DNA from: Flavisolibacter nicotianae
GTDB taxonomy: Bacteria; Bacteroidota; Bacteroidia; Chitinophagales; Chitinophagaceae
Assembly (NCBI RefSeq): GCF_003628535.1
Contig: NZ_RBCI01000003.1
Location: 496,001-560,000, forward strand
Direction: 5' to 3'
DNA length: 64,000 nt
Shown: one piece after another, positions 1 to 64,000 of the stretch
Layout of the letters: each line of letters starts with the position of its first letter
Position numbering within the stretch: the first letter of the stretch is position 1
The notes under the pieces: model-generated
The model's input: the letters and a program-made list of their open reading frames with translations, nothing else
Told to the model about the DNA's origin: nothing
The model's database searches: none
Translations under genes and position numbers: made by a program

Positions 1-2107
1 TCTGTTTAAGCTGGCTCCAGGCACCAACAAACGGAATGGCACGAAGGTCATTGAGTGAAAGGCGTGAGGCCTTGCCGCGTTTCGACGGCCGGCTGCTGAT
101 ATTGGTCTCGCTGTAGTAATTCAGCGGACTGACCTGGGTGAGATAGGGCAGGAATTGAGGATGGCCTTTCAGTTCCCGGTACGACTGGTAGCTTTTATCG
201 GCCAGTTCCTGCAGAACCCGCAGGTGGCCGGGTGTCAGGTGGAATGTCGTTTCCGGAAACAAGCTGTTGCTGATGCCAGCGTGCAGCAATTGCTCGATGT
301 TGAACTGCGCCGCTTCCCGTGTGCCAAAATTCGAGCTCACTGTTTGCCCCTGGATCGTCAGCTGCAACTCCTTGGTTGAGATCCGGTTGCCGATCGATGC
401 ATAATACTTGTGGGTTTTGCCGCCACCACGTGCCGGCGGACCACCCCGTCCATCAAAGAAAACAACGTCGATGCCGTAGTCCTTGGAAATGGCTGTCAGT
501 TCTGCCTTGGCTTTGTAAATGCTCCAGTTGGCCATGAAGTAGCCGCCATCCTTTGTTCCATCCGAAAAGCCCACCATGATGGTTTGCTTGTTTCCTCTTT
601 GCTGCAGGTGGTTTTTATACGCTTCATTGGTATACAGTGTCCGCATGATGCCTGCGGCATTGGTCAGGTCATCGATCGTTTCGAACAACGGTACAATGTC
701 TACGGAAATCTCTCCTTTCTTCCAGCCGGCGAGAAGGAGGAGGCCATACACTTCCAGTACATTCAGGGCGCTGTTGCACTGGCTGATAATGTAGCGGCTG
801 GCCCCTTCCCGTCCGTTCAACTGCTGTATGGTGGCGATGGCTTGCATGGAACGCAATGTGTCCTGCACCAGGCCTTCGTATTTTGCTGGGTCGGCTTTCG
901 CCGTGATCGCTGTTAGTGCGGCGATTTTTTCCTCTTCGGAAAGATCGCTGTAGTGAGAAGGAAGAACCTGCTCTTTTTCAGCGATTGTTTCCAATGCAGT
1001 GCCGTGCACCGTACTTTCCTGCCGTACGTCGAGCGATGCGAAATGCAGCCCGAAAACCTGTACTTTGTAAATGAAGTCATTGAGCAAATGCAGGAAGAGG
1101 CTGTTGTGCTGGTAAACCAGGATTTCTTTGATCTGGAAAAGGTATTGCAGGATCTCTTGTTTCGATAGCTCTGTGATGTTGTCGGGGATGAAAATGTTGT
1201 TGTAAAGCTTTTCTTCCAGTTCGGTAAGGATGGTGTCGATGCCTTTGAACGTGAGTCTTCGTTTTAACCGGCGCACATCGAGGTAATAGCATTTAATGAT
1301 GCTGGAGCGCAGGGCTCCCGCCACTTTCAGCGTGGTTTCGGTTGTTACATTCGGGTTGCCATCCCTGTCGCCGCCCGGCCAGAAGCCCATTTTGATGATC
1401 GGATTTTTTTCCAGGTCGATGTTGTGAAACTGGCTTTTCAGGTTAGAAATGATCTTGCCGACAGCGTTGTAAAATATATTTTCAAGATACCACACAAGGC
1501 TGACCGCTTCGTCGTACGGCGTCGGCCGTTCTTTTTTAAACAGGGGCGTTTTGCCCAATTGCTGGAGGTAGGAGTTGATAAGCGGTGTATTGTTCTCCTT
1601 CAGGGCTTTGGACAGATCGTTGATGATGCCCAGCACGGTGCCGGGATAAAACTGTGTCGGGTGTGCCGTCAGGACTGGCATGACCACGAAGTCGTTGAGT
1701 TTTTCTGCCAGGGCTGCTTCCATGCCTTGTTGCACCACCTTGCTTTCCAGGTGTTTCATGGTACCCACGCCCATCATGTCGTGAATTTCACGGAAGGCCG
1801 CGTCCTCAAGGGCATCAAACAACACCACCTGCCGCTCGGCATATTGAATAAAGCGAAAGAGAAGATCAGTCTGCTCGGCCTCGTTTTTTACCGACGTGTA
1901 CTTTTCAAAAAATTGCTCGATGATTTCTTTCGGGCTTTGCTTCTTTTTATAGCCTTCTTCACAATGGTTTAAAAACAGCGACAACATGACGCCGGTCTTC
2001 TCAATGCGGTGAAAGGGAAGAGACGTGAAAAGGCTGTTGTACAACTGGAATTTTAACGCGACAAAACTTTTGAAATGCTCCAACTGGCGACTGAAAACTG
2101 AATTCAT
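1..2107 (-). CDS. ppc: Phosphoenolpyruvate carboxylase, 3' end missing
   Basis: Carboxylates PEP with bicarbonate to oxaloacetate in the cytosol, replenishing the TCA cycle. About 702 residues are visible from ATG (MNSVFSRQLEHF) to the window edge. Full-length enzymes are about 860-920 residues, so the C-terminal fifth lies outside. Seen: the bicarbonate/PEP site VLTAHPTQFYP around residue 150 (Gln where E. coli has TAHPTE), MGFWPGGDRDGNPN around 240, and the mobile glycine loop FDGRGGPPARGGG around 530 (E. coli has FHGRGGSIGRGG). These differences probably mark a Bacteroidota subfamily, not loss of function (inference). It is divergent from gltB across a 480-bp gap; its product oxaloacetate is a precursor of the aspartate family made by the thr genes further on. 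Confidence 0.95.
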   Translation of the reverse strand, partial: MNSVFSRQLEHFKSFVALKFQLYNSLFTSLPFHRIEKTGVMLSLFLNHCEEGYKKKQSPKEIIEQFFEKYTSVKNEAEQTDLLFRFIQYAERQVVLFDALEDAAFREIHDMMGVGTMKHLESKVVQQGMEAALAEKLNDFVVMPVLTAHPTQFYPGTVLGIINDLSKALKENNTPLINSYLQQLGKTPLFKKERPTPYDEAVSLVWYLENIFYNAVGKIISNLKSQFHNIDLEKNPIIKMGFWPGGDRDGNPNVTTETTLKVAGALRSSIIKCYYLDVRRLKRRLTFKGIDTILTELEEKLYNNIFIPDNITELSKQEILQYLFQIKEILVYQHNSLFLHLLNDFIYKVQVFGLHFASLDVRQESTVHGTALETIAEKEQVLPSHYSDLSEEEKIAALTAITAKADPAKYEGLVQDTLRSMQAIATIQQLNGREGASRYIISQCNSALNVLEVYGLLLLAGWKKGEISVDIVPLFETIDDLTNAAGIMRTLYTNEAYKNHLQQRGNKQTIMVGFSDGTKDGGYFMANWSIYKAKAELTAISKDYGIDVVFFDGRGGPPARGGGKTHKYYASIGNRISTKELQLTIQGQTVSSNFGTREAAQFNIEQLLHAGISNSLFPETTFHLTPGHLRVLQELADKSYQSYRELKGHPQFLPYLTQVSPLNYYSETNISSRPSKRGKASRLSLNDLRAIPFVGAWSQLKQ

Positions 2108-2586
2108 GCATGAATGATTACAAAGTGGGCAATGAAAGGACTTGTGTGAAGGTAGGAGAAAGCATTGCACTTCCCCGCACTTTCACTCGTTCGTGAAGCA
2201 AGCAACTGTTGGCGTCCGGTGTTTTTACCGAAGATTGGCAAACTGACGGGTTGTATGCAGGCCCTGATTCTGCCTGTCAATCTTTGGTCGATGCCACGAT
2301 GATTGTTCGTGGCATTGGCCGGTTTAAATTACTTGTCCCAACGCAGGAAATAACCGGGCCGGGAGCACATATTTCATCTTTTCGAACATCACTCAAGTTG
2401 GCATCAATTTGGCAAAATCCTTTTCTGTAGCGGCTTTCGTTGAAAATATTTTATGACAGCCAAGAAAATCCACACCGTCTGCACATTTGGCAAAACGCGG
2501 TTTTCCTGCGTATTTTTTGGTTATTTTCACCGGAGTTGCTTGCGGATGTGAAAGTCTCATAATCTAATCATTTAATTGAACGCGCT
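2108..2586. other. Non-coding gap between divergent ppc and gltB
   Basis: About 480 bp with no convincing gene. A frame of about 70 codons on the plus strand (from 2209) has no recognisable protein character. The gap must hold promoters for ppc (minus) and gltB (plus), but I found no clean TTG-N19-TAnnTTTG pair. The A/T-rich stretch 2505-2535 contains runs such as TATTTTTTG and is the best region for the gltB promoter. Confidence 0.5.
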
Positions 2587-5500
2587 ATGGCAAGCAATGC
2601 TGGACTCTATTCACCGCTATTTGAACACGATGCCTGTGGCATTGGCTTTGTCGCCAATATCAAGGGCAACAAGTCTCACCAGATCATTTCTGATGCGTTG
2701 ACGATCCTGGAAAACATGGAGCACCGTGGTGCCTGTGGCTGCGAGAACAATTCAGGCGACGGCGCCGGCATTTTACTGCAAATGCCGCACGAATTTTTCT
2801 TCGACGAATGCTTAAAACTGGGTGTTCACCTTCCGCCATTTGGCCGCTATGGCGTTGGCGTGTTATTCCTTCCCAAAGACATTCGGCTGCGGGAAGAGTG
2901 TCGCGACATTCTCAACCGGTGTGCGGAAAAGCTGGGTCTCGAGATCCTGTTGTACCGCAAGGTGCCGGTGAATGCCGATGATGTTGGCCTGACGGCGTTG
3001 TCTGTGGAGCCGGAGATCGAACAGGTCTTTGTTGCCTGTCCTGATAATATTACCAACCCGGAAGAATTTGAGCGCAAACTTTTTTTGTTGCGCAATTATG
3101 CGTCGCACACCGTTGCGGATACAGTCAAGAAAGATGCGATCGGTTTTTACTTCGCTTCCTTTTCATACAAGACCATTGTTTACAAAGGACAATTGACCAG
3201 TAACCAGGTTCGTGGCTACTATCCCGATCTGAATAACAAGCGCCTCGTATCGGCCTTTGGCCTGGTGCACTCGCGTTTTGCCACCAATACATTTCCTTCC
3301 TGGAAACTGGCGCAGCCGTTTCGCTTTATTGCACACAACGGCGAGATCAATACCCTGCAAGGCAACCTGAACTGGTTGAAGACAAGCGAACACAATTTTA
3401 CCTCAGCCTATTTTACCAAAGAAGAAATTGAGTTGCTTACACCCATTGTCACGGGCGGACAATCGGACAGTGCCTGCCTCGATAACATGGTGGAACTGCT
3501 TACACTTTGCGGTCGATCGTTGCCGCATGTAATGATGATGCTGATACCGGAAGCCTGGGATGACAACGATCTCATGGACCCGGTGAAAAAAGCGTTTTAT
3601 GAGTTTCATGCTTCGTTTATGGAGCCCTGGGACGGACCGGCATCCATTTCATTTACCGATGGAAAAATTATCGGCGCCACGCTCGACCGTAATGGCCTTC
3701 GACCGTCGCGCTATTGCGTTACAACCGACGACCGTGTGATCATGGCTTCCGAGACCGGTGCGCTTCCGATTCACCCGCGGTTGATAAAAGAAACCGGTCG
3801 CCTGCAACCCGGTAAAATGTTCGTGGTCGACATCGAGCAGGGGAGAATTATTTCCGATGAGGAGCTGAAGCAGTCCATCTGCTCGCAAAAGCCGTATGCG
3901 GAATGGTTAAATAAATACAAGATCCGCCTGGAAGAACTGCCCGACCCGCGGGTGATGTTCACCGATCTGCACCACGAACAGGTACACCAGTATCAAAAAG
4001 CATTTGGTTATTCGAAAGAAGACCTTGAAACGATCATTGCCCCGATGGCGATCGACGGAAAAGAACCGATTGGTTCAATGGGTTCCGATGTGCCGCTTGC
4101 CGTGTTGAGCGATCAGCCGCAGCACATTTCTTCTTACTTCAAACAGCTTTTTGCACAGGTAACCAACCCACCGATCGATCCCATTCGCGAACGCATGGTC
4201 ATGTCGCTGGCCACCTTTGTCGGTAACAACGGGAACCTGCTCACTGAAGACCCGCTTGCCTGTCACAGCGTAGCCTTGAAACAACCGGTCCTGACCAACT
4301 TCGAACTGGAAAAGATCCGGAGCATCGATACCGGTATTTTCCAGGCAAAAACCTTGCAGTGTTATTTCCGTGCGGACGGCAAAAACGGTTCGTTGAAAAA
4401 GGGGCTGGAGCGTCTTTGCCGCTACGCTGTCGACGCTGTGGAAGATGGTTTTGAAGTGTTGATCCTTTCCGACCGCGCCATCGACAGCGAGCATGCAGCC
4501 ATTCCTTCGCTGCTGGCAACGGCTGCTGTGCATCACCACCTGATCCGCAAAGGACTGCGCGGGCAGGTCGGCATTGTGGTGGAAGCCGGTGACGTATGGG
4601 AAGTGCATCATTTTGCCTGTCTCATCGGGTTTGGCGCTACGGCGATCAATCCTTACCTGGCGCTTCACTCCGTAAAAGAATTAAAAAACAACAGCCTGCT
4701 GAAAGGCCTGGAGTTCGACGAAGAAAAGCTTCGCAAAAACTATATCAAGGCGGTAAACGATGGCTTGCTAAAAGTGTTTTCAAAAATGGGAATTTCCACC
4801 CTGCAGTCTTACCAGGGTGCGCAGATTTTCGAGATCATCGGAATTAACAAAGCCGTTGTTGACCAATGTTTCACCGGCGCCATTTCCCGCATTGAAGGCA
4901 TGGGGCTCGATGAAATCGCCAGGGAAGCCCTGGCAAAACACCAATTTGCTTTTGCAAAAAGAAGCGTGCCGTTCGACCGGTTGCCGGTCGGTGGCATTTA
5001 TCAATGGAAACGGAAAGGGGAATTCCACCTTTTCAACCCGCAAACCATTCACTTGTTGCAGTATGCCACGAGCATGAACGATTACCCGACGTTCAAAAAA
5101 TATTCAAAGATTGTCAATGAGCAGGACCAGAAAGCCTGTACGCTGCGCAGTCTTTTCCAGTTCAAGCGCAACCGGCCTTCCATTTCGATCGACCAGGTAG
5201 AGCCGGTAGAAACCATCATGAAGCGCTTTGCGACGGGTGCGATGAGCTTTGGTTCCATTTCGCACGAAGCGCATTCCACGTTGGCCATTGCCATGAACCG
5301 CATCGGTGCCAAGAGCAACACGGGTGAAGGCGGTGAAGACGAAATGCGCTACCAGCCCCTGGCCAATGGCGACAGCATGCGTTCCGCCATCAAGCAGGTA
5401 GCCTCCGCACGGTTTGGTGTGACGAGCTATTATCTCACCATGGCCGATGAACTGCAGATCAAAATGGCCCAGGGTGCCAAGCCTGGCGAAGGCGGTCAGC

Positions 5501-7107
5501 TGCCTGGACATAAAGTGGACGAGTGGATCGGGAAAGTGCGTCACTCCACACCTGGTGTTGGCCTCATCTCGCCACCGCCACACCACGATATTTATTCCAT
5601 CGAAGACCTGGCGCAACTGATCTTCGATTTAAAGAATGCCAACCGCGCAGCCCGTATCAGTGTGAAGCTGGTATCGAAAGCCGGCGTGGGCACCATTGCA
5701 GCCGGTGTTGCCAAGGCAAAGGCCGATGTGGTGCTGATCTCGGGCCACGATGGTGGCACCGGCGCATCGCCGATCAGCTCTATCAAACATGCAGGTTTGC
5801 CATGGGAACTGGGTCTTGCCGAAACGCACCAGACACTGGTGAAAAACAAGCTGCGCAACCGGGTCGTTGTTCAATCCGACGGCCAGCTACGCACAGGTCG
5901 CGACATTGCCATTGCCACCCTGCTCGGCGCGGAGGAATGGGGCATCGCCACTGCGGCACTCGTTGTGGAAGGCTGTATCATGATGCGCAAATGCCACGAG
6001 AATACCTGCCCGGTTGGGATAGCCACGCAAAATCCTGAGCTGCGCAAACGGTTCAAAGGAAATCCCGACCACGTGGTGAACTACTTCCGGATGGTGGTGC
6101 AGGAGTTCCGCGAGATCATGGCCGAACTGGGTTTCCGCACGGTGAACGAAATGGTGGGACAGGTCGACTGCCTCGAATCCAAGCCCGATATCAAACATTG
6201 GAAATACAGCAAGCTCGATCTTTCACCGATCCTTTTCAAAGAGCCCAATTCCTTGTACACCGGCTTGTACAAACAGCAGGAGCAGGATCATGGCATCGAC
6301 AAAGTACTGGATTGGAAATTGCTTGAAGCCGCCAAGCCGGCCTTGGAAAACGGGGAGAAAGTCACCGGTACCTTCCATCTTTTAAACATCGACCGCACCG
6401 TCGGTACCATTCTCTCCAATGAAATATCGAAGCGGTATGGCAATGCCGGCTTACCCGATGATACCATTCACTTCAAATTCACCGGCACGGCAGGGCAGAG
6501 TTATGCAGCCTTCAATACCAAAGGCGTGACGCTCGAACTGGAAGGCGATGCCAATGACTATTTCGGCAAGGGCCTGTCCGGTGCACGATTGATTGCCTAC
6601 CCGTCGGTCAGGGCCAATTATGTTCCCGAAGAAAATATCATTATCGGCAACGTGGCGTTCTATGGCGCCACATCGGGAAATGCCTATATCCGCGGCAAGG
6701 CCGGCGAACGGTTCTGCGTTCGGAACTCCGGTGCCAACGCGGTGGTTGAAGGCGTGGGTGATCATGGTTGCGAATACATGACCGGTGGTCGCGTCGTCAT
6801 CCTGGGCGACACTGGCAGAAACTTCGCTGCGGGCATGAGCGGCGGTATTGCGTATGTGTACGACGTCAAAGGGGCCTTCCACTCGCTTTGTAACAAAGAG
6901 ATGGTAGACCTTGACCCCGTGAGCAGCGAAGACGCCGGCGAATTACGGCAGATGATCGAAGCGCATTTCACCTACACGCACAGCACCGTTGCCCGGTTCG
7001 TGCTGAACGATTTTGAAAACCAGCTGAAAAATTTTGTGAAGGTGTTTCCGAAAGATTACAAAAAGGTTTTACAGGCAAAAAAACTGGACGCTGTACCGAC
7101 ACGGTAA
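2587..7107 (+). CDS. gltB: Glutamate synthase (NADPH) large subunit
   Basis: Moves the glutamine amide to 2-oxoglutarate, giving two glutamates; the main ammonia-assimilating step together with glutamine synthetase. 1506 residues, the normal length. The N-terminus [20 protein letters not shown] places the amidotransferase nucleophile at Cys17, so a 16-residue propeptide is expected to be removed. The order is amidotransferase (about 17-430), central domain, FMN/synthase domain (about 800-1200) and C-terminal beta-helix (about 1240-1500). The 3Fe-4S cysteines are C1130, C1136 and C1141 in [12 protein letters not shown]. gltD follows 121 bp downstream and supplies electrons from NADPH. Confidence 0.98.
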
Positions 7108-7228
7108 GCTTAATTGAACCACGGAGAAACGGGATCATACAGAATCAAGGCGGACTCCGGAAGCACAGTGTCTCTGTGAAACTATGCTTCAAACCGTCAA
7201 ACATCGAACCTCAAATCAAACATACGAC
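7108..7228 (+). repeat. gltB-gltD junction with word-repeat leader
   Basis: The first half carries a degenerate CACGGAGAAAC ... CACAGTGTCTCTGTG element. The second half (about 7185-7228) repeats a word close to TCAAACNTCAAAC with very few G and ends directly at the gltD ATG. The second half resembles the leaders before hmgA, rplQ and the alpha-oxoamine synthase gene. A role in translation is inference. Confidence 0.5.
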
Positions 7229-8704
7229 ATGGGTAAGGCTACAGGTTTTTTAGAGTTCACAAGAGAGTACCCGGCAAAGCGTCCGGTGGCTGAACGGGTG
7301 AACGATTACAATGAATTTGTGGAGCGCTTTGGCGACGAAGAGCTCAATCACCAGGCAGCCCGTTGCATGAACTGCGGCATTCCTTTTTGTCATAGCGGGT
7401 GCCCGCTGGGAAACATCATTCCCGAGTTCAACGATGCTGTTTATCGCAAGGATTGGGAAGAAGCCTACGCGATCCTTTCGTCAACGAACAACTTTCCCGA
7501 ATTCACGGGACGCATCTGCCCGGCACCGTGCGAAAGTGCCTGCGTGCTGGGGATTAACCAGCCGCCGGTGACCATTGAGGAAATTGAAAAACACATCATC
7601 GAAATCGCGTTCGATAAAGGCTTTGTCAAGCCGCAGAAACCGGCCTATCGCACCGGGAAAAAAGTGGCGGTGATCGGTTCCGGTCCGGCAGGACTGGCGG
7701 CTGCGGCACAATTGAATTATGCCGGTCATTCGGTTACCGTGTTTGAACGGGCGGCAAATCCCGGCGGCTTGCTGCGGTACGGGATTCCTGATTTCAAGCT
7801 GGAAAAATGGGTGGTGGAAAGACGCGTTGCACTGTTGGAGGAAGAAGGAATTGTTTTCCGCTGCAATGCCAATGTCGGAGTTAATGTCTCGATCAACGAC
7901 ATCCTGCGGGAATTTAATGCGATCGTTCTTGCCGGTGGTTCCACCATTCCGCGCAACCTCGATATACCGGGCCGTGAACTGAAAGGCGTGCACTTTGCCA
8001 TGGACTTCTTAACGCAGCAGAACAAGCGTGTGAATAACGAACCGTTTGGGGAAGAAGACATTTTTGCCTCCGGCAAGAACGTGGTGGTGATTGGCGGCGG
8101 CGACACCGGTAGCGACTGTGTGGGAACCTCCAACCGTCATGGTGCAAAATCCATCACGCAGTTTGAATTGCTTCCCCGTCCGCCCAAGGATAGAACGGCC
8201 CTCATGCCCTGGCCAACTTACCCGATGCTGGAAAAGTTTACATCCTCGCACGAAGAAGGCGCACAGCGGCATTGGGCAATTGCCACCAAGGAATTTATCG
8301 GCGACGGCAACGGCAACCTGAAGGCGCTGAAAGTGGTGGACCTTGAATGGAAGACCGGGCCGGACGGACGACATACGCAGTTTGTAGAACGACCAGGTTC
8401 CGAGAGGGAACTGCCCTGCGAACTGGCCTTGCTGGCGATGGGTTTTGTGCATCCGCAGCACCAGGGGTTGATCAACGAGTTGGAAGTGGAGCGTGATGAA
8501 CGGGGCAACGTAAAAGCGCCGGAAAGCACGTACAAAACCAACATCCCGAAAATCTTTGCTGCCGGTGATCTGCGCCGTGGTCAGTCGCTGGTGGTGTGGG
8601 CGATCAGTGAAGGCCGTGAGTGCGCCAGGGCGGTTGACGAATATCTCACCGGTAAACCTTCCGTTCTTGAAAGCAAGGACAAATCGGCTGTACTGATCGG
8701 ATAA
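7229..8704 (+). CDS. gltD: Glutamate synthase (NADPH) small subunit
   Basis: FAD/iron-sulfur subunit that takes electrons from NADPH and passes them to GltB. 491 residues from MGKATGFLEFTREYP. An upstream ATG at 7184 would add 15 residues of low-complexity sequence lying in a repeat, so 7229 is preferred. N-terminal 4Fe-4S cysteines lie in CMNCGIPFCHSGCP (about 48-61) and GRICPAPCESACV (about 94-106). The FAD motif is VIGSGPAGLAAA (about 150) and the NADPH motif VVIGGGDTGSDCVG (about 290). It probably shares the gltB transcript and ends at a strong terminator. Confidence 0.97.
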   Translation: MGKATGFLEFTREYPAKRPVAERVNDYNEFVERFGDEELNHQAARCMNCGIPFCHSGCPLGNIIPEFNDAVYRKDWEEAYAILSSTNNFPEFTGRICPAPCESACVLGINQPPVTIEEIEKHIIEIAFDKGFVKPQKPAYRTGKKVAVIGSGPAGLAAAAQLNYAGHSVTVFERAANPGGLLRYGIPDFKLEKWVVERRVALLEEEGIVFRCNANVGVNVSINDILREFNAIVLAGGSTIPRNLDIPGRELKGVHFAMDFLTQQNKRVNNEPFGEEDIFASGKNVVVIGGGDTGSDCVGTSNRHGAKSITQFELLPRPPKDRTALMPWPTYPMLEKFTSSHEEGAQRHWAIATKEFIGDGNGNLKALKVVDLEWKTGPDGRHTQFVERPGSERELPCELALLAMGFVHPQHQGLINELEVERDERGNVKAPESTYKTNIPKIFAAGDLRRGQSLVVWAISEGRECARAVDEYLTGKPSVLESKDKSAVLIG

Positions 8705-8738
8705 ATTTTATTCGACCCTGTTCTTTTTAGTTGTTAGT

Positions 8739-8764
8739 CCCGCCTTTACCGGCGGGATTTTTTT
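8739..8764 (+). terminator. Rho-independent terminator after gltBD
   Basis: Stem CCCGCC / GGCGGG with a 6-base loop, followed by ATTTTTTTG. It lies 34 bp after the gltD stop. Confidence 0.9.
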
Positions 8765-8805
8765 GTTGGGAGAAATGGCATCGCTGCTGTTGATCGATCC
8801 GGTGT

Positions 8806-8845
8806 CACCCGGCGCAGGTTTTTGATTAGCGGATTGCGCCGGGTG
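8806..8845. repeat. 11-bp perfect inverted repeat between gltD and thrC
   Basis: Arms CACCCGGCGCA (8806-8816) and TGCGCCGGGTG (8835-8845), 18-base spacer. There is no T-run on either side, so it is not a standard terminator. It lies between convergent gltD and thrC and could block read-through or stabilise the thrC 3' end (inference). Confidence 0.6.
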
Positions 8846-8877
8846 GATCTGGTGAAACGAAAGAGATTGCGTTTGTT

Positions 8878-10194
8878 TTACCGGTGCAGCTGCAGCGAAC
8901 CTTCAAGCAACAGCACTTTCAGTGCTTCGTCATCGGGTTTCATCCGGATGCTTTTTTTCGGTTGATCCAGCAAAACGGCAATGCTTTCCGGTACAGGGAT
9001 CGTTTGTCCCGTCACCGGTTCAATCACGTCGTAAAATTTTACCGGATGCGCCGTTTCCAGGAAGTAACCTTTTGCACCATCATGCGACGACAGGTAACGC
9101 TGCAGCGCAATAAAACCAACCGCACCATGCGGATCCAAAAGGTAGTGGTATTTTTCCTGCACGTCTTTGATCACCGTTTTCGTTTCATCGTCGGAAATGC
9201 TATAGGCCGTCAGGATATTTTTCAGGGAAGGCAACTGGTTCCCGAACAGCTCCATGATGCGAACAAAATTGCTTGGGTTGCCAACGTCCATGGCATTGGA
9301 AAGCGTCGACACCGATGCCTTCGCAGTATATGTACCGCTTTCCAGGAATTGCAGCACCGTATCGTTGGCGTTGCAGGCGGCGACAAAATGCTGTGCCGGC
9401 AACCCGGAACAATAGGCCAGCAGACCGGCGCAGATGTTGCCGAAGTTTCCGCTGGGTACGCTGATCACGGGTGGATTGCCTTTGTCCTTCCATTGCTGGT
9501 AAGCGAAAAAATAATAGAGTTGCTGCGGCAGCCACCGCGCTACGTTGATCGAGTTAGCTGAGGTGAGAAAGAGGCTTTTTTTCAGTTCTTCATCCATGAA
9601 GGCATTCTTCACCATTTGCTGGCAGTCGTCGAAGGTGCCATCTACTTCGATGGCGGTGATGTTCTTTCCCAATGTTGTCAGCTGGACTTCCTGTGTCCGG
9701 CTAACCTTGCCGGATGGGTAAAGAATGACTACGTTGACGCCTTCCACACCATAAAAACCGTTGGCCACGGCGCCACCCGTGTCGCCGGACGTTGCAACCA
9801 GTACGGTCACTTCTTTGTCCCTGTTCTTTACAAAATGCCCCAGGCAGCGACTCATGAACCGGGCTCCCACATCTTTGAAGGCGAGGGTCGGACCATGAAA
9901 CAGTTCAAGCGTGGAGATAGCGGGAGTAACCGGTACGAGCGGAAATGGAAAGTTGATGGTTTCTGAAACGATCGTTTGCAGATCCGTGTCGCTGATGCTG
10001 TCGCCGACATAGGGCTTCATGACGGTAAAGGCAAGTTCCTCCTTGGACAGCGTGTCGATCGAATCGAGAAAGCCGCTGGGCAGTTGCGGAATCGTTTCGG
10101 GAAAATAAAGGCCCTTGTCCGGTGCCTGTCCCTGGATGGCAGCCTCGCTGAAACTGGCCCGCAGGGACTTATTGTTGGTGCTATAGTACTTCAT
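8878..10194 (-). CDS. thrC: Threonine synthase
   Basis: PLP enzyme converting O-phosphohomoserine to threonine. 438 residues, typical for the ThrC type with an N-terminal YYSTN region (MKYYSTNNKSLRASF). The PLP lysine is K107 in GPTLAFKDVGARF, and the phosphate loop appears as SGDTGGAVANG around 163. Its start overlaps the end of thrB by 14 bp, which suggests translational coupling. Last gene of the thrABC operon. Confidence 0.97.
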   Translation of the reverse strand: MKYYSTNNKSLRASFSEAAIQGQAPDKGLYFPETIPQLPSGFLDSIDTLSKEELAFTVMKPYVGDSISDTDLQTIVSETINFPFPLVPVTPAISTLELFHGPTLAFKDVGARFMSRCLGHFVKNRDKEVTVLVATSGDTGGAVANGFYGVEGVNVVILYPSGKVSRTQEVQLTTLGKNITAIEVDGTFDDCQQMVKNAFMDEELKKSLFLTSANSINVARWLPQQLYYFFAYQQWKDKGNPPVISVPSGNFGNICAGLLAYCSGLPAQHFVAACNANDTVLQFLESGTYTAKASVSTLSNAMDVGNPSNFVRIMELFGNQLPSLKNILTAYSISDDETKTVIKDVQEKYHYLLDPHGAVGFIALQRYLSSHDGAKGYFLETAHPVKFYDVIEPVTGQTIPVPESIAVLLDQPKKSIRMKPDDEALKVLLLEGSLQLHR

Positions 10195-11122
10195 GTTGAT
10201 GTTGATTGATAAGAGAACAGCCTTGCTGGTTAAGGGTGGTGACGTAGGTGTAATAATCCAGTCCTAACTGGTCGTAGGTTTCCTTCATGATTCCTTCGAC
10301 AGTCCGTGCCGTTTTTTCGTCTTTGCTGAGCATAAAAAGCGAGGGACCGGAACCGGAAATGCCACCGCCCAGTGCGCCGGCTTCCTTGCACTGCGTTTTG
10401 ACGCGGTCGAATCCCGGTATCAGGATGCTGCGCACCGGCTCGATGATGATGTCTTCGAGGGAACGTCCAATGAGGTCGTAGTCTTCTTTTAAAAAGCCGG
10501 TAACGAGGCCTGCAATGTTGCCCCATTGCCGGATGGCATCTTTCAGCAACACTTCCTTGCGGAGGATCTGCCTGGCATCGGAGGTCTTTACTTCAATTTG
10601 CGGATGTACAACCGTTACAAACAGCGGGGGCGAAGAAATGGAAACGATGTCCAGGGGAAAGATGCAGCGGATCAGCGTAATGCCGCCATAGATGCCCGGC
10701 GCCACGTTATCGGCATGTTTAACACCGGATGCTACCTTTTCGCCAAACATGGCAAACTGCACCATTTCCTCTTTGCTGAAGCGATTGCCAAGGAGGTGAT
10801 TGGCTGCCACCACAACGCCGCTGGCACTTGCCGCACTGGAGCCGAGCCCACTTCCCGGTTTGATGTTTTTTTTGATGCGCACATCAAAGCCGATTTCTTC
10901 GTCTGTCGCTTTTAGGATTTCCAATAGCGGCGCACCGGCCGTGTTCAGCGCCGGGTCTTTGGGAAGCGGGTAGCCGTCCGTGCTTTCAATAACAACTTTT
11001 CGTTCACTGAGCAGCCGGATTTCCATTTCGTCGTACGGTTCGTGCAGGCACATGCCCAGCACATCAAAACCACAGACAAGATTGGCAACGGTAGCGGGTG
11101 ATTTAATTTTGACTGATTTCAT
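10181..11122 (-). CDS. thrB: Homoserine kinase
   Basis: GHMP-family kinase making O-phosphohomoserine from homoserine and ATP. 313 residues, normal length. The GHMP ATP loop is PGSGLGSSAASASG (about 89-102). N-terminal MKSVKIKSPATVANLVCGFD and a C-terminal GGGISGSGPSLFML glycine motif are typical. Only 3 bp separate it from thrA and it overlaps thrC by 14 bp, so the three genes form one tight operon. Confidence 0.97.
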   Translation of the reverse strand: MKSVKIKSPATVANLVCGFDVLGMCLHEPYDEMEIRLLSERKVVIESTDGYPLPKDPALNTAGAPLLEILKATDEEIGFDVRIKKNIKPGSGLGSSAASASGVVVAANHLLGNRFSKEEMVQFAMFGEKVASGVKHADNVAPGIYGGITLIRCIFPLDIVSISSPPLFVTVVHPQIEVKTSDARQILRKEVLLKDAIRQWGNIAGLVTGFLKEDYDLIGRSLEDIIIEPVRSILIPGFDRVKTQCKEAGALGGGISGSGPSLFMLSKDEKTARTVEGIMKETYDQLGLDYYTYVTTLNQQGCSLINQHQHEVL

Positions 11123-11125
11123 GGG

Positions 11126-13564
11126 TTAAGCTCTTAACGTTCTGATGATATCGGCAAACACACCCGATGCCGTGACTTCCGCACCGGCGCCGGCTCCTTT
11201 TACCACCATCGGCTGATCGGTGTAGCGGTTGGTGTAAAAGGTTACGATGTTGTCTTTGCCATACAGGTGATAAAAATCGTGGGCCGGGTCGATGTGCTTC
11301 AGGCCAACGGCCGCTTTGCCGTTTTCATAGGTGGCAACAAATTTCAACTTCTTGCCGGCCGCGGCAGCTTCTGCATACAGGGCCTTGAAGTGCGCTTCCT
11401 GCCGCTCCATTTCTGCATAAAAATCTTCCACGCTTCCCTGCATGCAGCTCTCAGGCATGAAGGTTTGATTGGTGATCGCTTCCATCTCCAGCGGTTCGCC
11501 GGCTTCACGGGCCAGGATCATGATCTTGCGCATCACGTCTTTGCCACTCAGGTCCAGCCGCGGATCGGGTTCCGTATAGCCTTCGGCCTGTGCCTGGCGC
11601 ACCACCTCGGCAAAGCTTCTTTCGCCGTTGTAATTGTTGAACACAAAGTTCAGCGTGCCGCTCAGCACCGCTTCGATTTTCGTGATGCGGTCGCCGCTGC
11701 GCAGCAGGTCGTTCAGCGTGCCGATGATGGGCAGGCTGGCGCCCACGTTGGTCTCGAACAGGAAGGATACGTTGTGATCCCTTGCCGATTCTTTGAGCTG
11801 TCTGTAATAGTTGTACGAAGAGGAGCAGGCAATTTTGTTGCAGGCTACGATGGCAATACTTTTTTCGAACACCTTGTCATAGGACATGGCCACCGACTCG
11901 TTTGCCGTGATGTCAACAAAAACGGAATTGCGCAGGTTTTTCTGCTGCATGATCTCGATAAAACGCTGCAGGTCGGACGGCTCGCCTTCGGCCAGCTTGT
12001 CTTTCCATTGCTGCAAATTGATTCCGTCATCGTTAAAGGCCATCGTGCGGCTGTTGGCCAGGCCAACGACGCGAACCTGCAGCAAAAGGTTTTTTTGCAG
12101 GTACGCCTGTTGCTGTGCAATCTGTGCCAGCAGGCGGCTTCCCACGTTCCCGGTGCCGGCAATGAAAAGGTTGACCTGCTTATATGTGGTTTCAAAAAAT
12201 TCCTCGTGCAAAACGTTCAGCGCTTTCTTGATATCGACGGTGGCCACCACGGCAGAAATGTTCCGCTCTGAAGAACCCTGCGCAATCGCCCTGACATTGA
12301 CGCCGTTCCGGCCCAGTGTGCTGAACATGCGGCCGCTGATGCCGGGATGGCTTTTCATTTTATCGCCCACAAGGGCAACGATCGACAGGTCTTTCTCCAC
12401 CACCAGCGGGTTGACCTTTTCCCGTTCGATTTCAAAACTGAAGGCCTGGTCGATGACGGCTTTTGCCCGCCCGGCGAGGTGATCGTCCACACCCACGCAA
12501 ATCGAATGTTCGGACGATGCCTGCGTGATCAGGATAACATTGATATTATTCGCCGCAAGGGCTTCGAACAAACGTTTTGAGAAGCCGGGTATGCCCACCA
12601 TGCCGCTGCCTTCCAGCGAAAGCAGGGCCAGTTTTGCCATGCTGGAAATACCGGTGATGATCTCGCCATCGCGGTGCGTGGCGTGGATCAGCGTGCCTTC
12701 ATCATCGGGGTGGAATGTGTTCTTGATCCACACGGGAATGTTTTCCTTCATCAGGGGTTGGATGGTTGGAGGGTAGACCACCTTGGCGCCAAAATGCGAA
12801 AGTTCCATCGCCTCGTGGTATGAGATGCGGTTAATAGCTTTTGCATTCGCAACCATGCGGGGATCGGCAGTCATCATGCCCGATACATCGGTCCAGATCT
12901 CCACCACGCCGGCTCCCAGTGCCGCACCGGCAATGGCTGCCGTATAGTCCGAACCGCCCCGGCCCAGGGTTGTGGTATTGCCTTTGTCGTCCGACGCAAT
13001 AAAGCCGGGAAGCACAAAAAGGTTCGCCGTTGCATTGGAAAAATGGTCTCGGAACGCTTTTTCCGTGGTTTCAAAATCAACCGCCGCTTTGGTGAAATCG
13101 GAATTGGTCCGGATCAGTTTTCGCGAATCCACCCATTGACTGTTCAGACCTTCGGTATTGAAGTAGGCCGAGATGATCTGGGACGAGATCAACTCGCCGT
13201 AACTGAGAATGCGGTCTTTTGTCCGTTCGGTAAAATCCTGCAGCAGGAAGATGCCGTTGCAGATGTCTTCCACTTCGTTGAACTGCTGCATCACGAAACT
13301 CAATACGCTGCTTTGGTTATTCAGCGGGAGCAGGTCTTTGACGGCGGTGAGGTGGCGCTCGGTAATTTTTTGAAGCGTGGTTTTGTAACAGCTTTCGCCG
13401 CGGGAGGCCAGCAAGCCGCATTCCAGCATCTGGTCGGTAACCCCGCCCAGTGCCGACACAACGACGACGGTTTTGCCGGCTCTTTTGGATAGAACAATGT
13501 CTTTTATTTTTTTAATGTTGGCGGCATTGGCAACGGACGTGCCGCCAAATTTTAGAACCTGCAT
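11126..13564 (-). CDS. thrA: Bifunctional aspartokinase / homoserine dehydrogenase
   Basis: Catalyses the first and third steps from aspartate to threonine. 812 residues, matching the fused ThrA of E. coli (820). Order: aspartokinase with VLKFGGTSVANA at the N-terminus, paired ACT regulatory domains (about 310-460), homoserine dehydrogenase with NAD(P) motif IAGTGNVGSRLLAQ (about 468) and catalytic region to the end. The ACT domains imply feedback inhibition by threonine (family knowledge). A Thr/Ile-rich leader peptide and hairpin lie 90-180 bp upstream. Confidence 0.97.
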   Translation of the reverse strand: MQVLKFGGTSVANAANIKKIKDIVLSKRAGKTVVVVSALGGVTDQMLECGLLASRGESCYKTTLQKITERHLTAVKDLLPLNNQSSVLSFVMQQFNEVEDICNGIFLLQDFTERTKDRILSYGELISSQIISAYFNTEGLNSQWVDSRKLIRTNSDFTKAAVDFETTEKAFRDHFSNATANLFVLPGFIASDDKGNTTTLGRGGSDYTAAIAGAALGAGVVEIWTDVSGMMTADPRMVANAKAINRISYHEAMELSHFGAKVVYPPTIQPLMKENIPVWIKNTFHPDDEGTLIHATHRDGEIITGISSMAKLALLSLEGSGMVGIPGFSKRLFEALAANNINVILITQASSEHSICVGVDDHLAGRAKAVIDQAFSFEIEREKVNPLVVEKDLSIVALVGDKMKSHPGISGRMFSTLGRNGVNVRAIAQGSSERNISAVVATVDIKKALNVLHEEFFETTYKQVNLFIAGTGNVGSRLLAQIAQQQAYLQKNLLLQVRVVGLANSRTMAFNDDGINLQQWKDKLAEGEPSDLQRFIEIMQQKNLRNSVFVDITANESVAMSYDKVFEKSIAIVACNKIACSSSYNYYRQLKESARDHNVSFLFETNVGASLPIIGTLNDLLRSGDRITKIEAVLSGTLNFVFNNYNGERSFAEVVRQAQAEGYTEPDPRLDLSGKDVMRKIMILAREAGEPLEMEAITNQTFMPESCMQGSVEDFYAEMERQEAHFKALYAEAAAAGKKLKFVATYENGKAAVGLKHIDPAHDFYHLYGKDNIVTFYTNRYTDQPMVVKGAGAGAEVTASGVFADIIRTLRA

Positions 13565-13652
13565 GGTAAGAACAAATTTTAGATGGGTGAAATGAAATAG
13601 AACTGTTGTCGTTGGTGGTAGCGTGAACGCCCAGGTGGCAATATGGTCTTAT

Positions 13653-13673
13653 CAATCCGCTGTTAGCGGATTG
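13653..13673 (-). promoter_or_regulatory. Leader hairpin upstream of thrA
   Basis: Perfect 9-bp stem CAATCCGCT / AGCGGATTG with a 3-base loop. The stop codon of the Thr/Ile leader peptide (13663-13665) lies inside it, so a ribosome finishing the leader would cover and melt the stem. No U-run follows, so it is not a simple terminator. It could act as a pause or as part of alternative folding with the downstream leader (inference). Confidence 0.55.
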
Positions 13674-13707
13674 TGGTAATCGTATTCGTCGTGGACTGTG
13701 TGGCCAC
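13663..13707 (-). CDS. thrL: Candidate threonine leader peptide (GTG start)
   Basis: Fourteen codons plus stop: starts GTG, then A-T-Q-S-T-T-N-T-I-T-T-I-R. Six of 13 residues after the start are Thr and two are Ile, the amino acids sensed by thr leader peptides in enterobacteria (established for E. coli thrL). An in-frame GTG at 13741-13743 would give a 26-residue form; an in-frame TAG lies just before that. No ATG occurs between thrA and the promoter. The stop codon is inside the hairpin 13653-13673. The composition and position are strong; the non-ATG start and missing U-tract leave doubt. Confidence 0.55.
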   Translation of the reverse strand: MATQSTTNTITTIR

Positions 13708-13760
13708 TGCGGAAACGTTTGTATGGAGTGAAGACTGTATCACGGAATTCTATAGGAGCA

Positions 13761-13791
13761 CAAAATAAGGGAAGAAGTCAAATAAACAAAA
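13761..13791 (-). promoter_or_regulatory. Candidate thrABC promoter
   Basis: On the minus strand: TTTTG, 19 bases, TTATTTTG (one mismatch to TAnnTTTG). The transcript would begin about 10 bases before the first possible GTG of the leader peptide. Confidence 0.5.
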
Positions 13792-13892
13792 TCAATATTC
13801 CGAATCTTCTTTGCTGGCTAAAACAGGCTTTGTGTTCTTCCTTGCCAGTGATTTTGCTAGGACCGGGACGCGGCAAATCGCATGGGCAACTC

Positions 13893-13922
13893 TTGGTCAT
13901 GCGGACTGTTTGGCTACCTTTA
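13893..13922 (+). promoter_or_regulatory. Candidate promoter of LytTR regulator, near-leaderless
   Basis: TTG (13893-13895), 19 bases, TACCTTTA (13915-13922; one mismatch). The ATG of the regulator is 5 bases after the -7 box, so the mRNA would have almost no 5' leader. Confidence 0.5.
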
Positions 13923-13926
13923 GCGC

Positions 13927-14622
13927 ATGAATTGCCTGATCGTTGACGACAACAAAATTGCCCGGGCCACCCTGCAACAACTGGCTTCGCAACTCCATGA
14001 CCTGACCGTAGTAGGTGAGTGCGACAATGCAATGGATGCTTACAATTTCCTGCAGCAGGAGCCGGTAGACCTGGTCCTGCTCGATATCGAGATGCCGGGG
14101 ATGTCGGGACTGGAGCTCACAAAAAACCTGGGAAAAAACCGTCCTCTGATCGTATTTACAACCTCGAAGAAAGATTATGCGGCCGAGGCCTTCGATTTGA
14201 ACGTGGCCGATTTTCTTGTCAAACCGATCACACCGGCGCGGTTTATCCAGGCCATCGAAAAAGCAAAAGAAATCCAGGCCAGTCAACGCGAAGAGATCAG
14301 CGTGGCAAAGGACGAATTCATCTTTATTCGCGACTCCAACATCGTCCGCAGGCTGAAGCTCAATGACATTCTCTATGCTGAAGCCATGGGCGACTATGTA
14401 AAGCTGCACACGCCACAGCGGTTTTATGCCATTCATTCCACGCTGAAAGCGGTGGAAGACCGTTTGCCTGCATCGAGTTTTTTCCGGGTGCATCGATCCT
14501 ATCTGGTTGCGATTGATAAGATCGATACGATCCAGAACGGTGTCGTTTTTATCGGGAATAAGTCCATTCCTGTTGCCGATGCCTACCGCGGTGCATTGAA
14601 TAAGCGAATGAACATCCTGTAG
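13927..14622 (+). CDS. LytTR-family response regulator
   Basis: Two-component DNA-binding regulator, 231 residues. The receiver domain spans 1-120 with acidic pair D7/D8, phosphoacceptor D53 in LLDIEMPGMSG, T78/T79 and K99 in DFLVKPI. The LytTR DNA-binding domain spans about 130-231 (DEFIFIRDSNIVRRLKLNDI, then FFRVHRSYLVAIDKID). Downstream are a small membrane protein and a hybrid histidine kinase in the same direction. That kinase is the likely partner, its HPt domain possibly passing phosphate to D53 (inference). A 9-bp inverted repeat between the regulator and the downstream genes is a possible operator. Confidence 0.93.
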   Translation: MNCLIVDDNKIARATLQQLASQLHDLTVVGECDNAMDAYNFLQQEPVDLVLLDIEMPGMSGLELTKNLGKNRPLIVFTTSKKDYAAEAFDLNVADFLVKPITPARFIQAIEKAKEIQASQREEISVAKDEFIFIRDSNIVRRLKLNDILYAEAMGDYVKLHTPQRFYAIHSTLKAVEDRLPASSFFRVHRSYLVAIDKIDTIQNGVVFIGNKSIPVADAYRGALNKRMNIL

Positions 14623-14797
14623 GCCGACTCTCCTTGTTATTGCTGTTTTTCTGCTCTTGGCGCCAGCCGCATCGCGGATTCAAATGGCGTGATTCCTCAT
14701 GACAGCTTGCGTTTCTGTGTTCGGCGATACCAAATGCCCTGTAGCCGATTGCCGTTCGGGCATCGCCTGCCTTTCATCCTAGTTTTGTCTACATACT

Positions 14798-14822
14798 TTA
14801 TAGAAACACCTATTTTCTATAA
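14798..14822. promoter_or_regulatory. Operator-like inverted repeat
   Basis: TTATAGAAA (14798-14806), 7 bases, TTTCTATAA (14814-14822): perfect 9-bp arms. A perfect -7-like box TAGTTTTG (14780-14787) lies just upstream, which would put the repeat around the transcription start. LytTR proteins usually bind direct repeats, so another regulator is also possible. Confidence 0.45.
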
Positions 14823-14841
14823 GCAGTTAGTCTTGGTTTAC

Positions 14842-14863
14842 GGCCCCTGTTTCCACAGGGGCC
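14842..14863 (+). terminator. Hairpin before the small membrane protein gene
   Basis: GGCCCCTG / CAGGGGCC with a 6-base loop, followed by TCATTTA. Weak T-run. It may be a terminator of the regulator gene or a leader structure of the next gene, whose ATG is 12 bases away. Confidence 0.45.
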
Positions 14864-14874
14864 TCATTTAAAAA

Positions 14875-15093
14875 ATGATGAAAACACTATTGACGATATT
14901 GTTTTTTGTAGATACGCTGGTGTTGATCACGCTGTCGTTTCTTCTCCTGCAAACGCTGGATTCCGGCGCGGGGTTGGGGCGACTCATCTTCCTCCTGACT
15001 GGCTGTGCAGGATGTATCATTCTGCTGGTCTACCTGCTTCTGCGCTACATGAATCTACCGCCCGATAAAAAAACACGTTCCTTTTTTGAGTAA
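14875..15093 (+). CDS. Small two-helix membrane protein
   Basis: 72 residues, MMKTLLTILFFVDTLVLITL at the start. Two hydrophobic segments (about 4-27 and 33-60) are separated by a short polar turn SGAGLGR, with a charged C-terminus (PPDKKTRSFFE). Not recognised. It ends 22 bp before the hybrid kinase gene and is probably co-transcribed with it, so a role next to the sensor is possible. The ATGATG start is the only good one. Confidence 0.6.
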   Translation: MMKTLLTILFFVDTLVLITLSFLLLQTLDSGAGLGRLIFLLTGCAGCIILLVYLLLRYMNLPPDKKTRSFFE

Positions 15094-15115
15094 GATTGTG
15101 CCGAGATTCGATTGA

Positions 15116-17314
15116 ATGGGCAATAAACGCATCCTGTATTTTCTCCTTGGCGCTTACCTGGTGGGTAACCTGCTGCTTATTTTTATTCAATACAACTGGG
15201 CCAAAAATATCAACACCCTGATCGGCGGAAACGAAAAGCTGGTCAGCGAATTCACCGTTTCCGGCGAACTGACCGAACTTGAACGTGATATCCTGGCCGT
15301 GGAAAGCCGCATCCGGGGCACCGTCAATACACGTGATACAGCGTTTATTAATGGACTGGAGGCGCAGATCGTGGCCGTAGAAGCCGGGATCGACCGGCTG
15401 AAAAACACCTCTGATAATGACAGTTCCATTCAATACATTGCCATCCTCGACCGCCTGGTGCACGACAAACTGGTCCATAGCCGGAATATTTTGAACACCT
15501 ATTACGGCTCGGGGAAAACAGCTGCGGAAAGCGTGATCGCTACCCGGAAAGGCAAAGAACTGACCGATTCGATCATGATCATGGCCCGTACCATTGAGCT
15601 GGCGAGGCAGCGGCACTTGTCCGCAGTAACGTCTACGATTGATACAAGTGGTGCCAATGCCCTGCATTTGGGAATTATCCTGATCACCACCGTGCTCACC
15701 TGCGGTGCCTTTGTCTTTTGGTATATCATCAATACCATCCGGCGGCAAAACGGCCTGATTTACCAACTCAATGTTTCGGAAAAGAAAGTGCGGGAAGTGG
15801 CCAGGGTTAAAGAAAACTTTCTCGCCAACATGAGCCACGAGATCAGAACTCCAATGAATGCCATTCTTGGCTATACCAACCTGCTGCGGCGGAAACCGGA
15901 GCTCGACACAGAGTCGCAGCAATATGTACAAACGATTCAGCGCTCGGGTGAAAACCTTCTTACCATCATCAACGAAATTCTCGATCTCTCCAAGATCGAA
16001 GCGGGTATGATGCGAATCGAATCCGCACCGTTTTCGCTTCGCGGCCTGCTGCATTCGGTGGAGGCCATGTTTCGGCCAAAAGCCGTCGCAAAAGGGCTCG
16101 ACTTGCAGACAGAAGTGGCAATTGATGTACCGGACAGCCTCGAAGGCGATGCCGTTCGGCTGACGCAGGTGCTGGTGAACCTGGTGGGTAATGCGGTAAA
16201 ATTTACCGGCGAAGGACAAATCCGCATGGCTGTACGAAAAGAAAGCGAAAGTGGTGATACGGTGATGGTCGACATCGCGGTGGCCGACACCGGTATCGGC
16301 ATTGAAAAGGAAAAGCTGGCGACCGTCTTTGAACGATTCCAGCAGGCGGAGGATTCCGTCACCCGTAAATATGGCGGCACCGGCCTGGGGCTCGCTATCG
16401 CCAAAGACCTGGTGGAATTGCAGGGCGGCACGATCAGCGTGGAGAGCGAAGCGGGAAAAGGCACGACGTTCCGCGTGCGCCTTCCCTACAAACGATCGTT
16501 GCACTTGCAACCGATGCCCGCAACGGTGGAAAGAATGTCGCTCGCCGCGCCCCGGTTCCCGCACACAGCCGTATTGGTGGTCGAAGACAACGAGATCAAC
16601 CGGGGCCTGTTGCGAACGCTTTTACGGCAATGGCAGGTGCAATGCGACTTCGCCGGCAATGGAAAAGAAGCCATTCAAAAATTGGAAAGACAGAAGTTCG
16701 ACCTCGTGCTGATGGATATTCAAATGCCCGAGATGGACGGCTACACAGCCACGCAAGCGATTCGGACAGAACTGGGCCTGCAAATACCCATCATTGCCAT
16801 GACCGCGCATGCAATGGCCGGTGAAAGGGAAAAATGCCTTGGTTACGGCATGAACGACTATCTCTCCAAGCCGGTTCGCGAAGAACAGTTGCAAAAGATT
16901 TTGCTGCGCTTTGCAGCGCAAAACAATCCTGTGCATCAGACTTCACCGGATGTGAAAAACAGCGCTGTGGACTTCCGGTATATAGACCTGTCCTACATGA
17001 AAGAAGTGAGCGGCGGAAATGCAGCCTACGAAAAGCTGGTGACGGAGCAGTTTCTCGAACTGCTGCCAGCCGACCTGGCAACGATCGAAAAGGCCTGGCA
17101 CGAAAAAGAGATTTCCCTTCTCCGTCGCACAGCCCACAACATGAAGACAACCATTTCCGTCATGGGATTGAACGACCGGCTGCAAACAGATCTCGACGGC
17201 CTTGAGTTGGAAGACCTTACCGAAGAAAGCTTTTGGCGCCACTTCACGGCGGTGAAAACCGTTTGTGAGGCCTCGCTGCAGGAAGCGGAAGCTTTTCATT
17301 CGCTGCTTGCCTAA
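15116..17314 (+). CDS. Hybrid sensor histidine kinase with receiver and HPt domains
   Basis: Inner-membrane phosphorelay kinase, 732 residues. TM1 about 7-26; extracytoplasmic sensor about 30-182, helical and CHASE3-like in pattern (not identified with certainty); TM2 about 183-206. The HisKA domain has H241 in NFLANMSHEIRTPMNAILGY. ATPase boxes include DTGIGIE (391-397) and YGGTGLGLAI (419-428). The receiver domain has D534 in LMDIQMPEMDG and K585 in YLSKP. A C-terminal HPt domain has H674 in RRTAHNMKTT. This full H-D-H relay needs an external receiver; the LytTR regulator just upstream is the obvious candidate (inference). Confidence 0.93.
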   Translation: MGNKRILYFLLGAYLVGNLLLIFIQYNWAKNINTLIGGNEKLVSEFTVSGELTELERDILAVESRIRGTVNTRDTAFINGLEAQIVAVEAGIDRLKNTSDNDSSIQYIAILDRLVHDKLVHSRNILNTYYGSGKTAAESVIATRKGKELTDSIMIMARTIELARQRHLSAVTSTIDTSGANALHLGIILITTVLTCGAFVFWYIINTIRRQNGLIYQLNVSEKKVREVARVKENFLANMSHEIRTPMNAILGYTNLLRRKPELDTESQQYVQTIQRSGENLLTIINEILDLSKIEAGMMRIESAPFSLRGLLHSVEAMFRPKAVAKGLDLQTEVAIDVPDSLEGDAVRLTQVLVNLVGNAVKFTGEGQIRMAVRKESESGDTVMVDIAVADTGIGIEKEKLATVFERFQQAEDSVTRKYGGTGLGLAIAKDLVELQGGTISVESEAGKGTTFRVRLPYKRSLHLQPMPATVERMSLAAPRFPHTAVLVVEDNEINRGLLRTLLRQWQVQCDFAGNGKEAIQKLERQKFDLVLMDIQMPEMDGYTATQAIRTELGLQIPIIAMTAHAMAGEREKCLGYGMNDYLSKPVREEQLQKILLRFAAQNNPVHQTSPDVKNSAVDFRYIDLSYMKEVSGGNAAYEKLVTEQFLELLPADLATIEKAWHEKEISLLRRTAHNMKTTISVMGLNDRLQTDLDGLELEDLTEESFWRHFTAVKTVCEASLQEAEAFHSLLA

Positions 17315-17468
17315 ACGTGTTGCAGCAGCGCCGGTAAGCAAGGTTGTTGTCAACGACCACCCATGCCTTTCCGGCGATCCGGCCGGTGTGATTTGTCGGG
17401 GAACGAGTAGTTTAGGTAAGCAGTCGCATGGTGCGATTGCCGCTTGCAAAAACAAAAAAGCATTCGCT

Positions 17469-17801
17469 ATGAAAAAGTTTTTAATTGCCGTTGTTGCTCT
17501 GGTAGGATGGAGCATTGCCGGCCATGCACAAACGACCGCCAGTCCAAAAACGACGGCCCCTGTCACCAAAGTAAAAGTAAAGACAACGCAAACCCATGCA
17601 GAAAAGGCCGTGACGCTGCCCGCCAAGGCAACGGCAGCGACAGTGCCGGCAAAACCGCAAACGGCCGCAGGTGCACCGAAGAAGGCCGACGGAACTCCCG
17701 ACATGCGTTACAAGTCGAACAAAGAAGCCGCCAAGGCAACGCCGAAGCTGAAAAAAGATGGCACGCCGGACAAGCGGTACAAGGAAAACAAAAAGCAATA
17801 A
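17469..17801 (+). CDS. Small secreted basic protein with DGTPDxRYK repeats
   Basis: 110 residues with a signal peptide (MKKFLIAVVALVGWSIAGHA). The middle is rich in Thr, Ala, Lys and Pro and looks disordered. The C-terminus carries two copies of a motif DGTPDxRYKxNK (about 75-87 and 97-109), separated by a Lys/Ala linker. An in-frame upstream start at 17265 overlaps the kinase gene and adds no plausible protein, so ATG 17469 is chosen. Function unknown; export and positive charge suggest binding to the envelope or a polyanion (inference). A terminator follows. Confidence 0.75.
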   Translation: MKKFLIAVVALVGWSIAGHAQTTASPKTTAPVTKVKVKTTQTHAEKAVTLPAKATAATVPAKPQTAAGAPKKADGTPDMRYKSNKEAAKATPKLKKDGTPDKRYKENKKQ

Positions 17802-17828
17802 GGTCACTTTTCTCCTTTATGGTGAACG

Positions 17829-17857
17829 AGAGCTTCGCACTGCGGGGCTCTTTTTTT
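17829..17857 (+). terminator. Terminator after the small secreted protein
   Basis: AGAGC (17829-17833) pairs with GCTCT (17847-17851), followed by a run of seven T. Confidence 0.6.
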
Positions 17858-17956
17858 GCGACATGATTTTCGACGCAGGCGTGCCATGAGGTGACAATGG
17901 TGTTGGCTGAAAGGCAGCGGGTGCAAAAAAGCCTTTATCTTTCAGCCTCTATTGTC

Positions 17957-18991
17957 ATGGAAAAACCGGTCATCGTCATTAAAATAGGATCGTCTACCAT
18001 TGCGGGCCCCGACGGCAACCTGGACACCGCTGTTATTGAAAAAATCGCTGCCGAAGTTGCGCAGCTCTCCCGCCAGTACCGGCCCATCCTGGTTTCGAGT
18101 GGTGCCGTGAGCAGCGGGAAGTCTTCGCTCAAAAACTACCGCGGTAAACTGGTGGAGCGCAAAGCCGCCGCTGCGATCGGCAACCCGATCCTGATAGCCG
18201 CCTACAGTCGTTATTTTGCGGCCTACCAGATCCGCGTGGCGCAGGCCCTTTTCGAGCGGCATCATTTTTCCAACAGAAGCCAGTTCCTGCAACTAAAGGA
18301 AACCATCACCGAATTGTGGAAAAACGATATTCTTACGATCGTCAATGAAAATGATTTCGTCAGCAATCACGAATTGAAATTTTCCGACAACGACGAGCTG
18401 GCAACGCTGATCGCCGTGGCCTTTAATGCCGACACGCTGCTCCTGTGCACCAGTTCGGGCGGCTTCCTGAACGACCGGGGAGAGATCATTCCGAAGGTGC
18501 AGTCGATCGACAGCGATCTCCTGCGTTTTTTGACAGATGAAAAATCAAAACACGGTACGGGAGGCATGGCCTCGAAACTGTCATTTACCAAACTGGCAAC
18601 AACGCTGGGGATCCGGGTGGTGATGTGTGGCATAGCGGGTGAGTCTTCGTTTTTACAGGCGTTGGAAGGAGGGCAGGGAACAACGTTTCAGCCCAAATCC
18701 TCCACGCTCAAAGACCGGCAGAAATGGCTGGCCAGTGGGTCCGTCACAATCGGGTCCGTACAGATCGACGACGGTGCCTACCAGGCTTTATGCGACCGCA
18801 AAAGTTTGCTCGCCATCGGAATTACAAAAGTGCAGCGGCCGTTTTCGGAAGGAGAGGTGGTGGAACTGGTCAGTGCCAGCGGCGATATTGCCGGTGTGGC
18901 CAGGATGAAGCTTTCGTCTGCCCTGCTGGAAGAAAGCGGCAAGCAGCGTAACCTGATGGCCGCCCATGCCGACGATATTGTGATGTTTTAA
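17957..18991 (+). CDS. proB: Glutamate 5-kinase
   Basis: Phosphorylates glutamate to glutamyl 5-phosphate, the first step of proline synthesis. 344 residues from MEKPVIVIKIGSSTI; an in-frame ATG at 17891 would add 22 non-conserved residues. The amino-acid kinase domain (about 1-255) has IKIGSSTIAG and VSSGAVSSGK. A C-terminal PUA domain follows (about 265-344, beginning KWLASGSVTIG). A TATCTTTC box at 17936-17943 could be its -7 element, without a clear -33. proA starts 9 bp downstream. Confidence 0.95.
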   Translation: MEKPVIVIKIGSSTIAGPDGNLDTAVIEKIAAEVAQLSRQYRPILVSSGAVSSGKSSLKNYRGKLVERKAAAAIGNPILIAAYSRYFAAYQIRVAQALFERHHFSNRSQFLQLKETITELWKNDILTIVNENDFVSNHELKFSDNDELATLIAVAFNADTLLLCTSSGGFLNDRGEIIPKVQSIDSDLLRFLTDEKSKHGTGGMASKLSFTKLATTLGIRVVMCGIAGESSFLQALEGGQGTTFQPKSSTLKDRQKWLASGSVTIGSVQIDDGAYQALCDRKSLLAIGITKVQRPFSEGEVVELVSASGDIAGVARMKLSSALLEESGKQRNLMAAHADDIVMF

Positions 18992-19000
18992 AAAAGATTT

Positions 19001-20245
19001 ATGCAAAATGTTGAGCGCATCCTAAAGGCAACCTACGAATCGTCGTTTGCGTTGCAGGCAGCCGGTAACAGCACCATCAAAAAAGTTTTGCTGCGGATGG
19101 CTGCTTTGCTTGAAGAAAATACTGCAGCGATCATCCGGGCCAACCAAAAAGACCTGTCCCGCCAGGCACCCGGTGATCCAAAGAATGACCGGTTACTCCT
19201 GAACGAGACACGGATCCGAAACATTGCCAAAGCCATCCGCGTGATTGCATCCCTGCCATGTCCGGCCGGCAGGTTGGTGGAGGAAAAGGTGCTGGCAAAC
19301 GGCCTGAAACTTCAAAAGATAACTGCACCACTTGGCGTGGTCGGCGCGATTTACGAATCGCGGCCAAATGTGACGTTTGACATCGCAGCCCTTTGCCTGC
19401 GCAGCAAGAATGCCTGCCTGCTGAAAGGGTCGCGGGATGCCGAAGAAACGAATAAGGCTTCCGTTGCCCTGATTAAAAAAGCGCTGAAAGAAGCCGGCCT
19501 GCCGGCAGCGTGTGTGAGTTTGCTGCCATCCGAACGCGACGTGCTCGACCAGGTGTTTACGGCTACCCGTTATGTTGATGTCATCATCCCGCGGGGGTCT
19601 GCAGGACTGATCGCCCATGTGCGCAAAAACAGCCTGGTGCCTGTTATCGAAACCGGTGCCGGCGTTGTTCATATCTACGTGGAGAAACAGGCCGACTTGC
19701 AAAAAGCAACAAACATCGTGGTGAATGCGAAAGTCTCCCGTCCTTCGGTTTGCAACGCGGTTGATACGATCCTGGTGGATAAAGAAATCGCCCAGCCCTT
19801 CCTCGAACGGTTGTTGCCGCAATTCATGCAACATGGCGTGGAGATTTATGCAGAACCCAAGGCGTATGCCTTGCTGAAGGAATATCCGCATCTGAAAAAA
19901 GCAACCAAAGAAATTTTCGCACAGGAGCACCTAAGCCTGAAATGTTCCGTTAAACTGGTGAGCAGTATGGACGAAGCGCTGGAGCACATCCGCGAATATT
20001 CGACCCGCCATTCGGAAGCCATCGTTTCGGAAAACAAAAAGCGCTGCGCGGCGTTCATCAACCAGGTGGATGCGGCGGTCGTGTACACGAATGCCTCCAC
20101 CCGCTTTACCGATGGAGAGGAGTTTGGGCTGGGAGCGGAGATCGGTATCTCCACCCAGAAACTGCATGCAAGAGGACCCTTTGCACTGGAAAAACTGGTT
20201 ACGGAAAAATGGGTGGCGCAGGGCAGCGGGCAGGTAAGAACCTGA
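19001..20245 (+). CDS. proA: Glutamate-5-semialdehyde dehydrogenase
   Basis: Reduces glutamyl 5-phosphate with NADPH to glutamate semialdehyde, the second step of proline synthesis. 414 residues, normal length. The catalytic cysteine is C251 in SRPSVCNAVDTIL; YESRPNVTFDIA and NACLLKGSRDAE are typical cofactor-side motifs. It follows proB by 9 bp and the two form an operon. Confidence 0.97.
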   Translation: MQNVERILKATYESSFALQAAGNSTIKKVLLRMAALLEENTAAIIRANQKDLSRQAPGDPKNDRLLLNETRIRNIAKAIRVIASLPCPAGRLVEEKVLANGLKLQKITAPLGVVGAIYESRPNVTFDIAALCLRSKNACLLKGSRDAEETNKASVALIKKALKEAGLPAACVSLLPSERDVLDQVFTATRYVDVIIPRGSAGLIAHVRKNSLVPVIETGAGVVHIYVEKQADLQKATNIVVNAKVSRPSVCNAVDTILVDKEIAQPFLERLLPQFMQHGVEIYAEPKAYALLKEYPHLKKATKEIFAQEHLSLKCSVKLVSSMDEALEHIREYSTRHSEAIVSENKKRCAAFINQVDAAVVYTNASTRFTDGEEFGLGAEIGISTQKLHARGPFALEKLVTEKWVAQGSGQVRT

Positions 20246-20377
20246 ATGGTGTTGGTTGGCTGGTAGACTAAAAACTGCTCATCGACTATCGTAGGGTTAG
20301 GAAATTTTCCCGGTACGTTTTTCCTAAGCGGCGTAAAAAAGAAAACCATTACATTTATTCCCTTTTAAATTCTCGAT

Positions 20378-21220
20378 ATGAATCACCCTTTCAAAACATT
20401 TGCAGGTTCGTTCCTGCCCCTGACCAGTTTCCGTTCCGTATCTGTCCTTCTTTTCGCCTGTTTCCTGTTTTCGGGCTTCGCTGCGATTGGCCAAAAATCC
20501 AAATCAGCAAAGACGCAAAGAGATTACTTGGAAATCAGGGTTTACCACGCAACCGATGCCAGCCAGTTGGCCGCTATCGACGGCTATCTTCAGTCGTCTT
20601 TGTTACCGGCGCTCGAAAAAGGTGGGTTTAAACGGAACGGCGTCTTCACGGCCATCGATAACGACACGGCGGCGGACAAGCGCCTGTACGTGTTCATTCC
20701 TTTTTCTTCGCTTTCGCAACTGGAGCAGGTCGCTGCCATTGCCGACCGCACCGTTGGCGACTCGGTGAAAGCGGCCTCCTACACAAATGCGGCCTACAAC
20801 AAAGCACCCTATACGCGTTTTGAAAACATCGTTGTGCATGCGTTCGAAGGGATGCCGCAGGTAAAAGCGTCCGGCGTGAAAGGCGATTTGTCGCAACGGG
20901 TGTACGAACTGCGCAGCTACGAATCGGCTACGGAGGCCCTGCACCAGAACAAAGTGAAAATGTTCAACAGCGGCGAAGTGGAACTATTTCAGCGATTGGG
21001 TTTCAACGCTGTTTTTTACGGACAGGTGGTTGCCGGCTGCCACATGCCCAACCTGATGTACATGACCTCTTTTGAAACAAAAGCATCAAGGGAGGAACAC
21101 TGGAAAGCCTTTGGCAGTGATCCCGTATGGAAAGCGATGTCAGGTGATCCCATTTATCAACACAATGTCTCTCACATCGACATTACCTTTCTTCGCCCGG
21201 TTGCCTATTCTAAATTGTAA
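20378..21220 (+). CDS. Exported NIPSNAP-family protein
   Basis: 280 residues. A long hydrophobic N-terminus (about 20-38, VLLFACFLFSGFAAIG) fits a signal peptide. Two ferredoxin-like NIPSNAP domains follow: DYLEIRVYHATDASQLAA (about 49-66) and QRVYELRSYESATEALHQNK (about 170-190), ending with the usual EEHWKAFGSDPVWKAM. NIPSNAP proteins have no settled biochemical role; in Bacteroidota they often sit near sugar enzymes, and here a GH16 gene follows 21 bp later. A TACATTTA box at 20350-20357 may be the -7 element. Confidence 0.85.
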   Translation: MNHPFKTFAGSFLPLTSFRSVSVLLFACFLFSGFAAIGQKSKSAKTQRDYLEIRVYHATDASQLAAIDGYLQSSLLPALEKGGFKRNGVFTAIDNDTAADKRLYVFIPFSSLSQLEQVAAIADRTVGDSVKAASYTNAAYNKAPYTRFENIVVHAFEGMPQVKASGVKGDLSQRVYELRSYESATEALHQNKVKMFNSGEVELFQRLGFNAVFYGQVVAGCHMPNLMYMTSFETKASREEHWKAFGSDPVWKAMSGDPIYQHNVSHIDITFLRPVAYSKL

Positions 21221-21241
21221 ACCAACACGAACTATTCCGCC

Positions 21242-22090
21242 ATGCGCCGATTGATTTTTTCACTTGTTGTCCTAAGCACTGTTGTTTCCTGCTCCCGTAA
21301 AGCAATCAGCAGTGGGGCCGCCGTGCAGCCACAACCCACGCCAACAGCGGCAGTTTCCTATAGTTTTGAAAGCACACCTGTATGGCAGGATGAATTTGAT
21401 TACACTGGCCGTCCCGATCCTGCCAAATGGGGCTATGATCTTGGCGGCAGTGGCTGGGGCAACAATGAGCTGGAATATTATACCAATGCCGAAAGCAATG
21501 CCGGCGTGGCAAATGGCAAGTTGTCTATCACGGCCCGCAAAGAGCAAAAGGAAGGACGCGACTATACGTCGGCACGGCTGGTTACGAAAAATAAATTTGA
21601 CTTCCTGTATGGCAGGGTAGAGGTAAGGGCCAAGCTTCCTTCCGGCAGGGGTACCTGGCCAGCCATCTGGATGCTGGCGACCGACAATGAATACGGCGGC
21701 TGGCCCCGTTCCGGCGAGATCGATATCATGGAGCATGTGGGATACGATCCCAACCGGGTTCTTTTCAGCGTGCATACGGAAGCGTATAACCATGTGAAAG
21801 GCACGCAGAAAAGCGGTGCCAAAATCATCCCGACTGCAATGACTGATTTTCACACCTACCGCCTGGATTGGACACCCGGTTTTGTCAAAGGTTTCTACGA
21901 CGGCGAGGAGGTTTTCTCCTTCGAAAATGACAAGACTGCCAATCCCGATACATGGCCGTTTAACAAGCGGTTTCACCTGCTGCTCAATCTTGCCATCGGG
22001 GGTAACTGGGGCGGGGCGAAAGGTGTCGACGATTCTATTTTTCCTGCTACAATGGAAGTGGATTATGTGCGGGTGTACAAGATGAAATAA
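21242..22090 (+). CDS. GH16 family glycoside hydrolase, lipoprotein
   Basis: Endo-beta-glucanase/laminarinase-type hydrolase. 282 residues. Lipobox STVVSC with Cys17 predicts a lipid-anchored envelope enzyme. The catalytic motif EIDIME gives nucleophile E159, helper D161 and acid/base E164. FDFLYGRVEVRAKLP and GTWPAIWML are typical of bacterial beta-1,3-glucanases of GH16; the exact substrate is not proven. It probably shares a transcript with the NIPSNAP gene 21 bp upstream. Confidence 0.92.
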   Translation: MRRLIFSLVVLSTVVSCSRKAISSGAAVQPQPTPTAAVSYSFESTPVWQDEFDYTGRPDPAKWGYDLGGSGWGNNELEYYTNAESNAGVANGKLSITARKEQKEGRDYTSARLVTKNKFDFLYGRVEVRAKLPSGRGTWPAIWMLATDNEYGGWPRSGEIDIMEHVGYDPNRVLFSVHTEAYNHVKGTQKSGAKIIPTAMTDFHTYRLDWTPGFVKGFYDGEEVFSFENDKTANPDTWPFNKRFHLLLNLAIGGNWGGAKGVDDSIFPATMEVDYVRVYKMK

Positions 22091-22179
22091 GGCCTTCGGC
22101 AAAACAAGTCAGCTTTCCCTGCAATATTTTTTAAAGGCAGGTATAATCTTTGCCTTGCCTTTTCCCACAACGTGGAACT

Positions 22180-22923
22180 ATGAAAACAAGATTTCTTTTT
22201 CTCCTCCTGCCGGTATTTTTTTTCAGTTGCAAGAAAACCCGGGAAATTGCCGATGCCATCGATCCCAACTCGCTACACAACCGGGCGGTGGGTTCCTCGG
22301 CACATGAACTGTTAAGCACCGAAAAATATACGGCCCTGAAAGTGGAAGTGCAATACATGCCCGGTTTTGCACCGGACGCCGCGGCACTAAATCACCTGCA
22401 GGATTTTTTGTCGGCTCACCTGGACAAACCGGGTGGAATTTCCATCACCACAAAAGAGATCGCGGCCGCTGCCAACACCACCTTGAGCACCGATGATGTG
22501 CACACGATTGAAAAAGCTAACCGCTCGGTCTTTACCGATGGGAGCGGAATTGCCGTTTACGTTCTGTACACCAACGGCAACTTTACCGACAGCAAAGTGC
22601 TGGGCGAGGCCTATCGAAATACGTCGGTGGTTCTGTTTGGGAAAAAGATCAGGGATAACTCCGGCGGGCTTGGACAGGCCAGCCGCACCAAGCTCGAAGC
22701 CACGGTGCTGGAACACGAACTGGGGCACCTGCTTGGCCTGGTGGATATCGGCTCTCCCATGCAGTCGGCCCACAAAGCCAATGGCAACCATTGCAACAAC
22801 CAGAATTGTCTCCTTTACTATGCGGCGGAAACAACGGATATTTTGGGCTTCCTGCTAACCGGGACTATTCCATCGCTGGATGCGGCCTGTGTTGCAGACC
22901 TCAGGGCAAACGGTGGAAAATAA
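22180..22923 (+). CDS. Zinc metalloprotease lipoprotein (HExxHxxGxxD)
   Basis: 247 residues from MKTRFLFLLLPVFFFSC (lipobox FFSC, Cys17); an in-frame ATG at 22150 would spoil the signal peptide. Zinc motif HELGHLLGLVD: H179, E180, H183 and D189, the HExxHxxGxxD pattern of snapalysin-like metzincins. A Cys/His-rich segment NGNHCNNQNC follows (201-210) with a hydrophobic turn. It is probably tethered to the envelope and may degrade external proteins. No partner genes nearby indicate a substrate. Confidence 0.82.
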   Translation: MKTRFLFLLLPVFFFSCKKTREIADAIDPNSLHNRAVGSSAHELLSTEKYTALKVEVQYMPGFAPDAAALNHLQDFLSAHLDKPGGISITTKEIAAAANTTLSTDDVHTIEKANRSVFTDGSGIAVYVLYTNGNFTDSKVLGEAYRNTSVVLFGKKIRDNSGGLGQASRTKLEATVLEHELGHLLGLVDIGSPMQSAHKANGNHCNNQNCLLYYAAETTDILGFLLTGTIPSLDAACVADLRANGGK

Positions 22924-23004
22924 ACAGTCAGCGACGACCTGCAAAAAAACGGGACATCGTTCCATCGGTGGAAATGCGAATACGCATCGCTTGTTTTTTC
23001 ACGA

Positions 23005-23034
23005 TTGACGATTGCTGTTTCGCGACTATCTTTG
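23005..23034 (+). promoter_or_regulatory. Promoter of the 4-TM protein gene
   Basis: TTG (23005-23007), 19 bases, TATCTTTG (23027-23034): a full match to the Bacteroidota consensus. Start codon 22 bases downstream. Confidence 0.75.
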
Positions 23035-23055
23035 ACAAAATCAAAATCAACCGGA

Positions 23056-23529
23056 ATGGAGTTAAGTCTTTACGAAGTCATGCGGCATATACACAGTGTG
23101 GGACGTTGGATTGTGTTGCTGCTTTTGTTGTTTGCCATCTTCAACAGCCTTATTGCTGGGCGCAGGCCTTTCATTAAATCCGACAACAGGCTGGGGCTAT
23201 TGCTGACCATCTTTGCAGACATCATGCTGCTGATCGGGATCTACCTTTATTTCGTGGGGCCTTTTGGTTACAAAACCTTTCAGAAATACAGCAACGTGGG
23301 TGACCTGATGCGCAACAGTTCCGACCGGTTTTATGCCATCGAGCACATGGTGGGTATGCTGATCGCCATCGTCCTGATGCATATCGGCAAGGCGCAGGCA
23401 CGCAAGCCCATGAGCGACAAAGCCAAGCACCGCCGTACAATGATCTTTTACCTGCTTGCCTTACTGATCATCCTCGTTTCCATTCCCTGGCCGTTCCGTG
23501 AAATCGGCGCAGGTAGGGGATGGTATTAA
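23056..23529 (+). CDS. Conserved four-helix membrane protein
   Basis: 157 residues from MELSLYEVMRHIHSVGRWIV. Four hydrophobic segments: about 14-31, 44-64, 93-110 and 128-146. Several membrane-adjacent histidines (H8, H10, H93, H101) could bind metal or haem. Similar proteins are sometimes labelled cytochrome b-like, but no haem motif is certain. The start follows a consensus promoter; an in-frame upstream start at 23005 lies in the promoter and is rejected. Function unknown. Confidence 0.75.
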   Translation: MELSLYEVMRHIHSVGRWIVLLLLLFAIFNSLIAGRRPFIKSDNRLGLLLTIFADIMLLIGIYLYFVGPFGYKTFQKYSNVGDLMRNSSDRFYAIEHMVGMLIAIVLMHIGKAQARKPMSDKAKHRRTMIFYLLALLIILVSIPWPFREIGAGRGWY

Positions 23530-23555
23530 GGAATAGGCGAATGTCGAACTGATTG

Positions 23556-23589
23556 ACAAGGAATGATGAAGCGCTTCATCATTCCTTGT
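23556..23589. terminator. 34-bp perfect palindrome between convergent genes
   Basis: ACAAGGAATGATGAAGC followed immediately by its reverse complement, then TTGCTTTT. It lies between the plus-strand membrane protein gene and the minus-strand phosphodiesterase gene and probably ends transcription of the former. Confidence 0.7.
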
Positions 23590-23677
23590 TGCTTTTAGAG
23601 GCCACCATTTCAATAGAAGAATCGGCCAAAGGACTTCCTTCGCCATTCAACCTTTCTTATTCATCTGTTCTTCTGTT

Positions 23678-24187
23678 CTACCCCCCCCCCCGCATTCCCA
23701 GTTCAATCACTTCGCAATCTTTGATGTTGGCACCGTCGATGCTGAACCGGAGCATGGTTTTCACCTTGTGCCAGCCCTGGTTTCCGGCAGCGCCGGGGTT
23801 CATGTGCAGGCAGCCGATCTTGTCGTCGTAGATGACTTTTAAAATATGCGAATGGCCGCAGATAAAGAGTTTGGCGTTGTTGGCGATCAGGTCCTGTTTA
23901 ATACCCGGCGCATATCTGTTGGGATAGCCGCCAATGTGCGTCATGTAAACCTTGACTTCCTCGCAGGTCCAGACCAGTGTTTGGGGATAAACGCTTCGCA
24001 CATCGTATCCATCGATATTGCCATAAACGCCTCGTAATGGCAAGCCAGTTTTTTCTTTCAGCCGGTTGGCAATTTCAATGGTGCCAAAGTCGCCGGCATG
24101 CCAGATCTCCTGGCAGTTTTCAAAATGTTTGAACACGGCTTCATCAAGAAAATTATGCGTGTCGGAGAGGAGGCCTATGCGGGTCAT
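23678..24187 (-). CDS. YfcE/MJ0936-type metallophosphoesterase
   Basis: 169 residues, the usual length for this small phosphodiesterase family, which hydrolyses phosphodiesters such as 2',3'-cyclic nucleotides in vitro with Mn. Metal ligands visible: D9 and H11 in GLLSDTHNF, D33 in WHAGDFG, N57 in VYGNIDGYDV, H84 in MTHIGG, and GHSH around 111. The 3' end is odd: the last four codons (CGG GGG GGG GGG) hold a run of 11 G directly before the TAG stop, so slippage would change the C-terminus. Confidence 0.92.
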   Translation of the reverse strand: MTRIGLLSDTHNFLDEAVFKHFENCQEIWHAGDFGTIEIANRLKEKTGLPLRGVYGNIDGYDVRSVYPQTLVWTCEEVKVYMTHIGGYPNRYAPGIKQDLIANNAKLFICGHSHILKVIYDDKIGCLHMNPGAAGNQGWHKVKTMLRFSIDGANIKDCEVIELGMRGGG

Positions 24188-24305
24188 ATTGTCGGATGCG
24201 TTTAATCAACGCTAACGTGTTTTTCCGGAACACTTGCGTGGAGATTATAGAATGCTGTTATCGTTGCTCCCTGTCGTGCAGACAATCGAAAATATTCTGC
24301 TCTCA

Positions 24306-25337
24306 TTAAAGGGCGGTTGCGGGTTTCGCATCCAGTACTTCCACTTCAAAAACAAGAATGCTGTTCGGCGGAATTTTTGCCGCCCTGGTGCGGATAGAGT
24401 AAGCCAGGGCAGATGGAATGACGCTTTTTATTTTACCCCCGACTTTCAGTAACGGAACAGCAATTTGCCAGCCTTTGATCAGGCGGTTGAGCGGGAACGT
24501 GGCCGGTTTGTCCTTTGTCTGGTCGAATACCTGCCCGTTACTGAAAAGAGATCCTTTGTAATAAACCGTAACGGTATCGGTGAGAGCGACCTGCCGTCCC
24601 GTTCCTTGCCGGAGGATTGTGTAATAAACGCCTTCGATATTGTTTTTGACATCCGTTTGACCGCCGGCAATGCCTTTTTCGATTTGCGCCTTCTCCAGTT
24701 GGAATTGTTGCAGGCTGTCCACATGCGACGCCAGGTTCACAACCGGGCTGGCTTGCCGGCTCTCGTCCAGCGCTTTCCACGTACCGTTGCTGCGCTGGCA
24801 CCAGGCATTGGTAATGGAGGCCTGTGGGGGCACTTTCCCGGCCGAATGGACAAAAGACGATGCACTCTTCAGCGTGTTCCACTGCCCGCTGATCTTGCAG
24901 GTGCCGATCAGTTTCCATTTCTTTTCTGCCGGCAACCAGAGATAAGCGGAGTACAGGGAAAAGTTCTCCGCAGAGTCAGTGGCTGAAGCCAGCATGAATT
25001 TGTAGGGCAGGTTAGTGGCTTCATTGTATGTCCATGTTAATTCGCCTCTCTTCATGCGGGTACCGAGTCCAAAAGAAACGACAACGGCTGATTGCGGAAA
25101 TGCAAAAACCACCTGCCTTTTGTTCTTTTTTGCTTTCAGTAAAAGTCGCACCGGTTCTGTTTCAATTCCGGCAACGACTTCTTTCCCAGATGTAAAAGGT
25201 TGCAGTGCGACATCCGCCAAAAACGATACGGCTTTTACCGAATCCGGTATTTCATAACGAACCGTAGAATCTCTGCCCGCGGCATACGTGCAAATGTGCG
25301 CAAGGAGGAAAAGAAGGAAAGACAGGTATTTCTTCAT
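24306..25337 (-). CDS. Exported FKBP-type peptidyl-prolyl isomerase
   Basis: 343 residues from MKKYLSFLLFLLAHICTYA (signal peptide); an in-frame ATG at 25388 would mask the signal. Residues 20-225 match no family I recognise. The C-terminal FKBP domain (about 233-340) shows YYKGSLFSNGQVFDQT and the active-site segment LIKGWQIAVPLLKVGGKI. It would assist folding of exported proteins in the periplasm. It lies upstream of the phosphodiesterase gene on the same strand, with 118 bp between. Confidence 0.88.
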   Translation of the reverse strand: MKKYLSFLLFLLAHICTYAAGRDSTVRYEIPDSVKAVSFLADVALQPFTSGKEVVAGIETEPVRLLLKAKKNKRQVVFAFPQSAVVVSFGLGTRMKRGELTWTYNEATNLPYKFMLASATDSAENFSLYSAYLWLPAEKKWKLIGTCKISGQWNTLKSASSFVHSAGKVPPQASITNAWCQRSNGTWKALDESRQASPVVNLASHVDSLQQFQLEKAQIEKGIAGGQTDVKNNIEGVYYTILRQGTGRQVALTDTVTVYYKGSLFSNGQVFDQTKDKPATFPLNRLIKGWQIAVPLLKVGGKIKSVIPSALAYSIRTRAAKIPPNSILVFEVEVLDAKPATAL

Positions 25338-25544
25338 GGCAAATGATTGCCGGTCAAACATACTGAAATTGAACCTTCTCTTTTGCAATCCAATTAAGTC
25401 TAAATTTGGAAGAGAATATCTCTATGCTGTTTCACAGGAACTTTATGTACTGGATTGACAAACGAAAGTGGAAGTATGTCTTCCTGCTGAACAAGCTGGC
25501 GCTTTCGTATCCGCTTCTGGCTTTTGACAGTCCGGCTGATATTT

Positions 25545-25596
25545 CCCAACAATCAATTATCACATTATCAAATTATCCCATTAGCACATTCCCCAC
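25545..25596 (+). repeat. G-poor word-repeat leader before hmgA
   Basis: Repeats the words ATTATCACATT, ATTATCAAATT, ATTATCCCATT and TTAGCACATT, with a single G, and ends at the hmgA ATG. The rest of the 25338-25596 gap holds a perfect -7-like box TAAATTTG (25401-25408) but no clear gene; a weak frame from a TTG at 25406 has no protein character. Confidence 0.6.
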
Positions 25597-26754
25597 ATGC
25601 CTTACTACTATAAATTAGGTGAGATACCGCACAAACGCCACACACAGTTTCGCAAGCCCGATGGCGGCCTGTACTCCGAGCAGTTATTTTCCACGGAGGG
25701 TTTTTCCAACGATTATTCCCTGCTGTACCATGTCAATCCGCCCACGCAGATCATCAAAACCGAAAAGCCGGTTGACGTGGCACCGAAGATCGCCGAAGAA
25801 AAAATGTTAAGTCACCGAAGCTTTGAGGGATTTAAGGTCAAGCCGGCGAAGGATTTTCTCGACAGCCGCGTACCTGTTCTGGTCAACAACGACGTGCACA
25901 TTGTGCTGGCGGCGCCGCAGCAAAGCATGACAGCTTATTTCTACAAAAATGCCGATTCCGACGAGATGCTGTTTGTACACGAAGGCAGCGGCGTGTTGAA
26001 AACTATGTATGGTGAGCTGCCATTTGCCTATGGCGATTACCTTGTCATCCCGCGGGGAACAATTTACCAGATCCATTTCAACGACGAAGCCAACCGTTTG
26101 TTTATTGTCGAATCCCATAGTCCCATCCGGTTTCCAAAACGCTACCTGAGCAAATACGGTCAACTGCTCGAACATTCGCCCTATTGCGAACGCGATATCC
26201 GTCCGCCGCAAAGCCTGGAAACCCACACCGAACGCGGGGATTTTATGGTGAAAACCAAGAAGCGGGGCGTTCTATACAATATTCATTACGCCGGCCACCC
26301 GTTTGATGTGATCGGCTGGGATGGCAGTTGTTATCCCTTTGCTTTTTCGATCCACGATTTTGAGCCGATTACCGGCAGGGTTCACCAACCGCCGCCGGTG
26401 CATCAAACCTTTGAGGCCAATAATTTCGTGGTTTGTTCTTTTGTGCCCCGCCTGTTTGATTATCACCCGCAGTCGATCCCGGCCCCGTACAATCACAGCA
26501 ACATCGACAGTGATGAAGTGTTGTATTATGTGGACGGCGACTTCATGAGCCGGAAAAACGTGACCCGCGGCATGATCACACTGCACCCTGCCGGCATTCC
26601 GCACGGACCGCATCCGGGTGCCGTGGAGAAAAGTATCGGCGCCAGGGAAACAAAAGAACTGGCCGTCATGGTCGATACTTTTCACCCGCTGATGCTGACG
26701 AAGCAGGCACTGGAAATCGAGAACGAAGACTATGTCATGAGCTGGGCGGAATGA
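25597..26754 (+). CDS. hmgA: Homogentisate 1,2-dioxygenase
   Basis: Ring-opening Fe(II) enzyme of tyrosine/phenylalanine breakdown, giving maleylacetoacetate. 385 residues, the shorter bacterial form. N-terminal MPYYYKLGEIPHKRHTQFRK is typical. The cupin core holds the iron ligands; the C-terminal LHPAGIPHGPHPGA (about 331-344) and preceding SDEVLYYVDGDF are family hallmarks. No other gene of the pathway is adjacent, so it is probably transcribed alone. Confidence 0.95.
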   Translation: MPYYYKLGEIPHKRHTQFRKPDGGLYSEQLFSTEGFSNDYSLLYHVNPPTQIIKTEKPVDVAPKIAEEKMLSHRSFEGFKVKPAKDFLDSRVPVLVNNDVHIVLAAPQQSMTAYFYKNADSDEMLFVHEGSGVLKTMYGELPFAYGDYLVIPRGTIYQIHFNDEANRLFIVESHSPIRFPKRYLSKYGQLLEHSPYCERDIRPPQSLETHTERGDFMVKTKKRGVLYNIHYAGHPFDVIGWDGSCYPFAFSIHDFEPITGRVHQPPPVHQTFEANNFVVCSFVPRLFDYHPQSIPAPYNHSNIDSDEVLYYVDGDFMSRKNVTRGMITLHPAGIPHGPHPGAVEKSIGARETKELAVMVDTFHPLMLTKQALEIENEDYVMSWAE

Positions 26755-26788
26755 TCAGCGAGCTGGTTTGATAAACTCCTTACGCCTG

Positions 26789-26854
26789 CAGTCAAAAAAT
26801 CGAAAAAATTTTTGCAGCCAGGAGGCGCCGGTTTTGCCTTTTGATTTTTGACTG
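26789..26854. repeat. Imperfect inverted word repeat after hmgA
   Basis: CAGTCAAAAAATC (26789-26801) pairs with GATTTTTGACTG (26843-26854), apart from one extra A. It lies downstream of hmgA in a 233-bp gap before the next gene and may act as a terminator or 3' stabiliser. Confidence 0.5.
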
Positions 26855-26958
26855 GTTGCAGAAACGATGGCCACTCAATTCAACCCAGCTTTTGCCAGTT
26901 GAATTCATGCTTTTGCGGGTTCAGTCGCAATCCCGTTTTTAGCAAGAGTGGGGGCCGG

Positions 26959-26966
26959 TAGTTTTG
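26959..26966 (+). promoter_or_regulatory. -7 box before lipoprotein gene
   Basis: TAGTTTTG, a perfect TAnnTTTG, 21 bases before the ATG. The -33 region is T-rich but has no TTG at the right place. Confidence 0.5.
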
Positions 26967-26987
26967 GGCAAATCAAACTTATTGCTC

Positions 26988-27626
26988 ATGAAAAAAATGC
27001 TAGATGCCGCTCTTGCCCTTGTTCTCTTGGCCAGTTGCGGTCCCCAGATTTACAAATCCACCGATTTTTCCAGTGCGTTAACCCGGCACAAGACCGTAGC
27101 CATTCTCCCGGCAGAAGTGACGATGCAATTGCGGCCCAATCAAACCAAAAGCATGACGGCCGAGCAGTTGGAAGACATGCGCATCAAAACCGCATACGAT
27201 GTACAGGAGAAAATGCAGGGATGGTTTTTGCGGCGGGGCGAAAAGTTTCATTACACGGTGACCTTCCAGGATGTGATTAAAACGAATGGCCTGCTGAAAG
27301 ACGCCGGGATTTCCTATGCGGATTTAAAAACAACCGATCGTGCCAGGCTGGCCAAAATACTGGGTGTGGACGCCGTGATGCAGGACCGCCTGAACATGGA
27401 AAAGCCCATGTCGGAAGGTGCCGCGGTTGCGGTGGGCCTGCTGGTCGGCGCCTGGGGCAATACCAATAAAGTGGCGACCACCATCAACATCCACGATGGT
27501 GGCTCGGGCAACCTCCTTTGGAAATACGATTACGAAGCTTCGGGCTCAGTGGGTTCTTCCACCACCAAACTGGTAGACGCCCTGATGCGCAATGCAACAA
27601 AAAAGTTTCCGTACGCGGTCGACTGA
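26988..27626 (+). CDS. Envelope lipoprotein, CsgG/DUF799-like fold
   Basis: 212 residues from MKKMLDAALALVLLASC (lipobox LASC, Cys17); an in-frame ATG at 26964 weakens the signal. Features: KTVAILPAEVTMQL (a beta strand typical of CsgG/GNA1162-like lipoproteins), a helical middle, LAKILGVDAVMQDRL, a glycine/alanine helix AAVAVGLLVGAWG and C-terminal strands with LLWKYDYEASG. The class often resembles subunits of outer-membrane export machines; assignment here is by pattern only. A terminator follows 24 bp after the stop. Confidence 0.65.
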   Translation: MKKMLDAALALVLLASCGPQIYKSTDFSSALTRHKTVAILPAEVTMQLRPNQTKSMTAEQLEDMRIKTAYDVQEKMQGWFLRRGEKFHYTVTFQDVIKTNGLLKDAGISYADLKTTDRARLAKILGVDAVMQDRLNMEKPMSEGAAVAVGLLVGAWGNTNKVATTINIHDGGSGNLLWKYDYEASGSVGSSTTKLVDALMRNATKKFPYAVD

Positions 27627-27650
27627 CCGGGCACGTTACGAAAATTTCCG

Positions 27651-27675
27651 GCCGGGGCATCACCCCGGCTTTTTA
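27651..27675 (+). terminator. Rho-independent terminator
   Basis: GCCGGGG / CCCCGGC with a 5-base loop and a TTTTTATTT tail. Confidence 0.9.
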
Positions 27676-27690
27676 TTTGCAGGAAGGCTG

Positions 27691-27721
27691 TTTGGCCAAG
27701 TTTGTTTTTTGGCTATTTTAG
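27691..27721 (+). promoter_or_regulatory. Candidate promoter of the 135-aa protein gene
   Basis: TTTG (27691-27694), 19 bases, TATTTTAG (27714-27721; one mismatch). Start codon 19 bases on. Confidence 0.6.
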
Positions 27722-27740
27722 AACGAAATAAATCACGGTT

Positions 27741-28148
27741 ATGATTAAAATCTCAGACTTAAAAGAAGGCGATGTTATACGCGTAATCGATGAAGGAGTG
27801 GAGCGTGACGGTGTTGTAACCGATGTGGACCGGGAGGAAAATATGGCAGAGGTTGACAATGGCATCCAGGAATTCTGGTACAACCCCGAACAGCTAATCC
27901 CGGTTTCCATGACCGAAGAGAGACTGGTAAACATTCTTGGCTTCGAAAAAGAAGCGACGGACGAGGGGATCAAGTTCAAAAAAGGCGCCTTCCGCATTTT
28001 GGTGCATGACCCCGGCAACTACACCAATCTTGAGCTTTGGTACCGGGAAGATCACCGCGTTTTTCACCATCCGCTCTATTTGCACGAGCTGCAAAATCAC
28101 CACCTCCAGATGACCAAAGTGCCGCTGGAGCGGGTAGAGACGGCCTGA
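27741..28148 (+). CDS. Conserved 135-aa protein with HELQN motif
   Basis: Not assigned. The N-terminus MIKISDLKEGDVIRVIDEG followed by GVVTDVDREENMAEVD reads like a small beta-barrel of KOW or SH3 type (about 1-50). The C-terminal half holds ELWYREDHRVFHHPLYLHELQN, a His-rich stretch; similar VHQLQN-type motifs occur in other Bacteroidota and phage proteins of unknown role (from memory, unchecked). It has its own promoter and lies just upstream of infA, so a link with translation or RNA is conceivable but unproven. Confidence 0.65.
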   Translation: MIKISDLKEGDVIRVIDEGVERDGVVTDVDREENMAEVDNGIQEFWYNPEQLIPVSMTEERLVNILGFEKEATDEGIKFKKGAFRILVHDPGNYTNLELWYREDHRVFHHPLYLHELQNHHLQMTKVPLERVETA

Positions 28149-28226
28149 CTTCTTAAAAATTTGGCAAAATATAGGGGAAAAGAGCAGGAAAAATTCTGCT
28201 CTTTTTATTTTCTGTCTGAAATCCTA

Positions 28227-28234
28227 TATCTTCG
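28227..28234 (+). promoter_or_regulatory. -7-like box before infA
   Basis: TATCTTCG, one mismatch to TAnnTTTG, 16 bases before the infA ATG. The -33 region is T-rich without a clear TTG. Confidence 0.35.
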
Positions 28235-28250
28235 CGCCTCCAAATTCTGT

Positions 28251-28469
28251 ATGTCAAAACAGCCATTAATTAAACAGGACGGAACGATTATCGAGGCTTT
28301 GTCCAACGCAATGTTCAGGGTAAAGCTTGAAAACGGCCATGAAATTCTGGCGACGATCTCGGGAAAGATGAGAATGAACTACATACGGATTTTGCCGGGC
28401 GACAAAGTAGGGGTGGAAATGAGCCCTTACGACCTGTCGAGGGGTCGAATCATATTCAGATATAAATAA
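28251..28469 (+). CDS. infA: Translation initiation factor IF-1
   Basis: 72 residues from [17 protein letters not shown], exactly the normal size; an in-frame ATG at 28161 adds 30 unrelated residues. One S1-type OB fold, with [21 protein letters not shown] and the ending [13 protein letters not shown]. It binds the 30S A-site during initiation. First gene of the infA-rpmJ-rpsM-rpsK-rpsD-rpoA-rplQ cluster. Confidence 0.97.
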
Positions 28470-28499
28470 GCTTTACGGCGCAAGCCAAAAAACATAACT

Positions 28500-28616
28500 A
28501 TGAGAGTTAGAGCATCTATCAAAAAAAGAAGCGCAGATTGCAAGATCGTGCGCCGCAAAGGGAAGCTTTACGTGATTAACAAAAAGAACCCTCGCTACAA
28601 GCAAAGACAAGGATAA
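28500..28616 (+). CDS. rpmJ: 50S ribosomal protein L36
   Basis: 38 residues ([20 protein letters not shown] ...). Only one of the four zinc-ligand positions of C+ L36 is Cys (in SADCKIV), and the end reads NPRYKQRQG, so this is a zinc-free form. Starts 30 bp after infA. Confidence 0.95.
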
Positions 28617-28620
28617 TGTG

Positions 28621-28691
28621 TAGCTGCAAGCGACAAGCTATTAGCCGCAAGCAACCAGTGCTTGATGCTTGTAGCCGACAGCTTGAGGCTT
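28621..28691 (+). repeat. Hairpin word repeat in rpmJ-rpsM junction
   Basis: Built from the words AGCTGCAAGC, GACAAGCTA and AGCCGCAAGC on the left, answered by TGCTTGATGCTTGTAGCC and GCTTGAGGCTTTT on the right. The arms are about 32 bases each and imperfectly complementary. A T/A-rich tail follows. Confidence 0.65.
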
Positions 28692-28723
28692 TTAAATTTT
28701 TAAAGTAAAACAGTTAATAATTT

Positions 28724-29104
28724 ATGGCTCGTATTGCCGGCGTTGACTTACCAAAAAACAAAAGAGGCGAAATCGGTCTTACCTACATCTTTGGTATTGG
28801 CCCTTCCACTGCCCGTTACATTCTGGACAAACACAGCATTGACAGAAACAAGAAAGTGAATGAATGGAATGATGATGAACTGGCAGCTATCCGTGGTACC
28901 ATCACAGACGAACTGAAAGTAGAGGGTGCCCTGCGTTCGGAAGTGCAAATGAACATCAAGCGTTTGCTGGATATCGCTTGCTACCGTGGACTTCGCCACC
29001 GTAAAGGTTTACCGGTAAGAGGTCAGCGTACCAAGACCAATAGCCGCACTCGTAAGGGTAAGCGCAAAACGGTTGCTGGTAAGAAGAAGGCGCCGAAGAA
29101 ATAA
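28724..29104 (+). CDS. rpsM: 30S ribosomal protein S13
   Basis: 126 residues, normal length. [20 protein letters not shown] at the N-terminus, helix-two-turn-helix [11 protein letters not shown], and the basic C-terminal tail [20 protein letters not shown] that contacts tRNA in the 30S head. Flanked on both sides by AAGC-word hairpin repeats. Confidence 0.98.
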
Positions 29105-29109
29105 GAATG

Positions 29110-29198
29110 AAGCCGCAAGCTTCGAGCTGCAAGCTGCAAGATCGACAGGCCATTTTGAGCTGTATATCCTGAAGCTGATCGCTTGAAGCTTGTAGCTT
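29110..29198 (+). repeat. Hairpin word repeat in rpsM-rpsK junction
   Basis: Arms 29110-29127 (AAGCCGCAAGCTTCGAGC) and 29181-29198, 15 of 18 positions complementary, with further AAGCTGC copies inside. Followed by TTTT. Same word family as 28621-28691. Confidence 0.65.
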
Positions 29199-29317
29199 TT
29201 CTATATGCACCGGATAATACCAGGTCAATTACGGATGCGGGGTGCACGTGGAGGGTTGATTTGGGTTCTGCGAAAGCAGGATAAGTAACTAACAACAAAC
29301 GATTACCTGAAAGTATC

Positions 29318-29719
29318 ATGGCAAAAGCACAGCAAAGCGCAAAAGCCGCTGCGAAAAAAAGGATTGTAAAGGTTGATGCCTACGGCGATGCCCACATCAA
29401 CGCAACGTTCAACAACTTAATCATCTCTATCACCAACAAGCAAGGCCAGGTGATCTCCTGGAGCAGTGCCGGTAAAATGGGTTTCAAGGGTTCGAAGAAG
29501 AACACTCCCTATGCCGCCCAAATGGCTTCCAGCGACGCTTCGAAAGTAGCGATCGACGCCGGTGTGAAAAGAGTGGATGTATTTGTAAAAGGCCCCGGCG
29601 CCGGTAGAGAAAGTGCCATCCGTGCACTCGCTCAATCAGGTATCGAAGTAACATCGATCAAAGACGTTACCCCGCTGCCACACAACGGTTGCCGTCCTCC
29701 CAAGAAGAGAAGAGTTTAA
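29318..29719 (+). CDS. rpsK: 30S ribosomal protein S11
   Basis: 133 residues, normal. Family motifs: [39 protein letters not shown], and the ending [18 protein letters not shown]. The 213-bp gap before it is much longer than usual in this operon and is partly filled by a hairpin repeat. Confidence 0.98.
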
Positions 29720-29729
29720 TGCTAAATTT

Positions 29730-29776
29730 TAAATGATGAATGTTGAATGGTTTTTCAATTCAACATTCATCATTTA
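29730..29776 (+). repeat. 19-bp perfect inverted repeat in rpsK-rpsD junction
   Basis: TAAATGATGAATGTTGAAT (29730-29748), 9-base loop, exact reverse complement (29758-29776). The outer words TGCTAAAT and TTTAGCAT extend the pairing. Related in wording to the element after hisB (51232-51279). Confidence 0.8.
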
Positions 29777-29901
29777 GCATTCAACATCAGACATATTTTG
29801 AGCCAATAAGGTTTCATTTAATCAAAGGGTGCTTCATTAATTTTTACCGCTTTCAACGATGAACGCACCGGTTTCTAAAAAGCGGAAATGAAATAAACAA
29901 T

Positions 29902-30507
29902 ATGGCACGTTACAATGGTCCCAAGACCAAAATTTCCCGCATTTTCGGTGAGCCCATCCTGGGCAATGGCAAATGGTTAGGCAAGAATTCTAACCCTCCC
30001 GGTCAGCACGGCGCACAGCGCAAGCGCAAGACCCTGGGAGAATACGCACTTCAGCTGCGTGAAAAGCAAAAAGCCAAGTACACCTACGGTGTTCTGGAAA
30101 AGCAATTCCGCAAAACCTTTGAAGAAGCCTCACGTCGGAAAGGTGTTACCGGTGAAAACCTGATCAAATTACTGGAAGCTCGTTTGGACAATACCGTGTT
30201 CCGCATGGGTATCGCTCCAAGCCGTCCTGCTGCCCGCCAGTTAGTAAGCCACAAACACGTTACTGTTAACGGTGAAGTGGTGAACATTCCTTCGTTTCAA
30301 CTGAAACCCGGTGATGTCGTTGCGTTGCGTGACAAGGCAAAAGACAACACGGCAATCACAAGCCACGTACGTGGCCGCAACCCGAAATTTACCTGGGTTG
30401 ACTGGAATGAGACCGAACTGCAGGGTACTTTCATTGCGTATCCTGAAAGAGAAGCCGTTCCAGAAAACATCAAGGAGCAGCTGATCGTGGAATTGTATTC
30501 TAAGTAA
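29902..30507 (+). CDS. rpsD: 30S ribosomal protein S4
   Basis: 201 residues. [20 protein letters not shown] at the start; the S4 RNA-binding domain includes [20 protein letters not shown] and [16 protein letters not shown] (about 92-140). Primary 16S rRNA binder and, in other bacteria, a translational repressor of this operon. No zinc-binding cysteines, so the C- form. 182 bp separate it from rpsK. Confidence 0.98.
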
Positions 30508-30510
30508 TAA

Positions 30511-30602
30511 GACGTGAAACGGTAAACGGCAGACGTGTAACTGAAAAGGCATTTAACCCGATCAATCACTCCTGTTTCTCGTTTCACTTCTCACGTTTCA
30601 CC
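30511..30602 (+). repeat. Hairpin word repeat in rpsD-rpoA junction
   Basis: Left words GACGTGAAACGGTAAACGG and right words CTGTTTCTCGTTTCACTTCTC then ACGTTTCACC, imperfectly complementary (13 of 16 in the best stretch). It ends 32 bp before the rpoA ATG. Confidence 0.55.
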
Positions 30603-30634
30603 TGAATTAAAAACACTTTAAATCTGAAAGAATA

Positions 30635-31636
30635 ATGGCAATTTTAAATTTTCAGAAGCCCGACAAAATCGTTCTTCAAAAAGTAACTGACTTTGAAGCG
30701 CAGTTCGAATTCCGCCCGCTGGAGCCTGGCTATGGCGTGACCATCGGAAATGCCTTGCGTCGTGTATTGCTGTCTTCTTTGGAAGGGTATGCAATCGTAG
30801 GTGTGCGGATTGAAGGTGTCGACCACGAGTTCGCAACGATCAAAGGTGTTTCTGAAGACGTGGTTGAAATCATCCTGAACCTGAAACAGGTCCGGTTGAA
30901 AAAGGTTGTCGACCACGACGTCCAAACAGAAAAGATTTCTCTTTCGATAAAGAACCGCGGTGAACTCACTGCCGGCATGTTTGCCGAAGGCACACAGTCG
31001 TTCCAGATCATGAACCCCGAGTTGCTGATCTGCACGCTGGACCCTTCCACAACACTGGACATTGAAATATCTATCGGCAAAGGCCGTGGTTATGTTCCGG
31101 CAGAAGAGAACAAGCCGAAAGATGCACCCCTGGGTTACATCCCGGTTGATGCCATCTACACGCCGATCAAGAATGTGAAATACAGCATCGAGAACACCCG
31201 TGTGGAGCAGCGCACCGACTACGAGAAACTTGTGATGGAAGTGACCACCGACGGTACCATTCACCCGGAAGAAGCGGTGAAGCAAGCGTCCCGCATCCTC
31301 ATCCAGCACCTGATGATCATCACCGACGAGAACATCACTTTCGACACCAAAGAGGAGAAGAAAGAAGACATCGTTGATGAGCAGACCCTGCAACTGCGCA
31401 AGGTGTTGAAGACGCCACTGGAAGACCTCGATCTTTCCGTACGTGCCTTCAACTGTCTGAAAGCAGCCAAGATCAACTCCCTGAGCGAACTGGTTCAGTA
31501 CGAGCAGGAAGACCTGATGAAGTTCCGCAACTTCGGTCAGAAGTCGCTGAGCGAGATCGAACAGGTATTGCACGAAAGAGGCCTGCACTTCGGTATGGAC
31601 CTCAGCAAACTGGGTGTGGATAAAGATGATTTCTAA
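30635..31636 (+). CDS. rpoA: RNA polymerase alpha subunit
   Basis: 333 residues. The N-terminal dimerisation domain shows [20 protein letters not shown]; a flexible linker is around 235-260. The C-terminal domain contains [19 protein letters not shown] and [14 protein letters not shown], which contact activators and UP-elements. Standard position in the cluster, but with 127 bp and a hairpin repeat in front. Confidence 0.98.
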
Positions 31637-31645
31637 TTAGCAATT

Positions 31646-31686
31646 GTGCAAGTGTGAAAATCTGGAAATGAATTTCGCATTTGCAC
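31646..31686 (+). repeat. Inverted word repeat after rpoA
   Basis: GTGCAAGTGTGAAAAT (from 31646) pairs with ATTTCGCATTTGCAC (31672-31686) with few mismatches, giving a hairpin 10 bp after the rpoA stop. Confidence 0.6.
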
Positions 31687-31787
31687 TTTTCATAAACGTA
31701 GGCTGCAAGTCCTTGACACGGTGCAGCCGAATATTTACTCACTTGTTTGAAGGCGGCAAGTAAAGGGAAGATGAGCGATAGAACATC

Positions 31788-31826
31788 AACTCCAAACTCC
31801 AAACCCCAAACTCCAAACTTTAAAAC
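31788..31826 (+). repeat. CAAACTC word-repeat leader before rplQ
   Basis: Four or five copies of a word close to CCAAACT with no complementary partner and almost no G, ending 3 bases before the rplQ ATG. The same word, read on the minus strand, precedes the alpha-oxoamine synthase gene (57752-57785). Confidence 0.7.
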
Positions 31827-31829
31827 GTC

Positions 31830-32354
31830 ATGCGTCACGGAGACAAAATCAACAACCTCGGACGGAAGAAAGCACACCGCGAGTCGTTGTTAAGCAACCT
31901 GACTTGTGCCCTCATTCAGCACAAGCGTATCGTTACCACTTTGGCCAAAGCAAAAGCACTGCGTGTGTATGCCGAGCCGCTGATTACCAAAGCAAAGAAG
32001 AACGAAACACACCAGCGTCGTGTGGTGTTCTCTTACCTGCAGGACAAAGCTGCCGTTACGGAATTGTTCAGCACAATCGCTGAAAAAATTGCCGGCCGCC
32101 CCGGTGGTTACACCCGCGTTATCAAACTGGGCACCCGTCCTGGTGATAACGCCGAAATGGCGATGATCGAACTGGTTGACTTCAACGAAGTTTACGGTAA
32201 AGCGAAGACCGAGAAAAAAGAAGGTGCAAAACGTACCCGTCGTGCCGGTGGCAGCCGCAAGAAAGCCGCTGACACAACTGCGCCGGAAGCAACCGCTACG
32301 CCGGAAGCGCCAGCAACAGAAGCACCGGAAGCAACCGAGCAACAACCCAGCTAA
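31830..32354 (+). CDS. rplQ: 50S ribosomal protein L17 with Ala/Thr/Pro tail
   Basis: 174 residues. The conserved L17 core occupies about 1-120 ([20 protein letters not shown], then [20 protein letters not shown]). A lysine/arginine stretch and a C-terminal tail rich in Ala, Thr, Pro and Glu (about 148-174) extend beyond the E. coli protein (127 residues). Extended tails are common in Bacteroidota ribosomal proteins, role unknown. A strong terminator closes the operon. Confidence 0.97.
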
Positions 32355-32377
32355 TGATTGCACAGTCGCAATACAAG

Positions 32378-32408
32378 GGCATTCATCGTTTGATGAATGC
32401 CTTTTTTT
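32378..32408 (+). terminator. Terminator of the ribosomal alpha operon
   Basis: GGCATTCATC / GATGAATGCC with a 4-base loop and seven T. Confidence 0.95.
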
Positions 32409-32481
32409 ATTGACACCCGGTGAAGAAGTTTAACGTTGGTGTATTTCTTGAATGTTTTTCTTTGCATAATTTTTTACGGAC

Positions 32482-33582
32482 ATGGAGCAACGACAAGCAG
32501 TTTTAGTTTTAGAAGATGGCACCACTTGTTACGGACAAGCATTTGGCGCCATTGGTACAACCGGCGGTGAAATCTGTTTCAATACAGGCATGACCGGCTA
32601 CCAGGAAGTTTTTACCGATCCCAGCTATTATGGCCAGGTGCTGATCATGAACAATGTGCACATCGGCAACTACGGTGTGAAAGACGAAGACGTGGAGAGT
32701 GACAGCATCAAGATTAAAGGGTTGATTGGCCGGAACCTGGAAGAACTGTTTTCCCGGCGGCAGGCAAAAGGTTCGCTGGACGAATACCTGAAAAAGCAAA
32801 ACATTGTCGCCATTGAAGGCGTGGATACCCGGGCACTAGTTGCCCACATCCGCAGCAAAGGCGCCATGAACTGCATTATTTCATCTGAAATCCTCGATGC
32901 GGAGGTATTGAAGAATAAGCTTAAAGAAGTGCCTGACATGGACGGCCTGGAGCTGGCTTCGGTTGTCAGTACAAATGTGGCGTATGAGCTGGGCGATACC
33001 AATTCTCCCATCAAGGTGGCCGTGCTGGATTACGGCACCAAGCGCAACATCCTGAACTGTTTCGTCGAAAGAGGCGTACACATCAAAGTATTCCCGGCAA
33101 AAACATCACTGGAAGAATTAAAAACATTTAACCCGGCCGGATATTTCATTTCCAGTGGCCCGGGAGATCCCGCATCCATGGATTATGCCGTACAAACGGT
33201 AAAAGATATTTTACAGGAAGACAAGCCGACTTTTGGCATTTGCCTCGGTCACCAGTTGCTGGCCCTTGCCAATGACATTCCGACTTTCAAAATGCACCAC
33301 GGGCACCGCGGGCTAAATCACCCGGTAAAGAATATCCTGACCGGTCGTTGCGAAATCACGACACAAAACCACGGGTTTGGCGTAGATCCTGAAGCCGTGA
33401 AGAATGCCGACCATATCGAGATTACGCATGTCAACCTGAATGACAGTTCTATTGAAGGAATTCGTGTGAAGGGCAAGCCTGCTTTCTCGGTGCAGTATCA
33501 CCCCGAAAGTACACCCGGCCCGCACGACAGCCGTTACCTGTTTGATGATTTCATCCAACTGATCAAAGAGCACAATGCCTAA
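32482..33582 (+). CDS. carA: Carbamoyl-phosphate synthase small subunit
   Basis: Glutaminase subunit giving ammonia to CarB for carbamoyl phosphate (arginine and pyrimidine synthesis). 366 residues. The N-terminal CPSase domain is followed by a class I glutamine amidotransferase domain: nucleophile Cys in TFGICLGHQLLALA (around 254) and the His/Glu pair in VQYHPESTPGPHDS (around 341). carB is not in the window. A terminator directly follows the stop. Confidence 0.97.
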   Translation: MEQRQAVLVLEDGTTCYGQAFGAIGTTGGEICFNTGMTGYQEVFTDPSYYGQVLIMNNVHIGNYGVKDEDVESDSIKIKGLIGRNLEELFSRRQAKGSLDEYLKKQNIVAIEGVDTRALVAHIRSKGAMNCIISSEILDAEVLKNKLKEVPDMDGLELASVVSTNVAYELGDTNSPIKVAVLDYGTKRNILNCFVERGVHIKVFPAKTSLEELKTFNPAGYFISSGPGDPASMDYAVQTVKDILQEDKPTFGICLGHQLLALANDIPTFKMHHGHRGLNHPVKNILTGRCEITTQNHGFGVDPEAVKNADHIEITHVNLNDSSIEGIRVKGKPAFSVQYHPESTPGPHDSRYLFDDFIQLIKEHNA

Positions 33583-33588
33583 ATTTAT

Positions 33589-33615
33589 ATCCCGCAGAAC
33601 CTGCGGGATTTTTTT
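33589..33615 (+). terminator. Terminator after carA, abutting next start codon
   Basis: ATCCCGCAG / CTGCGGGAT with a 3-base loop and a T-run that ends at the base before the next ATG. Confidence 0.9.
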
Positions 33616-34140
33616 ATGTTTCCCTTTTTGTCAACCGAACGATTGTTGCTTCAGTCCATCGAGCCGGACGACCAGCCGTTTATTTTCGAGGGCTTAAGTC
33701 ACCCTGAAGTGATCCCTTTTTACGGTGTTCGCTATTCGACTTTCGAAGAATCCAAAAGACAAATGGACTGGTATGCGACAATTTACAAAGAGCAGACAGG
33801 TGTTGCATGGAAAATCGTCGATAAGCAATCGGGCTGTAAAATGGGCGTGATCGCCTATTATTTTTTCAAGCCCGAACACCGGAAGGCAGAAATCGGATTT
33901 TGGCTTCTCCCGCAGTATTGGAACAAAGGTTTGATTTCCGAAGCATTGATTCCCGTTGTGGCCTACTGCAAAGACGAGATAGGCATCCATCGCCTGGAAG
34001 CATTTGTGGAAGAGGGGAACAGTGCAAGCAGTCGCGTCCTGGAAAAAGCCGGGTTTGCATTTGAAGGCAAAATGAAGGATTGCGAAATAAAAGGCGACAG
34101 GTATATCAGCTTGCTCATTTATGCCCTGCTGCCTGCGTGA
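33616..34140 (+). CDS. GNAT-family N-acetyltransferase (RimJ/RimL type)
   Basis: 174 residues. MFPFLSTERLLLQSIEPDDQ is the standard N-terminus of this family, which fixes the start at the ATG directly after the carA terminator. Acetyl-CoA region: GFWLLPQYWNKGLISEALIP (about 96-115); LEAFVEEGNSASSRVLEKAGF near the end is typical. Substrate unknown (an N-terminal amine of a protein, or a small amine). Translation must come from read-through or from a promoter inside carA, because there is no room for one between. Confidence 0.9.
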   Translation: MFPFLSTERLLLQSIEPDDQPFIFEGLSHPEVIPFYGVRYSTFEESKRQMDWYATIYKEQTGVAWKIVDKQSGCKMGVIAYYFFKPEHRKAEIGFWLLPQYWNKGLISEALIPVVAYCKDEIGIHRLEAFVEEGNSASSRVLEKAGFAFEGKMKDCEIKGDRYISLLIYALLPA

Positions 34141-34184
34141 ATTTTTCCGGAAACGACTTCATGCAATTCCGGTTCTTCCTGTCT

Positions 34185-34192
34185 TACATTCG
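34185..34192 (+). promoter_or_regulatory. -7-like box before aroQ
   Basis: TACATTCG, one mismatch, 7 bases before the ATG; if used, the aroQ mRNA would be leaderless. Confidence 0.35.
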
Positions 34193-34199
34193 TGGTAAT

Positions 34200-34616
34200 A
34201 TGAAAATTTCCATCATCAACGGTCCCAATTTGAATCTCCTTGGCAAGCGTGAGCCCGAGGTTTATGGCAGCGAGTCCTTTGAAGGCTACCTGCTGGAATT
34301 AAAGGCCAAATATCCCCAGATCGAGTTCACCTATTTTCAGAGCAACATCGAAGGGGAACTGATTAACGAACTGCAACGGGTCGGGTTTGAATACGACGGC
34401 ATCATCATGAACCCCGGCGGCTACACGCATACCTCCGTTGCCATTGGCGACGCCATCGCTGCCATCAAGGCGCCGGTGGTGGAAGTGCACATCTCCAATG
34501 TTCATGCACGGGAAGATTTTCGCAAACTCTCGCATGTGTCGGGTAAGTCGGTCGGCAGCATCATTGGCCTGGGTCTGAAAGGATATGAGCTAGCCCTGAT
34601 TTGGCTCCTTCAATAA
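34200..34616 (+). CDS. aroQ: 3-dehydroquinate dehydratase, type II
   Basis: Third step of the shikimate pathway. 138 residues, normal for the type II dodecameric enzyme. MKISIINGPNLNLLGKREPE with the active-site Arg, the catalytic Tyr in EVYGSESF (Y22), NPGGYTHTSVAI and VEVHISNVHAREDFR with the catalytic His. An in-frame ATG at 34080 lies inside the acetyltransferase gene and is rejected. The last 27 bp overlap the 3' end of the opposite-strand FUSC gene. Confidence 0.96.
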   Translation: MKISIINGPNLNLLGKREPEVYGSESFEGYLLELKAKYPQIEFTYFQSNIEGELINELQRVGFEYDGIIMNPGGYTHTSVAIGDAIAAIKAPVVEVHISNVHAREDFRKLSHVSGKSVGSIIGLGLKGYELALIWLLQ

Positions 34617-36728
34617 AGCCGTTGTGATTTTGTCGATGTCTTTGCTGATGGTGTAAATAAAATTGAGCTGTTCCCGGATCAGCGCATCGTCTGCACTGGC
34701 GGAAGACATGGCATTAACCGGCTCTTCCGGCAGTTTTACAAGATCTGCTTCGCCAAATTTCCTGAGGCTTTCCTGCAGTTTGCAAAAGGATTTTTTGGCA
34801 AGCTGAAATAGTTCAACCGGGTAGGGTTTGGTTTCGTGGGAGAGCAGCGAGGTGGCAATGTTTGCAATGTTGGAAAACAAAATATGATTGAGCACCACGA
34901 ACTGCTGCACCTGCGACTGTGAGCTTTGCTTGCTTTTTGGCTCCGACAGCATGCGGTCGAAGGCGGCCGAGAGATTTGCCGAATGGAGGTAAACTTCTTT
35001 TCTTGCCAGCTTGTACTCAAGCGTGCTTATTTGCTGGCCCGAAAGAGCTTGAACAATCTTGTGCAGGTACATGGCGTTCGCTTTTACAATTTCCTGCATA
35101 TAGGGTTTCAAATGCTCTGCTTCCCACCTGGGGAAGAGCAGATAGCTGGTTGTAAACGCAATGGCACATCCAATCACCGTATCCAGCAGGCGCTCCCCCG
35201 CAACGAACCTGTATTCCGCGCCAAGGAAGGAAAAAAGAATGAGGATATACGGTGTGGTAAAAAGGACCATTGCCAGGTAATTGATTCGCATGAATGAGTA
35301 GGTGCCGATCATCAACACCACCATCATCACGAACAAAACATGTTTGTCATGGATCAGTAACAGCACACCAATGCCAAACAATCCACCGATCAATGTCCCG
35401 ACGATGCGTTCAATGTTGCGTTGTTTGGTTAAGCTGAACGCCGGTTTCAACATAAAGGCAATGGTCATCAGCACCCAGTAGCTGTGATTGCCATAATGCA
35501 AAATTTTGATCAGCAAATAGCCAAGGATACAGGCAATGCATACGCGGATGGAATGCCGGAAGGCGGATGACTGCAGGTTCAGGTTGTTGACAAAAATCTT
35601 TGGATCGAGCGGTTGATGGGTGACGAAATGCGAATGGTCCACACCCGTTTTTTTTCGCTTGATTCCCGGCGTAAAATACTGCTCTATTTTGTCCAGGTCG
35701 GAAAGCAGGTTCCGGATGTTGACAATGATTTTTTTCAGCACCAGCCGGTGCGAAGCCTCAAACGTTCCGATAGCATCGATCTTTCGCTTCAGTTCCTTGA
35801 TCTCTTCGTCGTAGTCGAAGCTTTTTTCAAACGAAGTATTGCCTAAAATCGCTAGGCCCACGGCCTGCAATTCAGCGACAACCTTTTTCAGCGAATTATG
35901 AATGTGGTCCAAGGCCCCGGTGCCGCTGTACACGGATCGTAACGATCGGTAGTCGTAGTAAGCCGCTGTAATGTCTTCGAAAAGATCGACTGTTTCTATG
36001 AACGCAAACACCAGTTTGCGGCTGTCGTCGGTCGACTCTTCCACGATTTGCCTTGTCTTGAAAAAAACTTCGCGAACGAGATCCTGTTTTTCATTCACAA
36101 TCACCTGCTGGGTCACAAGACGTTTATAATCTGTTTCATGGTCTGTTTTCGTGTTGTAAAAGTCGGCCCGGATAGAAAGGTAGTTGGCAATTTCCAGGAT
36201 GCATTCACCCAGCACCCGTTGTGCATGCCGGTAGGGCCGAAGCTGGTGCAGAAGCAAACTCAAAACGAGGTAAAAAAGGCCGCCGGCCAAAATAGCGATG
36301 GCATGCGACAGCACGTTCGCGGCCGGAAGCGGTTTGTCCATCATCAGGATCATGACCAGGATAGCAGCACTACCTACACCTGTCGCCCGTGCGCCATAGA
36401 CCACGAACATGGAAAAGAAAAAACAAACCACTGCTACCTCGATTCCCATCAGCCAGGGGCTTGCGTTGGCAAAGCCTGTGAGTACAGCGACAACAAAAAC
36501 AAATAGGGTACAAAAGAGCATCCCGTTTCGCTTGTTCAAAAAAGGTCCGGGGGCATCGGTAAGGCTTACGCAAAGGGCACCCAGCGATACGGCTAGGCCG
36601 GTTTCGAAGTTTCCTGTCTGCGCCCCTATTATGGCAGGCAGAAGGATGGCTACCACAGCCCGCAAACCGTCGGCGAAAGACTGGCTGTAAAAAAAATATT
36701 GTACATCCCGAAATGTCCTGTTCTTCAT
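34590..36728 (-). CDS. FUSC-family inner membrane protein (YccS/YhfK-like)
   Basis: 712 residues. Two hydrophobic blocks of about six helices each (about 20-165 and 395-530) are separated by a long helical cytoplasmic region, with another helical tail at the C-terminus. This is the FUSC/YccS/AaeB layout. Motifs: FETGLAVSLGALCVSLTDAP in the first block and RIVGTLIGGLFGIGVLLLI in the second. Family members are putative efflux or envelope proteins for aromatic acids; the substrate is unknown. Its 3' end overlaps aroQ by 27 bp. Confidence 0.88.
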   Translation of the reverse strand: MKNRTFRDVQYFFYSQSFADGLRAVVAILLPAIIGAQTGNFETGLAVSLGALCVSLTDAPGPFLNKRNGMLFCTLFVFVVAVLTGFANASPWLMGIEVAVVCFFFSMFVVYGARATGVGSAAILVMILMMDKPLPAANVLSHAIAILAGGLFYLVLSLLLHQLRPYRHAQRVLGECILEIANYLSIRADFYNTKTDHETDYKRLVTQQVIVNEKQDLVREVFFKTRQIVEESTDDSRKLVFAFIETVDLFEDITAAYYDYRSLRSVYSGTGALDHIHNSLKKVVAELQAVGLAILGNTSFEKSFDYDEEIKELKRKIDAIGTFEASHRLVLKKIIVNIRNLLSDLDKIEQYFTPGIKRKKTGVDHSHFVTHQPLDPKIFVNNLNLQSSAFRHSIRVCIACILGYLLIKILHYGNHSYWVLMTIAFMLKPAFSLTKQRNIERIVGTLIGGLFGIGVLLLIHDKHVLFVMMVVLMIGTYSFMRINYLAMVLFTTPYILILFSFLGAEYRFVAGERLLDTVIGCAIAFTTSYLLFPRWEAEHLKPYMQEIVKANAMYLHKIVQALSGQQISTLEYKLARKEVYLHSANLSAAFDRMLSEPKSKQSSQSQVQQFVVLNHILFSNIANIATSLLSHETKPYPVELFQLAKKSFCKLQESLRKFGEADLVKLPEEPVNAMSSASADDALIREQLNFIYTISKDIDKITTALLKEPNQG

Positions 36729-36860
36729 ACGTCACCTTGTTGGAAAAATACCGGTCTTGAATCGCTTAAAATTAACGACAACTGCCGAAGCGCTCCCCGT
36801 GTAGTTGAAAAAGGCGAATTGGTGCATTTTATATGCCATTATTTTACTCGTGGCGACTCC

Positions 36861-36891
36861 TTTTGTTAACACCGCATTTGCTGTAACTTTC
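36861..36891 (+). promoter_or_regulatory. Candidate promoter of the CoA-transferase gene
   Basis: TTTTG (36861-36865), 18 bases, TAACTTTC (36884-36891; one mismatch). The transcript would have a leader of about 90 bases. Confidence 0.4.
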
Positions 36892-36990
36892 TCTCTGATT
36901 TTGTTGCCGGCAGTAACTGATCTATCTCATTTTTTCAAACGATGACAGTCACGCACCGGGCGGTTTCATTTGCTTCTCTTTGCAAGACAT

Positions 36991-38277
36991 ATGAAAATTC
37001 CTGTTGTTTATAAATCTGCTGAAGAAGCCCTGGCCGTGATCCAATCCGGCAACCGCGTGTTTGTGCAGGGAAGTGCACAAACCCCTACCTGTTTATTGCG
37101 TGAACTGGCCAAACAGGCACCCCGGCTGAACGGTGTTGAACTGGTCTTTATCACGGTGTACGGCGACATTCATGTTGATAAGCCGGAACTGGCAAAGAGT
37201 TTTAAGATCAATTCGCTGTTTGTATCGGCCTCCGTCCGCGATGATGTAAGAGAAGGCCGCGCCGACTACGTGCCCGTTTTCCTGAGCGAGATCCCCAACC
37301 TGTTTATGCAGGGCATCCTGCCCATCGATGTGGCCCTCGTGCAGGTGTCGCCTCCCGACCAGCACGGCTACTGCTCACTGGGCGTTTCGGTTGACGTTGC
37401 CCGGTCGGCCGTCAACACCGCCAAATACGTCATCGCACAGGTCAATCCCAATGTGCCACGCACCCATGGCGACGGCTTGATTCATTCCAGCCGGTTTTAT
37501 GCCATGGTAGAATGCAACGAGCCGTTGTACGAAGCCCGCTTTGCGGAAAAGGTAGGACCGGAGGAAATGCGGATCGGCGAATTTGTGGCCAACCTGATCG
37601 AAGACCGCAGTACCCTGCAAATGGGAATCGGGTCAATCCCCGATGCGGTGCTGAAATTATTGGCCAACCACAAAGACCTGGGCATGCATACCGAAATGTG
37701 CAGCGATGGAATTGTGGATCTTGTTGAACGAGATATCATCAATAACAAGTACAAGAAAATACATCCCAACAAAGGTGTGGTCGGCTTTGCACTCGGCACC
37801 AGGCGCCTCTACGATTATGTGAACGACAACCCGGCCTTCCAGTTTTTGGACATTGACTATGTCAACGATCCGCACATCATCCGCCGTAATAACAGGATGG
37901 TTGCCATCAACAGTGCCATCGAGATCGACATCACCGGCCAGGTTTGTTCCGATTCGATCGGGACCTACCAGTATTCCGGCGTAGGCGGACAAATGGATTT
38001 TATGCGGGGGGCAGCACTGAGCGAAGGCGGAAAGCCAATCATTGCTATGCCCTCCCGCACAGCCAAAGGTGTTCCCCGTATTGTGCCGTTTCTAAAGCAA
38101 GGAGCCGGCGTCGTCACGACACGGGCACACGTGCATTATGTTGTGACGGAATATGGCATTGCCTACCTCTACGGAAAGAATTTGCGCCAGCGGGCCAAGG
38201 CGCTGATCGGCATCTCGCACCCCGACGACCGTGAAGGTCTGGAGAAGGCTTGCTTCGAACGGTTCAAGGTCTTTTAA
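36991..38277 (+). CDS. Acetyl-CoA hydrolase / 4-hydroxybutyrate CoA-transferase family protein
   Basis: 428 residues from MKIPVVYKSAEEALAVI; the in-frame ATG at 36970 adds 7 residues. CoA-binding motif MGIGSIPDAVLKLL (about 209-222), catalytic Glu region MHTEMCSDGIVDL, and C-terminal YSGVGGQMDFMRGA and VVTEYGIAYLYGKN are those of the acetyl-CoA hydrolase/transferase family. The enzyme swaps CoA between acetyl-CoA and a short acid, or hydrolyses it; which acid cannot be told. A 23-bp hairpin follows the stop. Confidence 0.9.
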   Translation: MKIPVVYKSAEEALAVIQSGNRVFVQGSAQTPTCLLRELAKQAPRLNGVELVFITVYGDIHVDKPELAKSFKINSLFVSASVRDDVREGRADYVPVFLSEIPNLFMQGILPIDVALVQVSPPDQHGYCSLGVSVDVARSAVNTAKYVIAQVNPNVPRTHGDGLIHSSRFYAMVECNEPLYEARFAEKVGPEEMRIGEFVANLIEDRSTLQMGIGSIPDAVLKLLANHKDLGMHTEMCSDGIVDLVERDIINNKYKKIHPNKGVVGFALGTRRLYDYVNDNPAFQFLDIDYVNDPHIIRRNNRMVAINSAIEIDITGQVCSDSIGTYQYSGVGGQMDFMRGAALSEGGKPIIAMPSRTAKGVPRIVPFLKQGAGVVTTRAHVHYVVTEYGIAYLYGKNLRQRAKALIGISHPDDREGLEKACFERFKVF

Positions 38278-38283
38278 AAGAAA

Positions 38284-38348
38284 AAGTCAAAATTCAAAAG
38301 TCAAAGGCGTAGAACAAATCACCAACTTTGACTTTTGAATTTTGACTT
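38284..38348. repeat. 23-bp perfect inverted repeat after the CoA-transferase gene
   Basis: The left arm (38284-38306) is built of GTCAAAA, TTCAAAA and GTCAAAG words; the right arm (38326-38348) is its exact complement; 19-base loop. It lies between convergent genes, 7 bp after the CoA-transferase stop. Confidence 0.8.
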
Positions 38349-38389
38349 CTTACTAAAAGCGTATAGCCGAAAACGTAAATCGTTTTCCT

Positions 38390-40984
38390 TTAATCCACCT
38401 CACCCGCCAGGTCAACATCGTCGTCTTCCACTTTGGGCTTCGGCTTGCCTTTTTCTTTTTCGGCTTTTTTCTTCAGCCAGTCACGGTCCTTTTGCAGACC
38501 CTGCACATCGTCCAGCTTGGCAATGTAAAGACTGCGGCCGTGCGTCCCCAAAACAATTTCGTTCTCTCTTTCCTGTATGGCAATATCGTGCACCGGCACG
38601 GCTTTCGGCAGGCCGCCGTTCCAGAGCATAAAGGTTTGACCGCGGTTGAAGCTCACATACAAGCCGCCATCGGTTCCTACATACAAAATGTTTTCATTTT
38701 TCGGATCTTCCCGCACAACGTTGATGGATTCCAGCGGGAGATCTTTTCCCAGCTGCGTCCAGGTTGATCCAAAGTCTTCGCTTACGTATAAGTAGGGCGC
38801 AAAGTCATCAAAGCGGTAGCCGTTCAGCGTGGCGTACACCCGCGGCTCTTTGTACCTGGACGCTACGAGACGGCTGATCCAAAGACCAGCGGACAAGGGC
38901 GCATCGGCCACTTTCGACGTTTTGTTGTTGACGAGCGTCCAGGAATAACCACCATCTTTTGACACCTGGATATTGCCGTCATCCGTGCCGGCGTAAAGCA
39001 GCCCAAAACGAAGGGGTGATTCTGAAATTGTGGTAATAGTGCCGTAAGGAACATTGCCGCCCCTGTCGCCTCTGGTCAGATCGGCCATGGCAAACATGGT
39101 ATCGGCTTTGTTCATCGAGCGGAAAAATTTGTTGCCGCCGAAATAAACGATGTCCTGGTTGTGCGGGCTAAGCAAAACAGGTGTTTGCCAGTTGAAGCGA
39201 TAGGGTTTTTCGCCCATGCTGTGTAGCGGCGTGATCCGCCTGGCCGAGCCCCTTGGCTGCATCCTGTTGAGACGGGCATAATTGCCAAACTGCGAGCCGG
39301 TGTAGGTGGTTGCGTTGTCTCTTGTGTCGACCTGCACCTGCATGCCATCGCCACCCATGATGTGCTTGAACGAATAATCACCGCTTGATTGCCAACCCGG
39401 ACTTTCCCTGTTGGTCGAGGGGCCGTACCAAACGCCGTTGTCCTGCAAGCCGCCATACACATTGTAGGGCTTTGCATTGTCGGCAACAACGGAATAGAAC
39501 TGGCCGACCGCAGGCGAGTTGGCAATGAACCAATGCTCCCCGTTGTCGTAGGTGATGTTAACGCCGCCGTCATTCCCGTTGATCAGGTGGGAGTCGCGGG
39601 CCGGGTCGATCCATAGCGCATGGTGATCGGAGTGCACGTTGGATTTGTCCATGTTCTTCCATGTCTTGCCGCCATCCGAGGACACGGCGGCTGCGATGCC
39701 CAGCGTAAAAATCTTGTCGGCGTTCGTTGGCGAAACATAGACCTTCGAAAAATAATAACCGTAAGAGACGTTGTTGGGCAGCTCTTTTTCGTGCGTTTTT
39801 TTCCATGTCTGGCCGCCGTTGTCGCTGCGGTAGACTTCCATGCCCACCGGCGTTCCTTCAAAGCCCGTGTTGATGTAGAGATAATCGTACAGGGCTGTTG
39901 CTTTGAGCTGACCCGTACCAATCTGCTCTTTCAATTGCTTGGCGGAATATTTTCCGAGCAGGCGATACCGCTTTAAAAGCGTGTCGATCTTTCGCTCATC
40001 CAGGCGGGCAAATTGCTCTTTGGTCAGGTTTTTCAGGTCGGCCAGGGCATACACCAGCGTGTCTTTCCTGGCCGTGTCGGGCCGGTCTTTCTGGTTGTCG
40101 ACGATGGCATAAACGGTTTGTGGTTGCGACGGGGCAACGGCAATGCCAATTCTTCCCAGCAAGTTGTTTTGCGGAAACCCGGAACCTGTTTTTGTGACGG
40201 AGGCCCAGGTATTGCCACCATCGGTGCTTTTGTAGATGCCGGTTGTGCTGCCGGCCGCTACAAAGTCCCAGGCACGGCGGGTGCGGTACCACATTGCAGC
40301 ATAGACTTCGTTAGGATTTTGCGGGTTGATATCGAGGTCGACGGCACCGGTATTGTCGTCCACGTACAGGGTTTTCTTCCATGTTTGCCCGCCGTCGGTG
40401 GTTTTGTAAACACCGCGTTCCGTGTTGGGAGAATAGAGATGTCCCAACACAGCAACCCAGGCTACGTTGTTGTCCGTTGGATGCAACTGGATTTTTCCGA
40501 TGTGGTGCGAATCGGGGAGTCCGGCCCATGTCCAGGTTTTGCCCTTATCGGTGCTTTTATAAACACCCATGCCGGCATAGGAAGAACGGCTGCTGTTCAC
40601 TTCGCCGGTTCCCACCCAGATGGTGCCCGTTTTCCAGTTCACGGCAATGTCGCCGATGACCTGGGTTTCTGTGCTGTCAAAAACGGGAGTAAAGGATTGC
40701 CCGTTGTTGTGTGTATACCAAACACCGCCGGAAGCGTAGCCGACATAAAATTCAGTTGGGTCGGTAGGGTTGGCGTCAATATCCACCACACGGCCGCTCA
40801 TCACGGTCGGGCCAATGCTGCGAAAGGCAATGCTGTTCAGCAGCGAGCCCTTTTCGAGGACAGCCCGCTGCTGTGCCAGTTTCTGGCGTTCTGTTGCCGG
40901 TGTGGCTTTGCCCTGCGCATTTGACAAAATACTAACGGATAGAAAAAGGGAGAGTAGGGTGCAAATTTTTACTTTTGATTGCAT
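38390..40984 (-). CDS. Exported BNR/Asp-box beta-propeller protein
   Basis: 864 residues with signal peptide (MQSKVKICTLLSLFLSVSIL ..., cleavage near residue 23). At least eight Asp-box turns: STDKGKTW, TTDGGQTW, STDGGNTW, SDNGGQTW, SSDGGKTW, SKDGGYSW, SEDFGSTW and a degenerate SFNRGQTF. They indicate one or two large beta-propellers of the VPS10/sialidase type. The charged C-terminus (KKKAEKEKGKPKPKVEDDD) follows the propeller. Such proteins are often called glycosyl hydrolases by similarity, but no catalytic residues are evident. Convergent with the CoA-transferase gene. Confidence 0.85.
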   Translation of the reverse strand: MQSKVKICTLLSLFLSVSILSNAQGKATPATERQKLAQQRAVLEKGSLLNSIAFRSIGPTVMSGRVVDIDANPTDPTEFYVGYASGGVWYTHNNGQSFTPVFDSTETQVIGDIAVNWKTGTIWVGTGEVNSSRSSYAGMGVYKSTDKGKTWTWAGLPDSHHIGKIQLHPTDNNVAWVAVLGHLYSPNTERGVYKTTDGGQTWKKTLYVDDNTGAVDLDINPQNPNEVYAAMWYRTRRAWDFVAAGSTTGIYKSTDGGNTWASVTKTGSGFPQNNLLGRIGIAVAPSQPQTVYAIVDNQKDRPDTARKDTLVYALADLKNLTKEQFARLDERKIDTLLKRYRLLGKYSAKQLKEQIGTGQLKATALYDYLYINTGFEGTPVGMEVYRSDNGGQTWKKTHEKELPNNVSYGYYFSKVYVSPTNADKIFTLGIAAAVSSDGGKTWKNMDKSNVHSDHHALWIDPARDSHLINGNDGGVNITYDNGEHWFIANSPAVGQFYSVVADNAKPYNVYGGLQDNGVWYGPSTNRESPGWQSSGDYSFKHIMGGDGMQVQVDTRDNATTYTGSQFGNYARLNRMQPRGSARRITPLHSMGEKPYRFNWQTPVLLSPHNQDIVYFGGNKFFRSMNKADTMFAMADLTRGDRGGNVPYGTITTISESPLRFGLLYAGTDDGNIQVSKDGGYSWTLVNNKTSKVADAPLSAGLWISRLVASRYKEPRVYATLNGYRFDDFAPYLYVSEDFGSTWTQLGKDLPLESINVVREDPKNENILYVGTDGGLYVSFNRGQTFMLWNGGLPKAVPVHDIAIQERENEIVLGTHGRSLYIAKLDDVQGLQKDRDWLKKKAEKEKGKPKPKVEDDDVDLAGEVD

Positions 40985-41033
40985 AAAAGCAGTCTTTTTT
41001 CGTTTAAAGGGGAAGGGTCAAACTTACTAAACT

Positions 41034-41732
41034 ATGCGTTACCTGTTTTCAATTCTGTTGTTCTGCTCATTGGGTGCCAGTGCGCAATGGAAAAACTTTC
41101 TGATCGGTGTCAAAGGTGATACCCTGAACCGCGTGGACTTACAAGGCCGGAAACAAGGTCCCTGGGTGGTGCAGGTGCCCGAGGTGCGTGGCGAAAGCGG
41201 TTATGAGGAAGACGGTTATTTTGTCAACGACAAAAAAGAAGGCCGATGGGTTCGTTATTCGTTGCAGGGCGACAAACTGGCCGTGGAAAACTACCGGTGG
41301 GGGCAGAAAGATGGTCGCTGCCAGTACTACAACAACATGGAAGACCTGATACGAGAAGAAAGCTGGCGAGCCATTGACCCGAAAAATCCCTATGACACCA
41401 TACCTGTGACCGACCCGACCAACCCGAATAAAATCATTCGCTTCGAAGTGGTGAAAGTGGAAAGTCCTTCTGTAAAACACGGCTTCTGGCGCTACTACGA
41501 TCCCAATACCGGCCGTGTGGAAAAGACGGAACAGTGGGTGCTGGATAAGCTGAAAATAAAAGACGACGAAGAAACAACCGCTGTTGCAGCGGCCGAGGGC
41601 AGCGACCCGGCAACAGCAAAAAAAGCTGCCGAGAAAAAGCAGGTTGCCAAACCCAAAGAGGTTGTTGAGTTCGAAAAAAAGAATTCCGGCAAGAAAAAGG
41701 TCAAATTCCGGGATGGCAGCACCGGTGGGTAA
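41034..41732 (+). CDS. Exported MORN-repeat-like protein
   Basis: 232 residues. Signal peptide MRYLFSILLFCSLGASA. Several short units of the kind DLQGRKQGPWVVQ, VNDKKEGRWVRYS, YRWGQKDGRCQYYNN and SVKHGFWRYYDPNTG, similar to MORN or toxin-antidote repeats of exported Bacteroidota proteins. A Lys/Ala-rich, probably disordered tail begins near 175. No enzyme motif. It is divergent from the BNR gene (50 bp between starts), so the two may share a control region. Confidence 0.75.
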   Translation: MRYLFSILLFCSLGASAQWKNFLIGVKGDTLNRVDLQGRKQGPWVVQVPEVRGESGYEEDGYFVNDKKEGRWVRYSLQGDKLAVENYRWGQKDGRCQYYNNMEDLIREESWRAIDPKNPYDTIPVTDPTNPNKIIRFEVVKVESPSVKHGFWRYYDPNTGRVEKTEQWVLDKLKIKDDEETTAVAAAEGSDPATAKKAAEKKQVAKPKEVVEFEKKNSGKKKVKFRDGSTGG

Positions 41733-41757
41733 TGCAATTATTCGATCATACGATAAA

Positions 41758-41785
41758 GAAAGCCGCTGTTCGAACAGCGGCTTTC
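41758..41785. terminator. 28-bp palindromic bidirectional terminator
   Basis: GAAAGCCGCTGTTC and its exact complement with no spacer, followed by TTTT on the plus strand. It serves two convergent genes. Confidence 0.85.
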
Positions 41786-41788
41786 CTT

Positions 41789-42712
41789 TTACCCGGCCGC
41801 AATGATTTCTTTGACACCCTCTTTGTAGGGCGTGACGGTGAAATCAGGAAAACGGGTTTGAAATTTCGAACTGTCGAAATAGTAGTCCTGGTTGTTCTGG
41901 TACATCATTTCCACCATTTCTTTCATCAACGGGTTAAACAGTCCCAGTACGCGAAGCATCGGTGTTGAAACGGTCATTGCCTTGTTCTTTACGTGCATGT
42001 TTTCGGCAAACAGGTTGATCCAGTCTGTCCCGGTCAGTTTCTCCCCGCTCGTCGGCAGGTGCCAAACCTGGTTGTACGCATCGGGTGTATTGCCCAGGAG
42101 TGCTGTTGCCTTTGCGGCATCGGGTGTGTACGTGAACGAGTGGATGCGGGAACGGTTGCCCATCCACATGGCCGCCTTGCCTTTTTTCAACGGTTTGTAC
42201 ACGGTTTCCTGCAGCATGCTGGTGTTGATGCCGGGACCGTAAAAATCGGCTGCGCGGACGATCATTGCGGTGAGACCACCTTGTTTTACTTCGTCCAGGA
42301 GCAGTTGCGCAATGGCCGCCCTGACTTTTCCTTTTTTACTTGGCGGATTTACGGGTGAGGTTTCGGTTAAGCGCCCAACGCTTTTTTCATCGTAGAGGTA
42401 AATATTGTCGAAGAAGACCAGTTTTGCGCTGTGCTGCTTGCAGGCTTCAATGACGTTTCGCATGATCTGCGGCCATTGCTCCTGCCATACACGGAGCTTA
42501 TAGGGCAGACCGGCAACGAGGTAAACCACGCTGGCACCAGCCACAGCCCTGTTGACCGCCGTTGCATCCGTCAGGTCGGCGGCAACGGTTTCGTCGTCTT
42601 CAAAAACTTTTTGCGGCGTACGGCTTACAATGCGGATGTCGGGTGTGTAAGCTTTCAGGGCTTTGGCCAATTCGTTTCCGATGGCGCCGCCACCGCCCAG
42701 GATGACTTGCAT
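41789..42712 (-). CDS. NAD-dependent epimerase/dehydratase family protein
   Basis: 307 residues. Rossmann motif GGGGAIGNELAKAL at the N-terminus. DNIYLYDEKS around 101 holds the only Y-x-x-K-like pattern and is not a clear YxxxK pair, so this is likely an atypical extended SDR. VRAADFYGPGINT (about 152-164) and FTYTPDAAKATALL are typical of the group. Substrate unknown. Confidence 0.85.
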   Translation of the reverse strand: MQVILGGGGAIGNELAKALKAYTPDIRIVSRTPQKVFEDDETVAADLTDATAVNRAVAGASVVYLVAGLPYKLRVWQEQWPQIMRNVIEACKQHSAKLVFFDNIYLYDEKSVGRLTETSPVNPPSKKGKVRAAIAQLLLDEVKQGGLTAMIVRAADFYGPGINTSMLQETVYKPLKKGKAAMWMGNRSRIHSFTYTPDAAKATALLGNTPDAYNQVWHLPTSGEKLTGTDWINLFAENMHVKNKAMTVSTPMLRVLGLFNPLMKEMVEMMYQNNQDYYFDSSKFQTRFPDFTVTPYKEGVKEIIAAG

Positions 42713-43077
42713 AAAAAAAGGTTTTGGTGATTTCGTTCAGCACAAAGGTGCGGTTGAAATCAATAGGGGAGAACTGGAACTGGTCGTATACGGAATTTGC
42801 AAACACGAATAGCCGTTTATACGGGGCACTAGTTGTAACCGTAAAGGATTTCAGCACCGGCATTTTTGGCGGGCCGCATGGCATGTTTCAGTGATAGATT
42901 CTTTGATGCATGGTCCACGATAGCCGCCGGTCTGTCTTTACGATCCTGCTCACTTCATAAGGGAAGTTGGCCAAAGGGGCCAACAGAAAGTGGCAGCCAG
43001 TTCATACGGGTTGTTTTTAGTGGCAGAATGATTGCGCATTTTTCTTTAAATTAAACAACGATTCGAAAATCATTGCT
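42713..43077. other. Non-coding gap between divergent genes
   Basis: About 365 bp. No gene is convincing. It holds a small hairpin GTTGGCC / GGCCAAC (42966-42984) without a T-run. A CACCTTTG box on the minus strand (42741-42748) may serve the epimerase gene. I see no clean promoter for the esterase gene. Confidence 0.5.
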
Positions 43078-44589
43078 ATGAGAAAATTCGTCCTGCTTGT
43101 TCTTGTCGCCCTGCTAACCTTTTCTTCCAAGGCGCAACTCGACAACAAAATCGTCATTGGAAAAATTGATAGTGTCTACTCGAACATTTTACATGAGCCG
43201 CGCAAAATCTGGATCTACACGCCTGATATGACTTCCGGGGATCGTGATCCCGGCAAGCGATACCCGGTGCTTTACCTGCTTGACGGCGATGCACATTTTC
43301 CTTCGGTGACCGGTTTGGTGCAACAGTTAAGCCAGTCAAACGGCAACACCGTGTTGCCGGAGATGATCATCGTTGGCATTCCAAATACCGACAGGACAAG
43401 GGATCTGACACCAACGCATGTAACCAGTGATCCGCCAATGTTGGACAGCGTTTTCTCCAAATCATCCGGCGGTGGCGAAAACTTTCTGGCCTTTATTGAA
43501 AAAGAACTGATGCCGCATGTTGAAACGCTTTACCCGGCTGCACCATACAAGGTGTTGGTGGGGCATTCTTTTGGCGGATTAACGGTGATGAATGCGTTGG
43601 CCAACCATGCGAATTTGTTCAATGCCTATGTGGCCATTGACCCAAGTATGTGGTATGATCGCGAACGCTTCCTTTCTGCGGTTGAAAAGAAATTGACAGA
43701 AAAAAATTACCAAGGCATCCGGCTGTATGTTGGCATCGCCAATACCATGCCCGAGGGCATGACCCTGGCGCAACTGAAAAAAGATACGACCTCGGATACA
43801 AGGCATATCCGTTCCATCTTTGCGCTTGATAAATTCATCAGGACAAATGTGCAGAATGGGTTGACGTATACGAGCCGTTACTACAAAGAGGATAGCCACG
43901 GTTCCGTGCCTCTCGCAAGTGAATATGATGGCTTGCGGTTTATTTTTGATTACTACCGGATGAACCTGACAGCCAAAGATTTTTCCGATTCGACGGATGC
44001 CTTCGTAAAGAAGTTAAAAAATCACTACGAATGGGTCTCGAAAAAAATGGGGTATAAAGTTTCGCCGCCCGAGCTGCTGATTAATGCAATGGGTTATGAT
44101 GCGATGAGTAAACAACAATACAAAAAAGCTGCTGCGGTCTTCCAGATGAACATTGAAAACTATCCCAACAGCAACAATGTTTATGACTCCTACGGCGACC
44201 TGCTTGCCGCGCAAAAAGATACGCTTCGTGCCATTGCCAGTTACCAAAAAGCGTTGACGATAAAGGACTATGCCTACACCCGGCAAAAATTAAATGTTCT
44301 TGAAGGCAAAGAAGGGTTTAAACTGAGCGCAAGGGAGTTGCAGAAATATGCAGGCGTGTTCAATATGGATAGCGTCGCGGTTACCATTACGCTGCGGGTA
44401 AAAGAGGATGCTTTGTGGGCAGAGGTGCCGGGGGAAGGGCTCTTTCAATTAGTGCCCTTTTCGCGTGATACATTCACTGTTAAAAATATGAGTGGGTATG
44501 AGGTTCATTTTCATACGGACGGGGACAGTGTTCTTGGTTTTACGTCTGTTCAGCCAAATGGAACGTTTAAAGCACATGTAAAGAAATAA
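43078..44589 (+). CDS. Exported alpha/beta-hydrolase (esterase D-like) with TPR-like tail
   Basis: 503 residues; signal peptide MRKFVLLVLVALLTFSSKA. The putative esterase domain (about 22-310) has RYPVLYLLDGD and the nucleophile elbow VGHSFGG with Ser164; HGSVPL around 281 offers the catalytic His. Residues 340-400 read as TPR-like helices (ENYPNSNNVYDSYGDLLAAQ), followed by a small beta domain to the end. Enzymes of this kind hydrolyse siderophore, acyl or aromatic esters; the substrate is unknown. No operon partners. Confidence 0.85.
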   Translation: MRKFVLLVLVALLTFSSKAQLDNKIVIGKIDSVYSNILHEPRKIWIYTPDMTSGDRDPGKRYPVLYLLDGDAHFPSVTGLVQQLSQSNGNTVLPEMIIVGIPNTDRTRDLTPTHVTSDPPMLDSVFSKSSGGGENFLAFIEKELMPHVETLYPAAPYKVLVGHSFGGLTVMNALANHANLFNAYVAIDPSMWYDRERFLSAVEKKLTEKNYQGIRLYVGIANTMPEGMTLAQLKKDTTSDTRHIRSIFALDKFIRTNVQNGLTYTSRYYKEDSHGSVPLASEYDGLRFIFDYYRMNLTAKDFSDSTDAFVKKLKNHYEWVSKKMGYKVSPPELLINAMGYDAMSKQQYKKAAAVFQMNIENYPNSNNVYDSYGDLLAAQKDTLRAIASYQKALTIKDYAYTRQKLNVLEGKEGFKLSARELQKYAGVFNMDSVAVTITLRVKEDALWAEVPGEGLFQLVPFSRDTFTVKNMSGYEVHFHTDGDSVLGFTSVQPNGTFKAHVKK

Positions 44590-44693
44590 AGCAGCTTTGT
44601 TCTGTCGTAAGCGGTGCCGTTTGAAATTGGCGATCCCTGTTCAAACCTTTTCCAACGCCACTACTTTCGGTTGGCATAACCGGGCAAAAAACA

Positions 44694-44725
44694 TTTGTTT
44701 CCTTTTTCATCCCCCCTTATTTTTG
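44694..44725 (+). promoter_or_regulatory. Histidine operon promoter
   Basis: TTTG (44694-44697), 20 bases, TATTTTTG (44718-44725), a perfect -7 box. The leader-peptide ATG is 8 bases later, so the transcript is expected to begin at or next to the start codon. Confidence 0.8.
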
Positions 44726-44732
44726 CGGCTCA

Positions 44733-44780
44733 ATGAATAAAACTGTACATACTCATCATCATGCGTTGCCGGCCCGGTAA
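44733..44780 (+). CDS. hisL: Histidine operon leader peptide
   Basis: Fifteen residues: MNKTVHTHHHALPAR. Four of 15 are His, three of them consecutive. It is followed by mutually exclusive RNA hairpins ending in a U-run just before hisG. This is the classical his attenuation layout. The ATG is only 8 bases after the -7 box, so the peptide seems to be translated from a leaderless mRNA. Confidence 0.9.
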   Translation: MNKTVHTHHHALPAR

Positions 44781-44843
44781 GCTGTGATGTTTTATGTCAT
44801 AAATAAACCAAAGGCTTACCACGCGGTAGGCCTTTTAATTTTT
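44776..44843 (+). promoter_or_regulatory. His operon transcription attenuator
   Basis: Terminator: AAGGCTTACC (44811-44820) pairs with GGTAGGCCTT (44825-44834), one G-U pair, then TTAATTTTT. Antiterminator: GGTAAGC (44776-44782, overlapping the leader stop codon) can pair with GCTTACC (44814-44820), which uses up the left arm of the terminator. Ribosome stalling at the His codons would leave GGTAAGC free and allow read-through. Confidence 0.85.
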
Positions 44844-44847
44844 ACGT

Positions 44848-45702
44848 ATGAACCTGAAATTAGCGATTCAAAAATCCGGCAGGCTGCACGAGGACAGTAT
44901 CAAGCTGCTGAACGACTGTGGCATTGCCGTAAAAAGCGGCAACAACCAGCTACGGGCCGTGGCCGAAAACTTTCCCCTGGAAGTGTATTTTTTACGCGAT
45001 GACGATATCCCGCAGTACGTAGAAGACGGCGTGGCGCATATCGGGATTGTCGGCGAAAACGTGCTGTTTGAAAAGGACAAGGAAGCCGAGATCGTGGAGA
45101 TGCTGGGATTTGGCAAATGCAGGCTTTCTATCGCAGTGAAGAAAACGGATGCGTACAGTTCACCCTCTTTCCTGGAAGGGAAAAAAATCGCAACGAGCTA
45201 TCCCGTTTTAACCCAGCGCTTCCTCGATGACAACCATATCAAGGCCGAAATTCACGAGATCAGTGGTTCGGTGGAACTGGCACCGGGGATCGGCCTTGCC
45301 GATGCCGTGTGCGACCTGGTGAGCAGTGGGTCAACTTTGTTTATGAACGGGCTGCAGGAAGTACAATCCATCCTGAAAAGCCAAGCCGTTTTGGTACGCA
45401 ACAAAAGCCTGAACGACGAACAGCAGAAGATTCTGGACCAGCTGGTTTTTCGCATCCGAGCTGTTCGTAAAGCGAAAAACAACAAGTATGTTTTGCTAAA
45501 TGCCCCCAATAGTTCGCTGCAACAAATCATTGACCTTTTACCGGGAATGAAAAGTCCGACGGTGCTGCCGCTGGCAAACGGCGAGTGGAGTTCGGTGCAC
45601 AGCGTGTTGCCGGAAGACGAGTTCTGGGAAAAGATTGAAGCGTTGCGAAAGGCCGGGGCACAAGGCATCCTGGTCGTGCCGATCGAAAAAATGATTATAT
45701 AA
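44848..45702 (+). CDS. hisG: ATP phosphoribosyltransferase, long form
   Basis: First step of histidine synthesis (ATP + PRPP). 284 residues: the long HisG form with a C-terminal ACT-like regulatory domain (about 210-284), so no HisZ partner is needed and His feedback is expected. MNLKLAIQKSGRLHEDSIKL at the start; the PRPP loop is DLVSSGSTLFMNGL (about 156-169). The start codon lies 4 bases after the attenuator U-run. Confidence 0.97.
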   Translation: MNLKLAIQKSGRLHEDSIKLLNDCGIAVKSGNNQLRAVAENFPLEVYFLRDDDIPQYVEDGVAHIGIVGENVLFEKDKEAEIVEMLGFGKCRLSIAVKKTDAYSSPSFLEGKKIATSYPVLTQRFLDDNHIKAEIHEISGSVELAPGIGLADAVCDLVSSGSTLFMNGLQEVQSILKSQAVLVRNKSLNDEQQKILDQLVFRIRAVRKAKNNKYVLLNAPNSSLQQIIDLLPGMKSPTVLPLANGEWSSVHSVLPEDEFWEKIEALRKAGAQGILVVPIEKMII

Positions 45703-45748
45703 GGTTGCAAACCCGGAGGATTTGAAAACCTCCGGGGCTGCAAAACCG
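45703..45748 (+). repeat. Hairpin repeat in hisG-hisD junction
   Basis: CCCGGAGG (45712-45719), 9-base loop, CCTCCGGG (45729-45736), extended by TGCA and GGTT/AACC words on the outside. No T-run, so probably not a terminator; it may stabilise the hisG part of the mRNA. Confidence 0.65.
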
Positions 45749-45803
45749 GTGAACTAAAACAGAATAAGTGACAGCCCGATGGCTGTTCGTCAAAATAACA
45801 GAC

Positions 45804-47123
45804 ATGCAGGTAATCAAATATCCTGAACGCAAAGACTGGCAAACGCTGCTACAGCGGCCTTACGCAGACAATACAGCGGTGCTGCAGTCGGTGCAGGGAA
45901 TCCTGGCAGAGGTGAAAGAAGGGGGAGACCCTGCCGTGCGGCAATTGACCGAAAAATTCACGGGTGTTTCGCCTGATCATTTTGCCGTTTCCGAAGACGA
46001 AATCAATGCGGCAGCGAGCAGGCTGTCAGAAGACCTGAAAGCGGCCATCGGGCAGGCAATGCAGAATATTGAATCTTTTCATCAGCAACAGGCAGGCGGC
46101 ATAAGCGTCAGCGAAACCATGCCCGGCATTGCGTGCTGGCGCAAAAGTGTTGGGATTGAAAAGGTCGGATTGTATATCCCGGGCGGTACCGCACCGCTGT
46201 TTTCGACAGTGCTGATGCTGGCCATTCCCGCGAAACTGGCCGGCTGCAGGGAGGTCGTTCTCTGCTCGCCTTGCGATAAGGAAGGAAACCTTCACCCGGC
46301 TATTCTTTACGCTGCGCAGGTAACCGGCATTACCAAAGTGTTCAAAATCGGTGGTGCGCAAGCCATCGCTGCGATGGCCTTCGGAACAGAAACCGTTCCG
46401 GCGGTGTACAAAATTTTCGGCCCGGGCAATCAATATGTCACGGCCGCCAAACAACTGGTGCAGATGCAGGGCATCGCCATCGACATGCCGGCGGGACCAA
46501 GCGAAGTTTGCGTGATGGCCGATCAAACCGCCTGTGCGGCGTTTGTGGCAGCGGATTTGTTGTCGCAGGCCGAACATGGCGTGGATAGCCAGGTGCTGTT
46601 GGTGACCACCGACGAAACGGTGATTGAGGCCGTGCAAAAAGAACTTGCTAAACAGTTGGCCATGTTGAGTCGAAAGGATATGGCGGAAAAAGCCCTGGCA
46701 AACAGCAAGGCGATCGTGGTGAAAAGCAAGGCCGAAGCCATCGCGATGGTTAACGAATATGCCGCCGAGCACCTGATCATCAGTTGTGCCGATGCAGATG
46801 AAATTGCCGAAGAAATTACCAACGCCGGTTCGGTTTTCATTGGGAATTATTCGCCGGAAAGTGTGGGTGATTATGCCAGCGGAACCAACCATACCCTGCC
46901 GACCAACGGTTTTGCCAGGGCCTATAGCGGCGTGAGTGTGGATAGCTTTGTCAAGAAGATCACCTATCAAAAACTTTCGGCGAAAGGACTGCAAAACATT
47001 GCATCCACCGTCATACACATGGCGGAAGCGGAAGGGCTGGATGCGCATGCCAACGCGGTGAAGGTTAGACTGGCCCCACCGACTCCAAAGGAGGGAGAGG
47101 CTGGGGCACAGCGCCCTGCTTAA
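45804..47123 (+). CDS. hisD: Histidinol dehydrogenase
   Basis: Last two oxidation steps to histidine, Zn-dependent. 439 residues from MQVIKYPERKDWQTLLQRPY; an in-frame start at 45768 adds 12 non-conserved residues. Typical segments: VGLYIPGGTAPLFSTVLMLA, FGPGNQYVTAAKQLV, IDMPAGPSEVCVMAD, and zinc/catalytic residues in AEHLIIS and NHTLPTNGFAR. The normal end is near DAHANAVKVRLA; the last about 15 residues (PPTPKEGEAGAQRPA) are encoded by a GC-rich hairpin repeat that has become part of the gene. Confidence 0.97.
   Translation: MQVIKYPERKDWQTLLQRPYADNTAVLQSVQGILAEVKEGGDPAVRQLTEKFTGVSPDHFAVSEDEINAAASRLSEDLKAAIGQAMQNIESFHQQQAGGISVSETMPGIACWRKSVGIEKVGLYIPGGTAPLFSTVLMLAIPAKLAGCREVVLCSPCDKEGNLHPAILYAAQVTGITKVFKIGGAQAIAAMAFGTETVPAVYKIFGPGNQYVTAAKQLVQMQGIAIDMPAGPSEVCVMADQTACAAFVAADLLSQAEHGVDSQVLLVTTDETVIEAVQKELAKQLAMLSRKDMAEKALANSKAIVVKSKAEAIAMVNEYAAEHLIISCADADEIAEEITNAGSVFIGNYSPESVGDYASGTNHTLPTNGFARAYSGVSVDSFVKKITYQKLSAKGLQNIASTVIHMAEAEGLDAHANAVKVRLAPPTPKEGEAGAQRPA
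47073..47107 (+). repeat. GC-rich hairpin repeat inside the hisD 3' end
   Basis: Outer arms GCCCCA / TGGGGC, inner CTCC-AAA-GGAG. It encodes most of the extra tail of HisD. Similar elements lie in the hisC 5' end and directly after the alpha-oxoamine synthase stop. Confidence 0.65.
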
Positions 47124-47226
47124 GCAAAGGCGTCTCTTGCTCAATTTTGTTCTGAACGCCGAAGTGTGCGACGCAACAGACGATGATCGTAGCGCTGCCG
47201 CTAAGTACAAAAAATTAAGATCAATT

Positions 47227-48354
47227 ATGCAAACTGATAATCCAAATAAAGAAACGTCGAAAGGCGAGGCTTCGCAGCCCGGCCAATCCCCCCTTGGGGG
47301 GTGGGGGGGCTTGGATCGCCTTGTCAGGGAAAATATTAAAAAACTGAAGCCGTATTCATCGGCCCGTAGCGAATTCAGTGGAAGCGCCAGTGTTTTTTTG
47401 GACGCCAATGAAAACAGCTTCGGTTCACCGCTCACGAAGTGGTATAACCGTTATCCCGATCCGCTGCAATGGGATGTCAAGCGCAAGATGGCTGCCATCA
47501 AAAAAGTGGAGGCGGAAAACATGCTTCTCGGCAACGGCAGCGACGAATGCATCGACCTGCTGATCCGTGCGTTTTGCGATCCCCAACGGGACAACATTAT
47601 CATTTGTCCGCCCACCTACGGCATGTACGAAGTCTATGCCCACATCAACGATGTGCCGGTCAAAGAGGTGCCGTTAACGACGGCGTACCAGCTTGACCTG
47701 GAGGCGCTGGAAGGTGCGGTGGATGCGCACACCAAGATCATTTTTTTCTGTTCGCCCAACAACCCCACCGGCAATAGCCTGGACCGCGAAGACATTGAAA
47801 TGGTGCTGAACAATTTTGACGGGATCGTTGTGGTGGATGAAGCCTACATCAACTACAGCAAGCTTCGTTCGTTTGCCACGGAACTGAAAGATTACCCGAA
47901 CCTGGTGGTGATGCAAACTTTTTCGAAGGCCTGGGGACTCGCTGCATTGCGCCTGGGGATGATCTTCGCGTCGAAGGAGATCGTGGACATTCTCAACAAG
48001 ATCAAGCCGCCGTACAACATCAACCAGGCAACCCAGGAACTGGCACTGAAAGCGTTGGACAACCTGGAGGATGTGAACACGATGATCCGGGAAACGATCA
48101 AACTGCGGGAAGAACTGGTGAAGGAATTGAACAACACGGCCTGCGTGCAAAACGTGTTTCCTTCCGATGCGAATTTCCTGCTGGTGAAAGTGTCGGATGC
48201 CAATGCGATCTATTCTTACCTGCGGGACAAGGGCATCATCGTACGCAACCGGAACAATGTGTTGTTATGCGAAGGTTGCCTGCGCATCACGGTGGGCACC
48301 GAGCGGGAAAACCTGGATCTCATTACTGCGATGCGCAGTTTTCAATCGGCGTAA
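47227..48354 (+). CDS. hisC: Histidinol-phosphate aminotransferase
   Basis: PLP enzyme converting imidazole acetol phosphate to histidinol phosphate. The conserved protein begins at LDRLVRENIKKLKPYSSARS, encoded from 47311, where a TTG could start a 347-residue enzyme of normal length. ATG at 47227 gives 375 residues with a 28-residue N-terminal extension, partly made of a GC-rich hairpin repeat. PLP lysine in QTFSKAWGLAALRLG; CSPNNPTGN and VVDEAYINYS are typical. The start is uncertain. It follows hisD by about 100 bp. Confidence 0.93.
   Translation: MQTDNPNKETSKGEASQPGQSPLGGWGGLDRLVRENIKKLKPYSSARSEFSGSASVFLDANENSFGSPLTKWYNRYPDPLQWDVKRKMAAIKKVEAENMLLGNGSDECIDLLIRAFCDPQRDNIIICPPTYGMYEVYAHINDVPVKEVPLTTAYQLDLEALEGAVDAHTKIIFFCSPNNPTGNSLDREDIEMVLNNFDGIVVVDEAYINYSKLRSFATELKDYPNLVVMQTFSKAWGLAALRLGMIFASKEIVDILNKIKPPYNINQATQELALKALDNLEDVNTMIRETIKLREELVKELNNTACVQNVFPSDANFLLVKVSDANAIYSYLRDKGIIVRNRNNVLLCEGCLRITVGTERENLDLITAMRSFQSA
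47283..47320 (+). repeat. GC-rich hairpin repeat at the hisC 5' end
   Basis: CCCCCC-TT-GGGGGG (47288-47301) with further G7 and AGCCC/GGCTT flanks. It encodes SPLGGWGG in the extended hisC frame and lies immediately before the TTG at 47311. Confidence 0.6.
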
Positions 48355-48392
48355 CGTACATTTATTCCTCCATACAAATCAGACAAAGACAT

Positions 48393-49634
48393 ATGAAAAA
48401 GGTTTTGTTTTTAATGGTTGCTTTTGCGCTTGCCGCTGCAGGCAGTGCGCAAAAACCAACAACGGATGTGAGTATTTCGCTTCCCGCAGGTTTTTCTTCG
48501 ACAGTGATGGCAAAAAGCCTGGGCAGGGCCCGTCACCTGGCCGTGAACAGCAACGGCGACATTTACGTCAGGCTGGAACGGCTGAAAAACGGCAATGGCA
48601 TTCTTCGCCTGCGTGATAAGAACGGTGATGGCAAAATAGACGACACAACCGGTTTTGGCAATTACGTTGGCACCGGTATCGCGTTGAAAGGCGGCTATCT
48701 TTATGCGTCTTCCAACACCGGTGTCTTTCGTTACAAAATGAATGGAACGGAGCCGGATGTTGCCCACCCGGAAACAATCGTAAAAGATTTGGTTGACCGC
48801 GGCCAACACAATTCGAAATCCATTACACTCGATAATGCAGGCAATCTTTATGTCAATATCGGTGCGCCGTCCAATGCCTGCCAGGGCCAGGACCGTGTGA
48901 CAGGGGCGCCGGGCCAGGACCCCTGCCCGCTGCTGGAAATTGCAGGCGGCATCTGGCAGTTCAAGGCCGACAAGCAAAACCAGTCGTACGCCGAAGGTGT
49001 TCGCTATGCAACCGGTATCCGCAACGTTGTGGGTCTCGATTGGAACACGGCTACCAATACACTGTTTGCCATGCAGCATGGCCGCGACGGCTTGCAGGAT
49101 TACAAAATTTTCCCCGACTCGATCGCGGTGGAACTGCCGGCAGAAGAAATGCTGGAGGTGTCAAAAGCCGGCGACAATTTTGGCTGGCCTTATTGCTTTT
49201 ACAACCAGTTCGAGGCCAAGAAAGTACTGAATCCCGAATACGGTGGTGATGGAAAAAAAGTAGGACGTTGTGCAGATGTGAAGCCGCCGGTGATCGGCTT
49301 TCCCGGCCACATGGCGCCGAACGGCTTGTTGTTTTACACCGGCAGCCAGTTCCCCGACCGTTACAAAAATGGTGCATTCGTTGCCTTCCATGGTTCCTGG
49401 AATCGCACCCCGCTCAATCAAAAAGGATTTTTCGTGGTCTTTGTTCCCTTCAAGGATGGCAAGCCCTCCGGCGACTGGGAAGTATTTGCCAACGGCTTTG
49501 CCGGAAAGGAAAACATCACATCGCCGGGACAGGCCGTCTATCGTCCGTGCGGACTGGCACAGGGACCCGATGGCTCGCTCTATGTTTCGGATGACGTGAA
49601 AGGAACGATCTGGAAAATCAGCTACAAAAAATAA
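48393..49634 (+). CDS. Exported PQQ-dependent sugar (sorbosone-type) dehydrogenase
   Basis: 413 residues; signal peptide MKKVLFLMVAFALAAAGSA. A six-bladed propeller of the glucose/sorbosone dehydrogenase family: RARHLAVNSNGDIYVRLERL, RLRDKNGDGKIDD (calcium-binding look), HNSKSITLDNAGNLYVNIG, GLDWNTATNTLFAMQHGRDG and ending AQGPDGSLYVSDDVKGTIWK. It probably oxidises a sugar or alcohol in the periplasm and passes electrons to the cytochrome c encoded 4 bp downstream. It lies between hisC and hisB (38 bp after hisC); a TACATTTA box at 48357-48364 might give it its own promoter. Confidence 0.88.
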   Translation: MKKVLFLMVAFALAAAGSAQKPTTDVSISLPAGFSSTVMAKSLGRARHLAVNSNGDIYVRLERLKNGNGILRLRDKNGDGKIDDTTGFGNYVGTGIALKGGYLYASSNTGVFRYKMNGTEPDVAHPETIVKDLVDRGQHNSKSITLDNAGNLYVNIGAPSNACQGQDRVTGAPGQDPCPLLEIAGGIWQFKADKQNQSYAEGVRYATGIRNVVGLDWNTATNTLFAMQHGRDGLQDYKIFPDSIAVELPAEEMLEVSKAGDNFGWPYCFYNQFEAKKVLNPEYGGDGKKVGRCADVKPPVIGFPGHMAPNGLLFYTGSQFPDRYKNGAFVAFHGSWNRTPLNQKGFFVVFVPFKDGKPSGDWEVFANGFAGKENITSPGQAVYRPCGLAQGPDGSLYVSDDVKGTIWKISYKK

Positions 49635-49637
49635 GGA

Positions 49638-50078
49638 ATGACCAAAGTAATTTTCGTTGCCTGCCTGTTTTTCCCCGTACTGCTTTTTGCACAGGCAAAA
49701 AAGCCCCAGCCAAAAGCCCGTGCAAAAACCGGCAGCTTGACAACCGTTTCAATCGACAGGGGCAAGACTGTTTACAGCCAGTTTTGTTTGTCCTGTCACC
49801 AGGCCGACGGTTCGGGTGTGCCCAACATGAACCCGCCGCTGATCAAAACAAAATGGGTGCTGGGCCCCAAAACTGTGCTGATCCAGCAGGTATTGAAAGG
49901 GTCGCAGGGCAAGGTGGAAATCGACGGTGATACGTTTCACAACACCATGCCGGCACAGGCGCAACTGACCGACCAGCAAATTGCCGACGTGCTCAGTTTT
50001 GTGCGCAACAGTTTTGGCAACAAGGCGAGCATGGTCACACCGGCCGAAGTAAAAGTGGTAAGAGCAAAAACTAAATAA
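49638..50078 (+). CDS. Exported monohaem cytochrome c
   Basis: 146 residues; signal peptide MTKVIFVACLFFPVLLFAQA. Haem site CLSCH (C50, C53, H54) and a distal Met in HNTMPAQAQL (about 104). Fits a class I cytochrome c accepting electrons from the sugar dehydrogenase directly upstream (4 bp gap). hisB starts 6 bp later. Confidence 0.92.
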   Translation: MTKVIFVACLFFPVLLFAQAKKPQPKARAKTGSLTTVSIDRGKTVYSQFCLSCHQADGSGVPNMNPPLIKTKWVLGPKTVLIQQVLKGSQGKVEIDGDTFHNTMPAQAQLTDQQIADVLSFVRNSFGNKASMVTPAEVKVVRAKTK

Positions 50079-50083
50079 GAGAC

Positions 50084-51223
50084 GTGAAAAGATGTTTGTT
50101 TGTCGACAGGGACGGAACCATGATCAAAGAGTATCCGCCGTTGTACCAGATCGATAGTTTGGAAAAAGTGACGTTTTACCCCTTTGCCCTGAAATACCTG
50201 GGGAAGATTGCCGAAGAGATGGACTATGAGCTGGTGCTGGTTTCGAACCAGGATGGTCTCGGCACGGACAAGTTTCCTGAACGGGATTTCTGGCCTGCGC
50301 ACAACTTGGTGATCACCACCTTCAATAACGAAGGCGTTTTCTTCAGGGAAGAACTGATCGACAGGAGTTTTCCGGAAGACCATCTTCCTACCCGCAAGCC
50401 GGGCATCGGCATGTTTACCGCTTACCTGAATAACCCCGATTACGACATACCCAATTCATATGTGATCGGCGACCGCATTACCGACGTGCAACTGGCAAAG
50501 AACCTTGGCTGCAAGGCTATCTGGTTGAACAATCACCCGGACCTTGGCGCCGGCGAAGTGAAGGACAGCCTGGACGCACTACGTCCTACCGTGGCGCTGG
50601 AAACAACGCACTGGAAAGACATTTATACCTTTTTGAAAAAGGAAAACCGCGTGGTAAAGCATGTGCGGAAAACGTCCGAAACGGAGATTGCCATCGAAGT
50701 CAATCTTGATGGAAGCGGCAAGGCCAGCATTCACACGGGGCTTGGCTTTTTCGACCACATGCTCGACCAGATTGCCCGCCATGGATTGATTGATCTTCGC
50801 ATTGAAGCAAAGGGCGACCTGCACATCGACGAGCACCACACCATTGAAGATACCGGGATCGCCTTAGGGGAAGCCATTGCCAAAGCGCTGGGCGACAAGC
50901 GTGGCATCGAACGGTATGGTTTTGCCTTACCCATGGATGAAGCGGAAGCAAAGGTGCTGATTGATTTTGGTGGCCGTAACTGGATTGTTTGGAATACATC
51001 CTTCAGCCGCGAAAAGGTCGGCGACATGCCAACGGAAATGTTCTTTCATTTTTTCAAATCGTTTTCCGATGCTGCAAAATGCAACCTGAATGTGGAGTGC
51101 AGGGGAGAGAACGAGCATCACAAGATCGAAGCGATCTTTAAGGCCTTTGCCAAGGCCATTAAGATGGCAGTAAAGAAGGATCCGCTGAAGAATTATTTGC
51201 CAAGCACGAAAGGCGTTTTATAG
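50084..51223 (+). CDS. hisB: Bifunctional histidinol-phosphatase / imidazoleglycerol-phosphate dehydratase
   Basis: Steps seven and nine of histidine synthesis. 379 residues, GTG start (CLFVDRDGTMIKEYP follows closely). The N-terminal HAD phosphatase domain (about 1-165) has catalytic Asp8 and Asp10 in FVDRDGT. The C-terminal IGPD domain (about 190-379) has FFDHMLDQIARHGLIDL, DEHHTIEDTGIALGEAI and ENEHHKIEAIFKAFA, with Mn-binding histidines. The 6-bp spacing to the cytochrome c gene implies co-transcription. hisH, hisA, hisF and hisI are not in the window. Confidence 0.97.
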   Translation: MKRCLFVDRDGTMIKEYPPLYQIDSLEKVTFYPFALKYLGKIAEEMDYELVLVSNQDGLGTDKFPERDFWPAHNLVITTFNNEGVFFREELIDRSFPEDHLPTRKPGIGMFTAYLNNPDYDIPNSYVIGDRITDVQLAKNLGCKAIWLNNHPDLGAGEVKDSLDALRPTVALETTHWKDIYTFLKKENRVVKHVRKTSETEIAIEVNLDGSGKASIHTGLGFFDHMLDQIARHGLIDLRIEAKGDLHIDEHHTIEDTGIALGEAIAKALGDKRGIERYGFALPMDEAEAKVLIDFGGRNWIVWNTSFSREKVGDMPTEMFFHFFKSFSDAAKCNLNVECRGENEHHKIEAIFKAFAKAIKMAVKKDPLKNYLPSTKGVL

Positions 51224-51231
51224 AAATGTTG

Positions 51232-51279
51232 AATGTTGAATGATAAATGTTTTATTGAAAACATTTATCATTCAACATT
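51232..51279. repeat. 22-bp perfect inverted repeat after hisB
   Basis: The left arm 51232-51253 and right arm 51258-51279 are exact complements with a 4-base loop ATTG. Words GTTGAATG and ATAAATG are shared in style with the rpsK-rpsD element. It lies 8 bp after the hisB stop and 2 bp before the amidohydrolase stop on the other strand. Confidence 0.85.
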
Positions 51280-51281
51280 TG

Positions 51282-52547
51282 TCATTCAATAACTCTAAAG
51301 ATTTTCCCGTCCTTCATCACAAGCCTGGTTTTCCGGATGGTTTTGATATCCACAGAAGGGTCTCCTTGCACTGCAATGATATCTGCCAGCAGACCTTTCT
51401 TAACTCTGCCGAATTGATCGCCATATCCAAAAACATCGGCATTCACTGAGGTCGCGGATTTCAGCACTTCCAGGGGTTTCATGCCGTATTCCACCATCAG
51501 TTCCATTTCCCGTGCATTGTCACCATGCGTGTACACGCCAACGTCACCGCCCATACAGATGGTCACCCCGGTTTTGACCGCCGCCTGGAAACTTTTTTTC
51601 TTTGCCGCGATCCGTGCCGGTTCGGGATCAACACCTTTTTTCCAGCCGCCGTATTGCAGCACTGCATCACCGGCCGCCAGCGTAGGGCAAAACGCAACAC
51701 CTTTTTCTTTCATCAGGCGAAAAATTTCTTCGTCGCCTTCGTCGCCATGTTCGATCGTGGATACACCGGCCAAAGCGCTTCGGCGCATGCCTTCTTTGGT
51801 AGACGCATGCGTTACCACCTGTCGACCGCCGCTTTTGGCTATGCCCACCGCCCACGCAATAGCTTCGCTACTGAAGGTGGGAGCGGCTTTTCCGTTTAGC
51901 CCCCAGCGGTAGTCTGCATAGATCTTTACCACGTCCGCACCTTTGCCAATTTGTGTACGAACGGCATTAGACAATTCTTCTATGCCCGCCACTTCCTCGG
52001 CCCCCTGCGGCAGATCCAGGTCGGGGTTGCCGTAGTTGGGGCCATAGGTCCCTTTTGCCACAATCGCTCTTGTGGCCACGATCATCCGTGGCCCGGGTAC
52101 CACACCTTTTTCAATGGCTTTTTTCAAACCCGCATCATCGTATAGGGCGCCTTCGGTTCCCAAATCACGCACCGTGGTAAAGCCGGCAAGCAGTGTTGCC
52201 CTGGCATGGTTGACCGCTCTTGCCGTGCGTTCGGCACGGCTTTCCCGCAGCACCTGGTCGTTCCACGAAACTTCGTTATAGGGATGCAGAAAGAGGTGAG
52301 AATGGCCTTCGATCAAACCGGGAAGAAGCGTGGCGCCTTTCAGGTCGATCACTCTTGTTTCAGCCGGCAGTTTGAACACCATTGGACCGGCGGCTTCGAT
52401 CTTGTTGCCATGCACCAGTACCACCCACTCGTTGTGCATCGCTTCGCCATCGAACACACGGTCGGGCTTTAGCAAATAGAAGCTGTCGCTTTGGGCGAAT
52501 GCAGTGCCTGCGAAAAACAGGAGCAGGGAAAAGAAGACAGGTTTCAT
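51282..52547 (-). CDS. Exported amidohydrolase (imidazolonepropionase/prolidase-like)
   Basis: 421 residues from [18 protein letters not shown] (signal peptide); an in-frame start at 52622 hides the signal. Metal site HSH in [13 protein letters not shown] (about 79-81), the KIYADYRW region as metal-bridging Lys, HAS (about 242), [12 protein letters not shown], and [12 protein letters not shown] around 355 with the catalytic Asp. This group includes secreted Xaa-Pro and related dipeptidases; substrate unknown. Convergent with the his operon. Confidence 0.88.
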
Positions 52548-52788
52548 AAATTGAAGATAGGCGAAATGCGGTTTTGCCTGCGGTGAGGAGCTTGAAAGAA
52601 CTTGCGCTGTGCCGGGTCGCAAACAGCGTTCTGTAGTCGTTTGCCCCGGTTGCGGCTAGCGAATGTGGCATTGCAGGTTTGGCCCGTTTGAGAACCTTGC
52701 AGGTTTCCCGGCTGTTTTTTATAGGGTGCTTCAAAAAAAATGCAGATATTTCATTGCTTTACATCCTTGTCTTTTTTTTGAACGTATA
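52548..52788. other. Non-coding gap between divergent genes
   Basis: About 240 bp. It contains the word GCAGGTTT twice (52673-52710 region, TTGCAGGTTTGG and CTTGCAGGTTTCC), another member of the intergenic word-repeat class. No clear TAnnTTTG box on either strand. Confidence 0.45.
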
Positions 52789-54963
52789 ATGAAAGCTGTG
52801 AAAAAACGATCGCTTGTTTTCCTGTTCTCCGTTCTGGTTTGTTTCTGTTTTGGCCAGAAAAAAAATGCCTCCTACGCGTATTTTGTTCACCCGGCTCCTT
52901 CGGCTATCGTAGTCGACGGCCTGGTGGAAGAAGGCTGGCAAACGGCGCAAACGGCCGACCGGTTTTTTATGGTGCTGCCAATGGATACGAGCCGTGCGCA
53001 GGTGCTCACGGAAGTGAAGCTTCGCTATGACAACCACAATCTTTACCTGCTGGCTATTTGCTACACCCAGGGTGTGAACATGGTGGAATCGATGCGCCGG
53101 GATTTTGCATTTGGAAAGAACGACAATTTCCTGGTGTTTATCGATCCGTTTGAAGACGGCACCAACGGGTTTGCGTTTGGTACCAACGCGGCCGGTGCGC
53201 AATGGGATGGCCTGATGTACGAAGGCGGCTCCGTGGACCTGAGTTGGGATAATAAGTGGACATCCGCCGTGAAGCAATACAGCGATCGCTGGGTGCTGGA
53301 AATGGCAATCCCCTTCAAAACACTTCGCTTTAAAAAAGGCATGACGCATTGGGGAATCAATTTTAGCCGCAACGATTTAAAGACAACCGAAAAATCAAGC
53401 TGGGCACCGGTGCCGCGGCAGTTTCCTACGGCCTCTCTTGCCTATACGGGAACTCTGGTCTGGGATGTGCCGCCAACGGTTCCGCCAACAAACATTTCCC
53501 TGATACCGTACGGGCTGACAGGCATTACCCGCGACTACGAAAAAGCCAGGCCCAATGTGTATCGCAACAACATTGGCGGCGACGCCAAAGTGGCCATTAC
53601 CTCTTCGCTGAACCTTGACCTGACCGTAAACCCCGATTTTTCGCAGGTTGAAATCGACAAGCAGGTTACCAACCTCGATCGCTATGAATTGTTCTTTCCC
53701 GAAAAGCGGCAGTTTTTTTTAGAGAACGGCGACCAGTTCAACAATTTCGGCTATGCAACGATCCGGCCTTTTTTCTCCCGCCGGATCGGCCTGGGCGTGC
53801 CCATTGTTGCCGGTGCAAGGCTGAGCGGCAAGCTGGATAAAAACTGGCGACTGGGCGCCATGGACATGCAGACCAAAGCGGTGGACGCCACCGGGTTGCC
53901 GGAACAAAATTTTTCCGTTGTGGCCTTGCAGCGCAAAATTTTTTCGCGGTCGAACATCGGGTTTCTTTTTGTGAACAAACAATCGCTGCACTACCAGTGG
54001 GATCCAAATGCGGCCCTGCCGCGCTATTCGGAATACAACCGGAATGCAGGCCTGGAATACAACCTGGCCTCTGCCAACAATTTGTGGACGGGCAAGCTGC
54101 TCTTCCTGAAATCATTTACACCGGAGAAATCAGGCCGGGACATCGCCCAGGCCGGGAACCTCAAATTCGCCAACCGCTGGTGGACCCTTGGCTTTCAGTA
54201 TGAATACACGGGGAGGAATTACAAAGCCGAAGTGGGCTATGTTCCCCGGCAGGGTTATGTGCGGTTCAACCCGCAGGCCGCCTATAGCTTTTTTCCGAAA
54301 GGCGGGACTGTCTTATCGCACGGGCCGCAGTTTACTGGACTTTACTATTACGACGAACACGTTAAAAAGACGGATAACGAAAGCGTGTTATCTTACTCGC
54401 TTGTCTTCCGTTCGAAAAGTGTGCTGACGGCAGTTTGGCTAAACGACTATGTGCAGTTGCTGCTTCCATTCGATCCGACGAACACGGGCAAGGACTCCCT
54501 GCAAAAAGGATCGGTGCATCGCTGGAATACCTTCGGTGCCGATTACATATCCAAGCCGCAAAGTGTCTTTACCTATGATTTTTCGGTACGCAGCGGCGGC
54601 TATTATGCGGAGGGTAACAAGCTCACCTTTGCCGGGAATATCGGGTATCGCTTTCAGCCTTACGTCAATATTGCCTTCAGTACCAGTTACAACCAGTTGA
54701 ACCTGCCAAAGCCCTGGGGAAACATCGGTTTCTGGCTCGTCGGACCGAAGATTGATGTAACGTTTACCAACAAGCTGTTTTTGACGACCTATGTTCAATA
54801 CAACCAGCAGCAGAAAAACACCAACATCAATGCCCGTTTCCAGTGGCGGTACAAGCCGGCCTCCGATCTGTTTATTGTGTATACGGATAACTACCTGATC
54901 TCGCCATTCTTGGTACGCAACCGTGCCCTGGTGATGAAACTGAATTACTGGCTGAATTTGTAA
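52789..54963 (+). CDS. DUF5916 protein with CBM9-like domain
   Basis: 724 residues from MKAVKKRSLVFLFSVLVCFC (signal peptide); an in-frame start at 52663 adds 42 odd residues. The N-terminal carbohydrate-binding family 9-like domain (about 35-230) has IVVDGLVEEGWQTAQTADRF and FAFGTNAAGAQWDGLMYEGG. Then comes the DUF5916 region (about 240-724) with NPDFSQVEIDKQVTNLDRYE and LFFPEKRQFFLENGD, rich in alternating aromatic strands and ending NYWLNL. A C-terminal outer-membrane beta-barrel is likely. Function unknown; such proteins are common in Bacteroidota. Confidence 0.88.
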   Translation: MKAVKKRSLVFLFSVLVCFCFGQKKNASYAYFVHPAPSAIVVDGLVEEGWQTAQTADRFFMVLPMDTSRAQVLTEVKLRYDNHNLYLLAICYTQGVNMVESMRRDFAFGKNDNFLVFIDPFEDGTNGFAFGTNAAGAQWDGLMYEGGSVDLSWDNKWTSAVKQYSDRWVLEMAIPFKTLRFKKGMTHWGINFSRNDLKTTEKSSWAPVPRQFPTASLAYTGTLVWDVPPTVPPTNISLIPYGLTGITRDYEKARPNVYRNNIGGDAKVAITSSLNLDLTVNPDFSQVEIDKQVTNLDRYELFFPEKRQFFLENGDQFNNFGYATIRPFFSRRIGLGVPIVAGARLSGKLDKNWRLGAMDMQTKAVDATGLPEQNFSVVALQRKIFSRSNIGFLFVNKQSLHYQWDPNAALPRYSEYNRNAGLEYNLASANNLWTGKLLFLKSFTPEKSGRDIAQAGNLKFANRWWTLGFQYEYTGRNYKAEVGYVPRQGYVRFNPQAAYSFFPKGGTVLSHGPQFTGLYYYDEHVKKTDNESVLSYSLVFRSKSVLTAVWLNDYVQLLLPFDPTNTGKDSLQKGSVHRWNTFGADYISKPQSVFTYDFSVRSGGYYAEGNKLTFAGNIGYRFQPYVNIAFSTSYNQLNLPKPWGNIGFWLVGPKIDVTFTNKLFLTTYVQYNQQQKNTNINARFQWRYKPASDLFIVYTDNYLISPFLVRNRALVMKLNYWLNL

Positions 54964-55071
54964 CGAAGGTTGTTTACTACCCGCATCGCGTTTCGCAAAT
55001 TCCGTCCGGCCCTGCAGCCACCCGGCATTTGCAGAGTCGAAAGGAAGTACGCCTGTCATCGAATCTTCCGC

Positions 55072-55079
55072 TATATTTA
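55072..55079 (+). promoter_or_regulatory. -7-like box before the 52-aa gene
   Basis: TATATTTA, one mismatch, 20 bases before the ATG at 55100. No TTG at the expected distance. Confidence 0.35.
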
Positions 55080-55099
55080 CCGAAACAACCTTGTCACTT

Positions 55100-55258
55100 A
55101 TGTCGATACTCAATAACAACAACAAGAAGGGAACTAATAAGCAACAGGGAAGCAATAAGAATGCGAGCAATAGCGGTTCCAAATTCCTGAAGCCTTCTTC
55201 CAAGTCACCAAACGTTACAAAGAAAGTCCGGTCAACCGGTGCCAACAGGGGCAGTTAA
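55100..55258 (+). CDS. Small basic Asn/Ser/Lys-rich protein
   Basis: 52 residues: begins MSILNNNNKKGTNKQQGSNK and ends RSTGANRGS. About ten Asn, ten Ser and ten Lys, no acidic residues, no signal peptide and no membrane segment. Likely disordered and cytosolic, possibly nucleic-acid binding (inference). It is preceded by a -7-like box and bounded by non-coding DNA. Not recognised; real-gene status rests on the biased but coding-like composition and position. Confidence 0.5.
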   Translation: MSILNNNNKKGTNKQQGSNKNASNSGSKFLKPSSKSPNVTKKVRSTGANRGS

Positions 55259-55404
55259 GCCGCTGTGCAATTGGGTGCTCAATCTCCGCCTCGGGCTGGA
55301 GGCCATCGGACTTGGTGGCCTGGTGAGCGCCTGTAACCAATTCCATTTTTTACTTCTTTACCTGACTTGCCAGGCGAAACAACCGCTGCTGAAATAGCAA
55401 GTGT

Positions 55405-56130
55405 TTATTGCTGGTAAAAAGCCAGCAAGTAGGTTTTTCCGTACGGTTTGGTTACGTCGGGAACACCTTTTACGTCCATGACGATAGTAGGAGGATCTTT
55501 TTCATTATCCGGATTGACAGGTTGGTAAATGCCTGTAAACCCTTTTAGCTTTCCCGTAGTAAAACGAATGATTTTGTTCCTGCTGTCATAAACAGTATTC
55601 CCCGTCTGGCCACCGATTGAATACGACGTATAGCTGGACAGGACAAATTTGTACTGGAAGTCGAACGTGCTGCCATTGGCCTGGTAAATGTGGTAGAGGC
55701 CCAAGGGAATGTTGGCCGGGATATCTTTTTTGGGTGCCGGTTTCGCGGCAGTTGTTGCAAATGTGCAGTTGGCCAGCACCATCGCATCGCGGACAACTTG
55801 CTTGCAAGTACCCGTAACCGTAACAACCTGGTCGGCGTGCAGCCTGCTAAGGGTAATCGTATCTTCAATAGGGAACTGGCAGGAAACGAAGTTTTCGTAG
55901 CCCGTGGCCGTAAGAAATGCGGCGCTGGCTGCATTCAGTCCCTTGATGCCCTGTTTTACGCTCCTGATCTTTCCCTGAATGGTTAGCTGTTTGCCGGTGT
56001 ACTGTTTTTCAAAATTGTAGCTGTTGCTGTGGTATTCGTCGTACAGCTGTTTTACGGTTATCGTTTGTGCCGATGAAAATAAAAATGAACAGACAAAAAG
56101 CACAAAGAGCACGAATGGCAGTTGTTTCAT
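55405..56130 (-). CDS. Exported OB-fold (tRNA_anti-like) protein
   Basis: 241 residues from MKQLPFVLFVLFVCSFLFSS (signal peptide); an in-frame start at 56289 is rejected. An OB-fold of the tRNA_anti-like type (about 22-130): LYDEYHSNSYNFEKQYTGKQ, LTIQGKIRSVKQG and VTVTGTCKQVV. The C-terminal half carries beta strands around YKFVLSSYTSYSIGGQTGNT. Bacteroidota export many such proteins; the ligand is unknown. The 140 bp between its stop and 55258 hold nothing clear. Confidence 0.75.
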   Translation of the reverse strand: MKQLPFVLFVLFVCSFLFSSAQTITVKQLYDEYHSNSYNFEKQYTGKQLTIQGKIRSVKQGIKGLNAASAAFLTATGYENFVSCQFPIEDTITLSRLHADQVVTVTGTCKQVVRDAMVLANCTFATTAAKPAPKKDIPANIPLGLYHIYQANGSTFDFQYKFVLSSYTSYSIGGQTGNTVYDSRNKIIRFTTGKLKGFTGIYQPVNPDNEKDPPTIVMDVKGVPDVTKPYGKTYLLAFYQQ

Positions 56131-56385
56131 TAGGCGTGATCGTTTCCAACAAATATAATCGAATGGCGGCAACGCAGATTGCTGGGAAGCAGGATTTCGT
56201 GCCAGGGTTATAGGGAGATGGACAAGTCGTTGTTGCCAGTTTTCAAATAAGCTGAATAGACATGCCCGGCGTACAAGCGTGCGACGCAAGAAAAGGACAA
56301 TCGATATTCTTTCGCCGGTAACAAAAGAAAAAATCGCTTCTGCTAAGCTTTGTTTTTTTCTGTGAATACGATGCCCCGCCGGGCA
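56131..56385. other. Non-coding gap upstream of the OB-fold gene
   Basis: About 255 bp between two minus-strand genes, before the terminator of the downstream-lying alpha-oxoamine synthase gene. No gene seen; it must contain the OB-fold promoter, which I cannot place. Confidence 0.4.
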
Positions 56386-56423
56386 AACAAAAAGCCTCCA
56401 TCAGGATGACTGATGAAGGCTTT
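56386..56423 (-). terminator. Terminator of the alpha-oxoamine synthase gene
   Basis: On the minus strand AAAGCCTTCATCAG, 5-base loop, CTGATGGAGGCTTT with one mismatch, then TTTGTTTG. Confidence 0.85.
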
Positions 56424-56461
56424 GAAGTATCGTGCAAAAGCAGGGGTCTGTGCCGATGCCA

Positions 56462-56488
56462 CTCCCTCCTCCGGAGGGCGGGGAGGCT
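56462..56488. repeat. GC-rich hairpin repeat abutting a stop codon
   Basis: CTCCCTCCTCC followed by GGAGGGCGGGGAG, a near-palindrome directly after the alpha-oxoamine synthase stop. Same type as the elements at the ends of hisD and hisC. Confidence 0.6.
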
Positions 56489-57748
56489 TTATCTCGCTTC
56501 GGCCATATCCGGAACAGCTTCTACTTTGTAGGCGCCGGCATCCAGCTTGGCTTTTGTTTCACTGAACGCTTTCAGTGTATCCTCGATGTCCTGGTCGGTA
56601 TGGGAAGCGGTCGGGATCAGGCGATAGATGATATGGCCCTTCGGAATAACCGGGTACACCACCACCGATGCAAACACACCGTAGTTTTCCCGCAGGTCCA
56701 TTACCATTGCGGTTGCTTCTTCGACACCGCCTTTCATGTAAACCGGCGTTACCATCGTGTCGGTATTGCCAATGTCGAAGCCGCGTTCTTTCAGGCCGGC
56801 CTGGAGCTTCAGTGCATTGTCCCAAAGTTTCTTCCGCATTTCGGGCAGGTTGCGCAGCATTTCCAGTCGCTTCAGGTTGCCGATCGTGATGGGCATCGGA
56901 AGGCTCTTGGCAAAGATTTGGCTGCGGATGTTCCAGCGGATATAGTCAATGATTTTGCGATCGCCGGCTACAAAGGCACCGATCGATGCCATGGATTTGG
57001 CAAAGGTGGAGAAGTAAAGGTCGATGCCGTCCTGCACGCCCTGTGCTTCACCGGCACCAGCACCGGTGGCGCCCAGGGTACCAAAACCGTGCGCATCGTC
57101 TACCAGGATACGGAAATCATATTTGTCTTTCAGTGCAATAATTTCTTTGAGCTTGCCCTGGTCGCCGGCCATGCCAAACACGCCTTCGGTAATCACGAGG
57201 ATACCGCCCTGGCCCTGCTTTTCAATGATGGACGAAGCCCGCTGCATTTGCTTTTCGAAATCTTCGAGGTCGTTGTGCTTGAAAACGTAGCGCTGACCGG
57301 GGTGGAGACGTACACCATCGATGATGCAGGCATGGCTTTCTGCGTCGTACACGATCACATCGTGGCGGCTGCACAGCACGTCGATAATGCTTACCATGCC
57401 CTGGTAGCCATAGTTCAGCAGGCAGGCATCTTCTTTTCCTTCAAACTCGGCCAGCTCTCTTTCCAACTGCTCGTGATAGGTACTGTTGCCACTCATCATG
57501 CGGGCACCCATGGGGTAGGCCAGGCCAAATTGTGCAGCGGCATCAGCATCCGCCTTGCGGATATCGGGGTGATTGGCTAAACCGAGGTAGTTGTTCAGGC
57601 TCCATACAATCACATCCTTTCCACGGAATTTCATGCGGTTGCCGATTTCGCCTTCCAGTTTGGGAAAAGCAAAATAGCCATAAGCTCTTTCACGGTGCTG
57701 ACCCAGTGGGCCATAGTTTTTCACGAGTCGTTCAAAAATGTCTGCCAT
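56489..57748 (-). CDS. Alpha-oxoamine synthase family aminotransferase
   Basis: 419 residues, PLP enzyme joining an amino acid to an acyl-CoA with loss of CO2. PLP lysine K251 in STFAKSMASIG, D217/D218/H220 in LVDDAHGFGTLG, SHACIIDGVR and an N-terminal NNYLGLANHP. The family includes serine palmitoyltransferase (sphingolipids), KBL, BioF and HemA. The N-terminus (MADIFERLVKNYGPLGQHRE) differs from the characterised Sphingobacterium enzyme. Bacteroidota make sphingolipids, so that role is plausible, but the substrate cannot be read from the sequence. Preceded by a CAAACC-word leader. Confidence 0.85.
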   Translation of the reverse strand: MADIFERLVKNYGPLGQHRERAYGYFAFPKLEGEIGNRMKFRGKDVIVWSLNNYLGLANHPDIRKADADAAAQFGLAYPMGARMMSGNSTYHEQLERELAEFEGKEDACLLNYGYQGMVSIIDVLCSRHDVIVYDAESHACIIDGVRLHPGQRYVFKHNDLEDFEKQMQRASSIIEKQGQGGILVITEGVFGMAGDQGKLKEIIALKDKYDFRILVDDAHGFGTLGATGAGAGEAQGVQDGIDLYFSTFAKSMASIGAFVAGDRKIIDYIRWNIRSQIFAKSLPMPITIGNLKRLEMLRNLPEMRKKLWDNALKLQAGLKERGFDIGNTDTMVTPVYMKGGVEEATAMVMDLRENYGVFASVVVYPVIPKGHIIYRLIPTASHTDQDIEDTLKAFSETKAKLDAGAYKVEAVPDMAEAR

Positions 57749-57751
57749 AGT

Positions 57752-57785
57752 TCAGTTTGGGGTTTGGGGTTCGGCGTTTGGTGTC
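57752..57785 (-). repeat. CAAACC word-repeat leader
   Basis: Read on the minus strand: CCAAACGCCGAACCCC then AAACCCCAAACTGAACT, ending at the ATG at 57748. Same word as the rplQ leader (31788-31826), with no complementary partner. Confidence 0.65.
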
Positions 57786-58016
57786 AAAGGGCCAGTCGCC
57801 AAACCGTTTACAAATCATTTTTCAGTTGTTGGTTGTTGTCCGAACCGGGACAGGTGGGATGAATGGGATAATTGGACGTTAATTGGGTTCTGCTTGTACA
57901 ACTGCTTTGTGATAAAGGAAGAGGGTTTCTTCTCCGTATCCCAGCGATCCGTAAACATCTCGGTTCAGAAAATTGCCGCAAAAATAGGGAAAAGCGGTTA
58001 GATCGGTCCCGGGCAC

Positions 58017-58841
58017 TTAATACGGAAGCACTTCCAGCGCCAGTTTCCATGCCTTGCCTTCACGGCGCCAGATGCGTAAATAACTGTCTTCTTTGCCGTC
58101 GATTACCGAGGTTCCGTATACATAACCCAGGTCGCCGCTTTTTGAAATGCCGGTGCCGGCCTGCTGGTATACAATTGATGCCGGCATTGCATCGACCAGT
58201 TTGTCAACGTCCTTGCGTTCGGTGATGGGCAGGTGGCCATTGCGTGTCAGCAGAAACGCCTGTTTGCTGACAACGGCGGCATAGCCTTTCGCCCTGTTGC
58301 CTGTTTCTTTGGTTTGTTGGATAAAATCGTTTTCCGCTTTTTGCAAATCCTCCGCCGTGCCGGCTGTGAAGGGAACTGGTTCCTCCTTAAAATGGAAAGT
58401 GGCTTTCGCAAAATCGGGTGTGTTGCTGATACCCATGTCCAGCAAAAATTTCCATTCGCCCTGCGAATTCTTGTGCCACACGGAATTGAACTGGCCTCTT
58501 GCCACCACGCTGTCGCTGCTGGTTCTGGGTTGAAAGGTCCAGGGGCCGGTGGTGAAGCCAAGATCTCCGGCTGCTGCCATGAAACCGTAAACAGGATGCC
58601 AGTTGAGGATTCCCGGGCGGTCCTGCTTTTTGTTCCAGGCGGCGATGGCATTCACTGCCTTGCCGCGTTCAAACACCAACCCGGCGCTGTCGGCATAATG
58701 TAGAAAAGCAGCTTTTGTTCCCTGCTGCACGGAAAAGGCGGCAAAATTTCTTTCTGCCTGGAGCAGGTCGGCAGTCGATTGCTGCGCACGGGAAAGAGAG
58801 GAAAATGCAGTCAGGAAGAAGATCGAAAAAAAATAGTTCAT
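58017..58841 (-). CDS. Exported protein with two NTF2-like (DUF4440/SnoaL) domains
   Basis: 274 residues; signal peptide MNYFFSIFFLTAFSSLSRA. Two similar halves start with LLQAERNFAAFSVQQGTKAA (about 26-45) and LQKAENDFIQQTKETGNRAK (about 164-183), each an NTF2-like helix. The first ends GEWKFLLDMG and the second GKAWKLALEVLPY. A tandem duplication is likely. No catalytic residues are evident. The 270-bp gap to the next minus-strand gene start has no gene. Divergent from the phosphatase gene. Confidence 0.8.
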   Translation of the reverse strand: MNYFFSIFFLTAFSSLSRAQQSTADLLQAERNFAAFSVQQGTKAAFLHYADSAGLVFERGKAVNAIAAWNKKQDRPGILNWHPVYGFMAAAGDLGFTTGPWTFQPRTSSDSVVARGQFNSVWHKNSQGEWKFLLDMGISNTPDFAKATFHFKEEPVPFTAGTAEDLQKAENDFIQQTKETGNRAKGYAAVVSKQAFLLTRNGHLPITERKDVDKLVDAMPASIVYQQAGTGISKSGDLGYVYGTSVIDGKEDSYLRIWRREGKAWKLALEVLPY

Positions 58842-58903
58842 GCGACCATCGTTTGTTCTGGTAAAAATAACCGGGCCGTATAACGAGCATCGTTAACTCC
58901 CAT

Positions 58904-58911
58904 TACATTTG
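58904..58911 (+). promoter_or_regulatory. -7 box of the phosphatase gene
   Basis: TACATTTG, perfect match, 18 bases before the ATG. The divergent NTF2-like gene has a TATTTTTA box on the opposite strand (58862-58869). Confidence 0.55.
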
Positions 58912-58929
58912 TTCTTTCAAACATAAAGA

Positions 58930-60543
58930 ATGAGAAAGAGTATCATTGCTTTTCTGTTGTTAATTGTGACAAGCGGTTTTGCCCAGTCTCCTGCCAGGCC
59001 CAAGCTGGTAGTAGGAATTGTGGTCGACCAAATGCGCTGGGATTATCTCCTGCGGTTTGCCGATCGCTATGGAGCCGGGGGCTTTAAGCGGCTCATGGGT
59101 GAAGGCTTTAGTTGCGACAACACCTTTATTCCGTACACACCAACGTACACGGCGCCGGGTCATACCTGCGTGTACACCGGCAGCGTGCCCGCCCTGCACG
59201 GCATCGTGGGCAACAACTGGTACGATAAGTTCAGCCGCCAGGTTGTTTACTGTACCGACGATACAACGGTTCGCAGCGTTGGCAGTAACTCGGTCGCCGG
59301 CGAGATGTCGCCGCGAAATATGTTTGCAACGACGGTGACAGACGAATTGCGGCTGAGCAACAATTTTAAAAGCAAGACCATTGGCATTGCACTGAAAGAC
59401 CGCGGTGCCATTCTGCCGGCCGGGCATGCGGCCAGTGCCGCCTATTGGTTTGACGATGCAACAGGCGGATGGATCACCAGCACCTATTACATGAAAGCCC
59501 TGCCCAAATGGATGCAGCAGCTCAATGCAAAAAAGCTTCCGGATGCGTACATGGCCAAAAGCTGGAAAACGCTTTATCCGATCGATACCTATGTGCAAAG
59601 CACGTCCGATACCAAGCCCTACGAAGGCACATTGCCGGGTGGTGGAAATTATTTCGAGCACCGCACCGATACATTCAAAACTTACCGTTATTCGGCGTTT
59701 CGTGTGACGCCATATGGCAATTCGTTCACGGCCGACGCAGCTAAGGCCGCGATTGAAGGAGAGGACCTCGGTGCAAGAGGCGTAACGGATTTTCTTGCTG
59801 TCAGTTTTTCCTCGCCTGATTATATCGGCCACACCTTCGGTCCCAACTCCATCGAAGTGGAAGATACCTACCTCCGTCTCGATAAGGACCTGGCAGATTT
59901 CTTCACGTATCTCGATACCAAAATCGGCAAGGGGCAGTACCTGCTTTTCCTGACGGCCGATCACGGCGTGGCACAAAGCGTCGGCTTTGCCGAGGAGAAC
60001 AAGATCCCCGCCGGCCTTTCCAATACCGTTGCCATGCAAAAGCTGTTGAACGATGGCCTGCAAAAGGAATTCGGTCCCGGCAATTACATCGCCAGCCTGA
60101 TCAACTACCAGGTTTTTTTGAACAATGAATTTATTCAATCACGAAAACTGAACAGGGATGCCATCAAGAAATCGGTGATGGAAAACCTGCTGAACGACCC
60201 CGGCGTGGAAAGAGTGGTGGACCTTGAAAACCTGGCGGGCGCCAACCTGCCGCAAAAACTGGCGATGATGCTGGTCAACGGGTATAACCAGAAACTGAGC
60301 GGTGATTTGCAAATTATTTATCGTCCGCAATGGTTTGAAGGATTTTCCCGGGGTACTACCCATGGTTCGTGGAACCCGTACGACTCACACATTCCGCTGC
60401 TTTGGTACGGTTGGGGAATCAAACAGGGCCGTTCGAGCCGGGAAGTTTACATGACAGATATTGCTCCCACCGTTGCCTCGCTGCTGGATATCCAAATGCC
60501 TAATGCGAGCATTGGAACGGTCATCGGCGAAGTAAAAAAATAA
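58930..60543 (+). CDS. PafA-type alkaline phosphatase
   Basis: 537 residues; signal peptide MRKSIIAFLLLIVTSGFA. Alkaline-phosphatase superfamily: first metal Asp in VVDQMRWDYL (D33), nucleophile Thr in TPTYTAPGHT (T74), Asn in GNNWYD, and the PafA signature K-x-R in IALKDRGAILPAGH (K156, R158). Second metal site: SSPDYIGHTFGP and TADHGVAQ, then GTTHGSWNPYD. This is a periplasmic phosphate monoesterase of the calcium-insensitive, phosphate-insensitive PafA group known from Flavobacteriia. Confidence 0.92.
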   Translation: MRKSIIAFLLLIVTSGFAQSPARPKLVVGIVVDQMRWDYLLRFADRYGAGGFKRLMGEGFSCDNTFIPYTPTYTAPGHTCVYTGSVPALHGIVGNNWYDKFSRQVVYCTDDTTVRSVGSNSVAGEMSPRNMFATTVTDELRLSNNFKSKTIGIALKDRGAILPAGHAASAAYWFDDATGGWITSTYYMKALPKWMQQLNAKKLPDAYMAKSWKTLYPIDTYVQSTSDTKPYEGTLPGGGNYFEHRTDTFKTYRYSAFRVTPYGNSFTADAAKAAIEGEDLGARGVTDFLAVSFSSPDYIGHTFGPNSIEVEDTYLRLDKDLADFFTYLDTKIGKGQYLLFLTADHGVAQSVGFAEENKIPAGLSNTVAMQKLLNDGLQKEFGPGNYIASLINYQVFLNNEFIQSRKLNRDAIKKSVMENLLNDPGVERVVDLENLAGANLPQKLAMMLVNGYNQKLSGDLQIIYRPQWFEGFSRGTTHGSWNPYDSHIPLLWYGWGIKQGRSSREVYMTDIAPTVASLLDIQMPNASIGTVIGEVKK

Positions 60544-60606
60544 CTGCCTGCACCGGTTTCAACCGGGCCTCTAACCAGGCACAAATTCCTGCTTTTGTAC
60601 GACACG

Positions 60607-60645
60607 AAAATCCTCCGCCAGTCATTTGACGGGGGATTTTTCTTT
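60607..60645 (+). terminator. Terminator after the phosphatase gene
   Basis: AAAATCCTCCG pairs with CGGGGGATTTT (one G-U), 12-base loop, then TTCTTTT. Confidence 0.85.
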
Positions 60646-60669
60646 TGCCTGGACAGCAATTGGGTCGCC

Positions 60670-60697
60670 TTGTTCGGGGGAGCAGCGTGTATATTCG
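60670..60697 (+). promoter_or_regulatory. Candidate promoter of the RmlD-like gene, near-leaderless
   Basis: TTG (60670-60672), 17 bases, TATATTCG (60690-60697; one mismatch), ATG 5 bases later. Confidence 0.45.
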
Positions 60698-60701
60698 TTC
60701 C

Positions 60702-61592
60702 ATGCAATCTGTTCTCGTCACCGGTGCCAATGGCTTTGTTGGTTACTACCTCGTTCAGCAACTGCTTCAGAAAGGCTTCACCGTTTTTGCCACCGGCAAA
60801 GGCGACAACCGGCTTCCGTTCACCGACCCGAATTTCCGGTATCTCCCGATGGATTATACAGAGGAAGAAAGGATTGCCGCCGTTTTTTCGGCCGTCGAAC
60901 CACAGGTCGTGGTGCATTGCGGCGCCATTTCCAAACCGGACGAATGCGAACAGGATAAAGAAACAGCATTTCGGTGCAACGTCACTGCTACCCGGCAACT
61001 GCTTTCTGCTGCGGCCCGCTACGGCAGCCATTTTATTTTTCTGTCGACCGATTTTGTATTCAGTGGTGAAAAAGGTTTTTACAATGAAGGCGATGAACGC
61101 GGTCCGGTGAACTATTACGGCGAAACAAAACGGCTTGCCGAAGACGAGGTGATGAATTACCCGGCTCGCTGGGCGATTGCACGCACGGTCCTCGTATACG
61201 GCAAAACATTTTCGGGCAGGGAAAACATTGTGACCAACGCTGCCCGTTCGCTGCAGCAGGGAAAAGCGATGAAGATTTTCAACGACCAGGTACGAACGCC
61301 AACCTATGTCGAAGACCTGGCCTGGGGACTTGTAGCAATCATTGAAAAAGGCGCTACCGGCATTTTTCACCTTTCCGGCGAAGACGTACGAACGCCCTAC
61401 GATATTGTGATAGAAACCGCCCGGTTGCTTGGATACGACAGTTCTTTGGTGATTCCTGTCCGGGCCGAAGAGTTTGCACAACCGGCGCGGCGACCCGCAA
61501 AGACAGGTTTTGCGATTGCCAAGGCAAAAAAGGAACTTGGCTTCCGGCCCATTTCCTTCAGCGAAGGTTTGAAACGGACCTTCGGTCGTTAA
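60702..61592 (+). CDS. RmlD-like NAD(P)-dependent sugar reductase (extended SDR)
   Basis: 296 residues from MQSVLVTGANGFVGYYLVQQ; an in-frame ATG at 60645 adds 19 residues lying in the terminator and promoter. GxxGxxG motif VTGANGFVG, LSTDFVFSGEKGFYNEGD, and YGETK holding the Y-x-x-x-K pair (YYGETKRLAE, about 142-151). This matches dTDP-4-dehydrorhamnose reductases and relatives. No other rhamnose genes are near, so the exact sugar is open. Its stop is directly next to the stop of the opposite gene (no gap). Confidence 0.88.
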   Translation: MQSVLVTGANGFVGYYLVQQLLQKGFTVFATGKGDNRLPFTDPNFRYLPMDYTEEERIAAVFSAVEPQVVVHCGAISKPDECEQDKETAFRCNVTATRQLLSAAARYGSHFIFLSTDFVFSGEKGFYNEGDERGPVNYYGETKRLAEDEVMNYPARWAIARTVLVYGKTFSGRENIVTNAARSLQQGKAMKIFNDQVRTPTYVEDLAWGLVAIIEKGATGIFHLSGEDVRTPYDIVIETARLLGYDSSLVIPVRAEEFAQPARRPAKTGFAIAKAKKELGFRPISFSEGLKRTFGR

Positions 61593-62183
61593 TTAATGCC
61601 GCTTGTTGTAGGCTTTTTCTCCCGCCCGGATGGGCACAGCCAGCCTGTTTTCCCTGGGTGGAATCGGACAGTTGTACTTGCCGCTGACATAGGCACAATA
61701 CGGGTTGTAGGCCTTGTTGAAATCCAGAACAACCGTGCCGTTTTGAATGTCGGTGGTTGAAAGGTCAATGTAACGGCCGCCTTCGTAGGTTTCTGTTCCG
61801 GTGGTGGCATCGGTGAAGGGAAGGAAAAGATAATTTTTGTATTGCTCATTCGGCAGCAGGTCCTGCGACTGGTACACATTCAGGCGGAGCGGTCTGCCCG
61901 CCAGTTGGAACGATAGCGTGCCGTAAAGCCGAAAGACCTTGGTGATTTTTCCCGACGTGGGAAAGGTGATCCATTGACTGCTGCCGGATTTTTGAAACTG
62001 CGCATTCGTGCGAAAATCTTTGCTCACAGGATAAAACTGCAGATCCTTGCGATCTTCACCTCTCACCACTTCATGTGTGCCTACATAATTCTTTAAAAAT
62101 GCGGTCATGGAATCTTTATAGGTTGCCTGGGCAAAAGCACTGAAGGACACATAAAGAATGGGGAGAAAAACAAAGTGTTTCAT
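61593..62183 (-). CDS. Exported DUF1684 protein
   Basis: 196 residues; signal peptide MKHFVFLPILYVSFSAFA. DUF1684 hallmarks: YEGGRYIDLS, DFNKAYNPYCAYVSGKYNCP and the ending PPRENRLAVPIRAGEKAY. A small conserved family of unknown biochemical function, often with one cysteine pair as here. It overlaps nothing but has zero spacing from the convergent reductase gene. Confidence 0.9.
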   Translation of the reverse strand: MKHFVFLPILYVSFSAFAQATYKDSMTAFLKNYVGTHEVVRGEDRKDLQFYPVSKDFRTNAQFQKSGSSQWITFPTSGKITKVFRLYGTLSFQLAGRPLRLNVYQSQDLLPNEQYKNYLFLPFTDATTGTETYEGGRYIDLSTTDIQNGTVVLDFNKAYNPYCAYVSGKYNCPIPPRENRLAVPIRAGEKAYNKRH

Positions 62184-62296
62184 GGTCGTTTGAACGTTGT
62201 TCGGTTAATGCTCCAAAACTGTACAAGTGCCCGTGAAGATGGACAAAAGCCTTTCAGTTCCAGGTTTGCCATCTGGTGTTTCTCGTCTCACGATCA

Positions 62297-63244
62297 TCAA
62301 CTCATCATCAGCACGTTCACGCTGCGTTGCAGGATGTTGAAGGCGATTTCCGCCATCAGGTTCTCTTTGTCGAGGGTAGGATTGACTTCGGTGATCTCAA
62401 CACAACAGACCTTGCGGTTTTGCATTAGTTTGCTTACCAGGTCTTCGGCTTCGCGTTCCCGGAGGCCATTGCTTACCGGCGTGCCGGTCCCTCTTGTCAG
62501 CGAAGAGTCGAGACTGTCCACGTCAAAAGAAACATAGATGTCGGTGCAGTCGCTGAAATAACGGGTAATGGACCGCACGATATTTTCCACCCCCTTGCTA
62601 CGCACCTCTTTGGTGGTGATCACCTTCATGCCGTATTTGTCGATCAGGTGCTTTTCTTCCTTCTCGTAATCCCGAAGGGAAATGTACAGCACGTCTTCGG
62701 GTAGTACTTTGGGAGCGATCTTGCCAATCTGCTTCAGGTAGTTCCACTGTTTGGCAGTTTCGGGATCCAGGTCGTGCACCGCGCATTCCCTGTTGTCTTC
62801 GTTGATGGCGGCGGCCAGCGGCATGCCGTGCATATTGCCCGACGGCGTGGTATAGGGCGTGTGCAGGTCGGCATGCGCATCGATCCAGATCACACCCAGT
62901 TTGCTTTTGGGTTTGGCCATTTTGATCCCGGCAATGGTGCCGCCGGAAATGCTGTGGTCTCCGCTGAGCACCACGGGAAAAAAGTTGGATTTGATGGTTT
63001 CCTGCACGGCCTTGCTCACTTTATCGTACATGGCCACGATGCCTTTGATGCGTTTGGCATACGGTGATTCGATGGGTTCGTAAAGAAGCTTGTTTTCGGA
63101 CGGGATTTTTTCGGAAGGAAAATGGATAAAAAAACTGCTCATGAAATCCAGCGCCGCAATTTTGATCGCTTCAATTCCAAGTGAAGCACCACGGGTTCCG
63201 GCGCCGATTTCCGAAGGGACTTCAATAATCTTTATGTTCTTCAT
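62297..63244 (-). CDS. Arginase
   Basis: 315 residues. Ureohydrolase Mn sites: H97 in SGDHSISGG, D122/H124/D126/H128 in IDAHADLHTP, D241 and D243 in SFDVDSLD. Substrate-side GNMHGMP and the ending VNPTLDKENLMAEIAFNIL fit arginase-type enzymes better than agmatinase (ENP-type end, inference). It cleaves arginine to ornithine and urea; ornithine could feed proline or glutamate. No urease or other Arg genes are in the window. Confidence 0.9.
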   Translation of the reverse strand: MKNIKIIEVPSEIGAGTRGASLGIEAIKIAALDFMSSFFIHFPSEKIPSENKLLYEPIESPYAKRIKGIVAMYDKVSKAVQETIKSNFFPVVLSGDHSISGGTIAGIKMAKPKSKLGVIWIDAHADLHTPYTTPSGNMHGMPLAAAINEDNRECAVHDLDPETAKQWNYLKQIGKIAPKVLPEDVLYISLRDYEKEEKHLIDKYGMKVITTKEVRSKGVENIVRSITRYFSDCTDIYVSFDVDSLDSSLTRGTGTPVSNGLREREAEDLVSKLMQNRKVCCVEITEVNPTLDKENLMAEIAFNILQRSVNVLMMS

Positions 63245-63379
63245 ACAGCGAGTTTACGTCAGCCGATCCACCGTTCTGGTCTCTGTATGCCGAAGATAGG
63301 CGAAGACCAGCGAGGGGCAAAATAGCAAAAGCCGTAACTGTACGAACGGCGGCAGAATGCTGTTGACCACCGGAATGAA

Positions 63380-63679
63380 TTACCGCAGCAACCGCAGCGT
63401 GATAAATAAAATGATCAGCAGAATCCCAATAAGTGATGCTATGAAAAGGAAATCCGCGGTGGTTTCGAGTGTTTGTGATTTTTTTGGATGGGACGAGCGG
63501 ATCGAGAAAAAAGACAAAATGCTGGAAAGGGATAAGCAAATTGCAACCAGGGCCGTAAATTCATCGATGCTGCTGGTTTCTGATATGTTGGTAATATGGA
63601 ACGACGTGATCACGAAAAGACAGAACCCCAAGAGGTTTACGGAGGTGTTCAGGATGTGCTCTGATGTATTTTTTGCCAT
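63380..63679 (-). CDS. Small membrane protein, conserved type
   Basis: 99 residues (MAKNTSEHILNTSVNLLGFC). Three hydrophobic segments: about 13-28, 38-60 and 75-97. Between them lie the polar turn NISETSSIDEFTA and the basic FFSIRSSHPKKSQT. The MAKNTSEHILNTSVNLLGF start looks like a family seen widely in Bacteroidota and other bacteria with no known function. It lies downstream of nothing in particular; a 135-bp gap separates it from arginase on the same strand. Confidence 0.75.
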   Translation of the reverse strand: MAKNTSEHILNTSVNLLGFCLFVITSFHITNISETSSIDEFTALVAICLSLSSILSFFSIRSSHPKKSQTLETTADFLFIASLIGILLIILFITLRLLR

Positions 63680-64000
63680 GGGACAATGATTGAGTACCGT
63701 ACAAAACGTTTAACGCAGCGACCAATGGAATGAAGGTAAAGGTTTTGCAAAATGTATTTTTCCGGTCAAATGGCACACGCCATAACAGCCGGAAAGCTCA
63801 ATATCTACAATAGAATATCCTTCTCCTGTCTCGGCACAGGATCATCATTCCCGCATAAAAGCCGCTGGTAAAAGTCAACGGCTGGATGCTTGTTTCAACA
63901 AAAGATCTTTCGGGATAGGATACGTCTCTTCCGCCTGGTTCTCCCAGCGGGATAGGGCTGGGTTTATTCATGCGTTGCCAGAACCGGCACATCTGCTTCG
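63680..64000. other. Window end without a supported gene
   Basis: About 320 bp. On the minus strand a frame of about 64 codons (63798-63992) starts with MCRFWQRMNKPSPIPL but matches nothing I know and could be either a short gene or non-coding. Confidence 0.4.

Follow-up and report, generated by a model that had tools for sequence, protein, structure and literature searches.

A conserved threonine leader of unusual anatomy upstream of thrABC in Chitinophagaceae

The minus strand upstream of the thrABC operon in the window (the whole stretch of DNA that was analysed, 64,000 nucleotides) carries what is, judged by comparison of sequences, a conserved threonine leader of unusual anatomy. It is likely that this leader acts as a translated leader-peptide attenuator, which senses charged tRNA-Thr (and probably tRNA-Ile too) and controls thrABC. 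Its notable parts are a stop codon within a hairpin, a conserved motif and the absence of a U-run; the non-ATG start is ordinary.

Locus and promoter

The genes of the operon and the parts of the leader are located as follows.

8878..10194, minus strand: thrC, threonine synthase (TIGR00260, 279 bits, cut-off 167)
10181..11122, minus strand: thrB, homoserine kinase (NF002288 and TIGR00191, both above cut-off)
11126..13564, minus strand: thrA, bifunctional aspartate kinase/homoserine dehydrogenase I (NF006959, 1039 bits, cut-off 726)
13565..13619, minus strand: C-rich, G-poor spacer 5' of thrA (from base composition)
13620..13631, minus strand: tentative hairpin P3, GGCG-TTCA-CGCT (from the best-stem score against shuffles)
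13630..13645, minus strand: conserved motif CATATTGCCACCTGGG, family consensus CATATYRYC(n3-4)GGG (from the alignment of relatives)
13653..13673, minus strand: hairpin P2, nine perfect base pairs, CAATCCGCT-AAC-AGCGGATTG, overlapping the last leader codons (from direct reading, folding and covariation)
13663..13743, minus strand: leader ORF, GTG 13743-13741, 26 codons VIQSSLHTNVSAVATQSTTNTITTIR and TAA 13665-13663 (from direct reading and codon bias in 99 relatives)
13761..13790, minus strand: probable promoter, TTTG 13790-13787, 19 nt, TATTTTG 13767-13761 (from direct reading and the Bacteroidota consensus)

The TTTG/TATTTTG pair is taken by us to match the Bacteroidota promoter consensus with its -7 box, and transcription would start at about 13755. 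Of the 99 relatives described below, 57 have a TAnnTTnG box 4-20 nt 5' of the earliest possible in-frame start (ATG, GTG or TTG). The box of the window is one base (the last) off this eight-letter pattern, and the window was therefore not counted among the 57 promoter-anchored sequences. The conserved motif at 13645-13630 falls outside the span 13653-13791 to which the preliminary description of this DNA was confined. Among the 80 loci listed, the closest named relative is Flavisolibacter longurius BT320 with a thrA 85% identical to that of the window, and one further genome has a thrA with 86% identity.

Conservation in Chitinophagaceae

From 139 loci, 120 with a usable thrA start and upstream sequence were retained, which gave 106 distinct upstream regions. 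The same layout of hairpin and motif was present in 99 of these 106 Chitinophagaceae regions, which were picked by a rule on letters, CATA and GGG among them. With another rule, in which GGG played no part, the element was identified in 98 of 105 regions vs 15 of 105 reversed sequences. Left out of the 99 were L012 and L014, which have the hairpin and the leader with a variant motif, L123, where the element lies farther upstream, and L136, which is cut off; the element is absent from three of the 106 regions (L008, L070 and L082). Since the leader is conserved in relatives, it is not a product of chance. The preliminary description had proposed to look for conservation of the Thr and Ile codons and of the stop within the hairpin, and both are indeed kept in the relatives.

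Leader peptide and start codon

A Thr/Ile-rich leader peptide on the minus strand upstream of thrABC had been proposed before, and both the letters and the frame-specific codons of the 99 relatives bear this out. From 13707 to 13663 the minus strand reads GTG GCC ACA CAG TCC ACG ACG AAT ACG ATT ACC ACA ATC CGC TAA, with six Thr and two Ile codons after GTG 13707 by direct reading. Thr accounts for 543 of the 1271 in-frame codons 5' of the hairpin in the 99 relatives (42.7%) and Ile for 252 of 1271 (19.8%). Together, they make up 63% of the pre-hairpin codons in frame vs 2-3% in the other frames, in which Thr was counted in 9/1252 and 10/1188 codons (0.7-0.8%) and Ile in 15 and 25 (1.2-2.1%). 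The part of the ORF 5' of the Thr run folds better than the shuffle mean in 88 of the 99 relatives.

The start had been placed at GTG 13707. GTG as the codon used is likely to be right, but 13707 is an internal in-frame codon of an ORF starting at 13743, and as read from the letters the latter is the more likely start. The resulting 26-amino-acid version, with seven Thr and three Ile, is favoured because the frame is open up to GTG 13743, which sits 17 nt 3' of the Bacteroidota-like -7 box. The absence of ATG from the leader was found as described (none on the minus strand between 13755 and 13565). That a non-ATG start would be unusual did not hold: the first in-frame start codon of the 57 promoter-anchored relatives is GTG in 30, ATG in 21 and TTG in 6. 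GTG, the commonest of the three, is therefore nothing out of the ordinary in these leaders.

In 71 of 99 relatives (23 of 99 in the reversed control), for example in L034 and L128, a second CATAY was additionally observed 37-90 nt 5' of the hairpin. Of 80 such occurrences, 66 lie in the frame of the leader ORF, where they encode His-Ile.

Hairpin P2 and its stop codon

The leader stop TAA 13665-13663 overlaps the loop of P2, which agrees with the earlier description of a stop codon in a perfect 9-bp hairpin, and 88 of 99 relatives likewise have their stop at this loop. It is located in the 3' arm in four relatives, in the gap between hairpin and CATAT in four and past CATAT in three, so that 11 of 99 have the stop off the loop, three of these beyond CATAT. 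TAA is the leader stop in 88 of the 99. The leader RNA of the window has a folding energy of -35.5 kcal/mol (z = -2.38), and 2 of 200 shuffles were as good. In 29 relatives chosen from the 99, 98.5% of the cells of P2 pair and three of seven pairs vary on both sides. Four measures of P2 covariation were matched by 0, 1, 0 and 0 of 500 shuffles, but 153 of 500 matched a fifth one, which concerns further pair types.

The anticodon-like loop of a ThrRS-type operator is expected to show GU. Mimicry of a ThrRS operator was considered and is unlikely, as no more than 52 of 99 relatives have GU there.

The CATAT motif and the sequence up to thrA

When the 99 relatives were aligned on CATAT, ATA was the same in all of them and the G at +13 and at +14 in nearly all, a conservation of CATA and GGG that is partly by construction because these letters helped to select the 99 regions. 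Of the 88 relatives whose stop overlaps the loop, 58 have the C of CATAT 17 nt away from the T with which the stop begins. The gap between the P2 stem and CATAT measures 6-8 nt in 76 of 99, and the end of CATAT therefore lies 11-13 nt from the P2 stem. Hairpin-dependent RNA polymerase pauses have a similar spacing from stem to pause, and by analogy this placement may give a hint, but only a hint, of such a pause. Three further approaches to the motif were abandoned: a pattern search with the CATAT motif only was too degenerate for use, pairing with 16S rRNA was dropped since the variable letters would break complementarity, and a second coding segment was dropped since the length varies by single bases.

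The sequence 3' of the motif often reads GGC...GCT, which corresponds to P3. Its best-stem score was 3.42 vs 2.66 in shuffles and its mean fold -3.7 vs -2.7, lower in 67 of 99 relatives; 22 of 99 relatives scored above 90% of the shuffles made from them, compared to 10 of 98 for a control region. For the family of the window, support for P3 appears modest to weak. Longer stems 3' of the motif occur in several regions of the numbered families f4, f5 and f24, for some of them with the anchoring elsewhere.

The last 60 nt before thrA have a median (C+1)/(G+1) of 1.67 in the 99 thr leaders, compared to 1.07 for 236 control regions that lie upstream of other ORFs at these loci (1.13 before removal of 55 thrA upstreams). 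A Rho-loading region at 13565-13619 would be speculative, and the C/G bias does not appear specific.

Alternative helices were assessed in 57 of the 99 sequences by comparing duplex energies of matched regions with those of permuted partners, and the P2 arms, used as positive control, passed. With kinship ignored, the start region paired with the Thr/Ile codons at -7.72 vs -6.35 for permuted partners (0 of 200 as good), the Thr/Ile codons with P3 were equalled by none of 200 permutations, the start region with CATAT was weak but beat 199 of 200, and P1 with CATAT beat 196 of 200. Among the CATAT region, P3, P1 and the tail, no competing partner of the P2 3' arm was found in the 57 sequences.

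Missing terminator and the his and trp attenuators of the same genus

No U-run follows the hairpin, as the preliminary description had pointed out when it argued against copying the mechanism from E. coli. There is no terminator-like site in the thr leader of the window, and a U-run terminator was found in 0 of 12 thr leaders of the same genus (12 of 14 upstream regions; L008, without the element, and L017 were left out). Other leaders of the genus do have one: a GC hairpin with a U-run follows the his leader in 15 of 15 and the trp leader in 15 of 15 readable loci (one more his locus, L305, was unreadable and left out). The trp leaders (...WWWHTN...) come from the trpE upstream regions L335-L349. 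The window itself contains a his example.

44733-44843, plus strand: classical his-operon attenuator before hisG (ATG 44848), leader MNKTVHTHHHALPAR

The stop of this his leader, TAA 44778-44780, lies within GGTAAGC, and the terminator stem 44810-44835 is followed by TAATTTTT. Because his and trp have terminators in the same genus, the lack of one is a property of the thr leader and not of the organisms, a contrast that the preliminary description did not draw. In another pathway, a probable classical ilv attenuator was noticed by eye upstream of ilvD (L319, genome G016), with an Ile/Val-rich leader and then GGCGGTTTTTTTT.

Distribution in Bacteroidota

A covariance model of hairpin and motif (R1, 52 positions) was built on alignment A2, which holds 29 equal-layout sequences of the 99, because alignment A1 (47 sequences) was poorly registered around GGGC. 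At E <= 0.1, R1 finds a match in 69 of the 117 genomes of the family and none in the other 48. At E <= 0.004 there are 66 family matches, 65 of them at thrA. Directly 5' of a listed thrA lie 61 of the 66 (G029 by extrapolation from a partial match); among the other five, L182, L350 and L351 lie before thrA and L352 lies beside an internal thrA piece. Three of the six weaker matches were inspected, of which those in G068 and G077 precede thrA and L211 has no thrA nearby. R1 is not exhaustive, since thrA is present in at least 7 of the 20 unmatched family genomes that were listed (G022, G023, G030, G041, G044, G046 and G054).

At the last of these five loci (L353, G069:C13:6900-8300), the element precedes a divergent aspartate kinase of 31% identity and not the usual thrA start.

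In a sample of the phylum, R1 matches 16 of 395 genomes at E <= 0.05. Five of the matched genomes are outside the family, all with the element 5' of thrA; four belong to f24, which is in another class, and one to f5. A survey of 85 thrA upstream regions of the phylum (two more were without a recognisable start, and L242 with only 5 nt was unusable) identified the element by rule in 1 of 1 region of f4, 9 of 13 of f5, 4 of 15 of f24, 1 of 4 of f8 and 2 of 6 of f1, and in none of the 44 regions from 18 other families. By eye, L230 and L236 (f24) and L213 and L297 (f1, motif altered) are element-like. In f3, all 5 of the 5 thrA leaders (L245, L247, L250, L252 and L256) combine Thr/Ile codons with a terminator of the classical U-run type instead. 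Judged from these leaders, the related family f3 runs the same operon with another attenuator type.

Proposed mechanism and alternatives

We infer the regulatory role of the codons, the direction of regulation and the output step as follows. The leader ORF would start just past the promoter and be translated from GTG. Because it is established attenuator biology that Thr codons in a leader sense charged tRNA-Thr, those found here would do the same: when charged tRNA-Thr is scarce, the ribosome would stall at Thr codons before or within the 5' arm of P2 and block P2, and transcription would run on into thrA. With threonine in good supply, the ribosome would reach the stop at the P2 loop and depart, P2 would form, and P2 together with the CATATYRYC...GGG motif would bring about premature arrest or termination without a U-run. 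For the output step, composition and spacing make Rho-type termination a possible candidate and RNA polymerase pausing at CATAT a slightly less likely one; the rest of the likelihood falls to other outputs. The preliminary description had named pausing and Rho as candidates too, along with translation coupling. It is possible, without being probable, that this is a phylum-level attenuator that dispenses with both a U-run terminator and an antiterminator, in which the ribosome would be the sole switch on a stop-in-loop hairpin and CATATYRYC...GGG, at its near-fixed distance in front of the terminating ribosome, would relay the state to RNA polymerase, by hairpin-dependent pausing, or to Rho. 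Such an attenuator would exist side by side with the classical his and trp ones of the genus.

An ordinary intrinsic attenuator, in which P2 would terminate and the A/T-rich, ACATTTC-like sequence behind it would serve as a poor but working U-run, could explain the conserved P2 stem. A loose family-wide rule for T counts (5 T in 8 nt after the stem) was also met by 24 of 99 thr leaders, mostly at P2, and some relatives may have a weak terminator. However, 73 of 99 have 3 or 4 T within 9 nt past P2, the count of 0 of 12 in the window's genus stands against clear his and trp terminators in 15 of 15 each, and the conserved motif would be left unexplained, which makes this reading improbable. Slightly less probable still is an RNA that binds a protein or a metabolite, with CATATYRYC...GGG and the hairpins as the site and the leader ORF as secondary. 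Near-invariant letters outside the P2 stem and a near-fixed spacing would fit such a site, but not the strong frame-specific Thr/Ile codons and the conserved position of the stop.

Translational control, by which the leader or P2 would govern initiation at thrA through coupling or by hiding the start region, is very unlikely. Two points would suit this idea: an ORF, the leader, precedes thrA, and initiation in Bacteroidota needs no Shine-Dalgarno sequence (also PMC9723704). The distance from CATAT to the thrA ATG is, however, far and variable (50-129 nt, median 84, in the 99 relatives). For the thrA-proximal tail, permuted partners equalled the real ones in 95 of 200 cases against the CATAT region, in 131 of 200 against the P2 3' arm and in 68 of 200 against P3, and the pairing test thus lends no support to a leader that hides the thrA start.

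Relation to known leaders

The thr leader attenuator of E. coli (Rfam Thr_leader, RF00506) encodes a Thr/Ile-rich peptide before thrABC. Both leaders have a short peptide of this kind in front of the operon and a hairpin past the regulatory codons. The leader described here differs in lacking a U-run terminator, in its stop at the hairpin loop, its GTG start, its CATATYRYC...GGG motif and in the lack of an Rfam match: at the gathering score there were 0 matches in the window, including Thr_leader, and in six relatives at E <= 1 there were only mir-B6 and sroH, unrelated and away from the leader. With the his and trp attenuators of its own genus it shares a peptide rich in the end-product amino acid 5' of a biosynthesis operon, and it is set apart from them by the GC hairpin and U-run that they have. 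In the tna operon of E. coli, free tryptophan is sensed via the nascent peptide TnaC without a P2-type hairpin at the stop, in which it differs from the thr leader. The two would be alike in that the ribosome at the leader stop decides on downstream Rho termination (TnaC and Rho are named in the accessible part of PMC1262725). Leader peptides of cys operons and the LEU element in Actinobacteria are reported there to be without obvious terminators, with Rho proposed for cys. These are likewise regulatory codons with parts of an attenuator missing, but they belong to another phylum and to other amino acids, and a stop-in-loop hairpin with a motif is not described in that part of the text.

The titles and abstract beginnings of the open-licence literature matches listed do not describe the element. 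Lopatovskaya et al. 2010, cited in PMC4833913, may already have predicted thr attenuation in Bacteroidota. Another candidate cis-regulatory RNA of Bacteroidetes is the Bacteroid-trp RNA motif RF01692 (PMC2864571, in part). Unlike the thr leader, it was matched in 0 of 18 genomes of the window's genus, while the control genome Bacteroides ihuae was matched. For F. psychrophilum, of the same phylum, attenuation by leader peptides was reported to be strongly indicated in front of amino acid operons (PMC9723704). Its main text mentions neither thrA nor threonine, and the passages concerned give no account of the leader architecture. Short ORFs reminiscent of leader peptides were described for B. 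thetaiotaomicron (PMC7366714, in part).

Biological meaning

The thr leader is a compact RNA with a conserved yet unexplained readout in an under-studied phylum, for which the his and trp attenuators of the same genus serve as an internal control. It would add an RNA family without a match in Rfam release 15, and it bears on how Bacteroidota could stop transcription early without a U-run.
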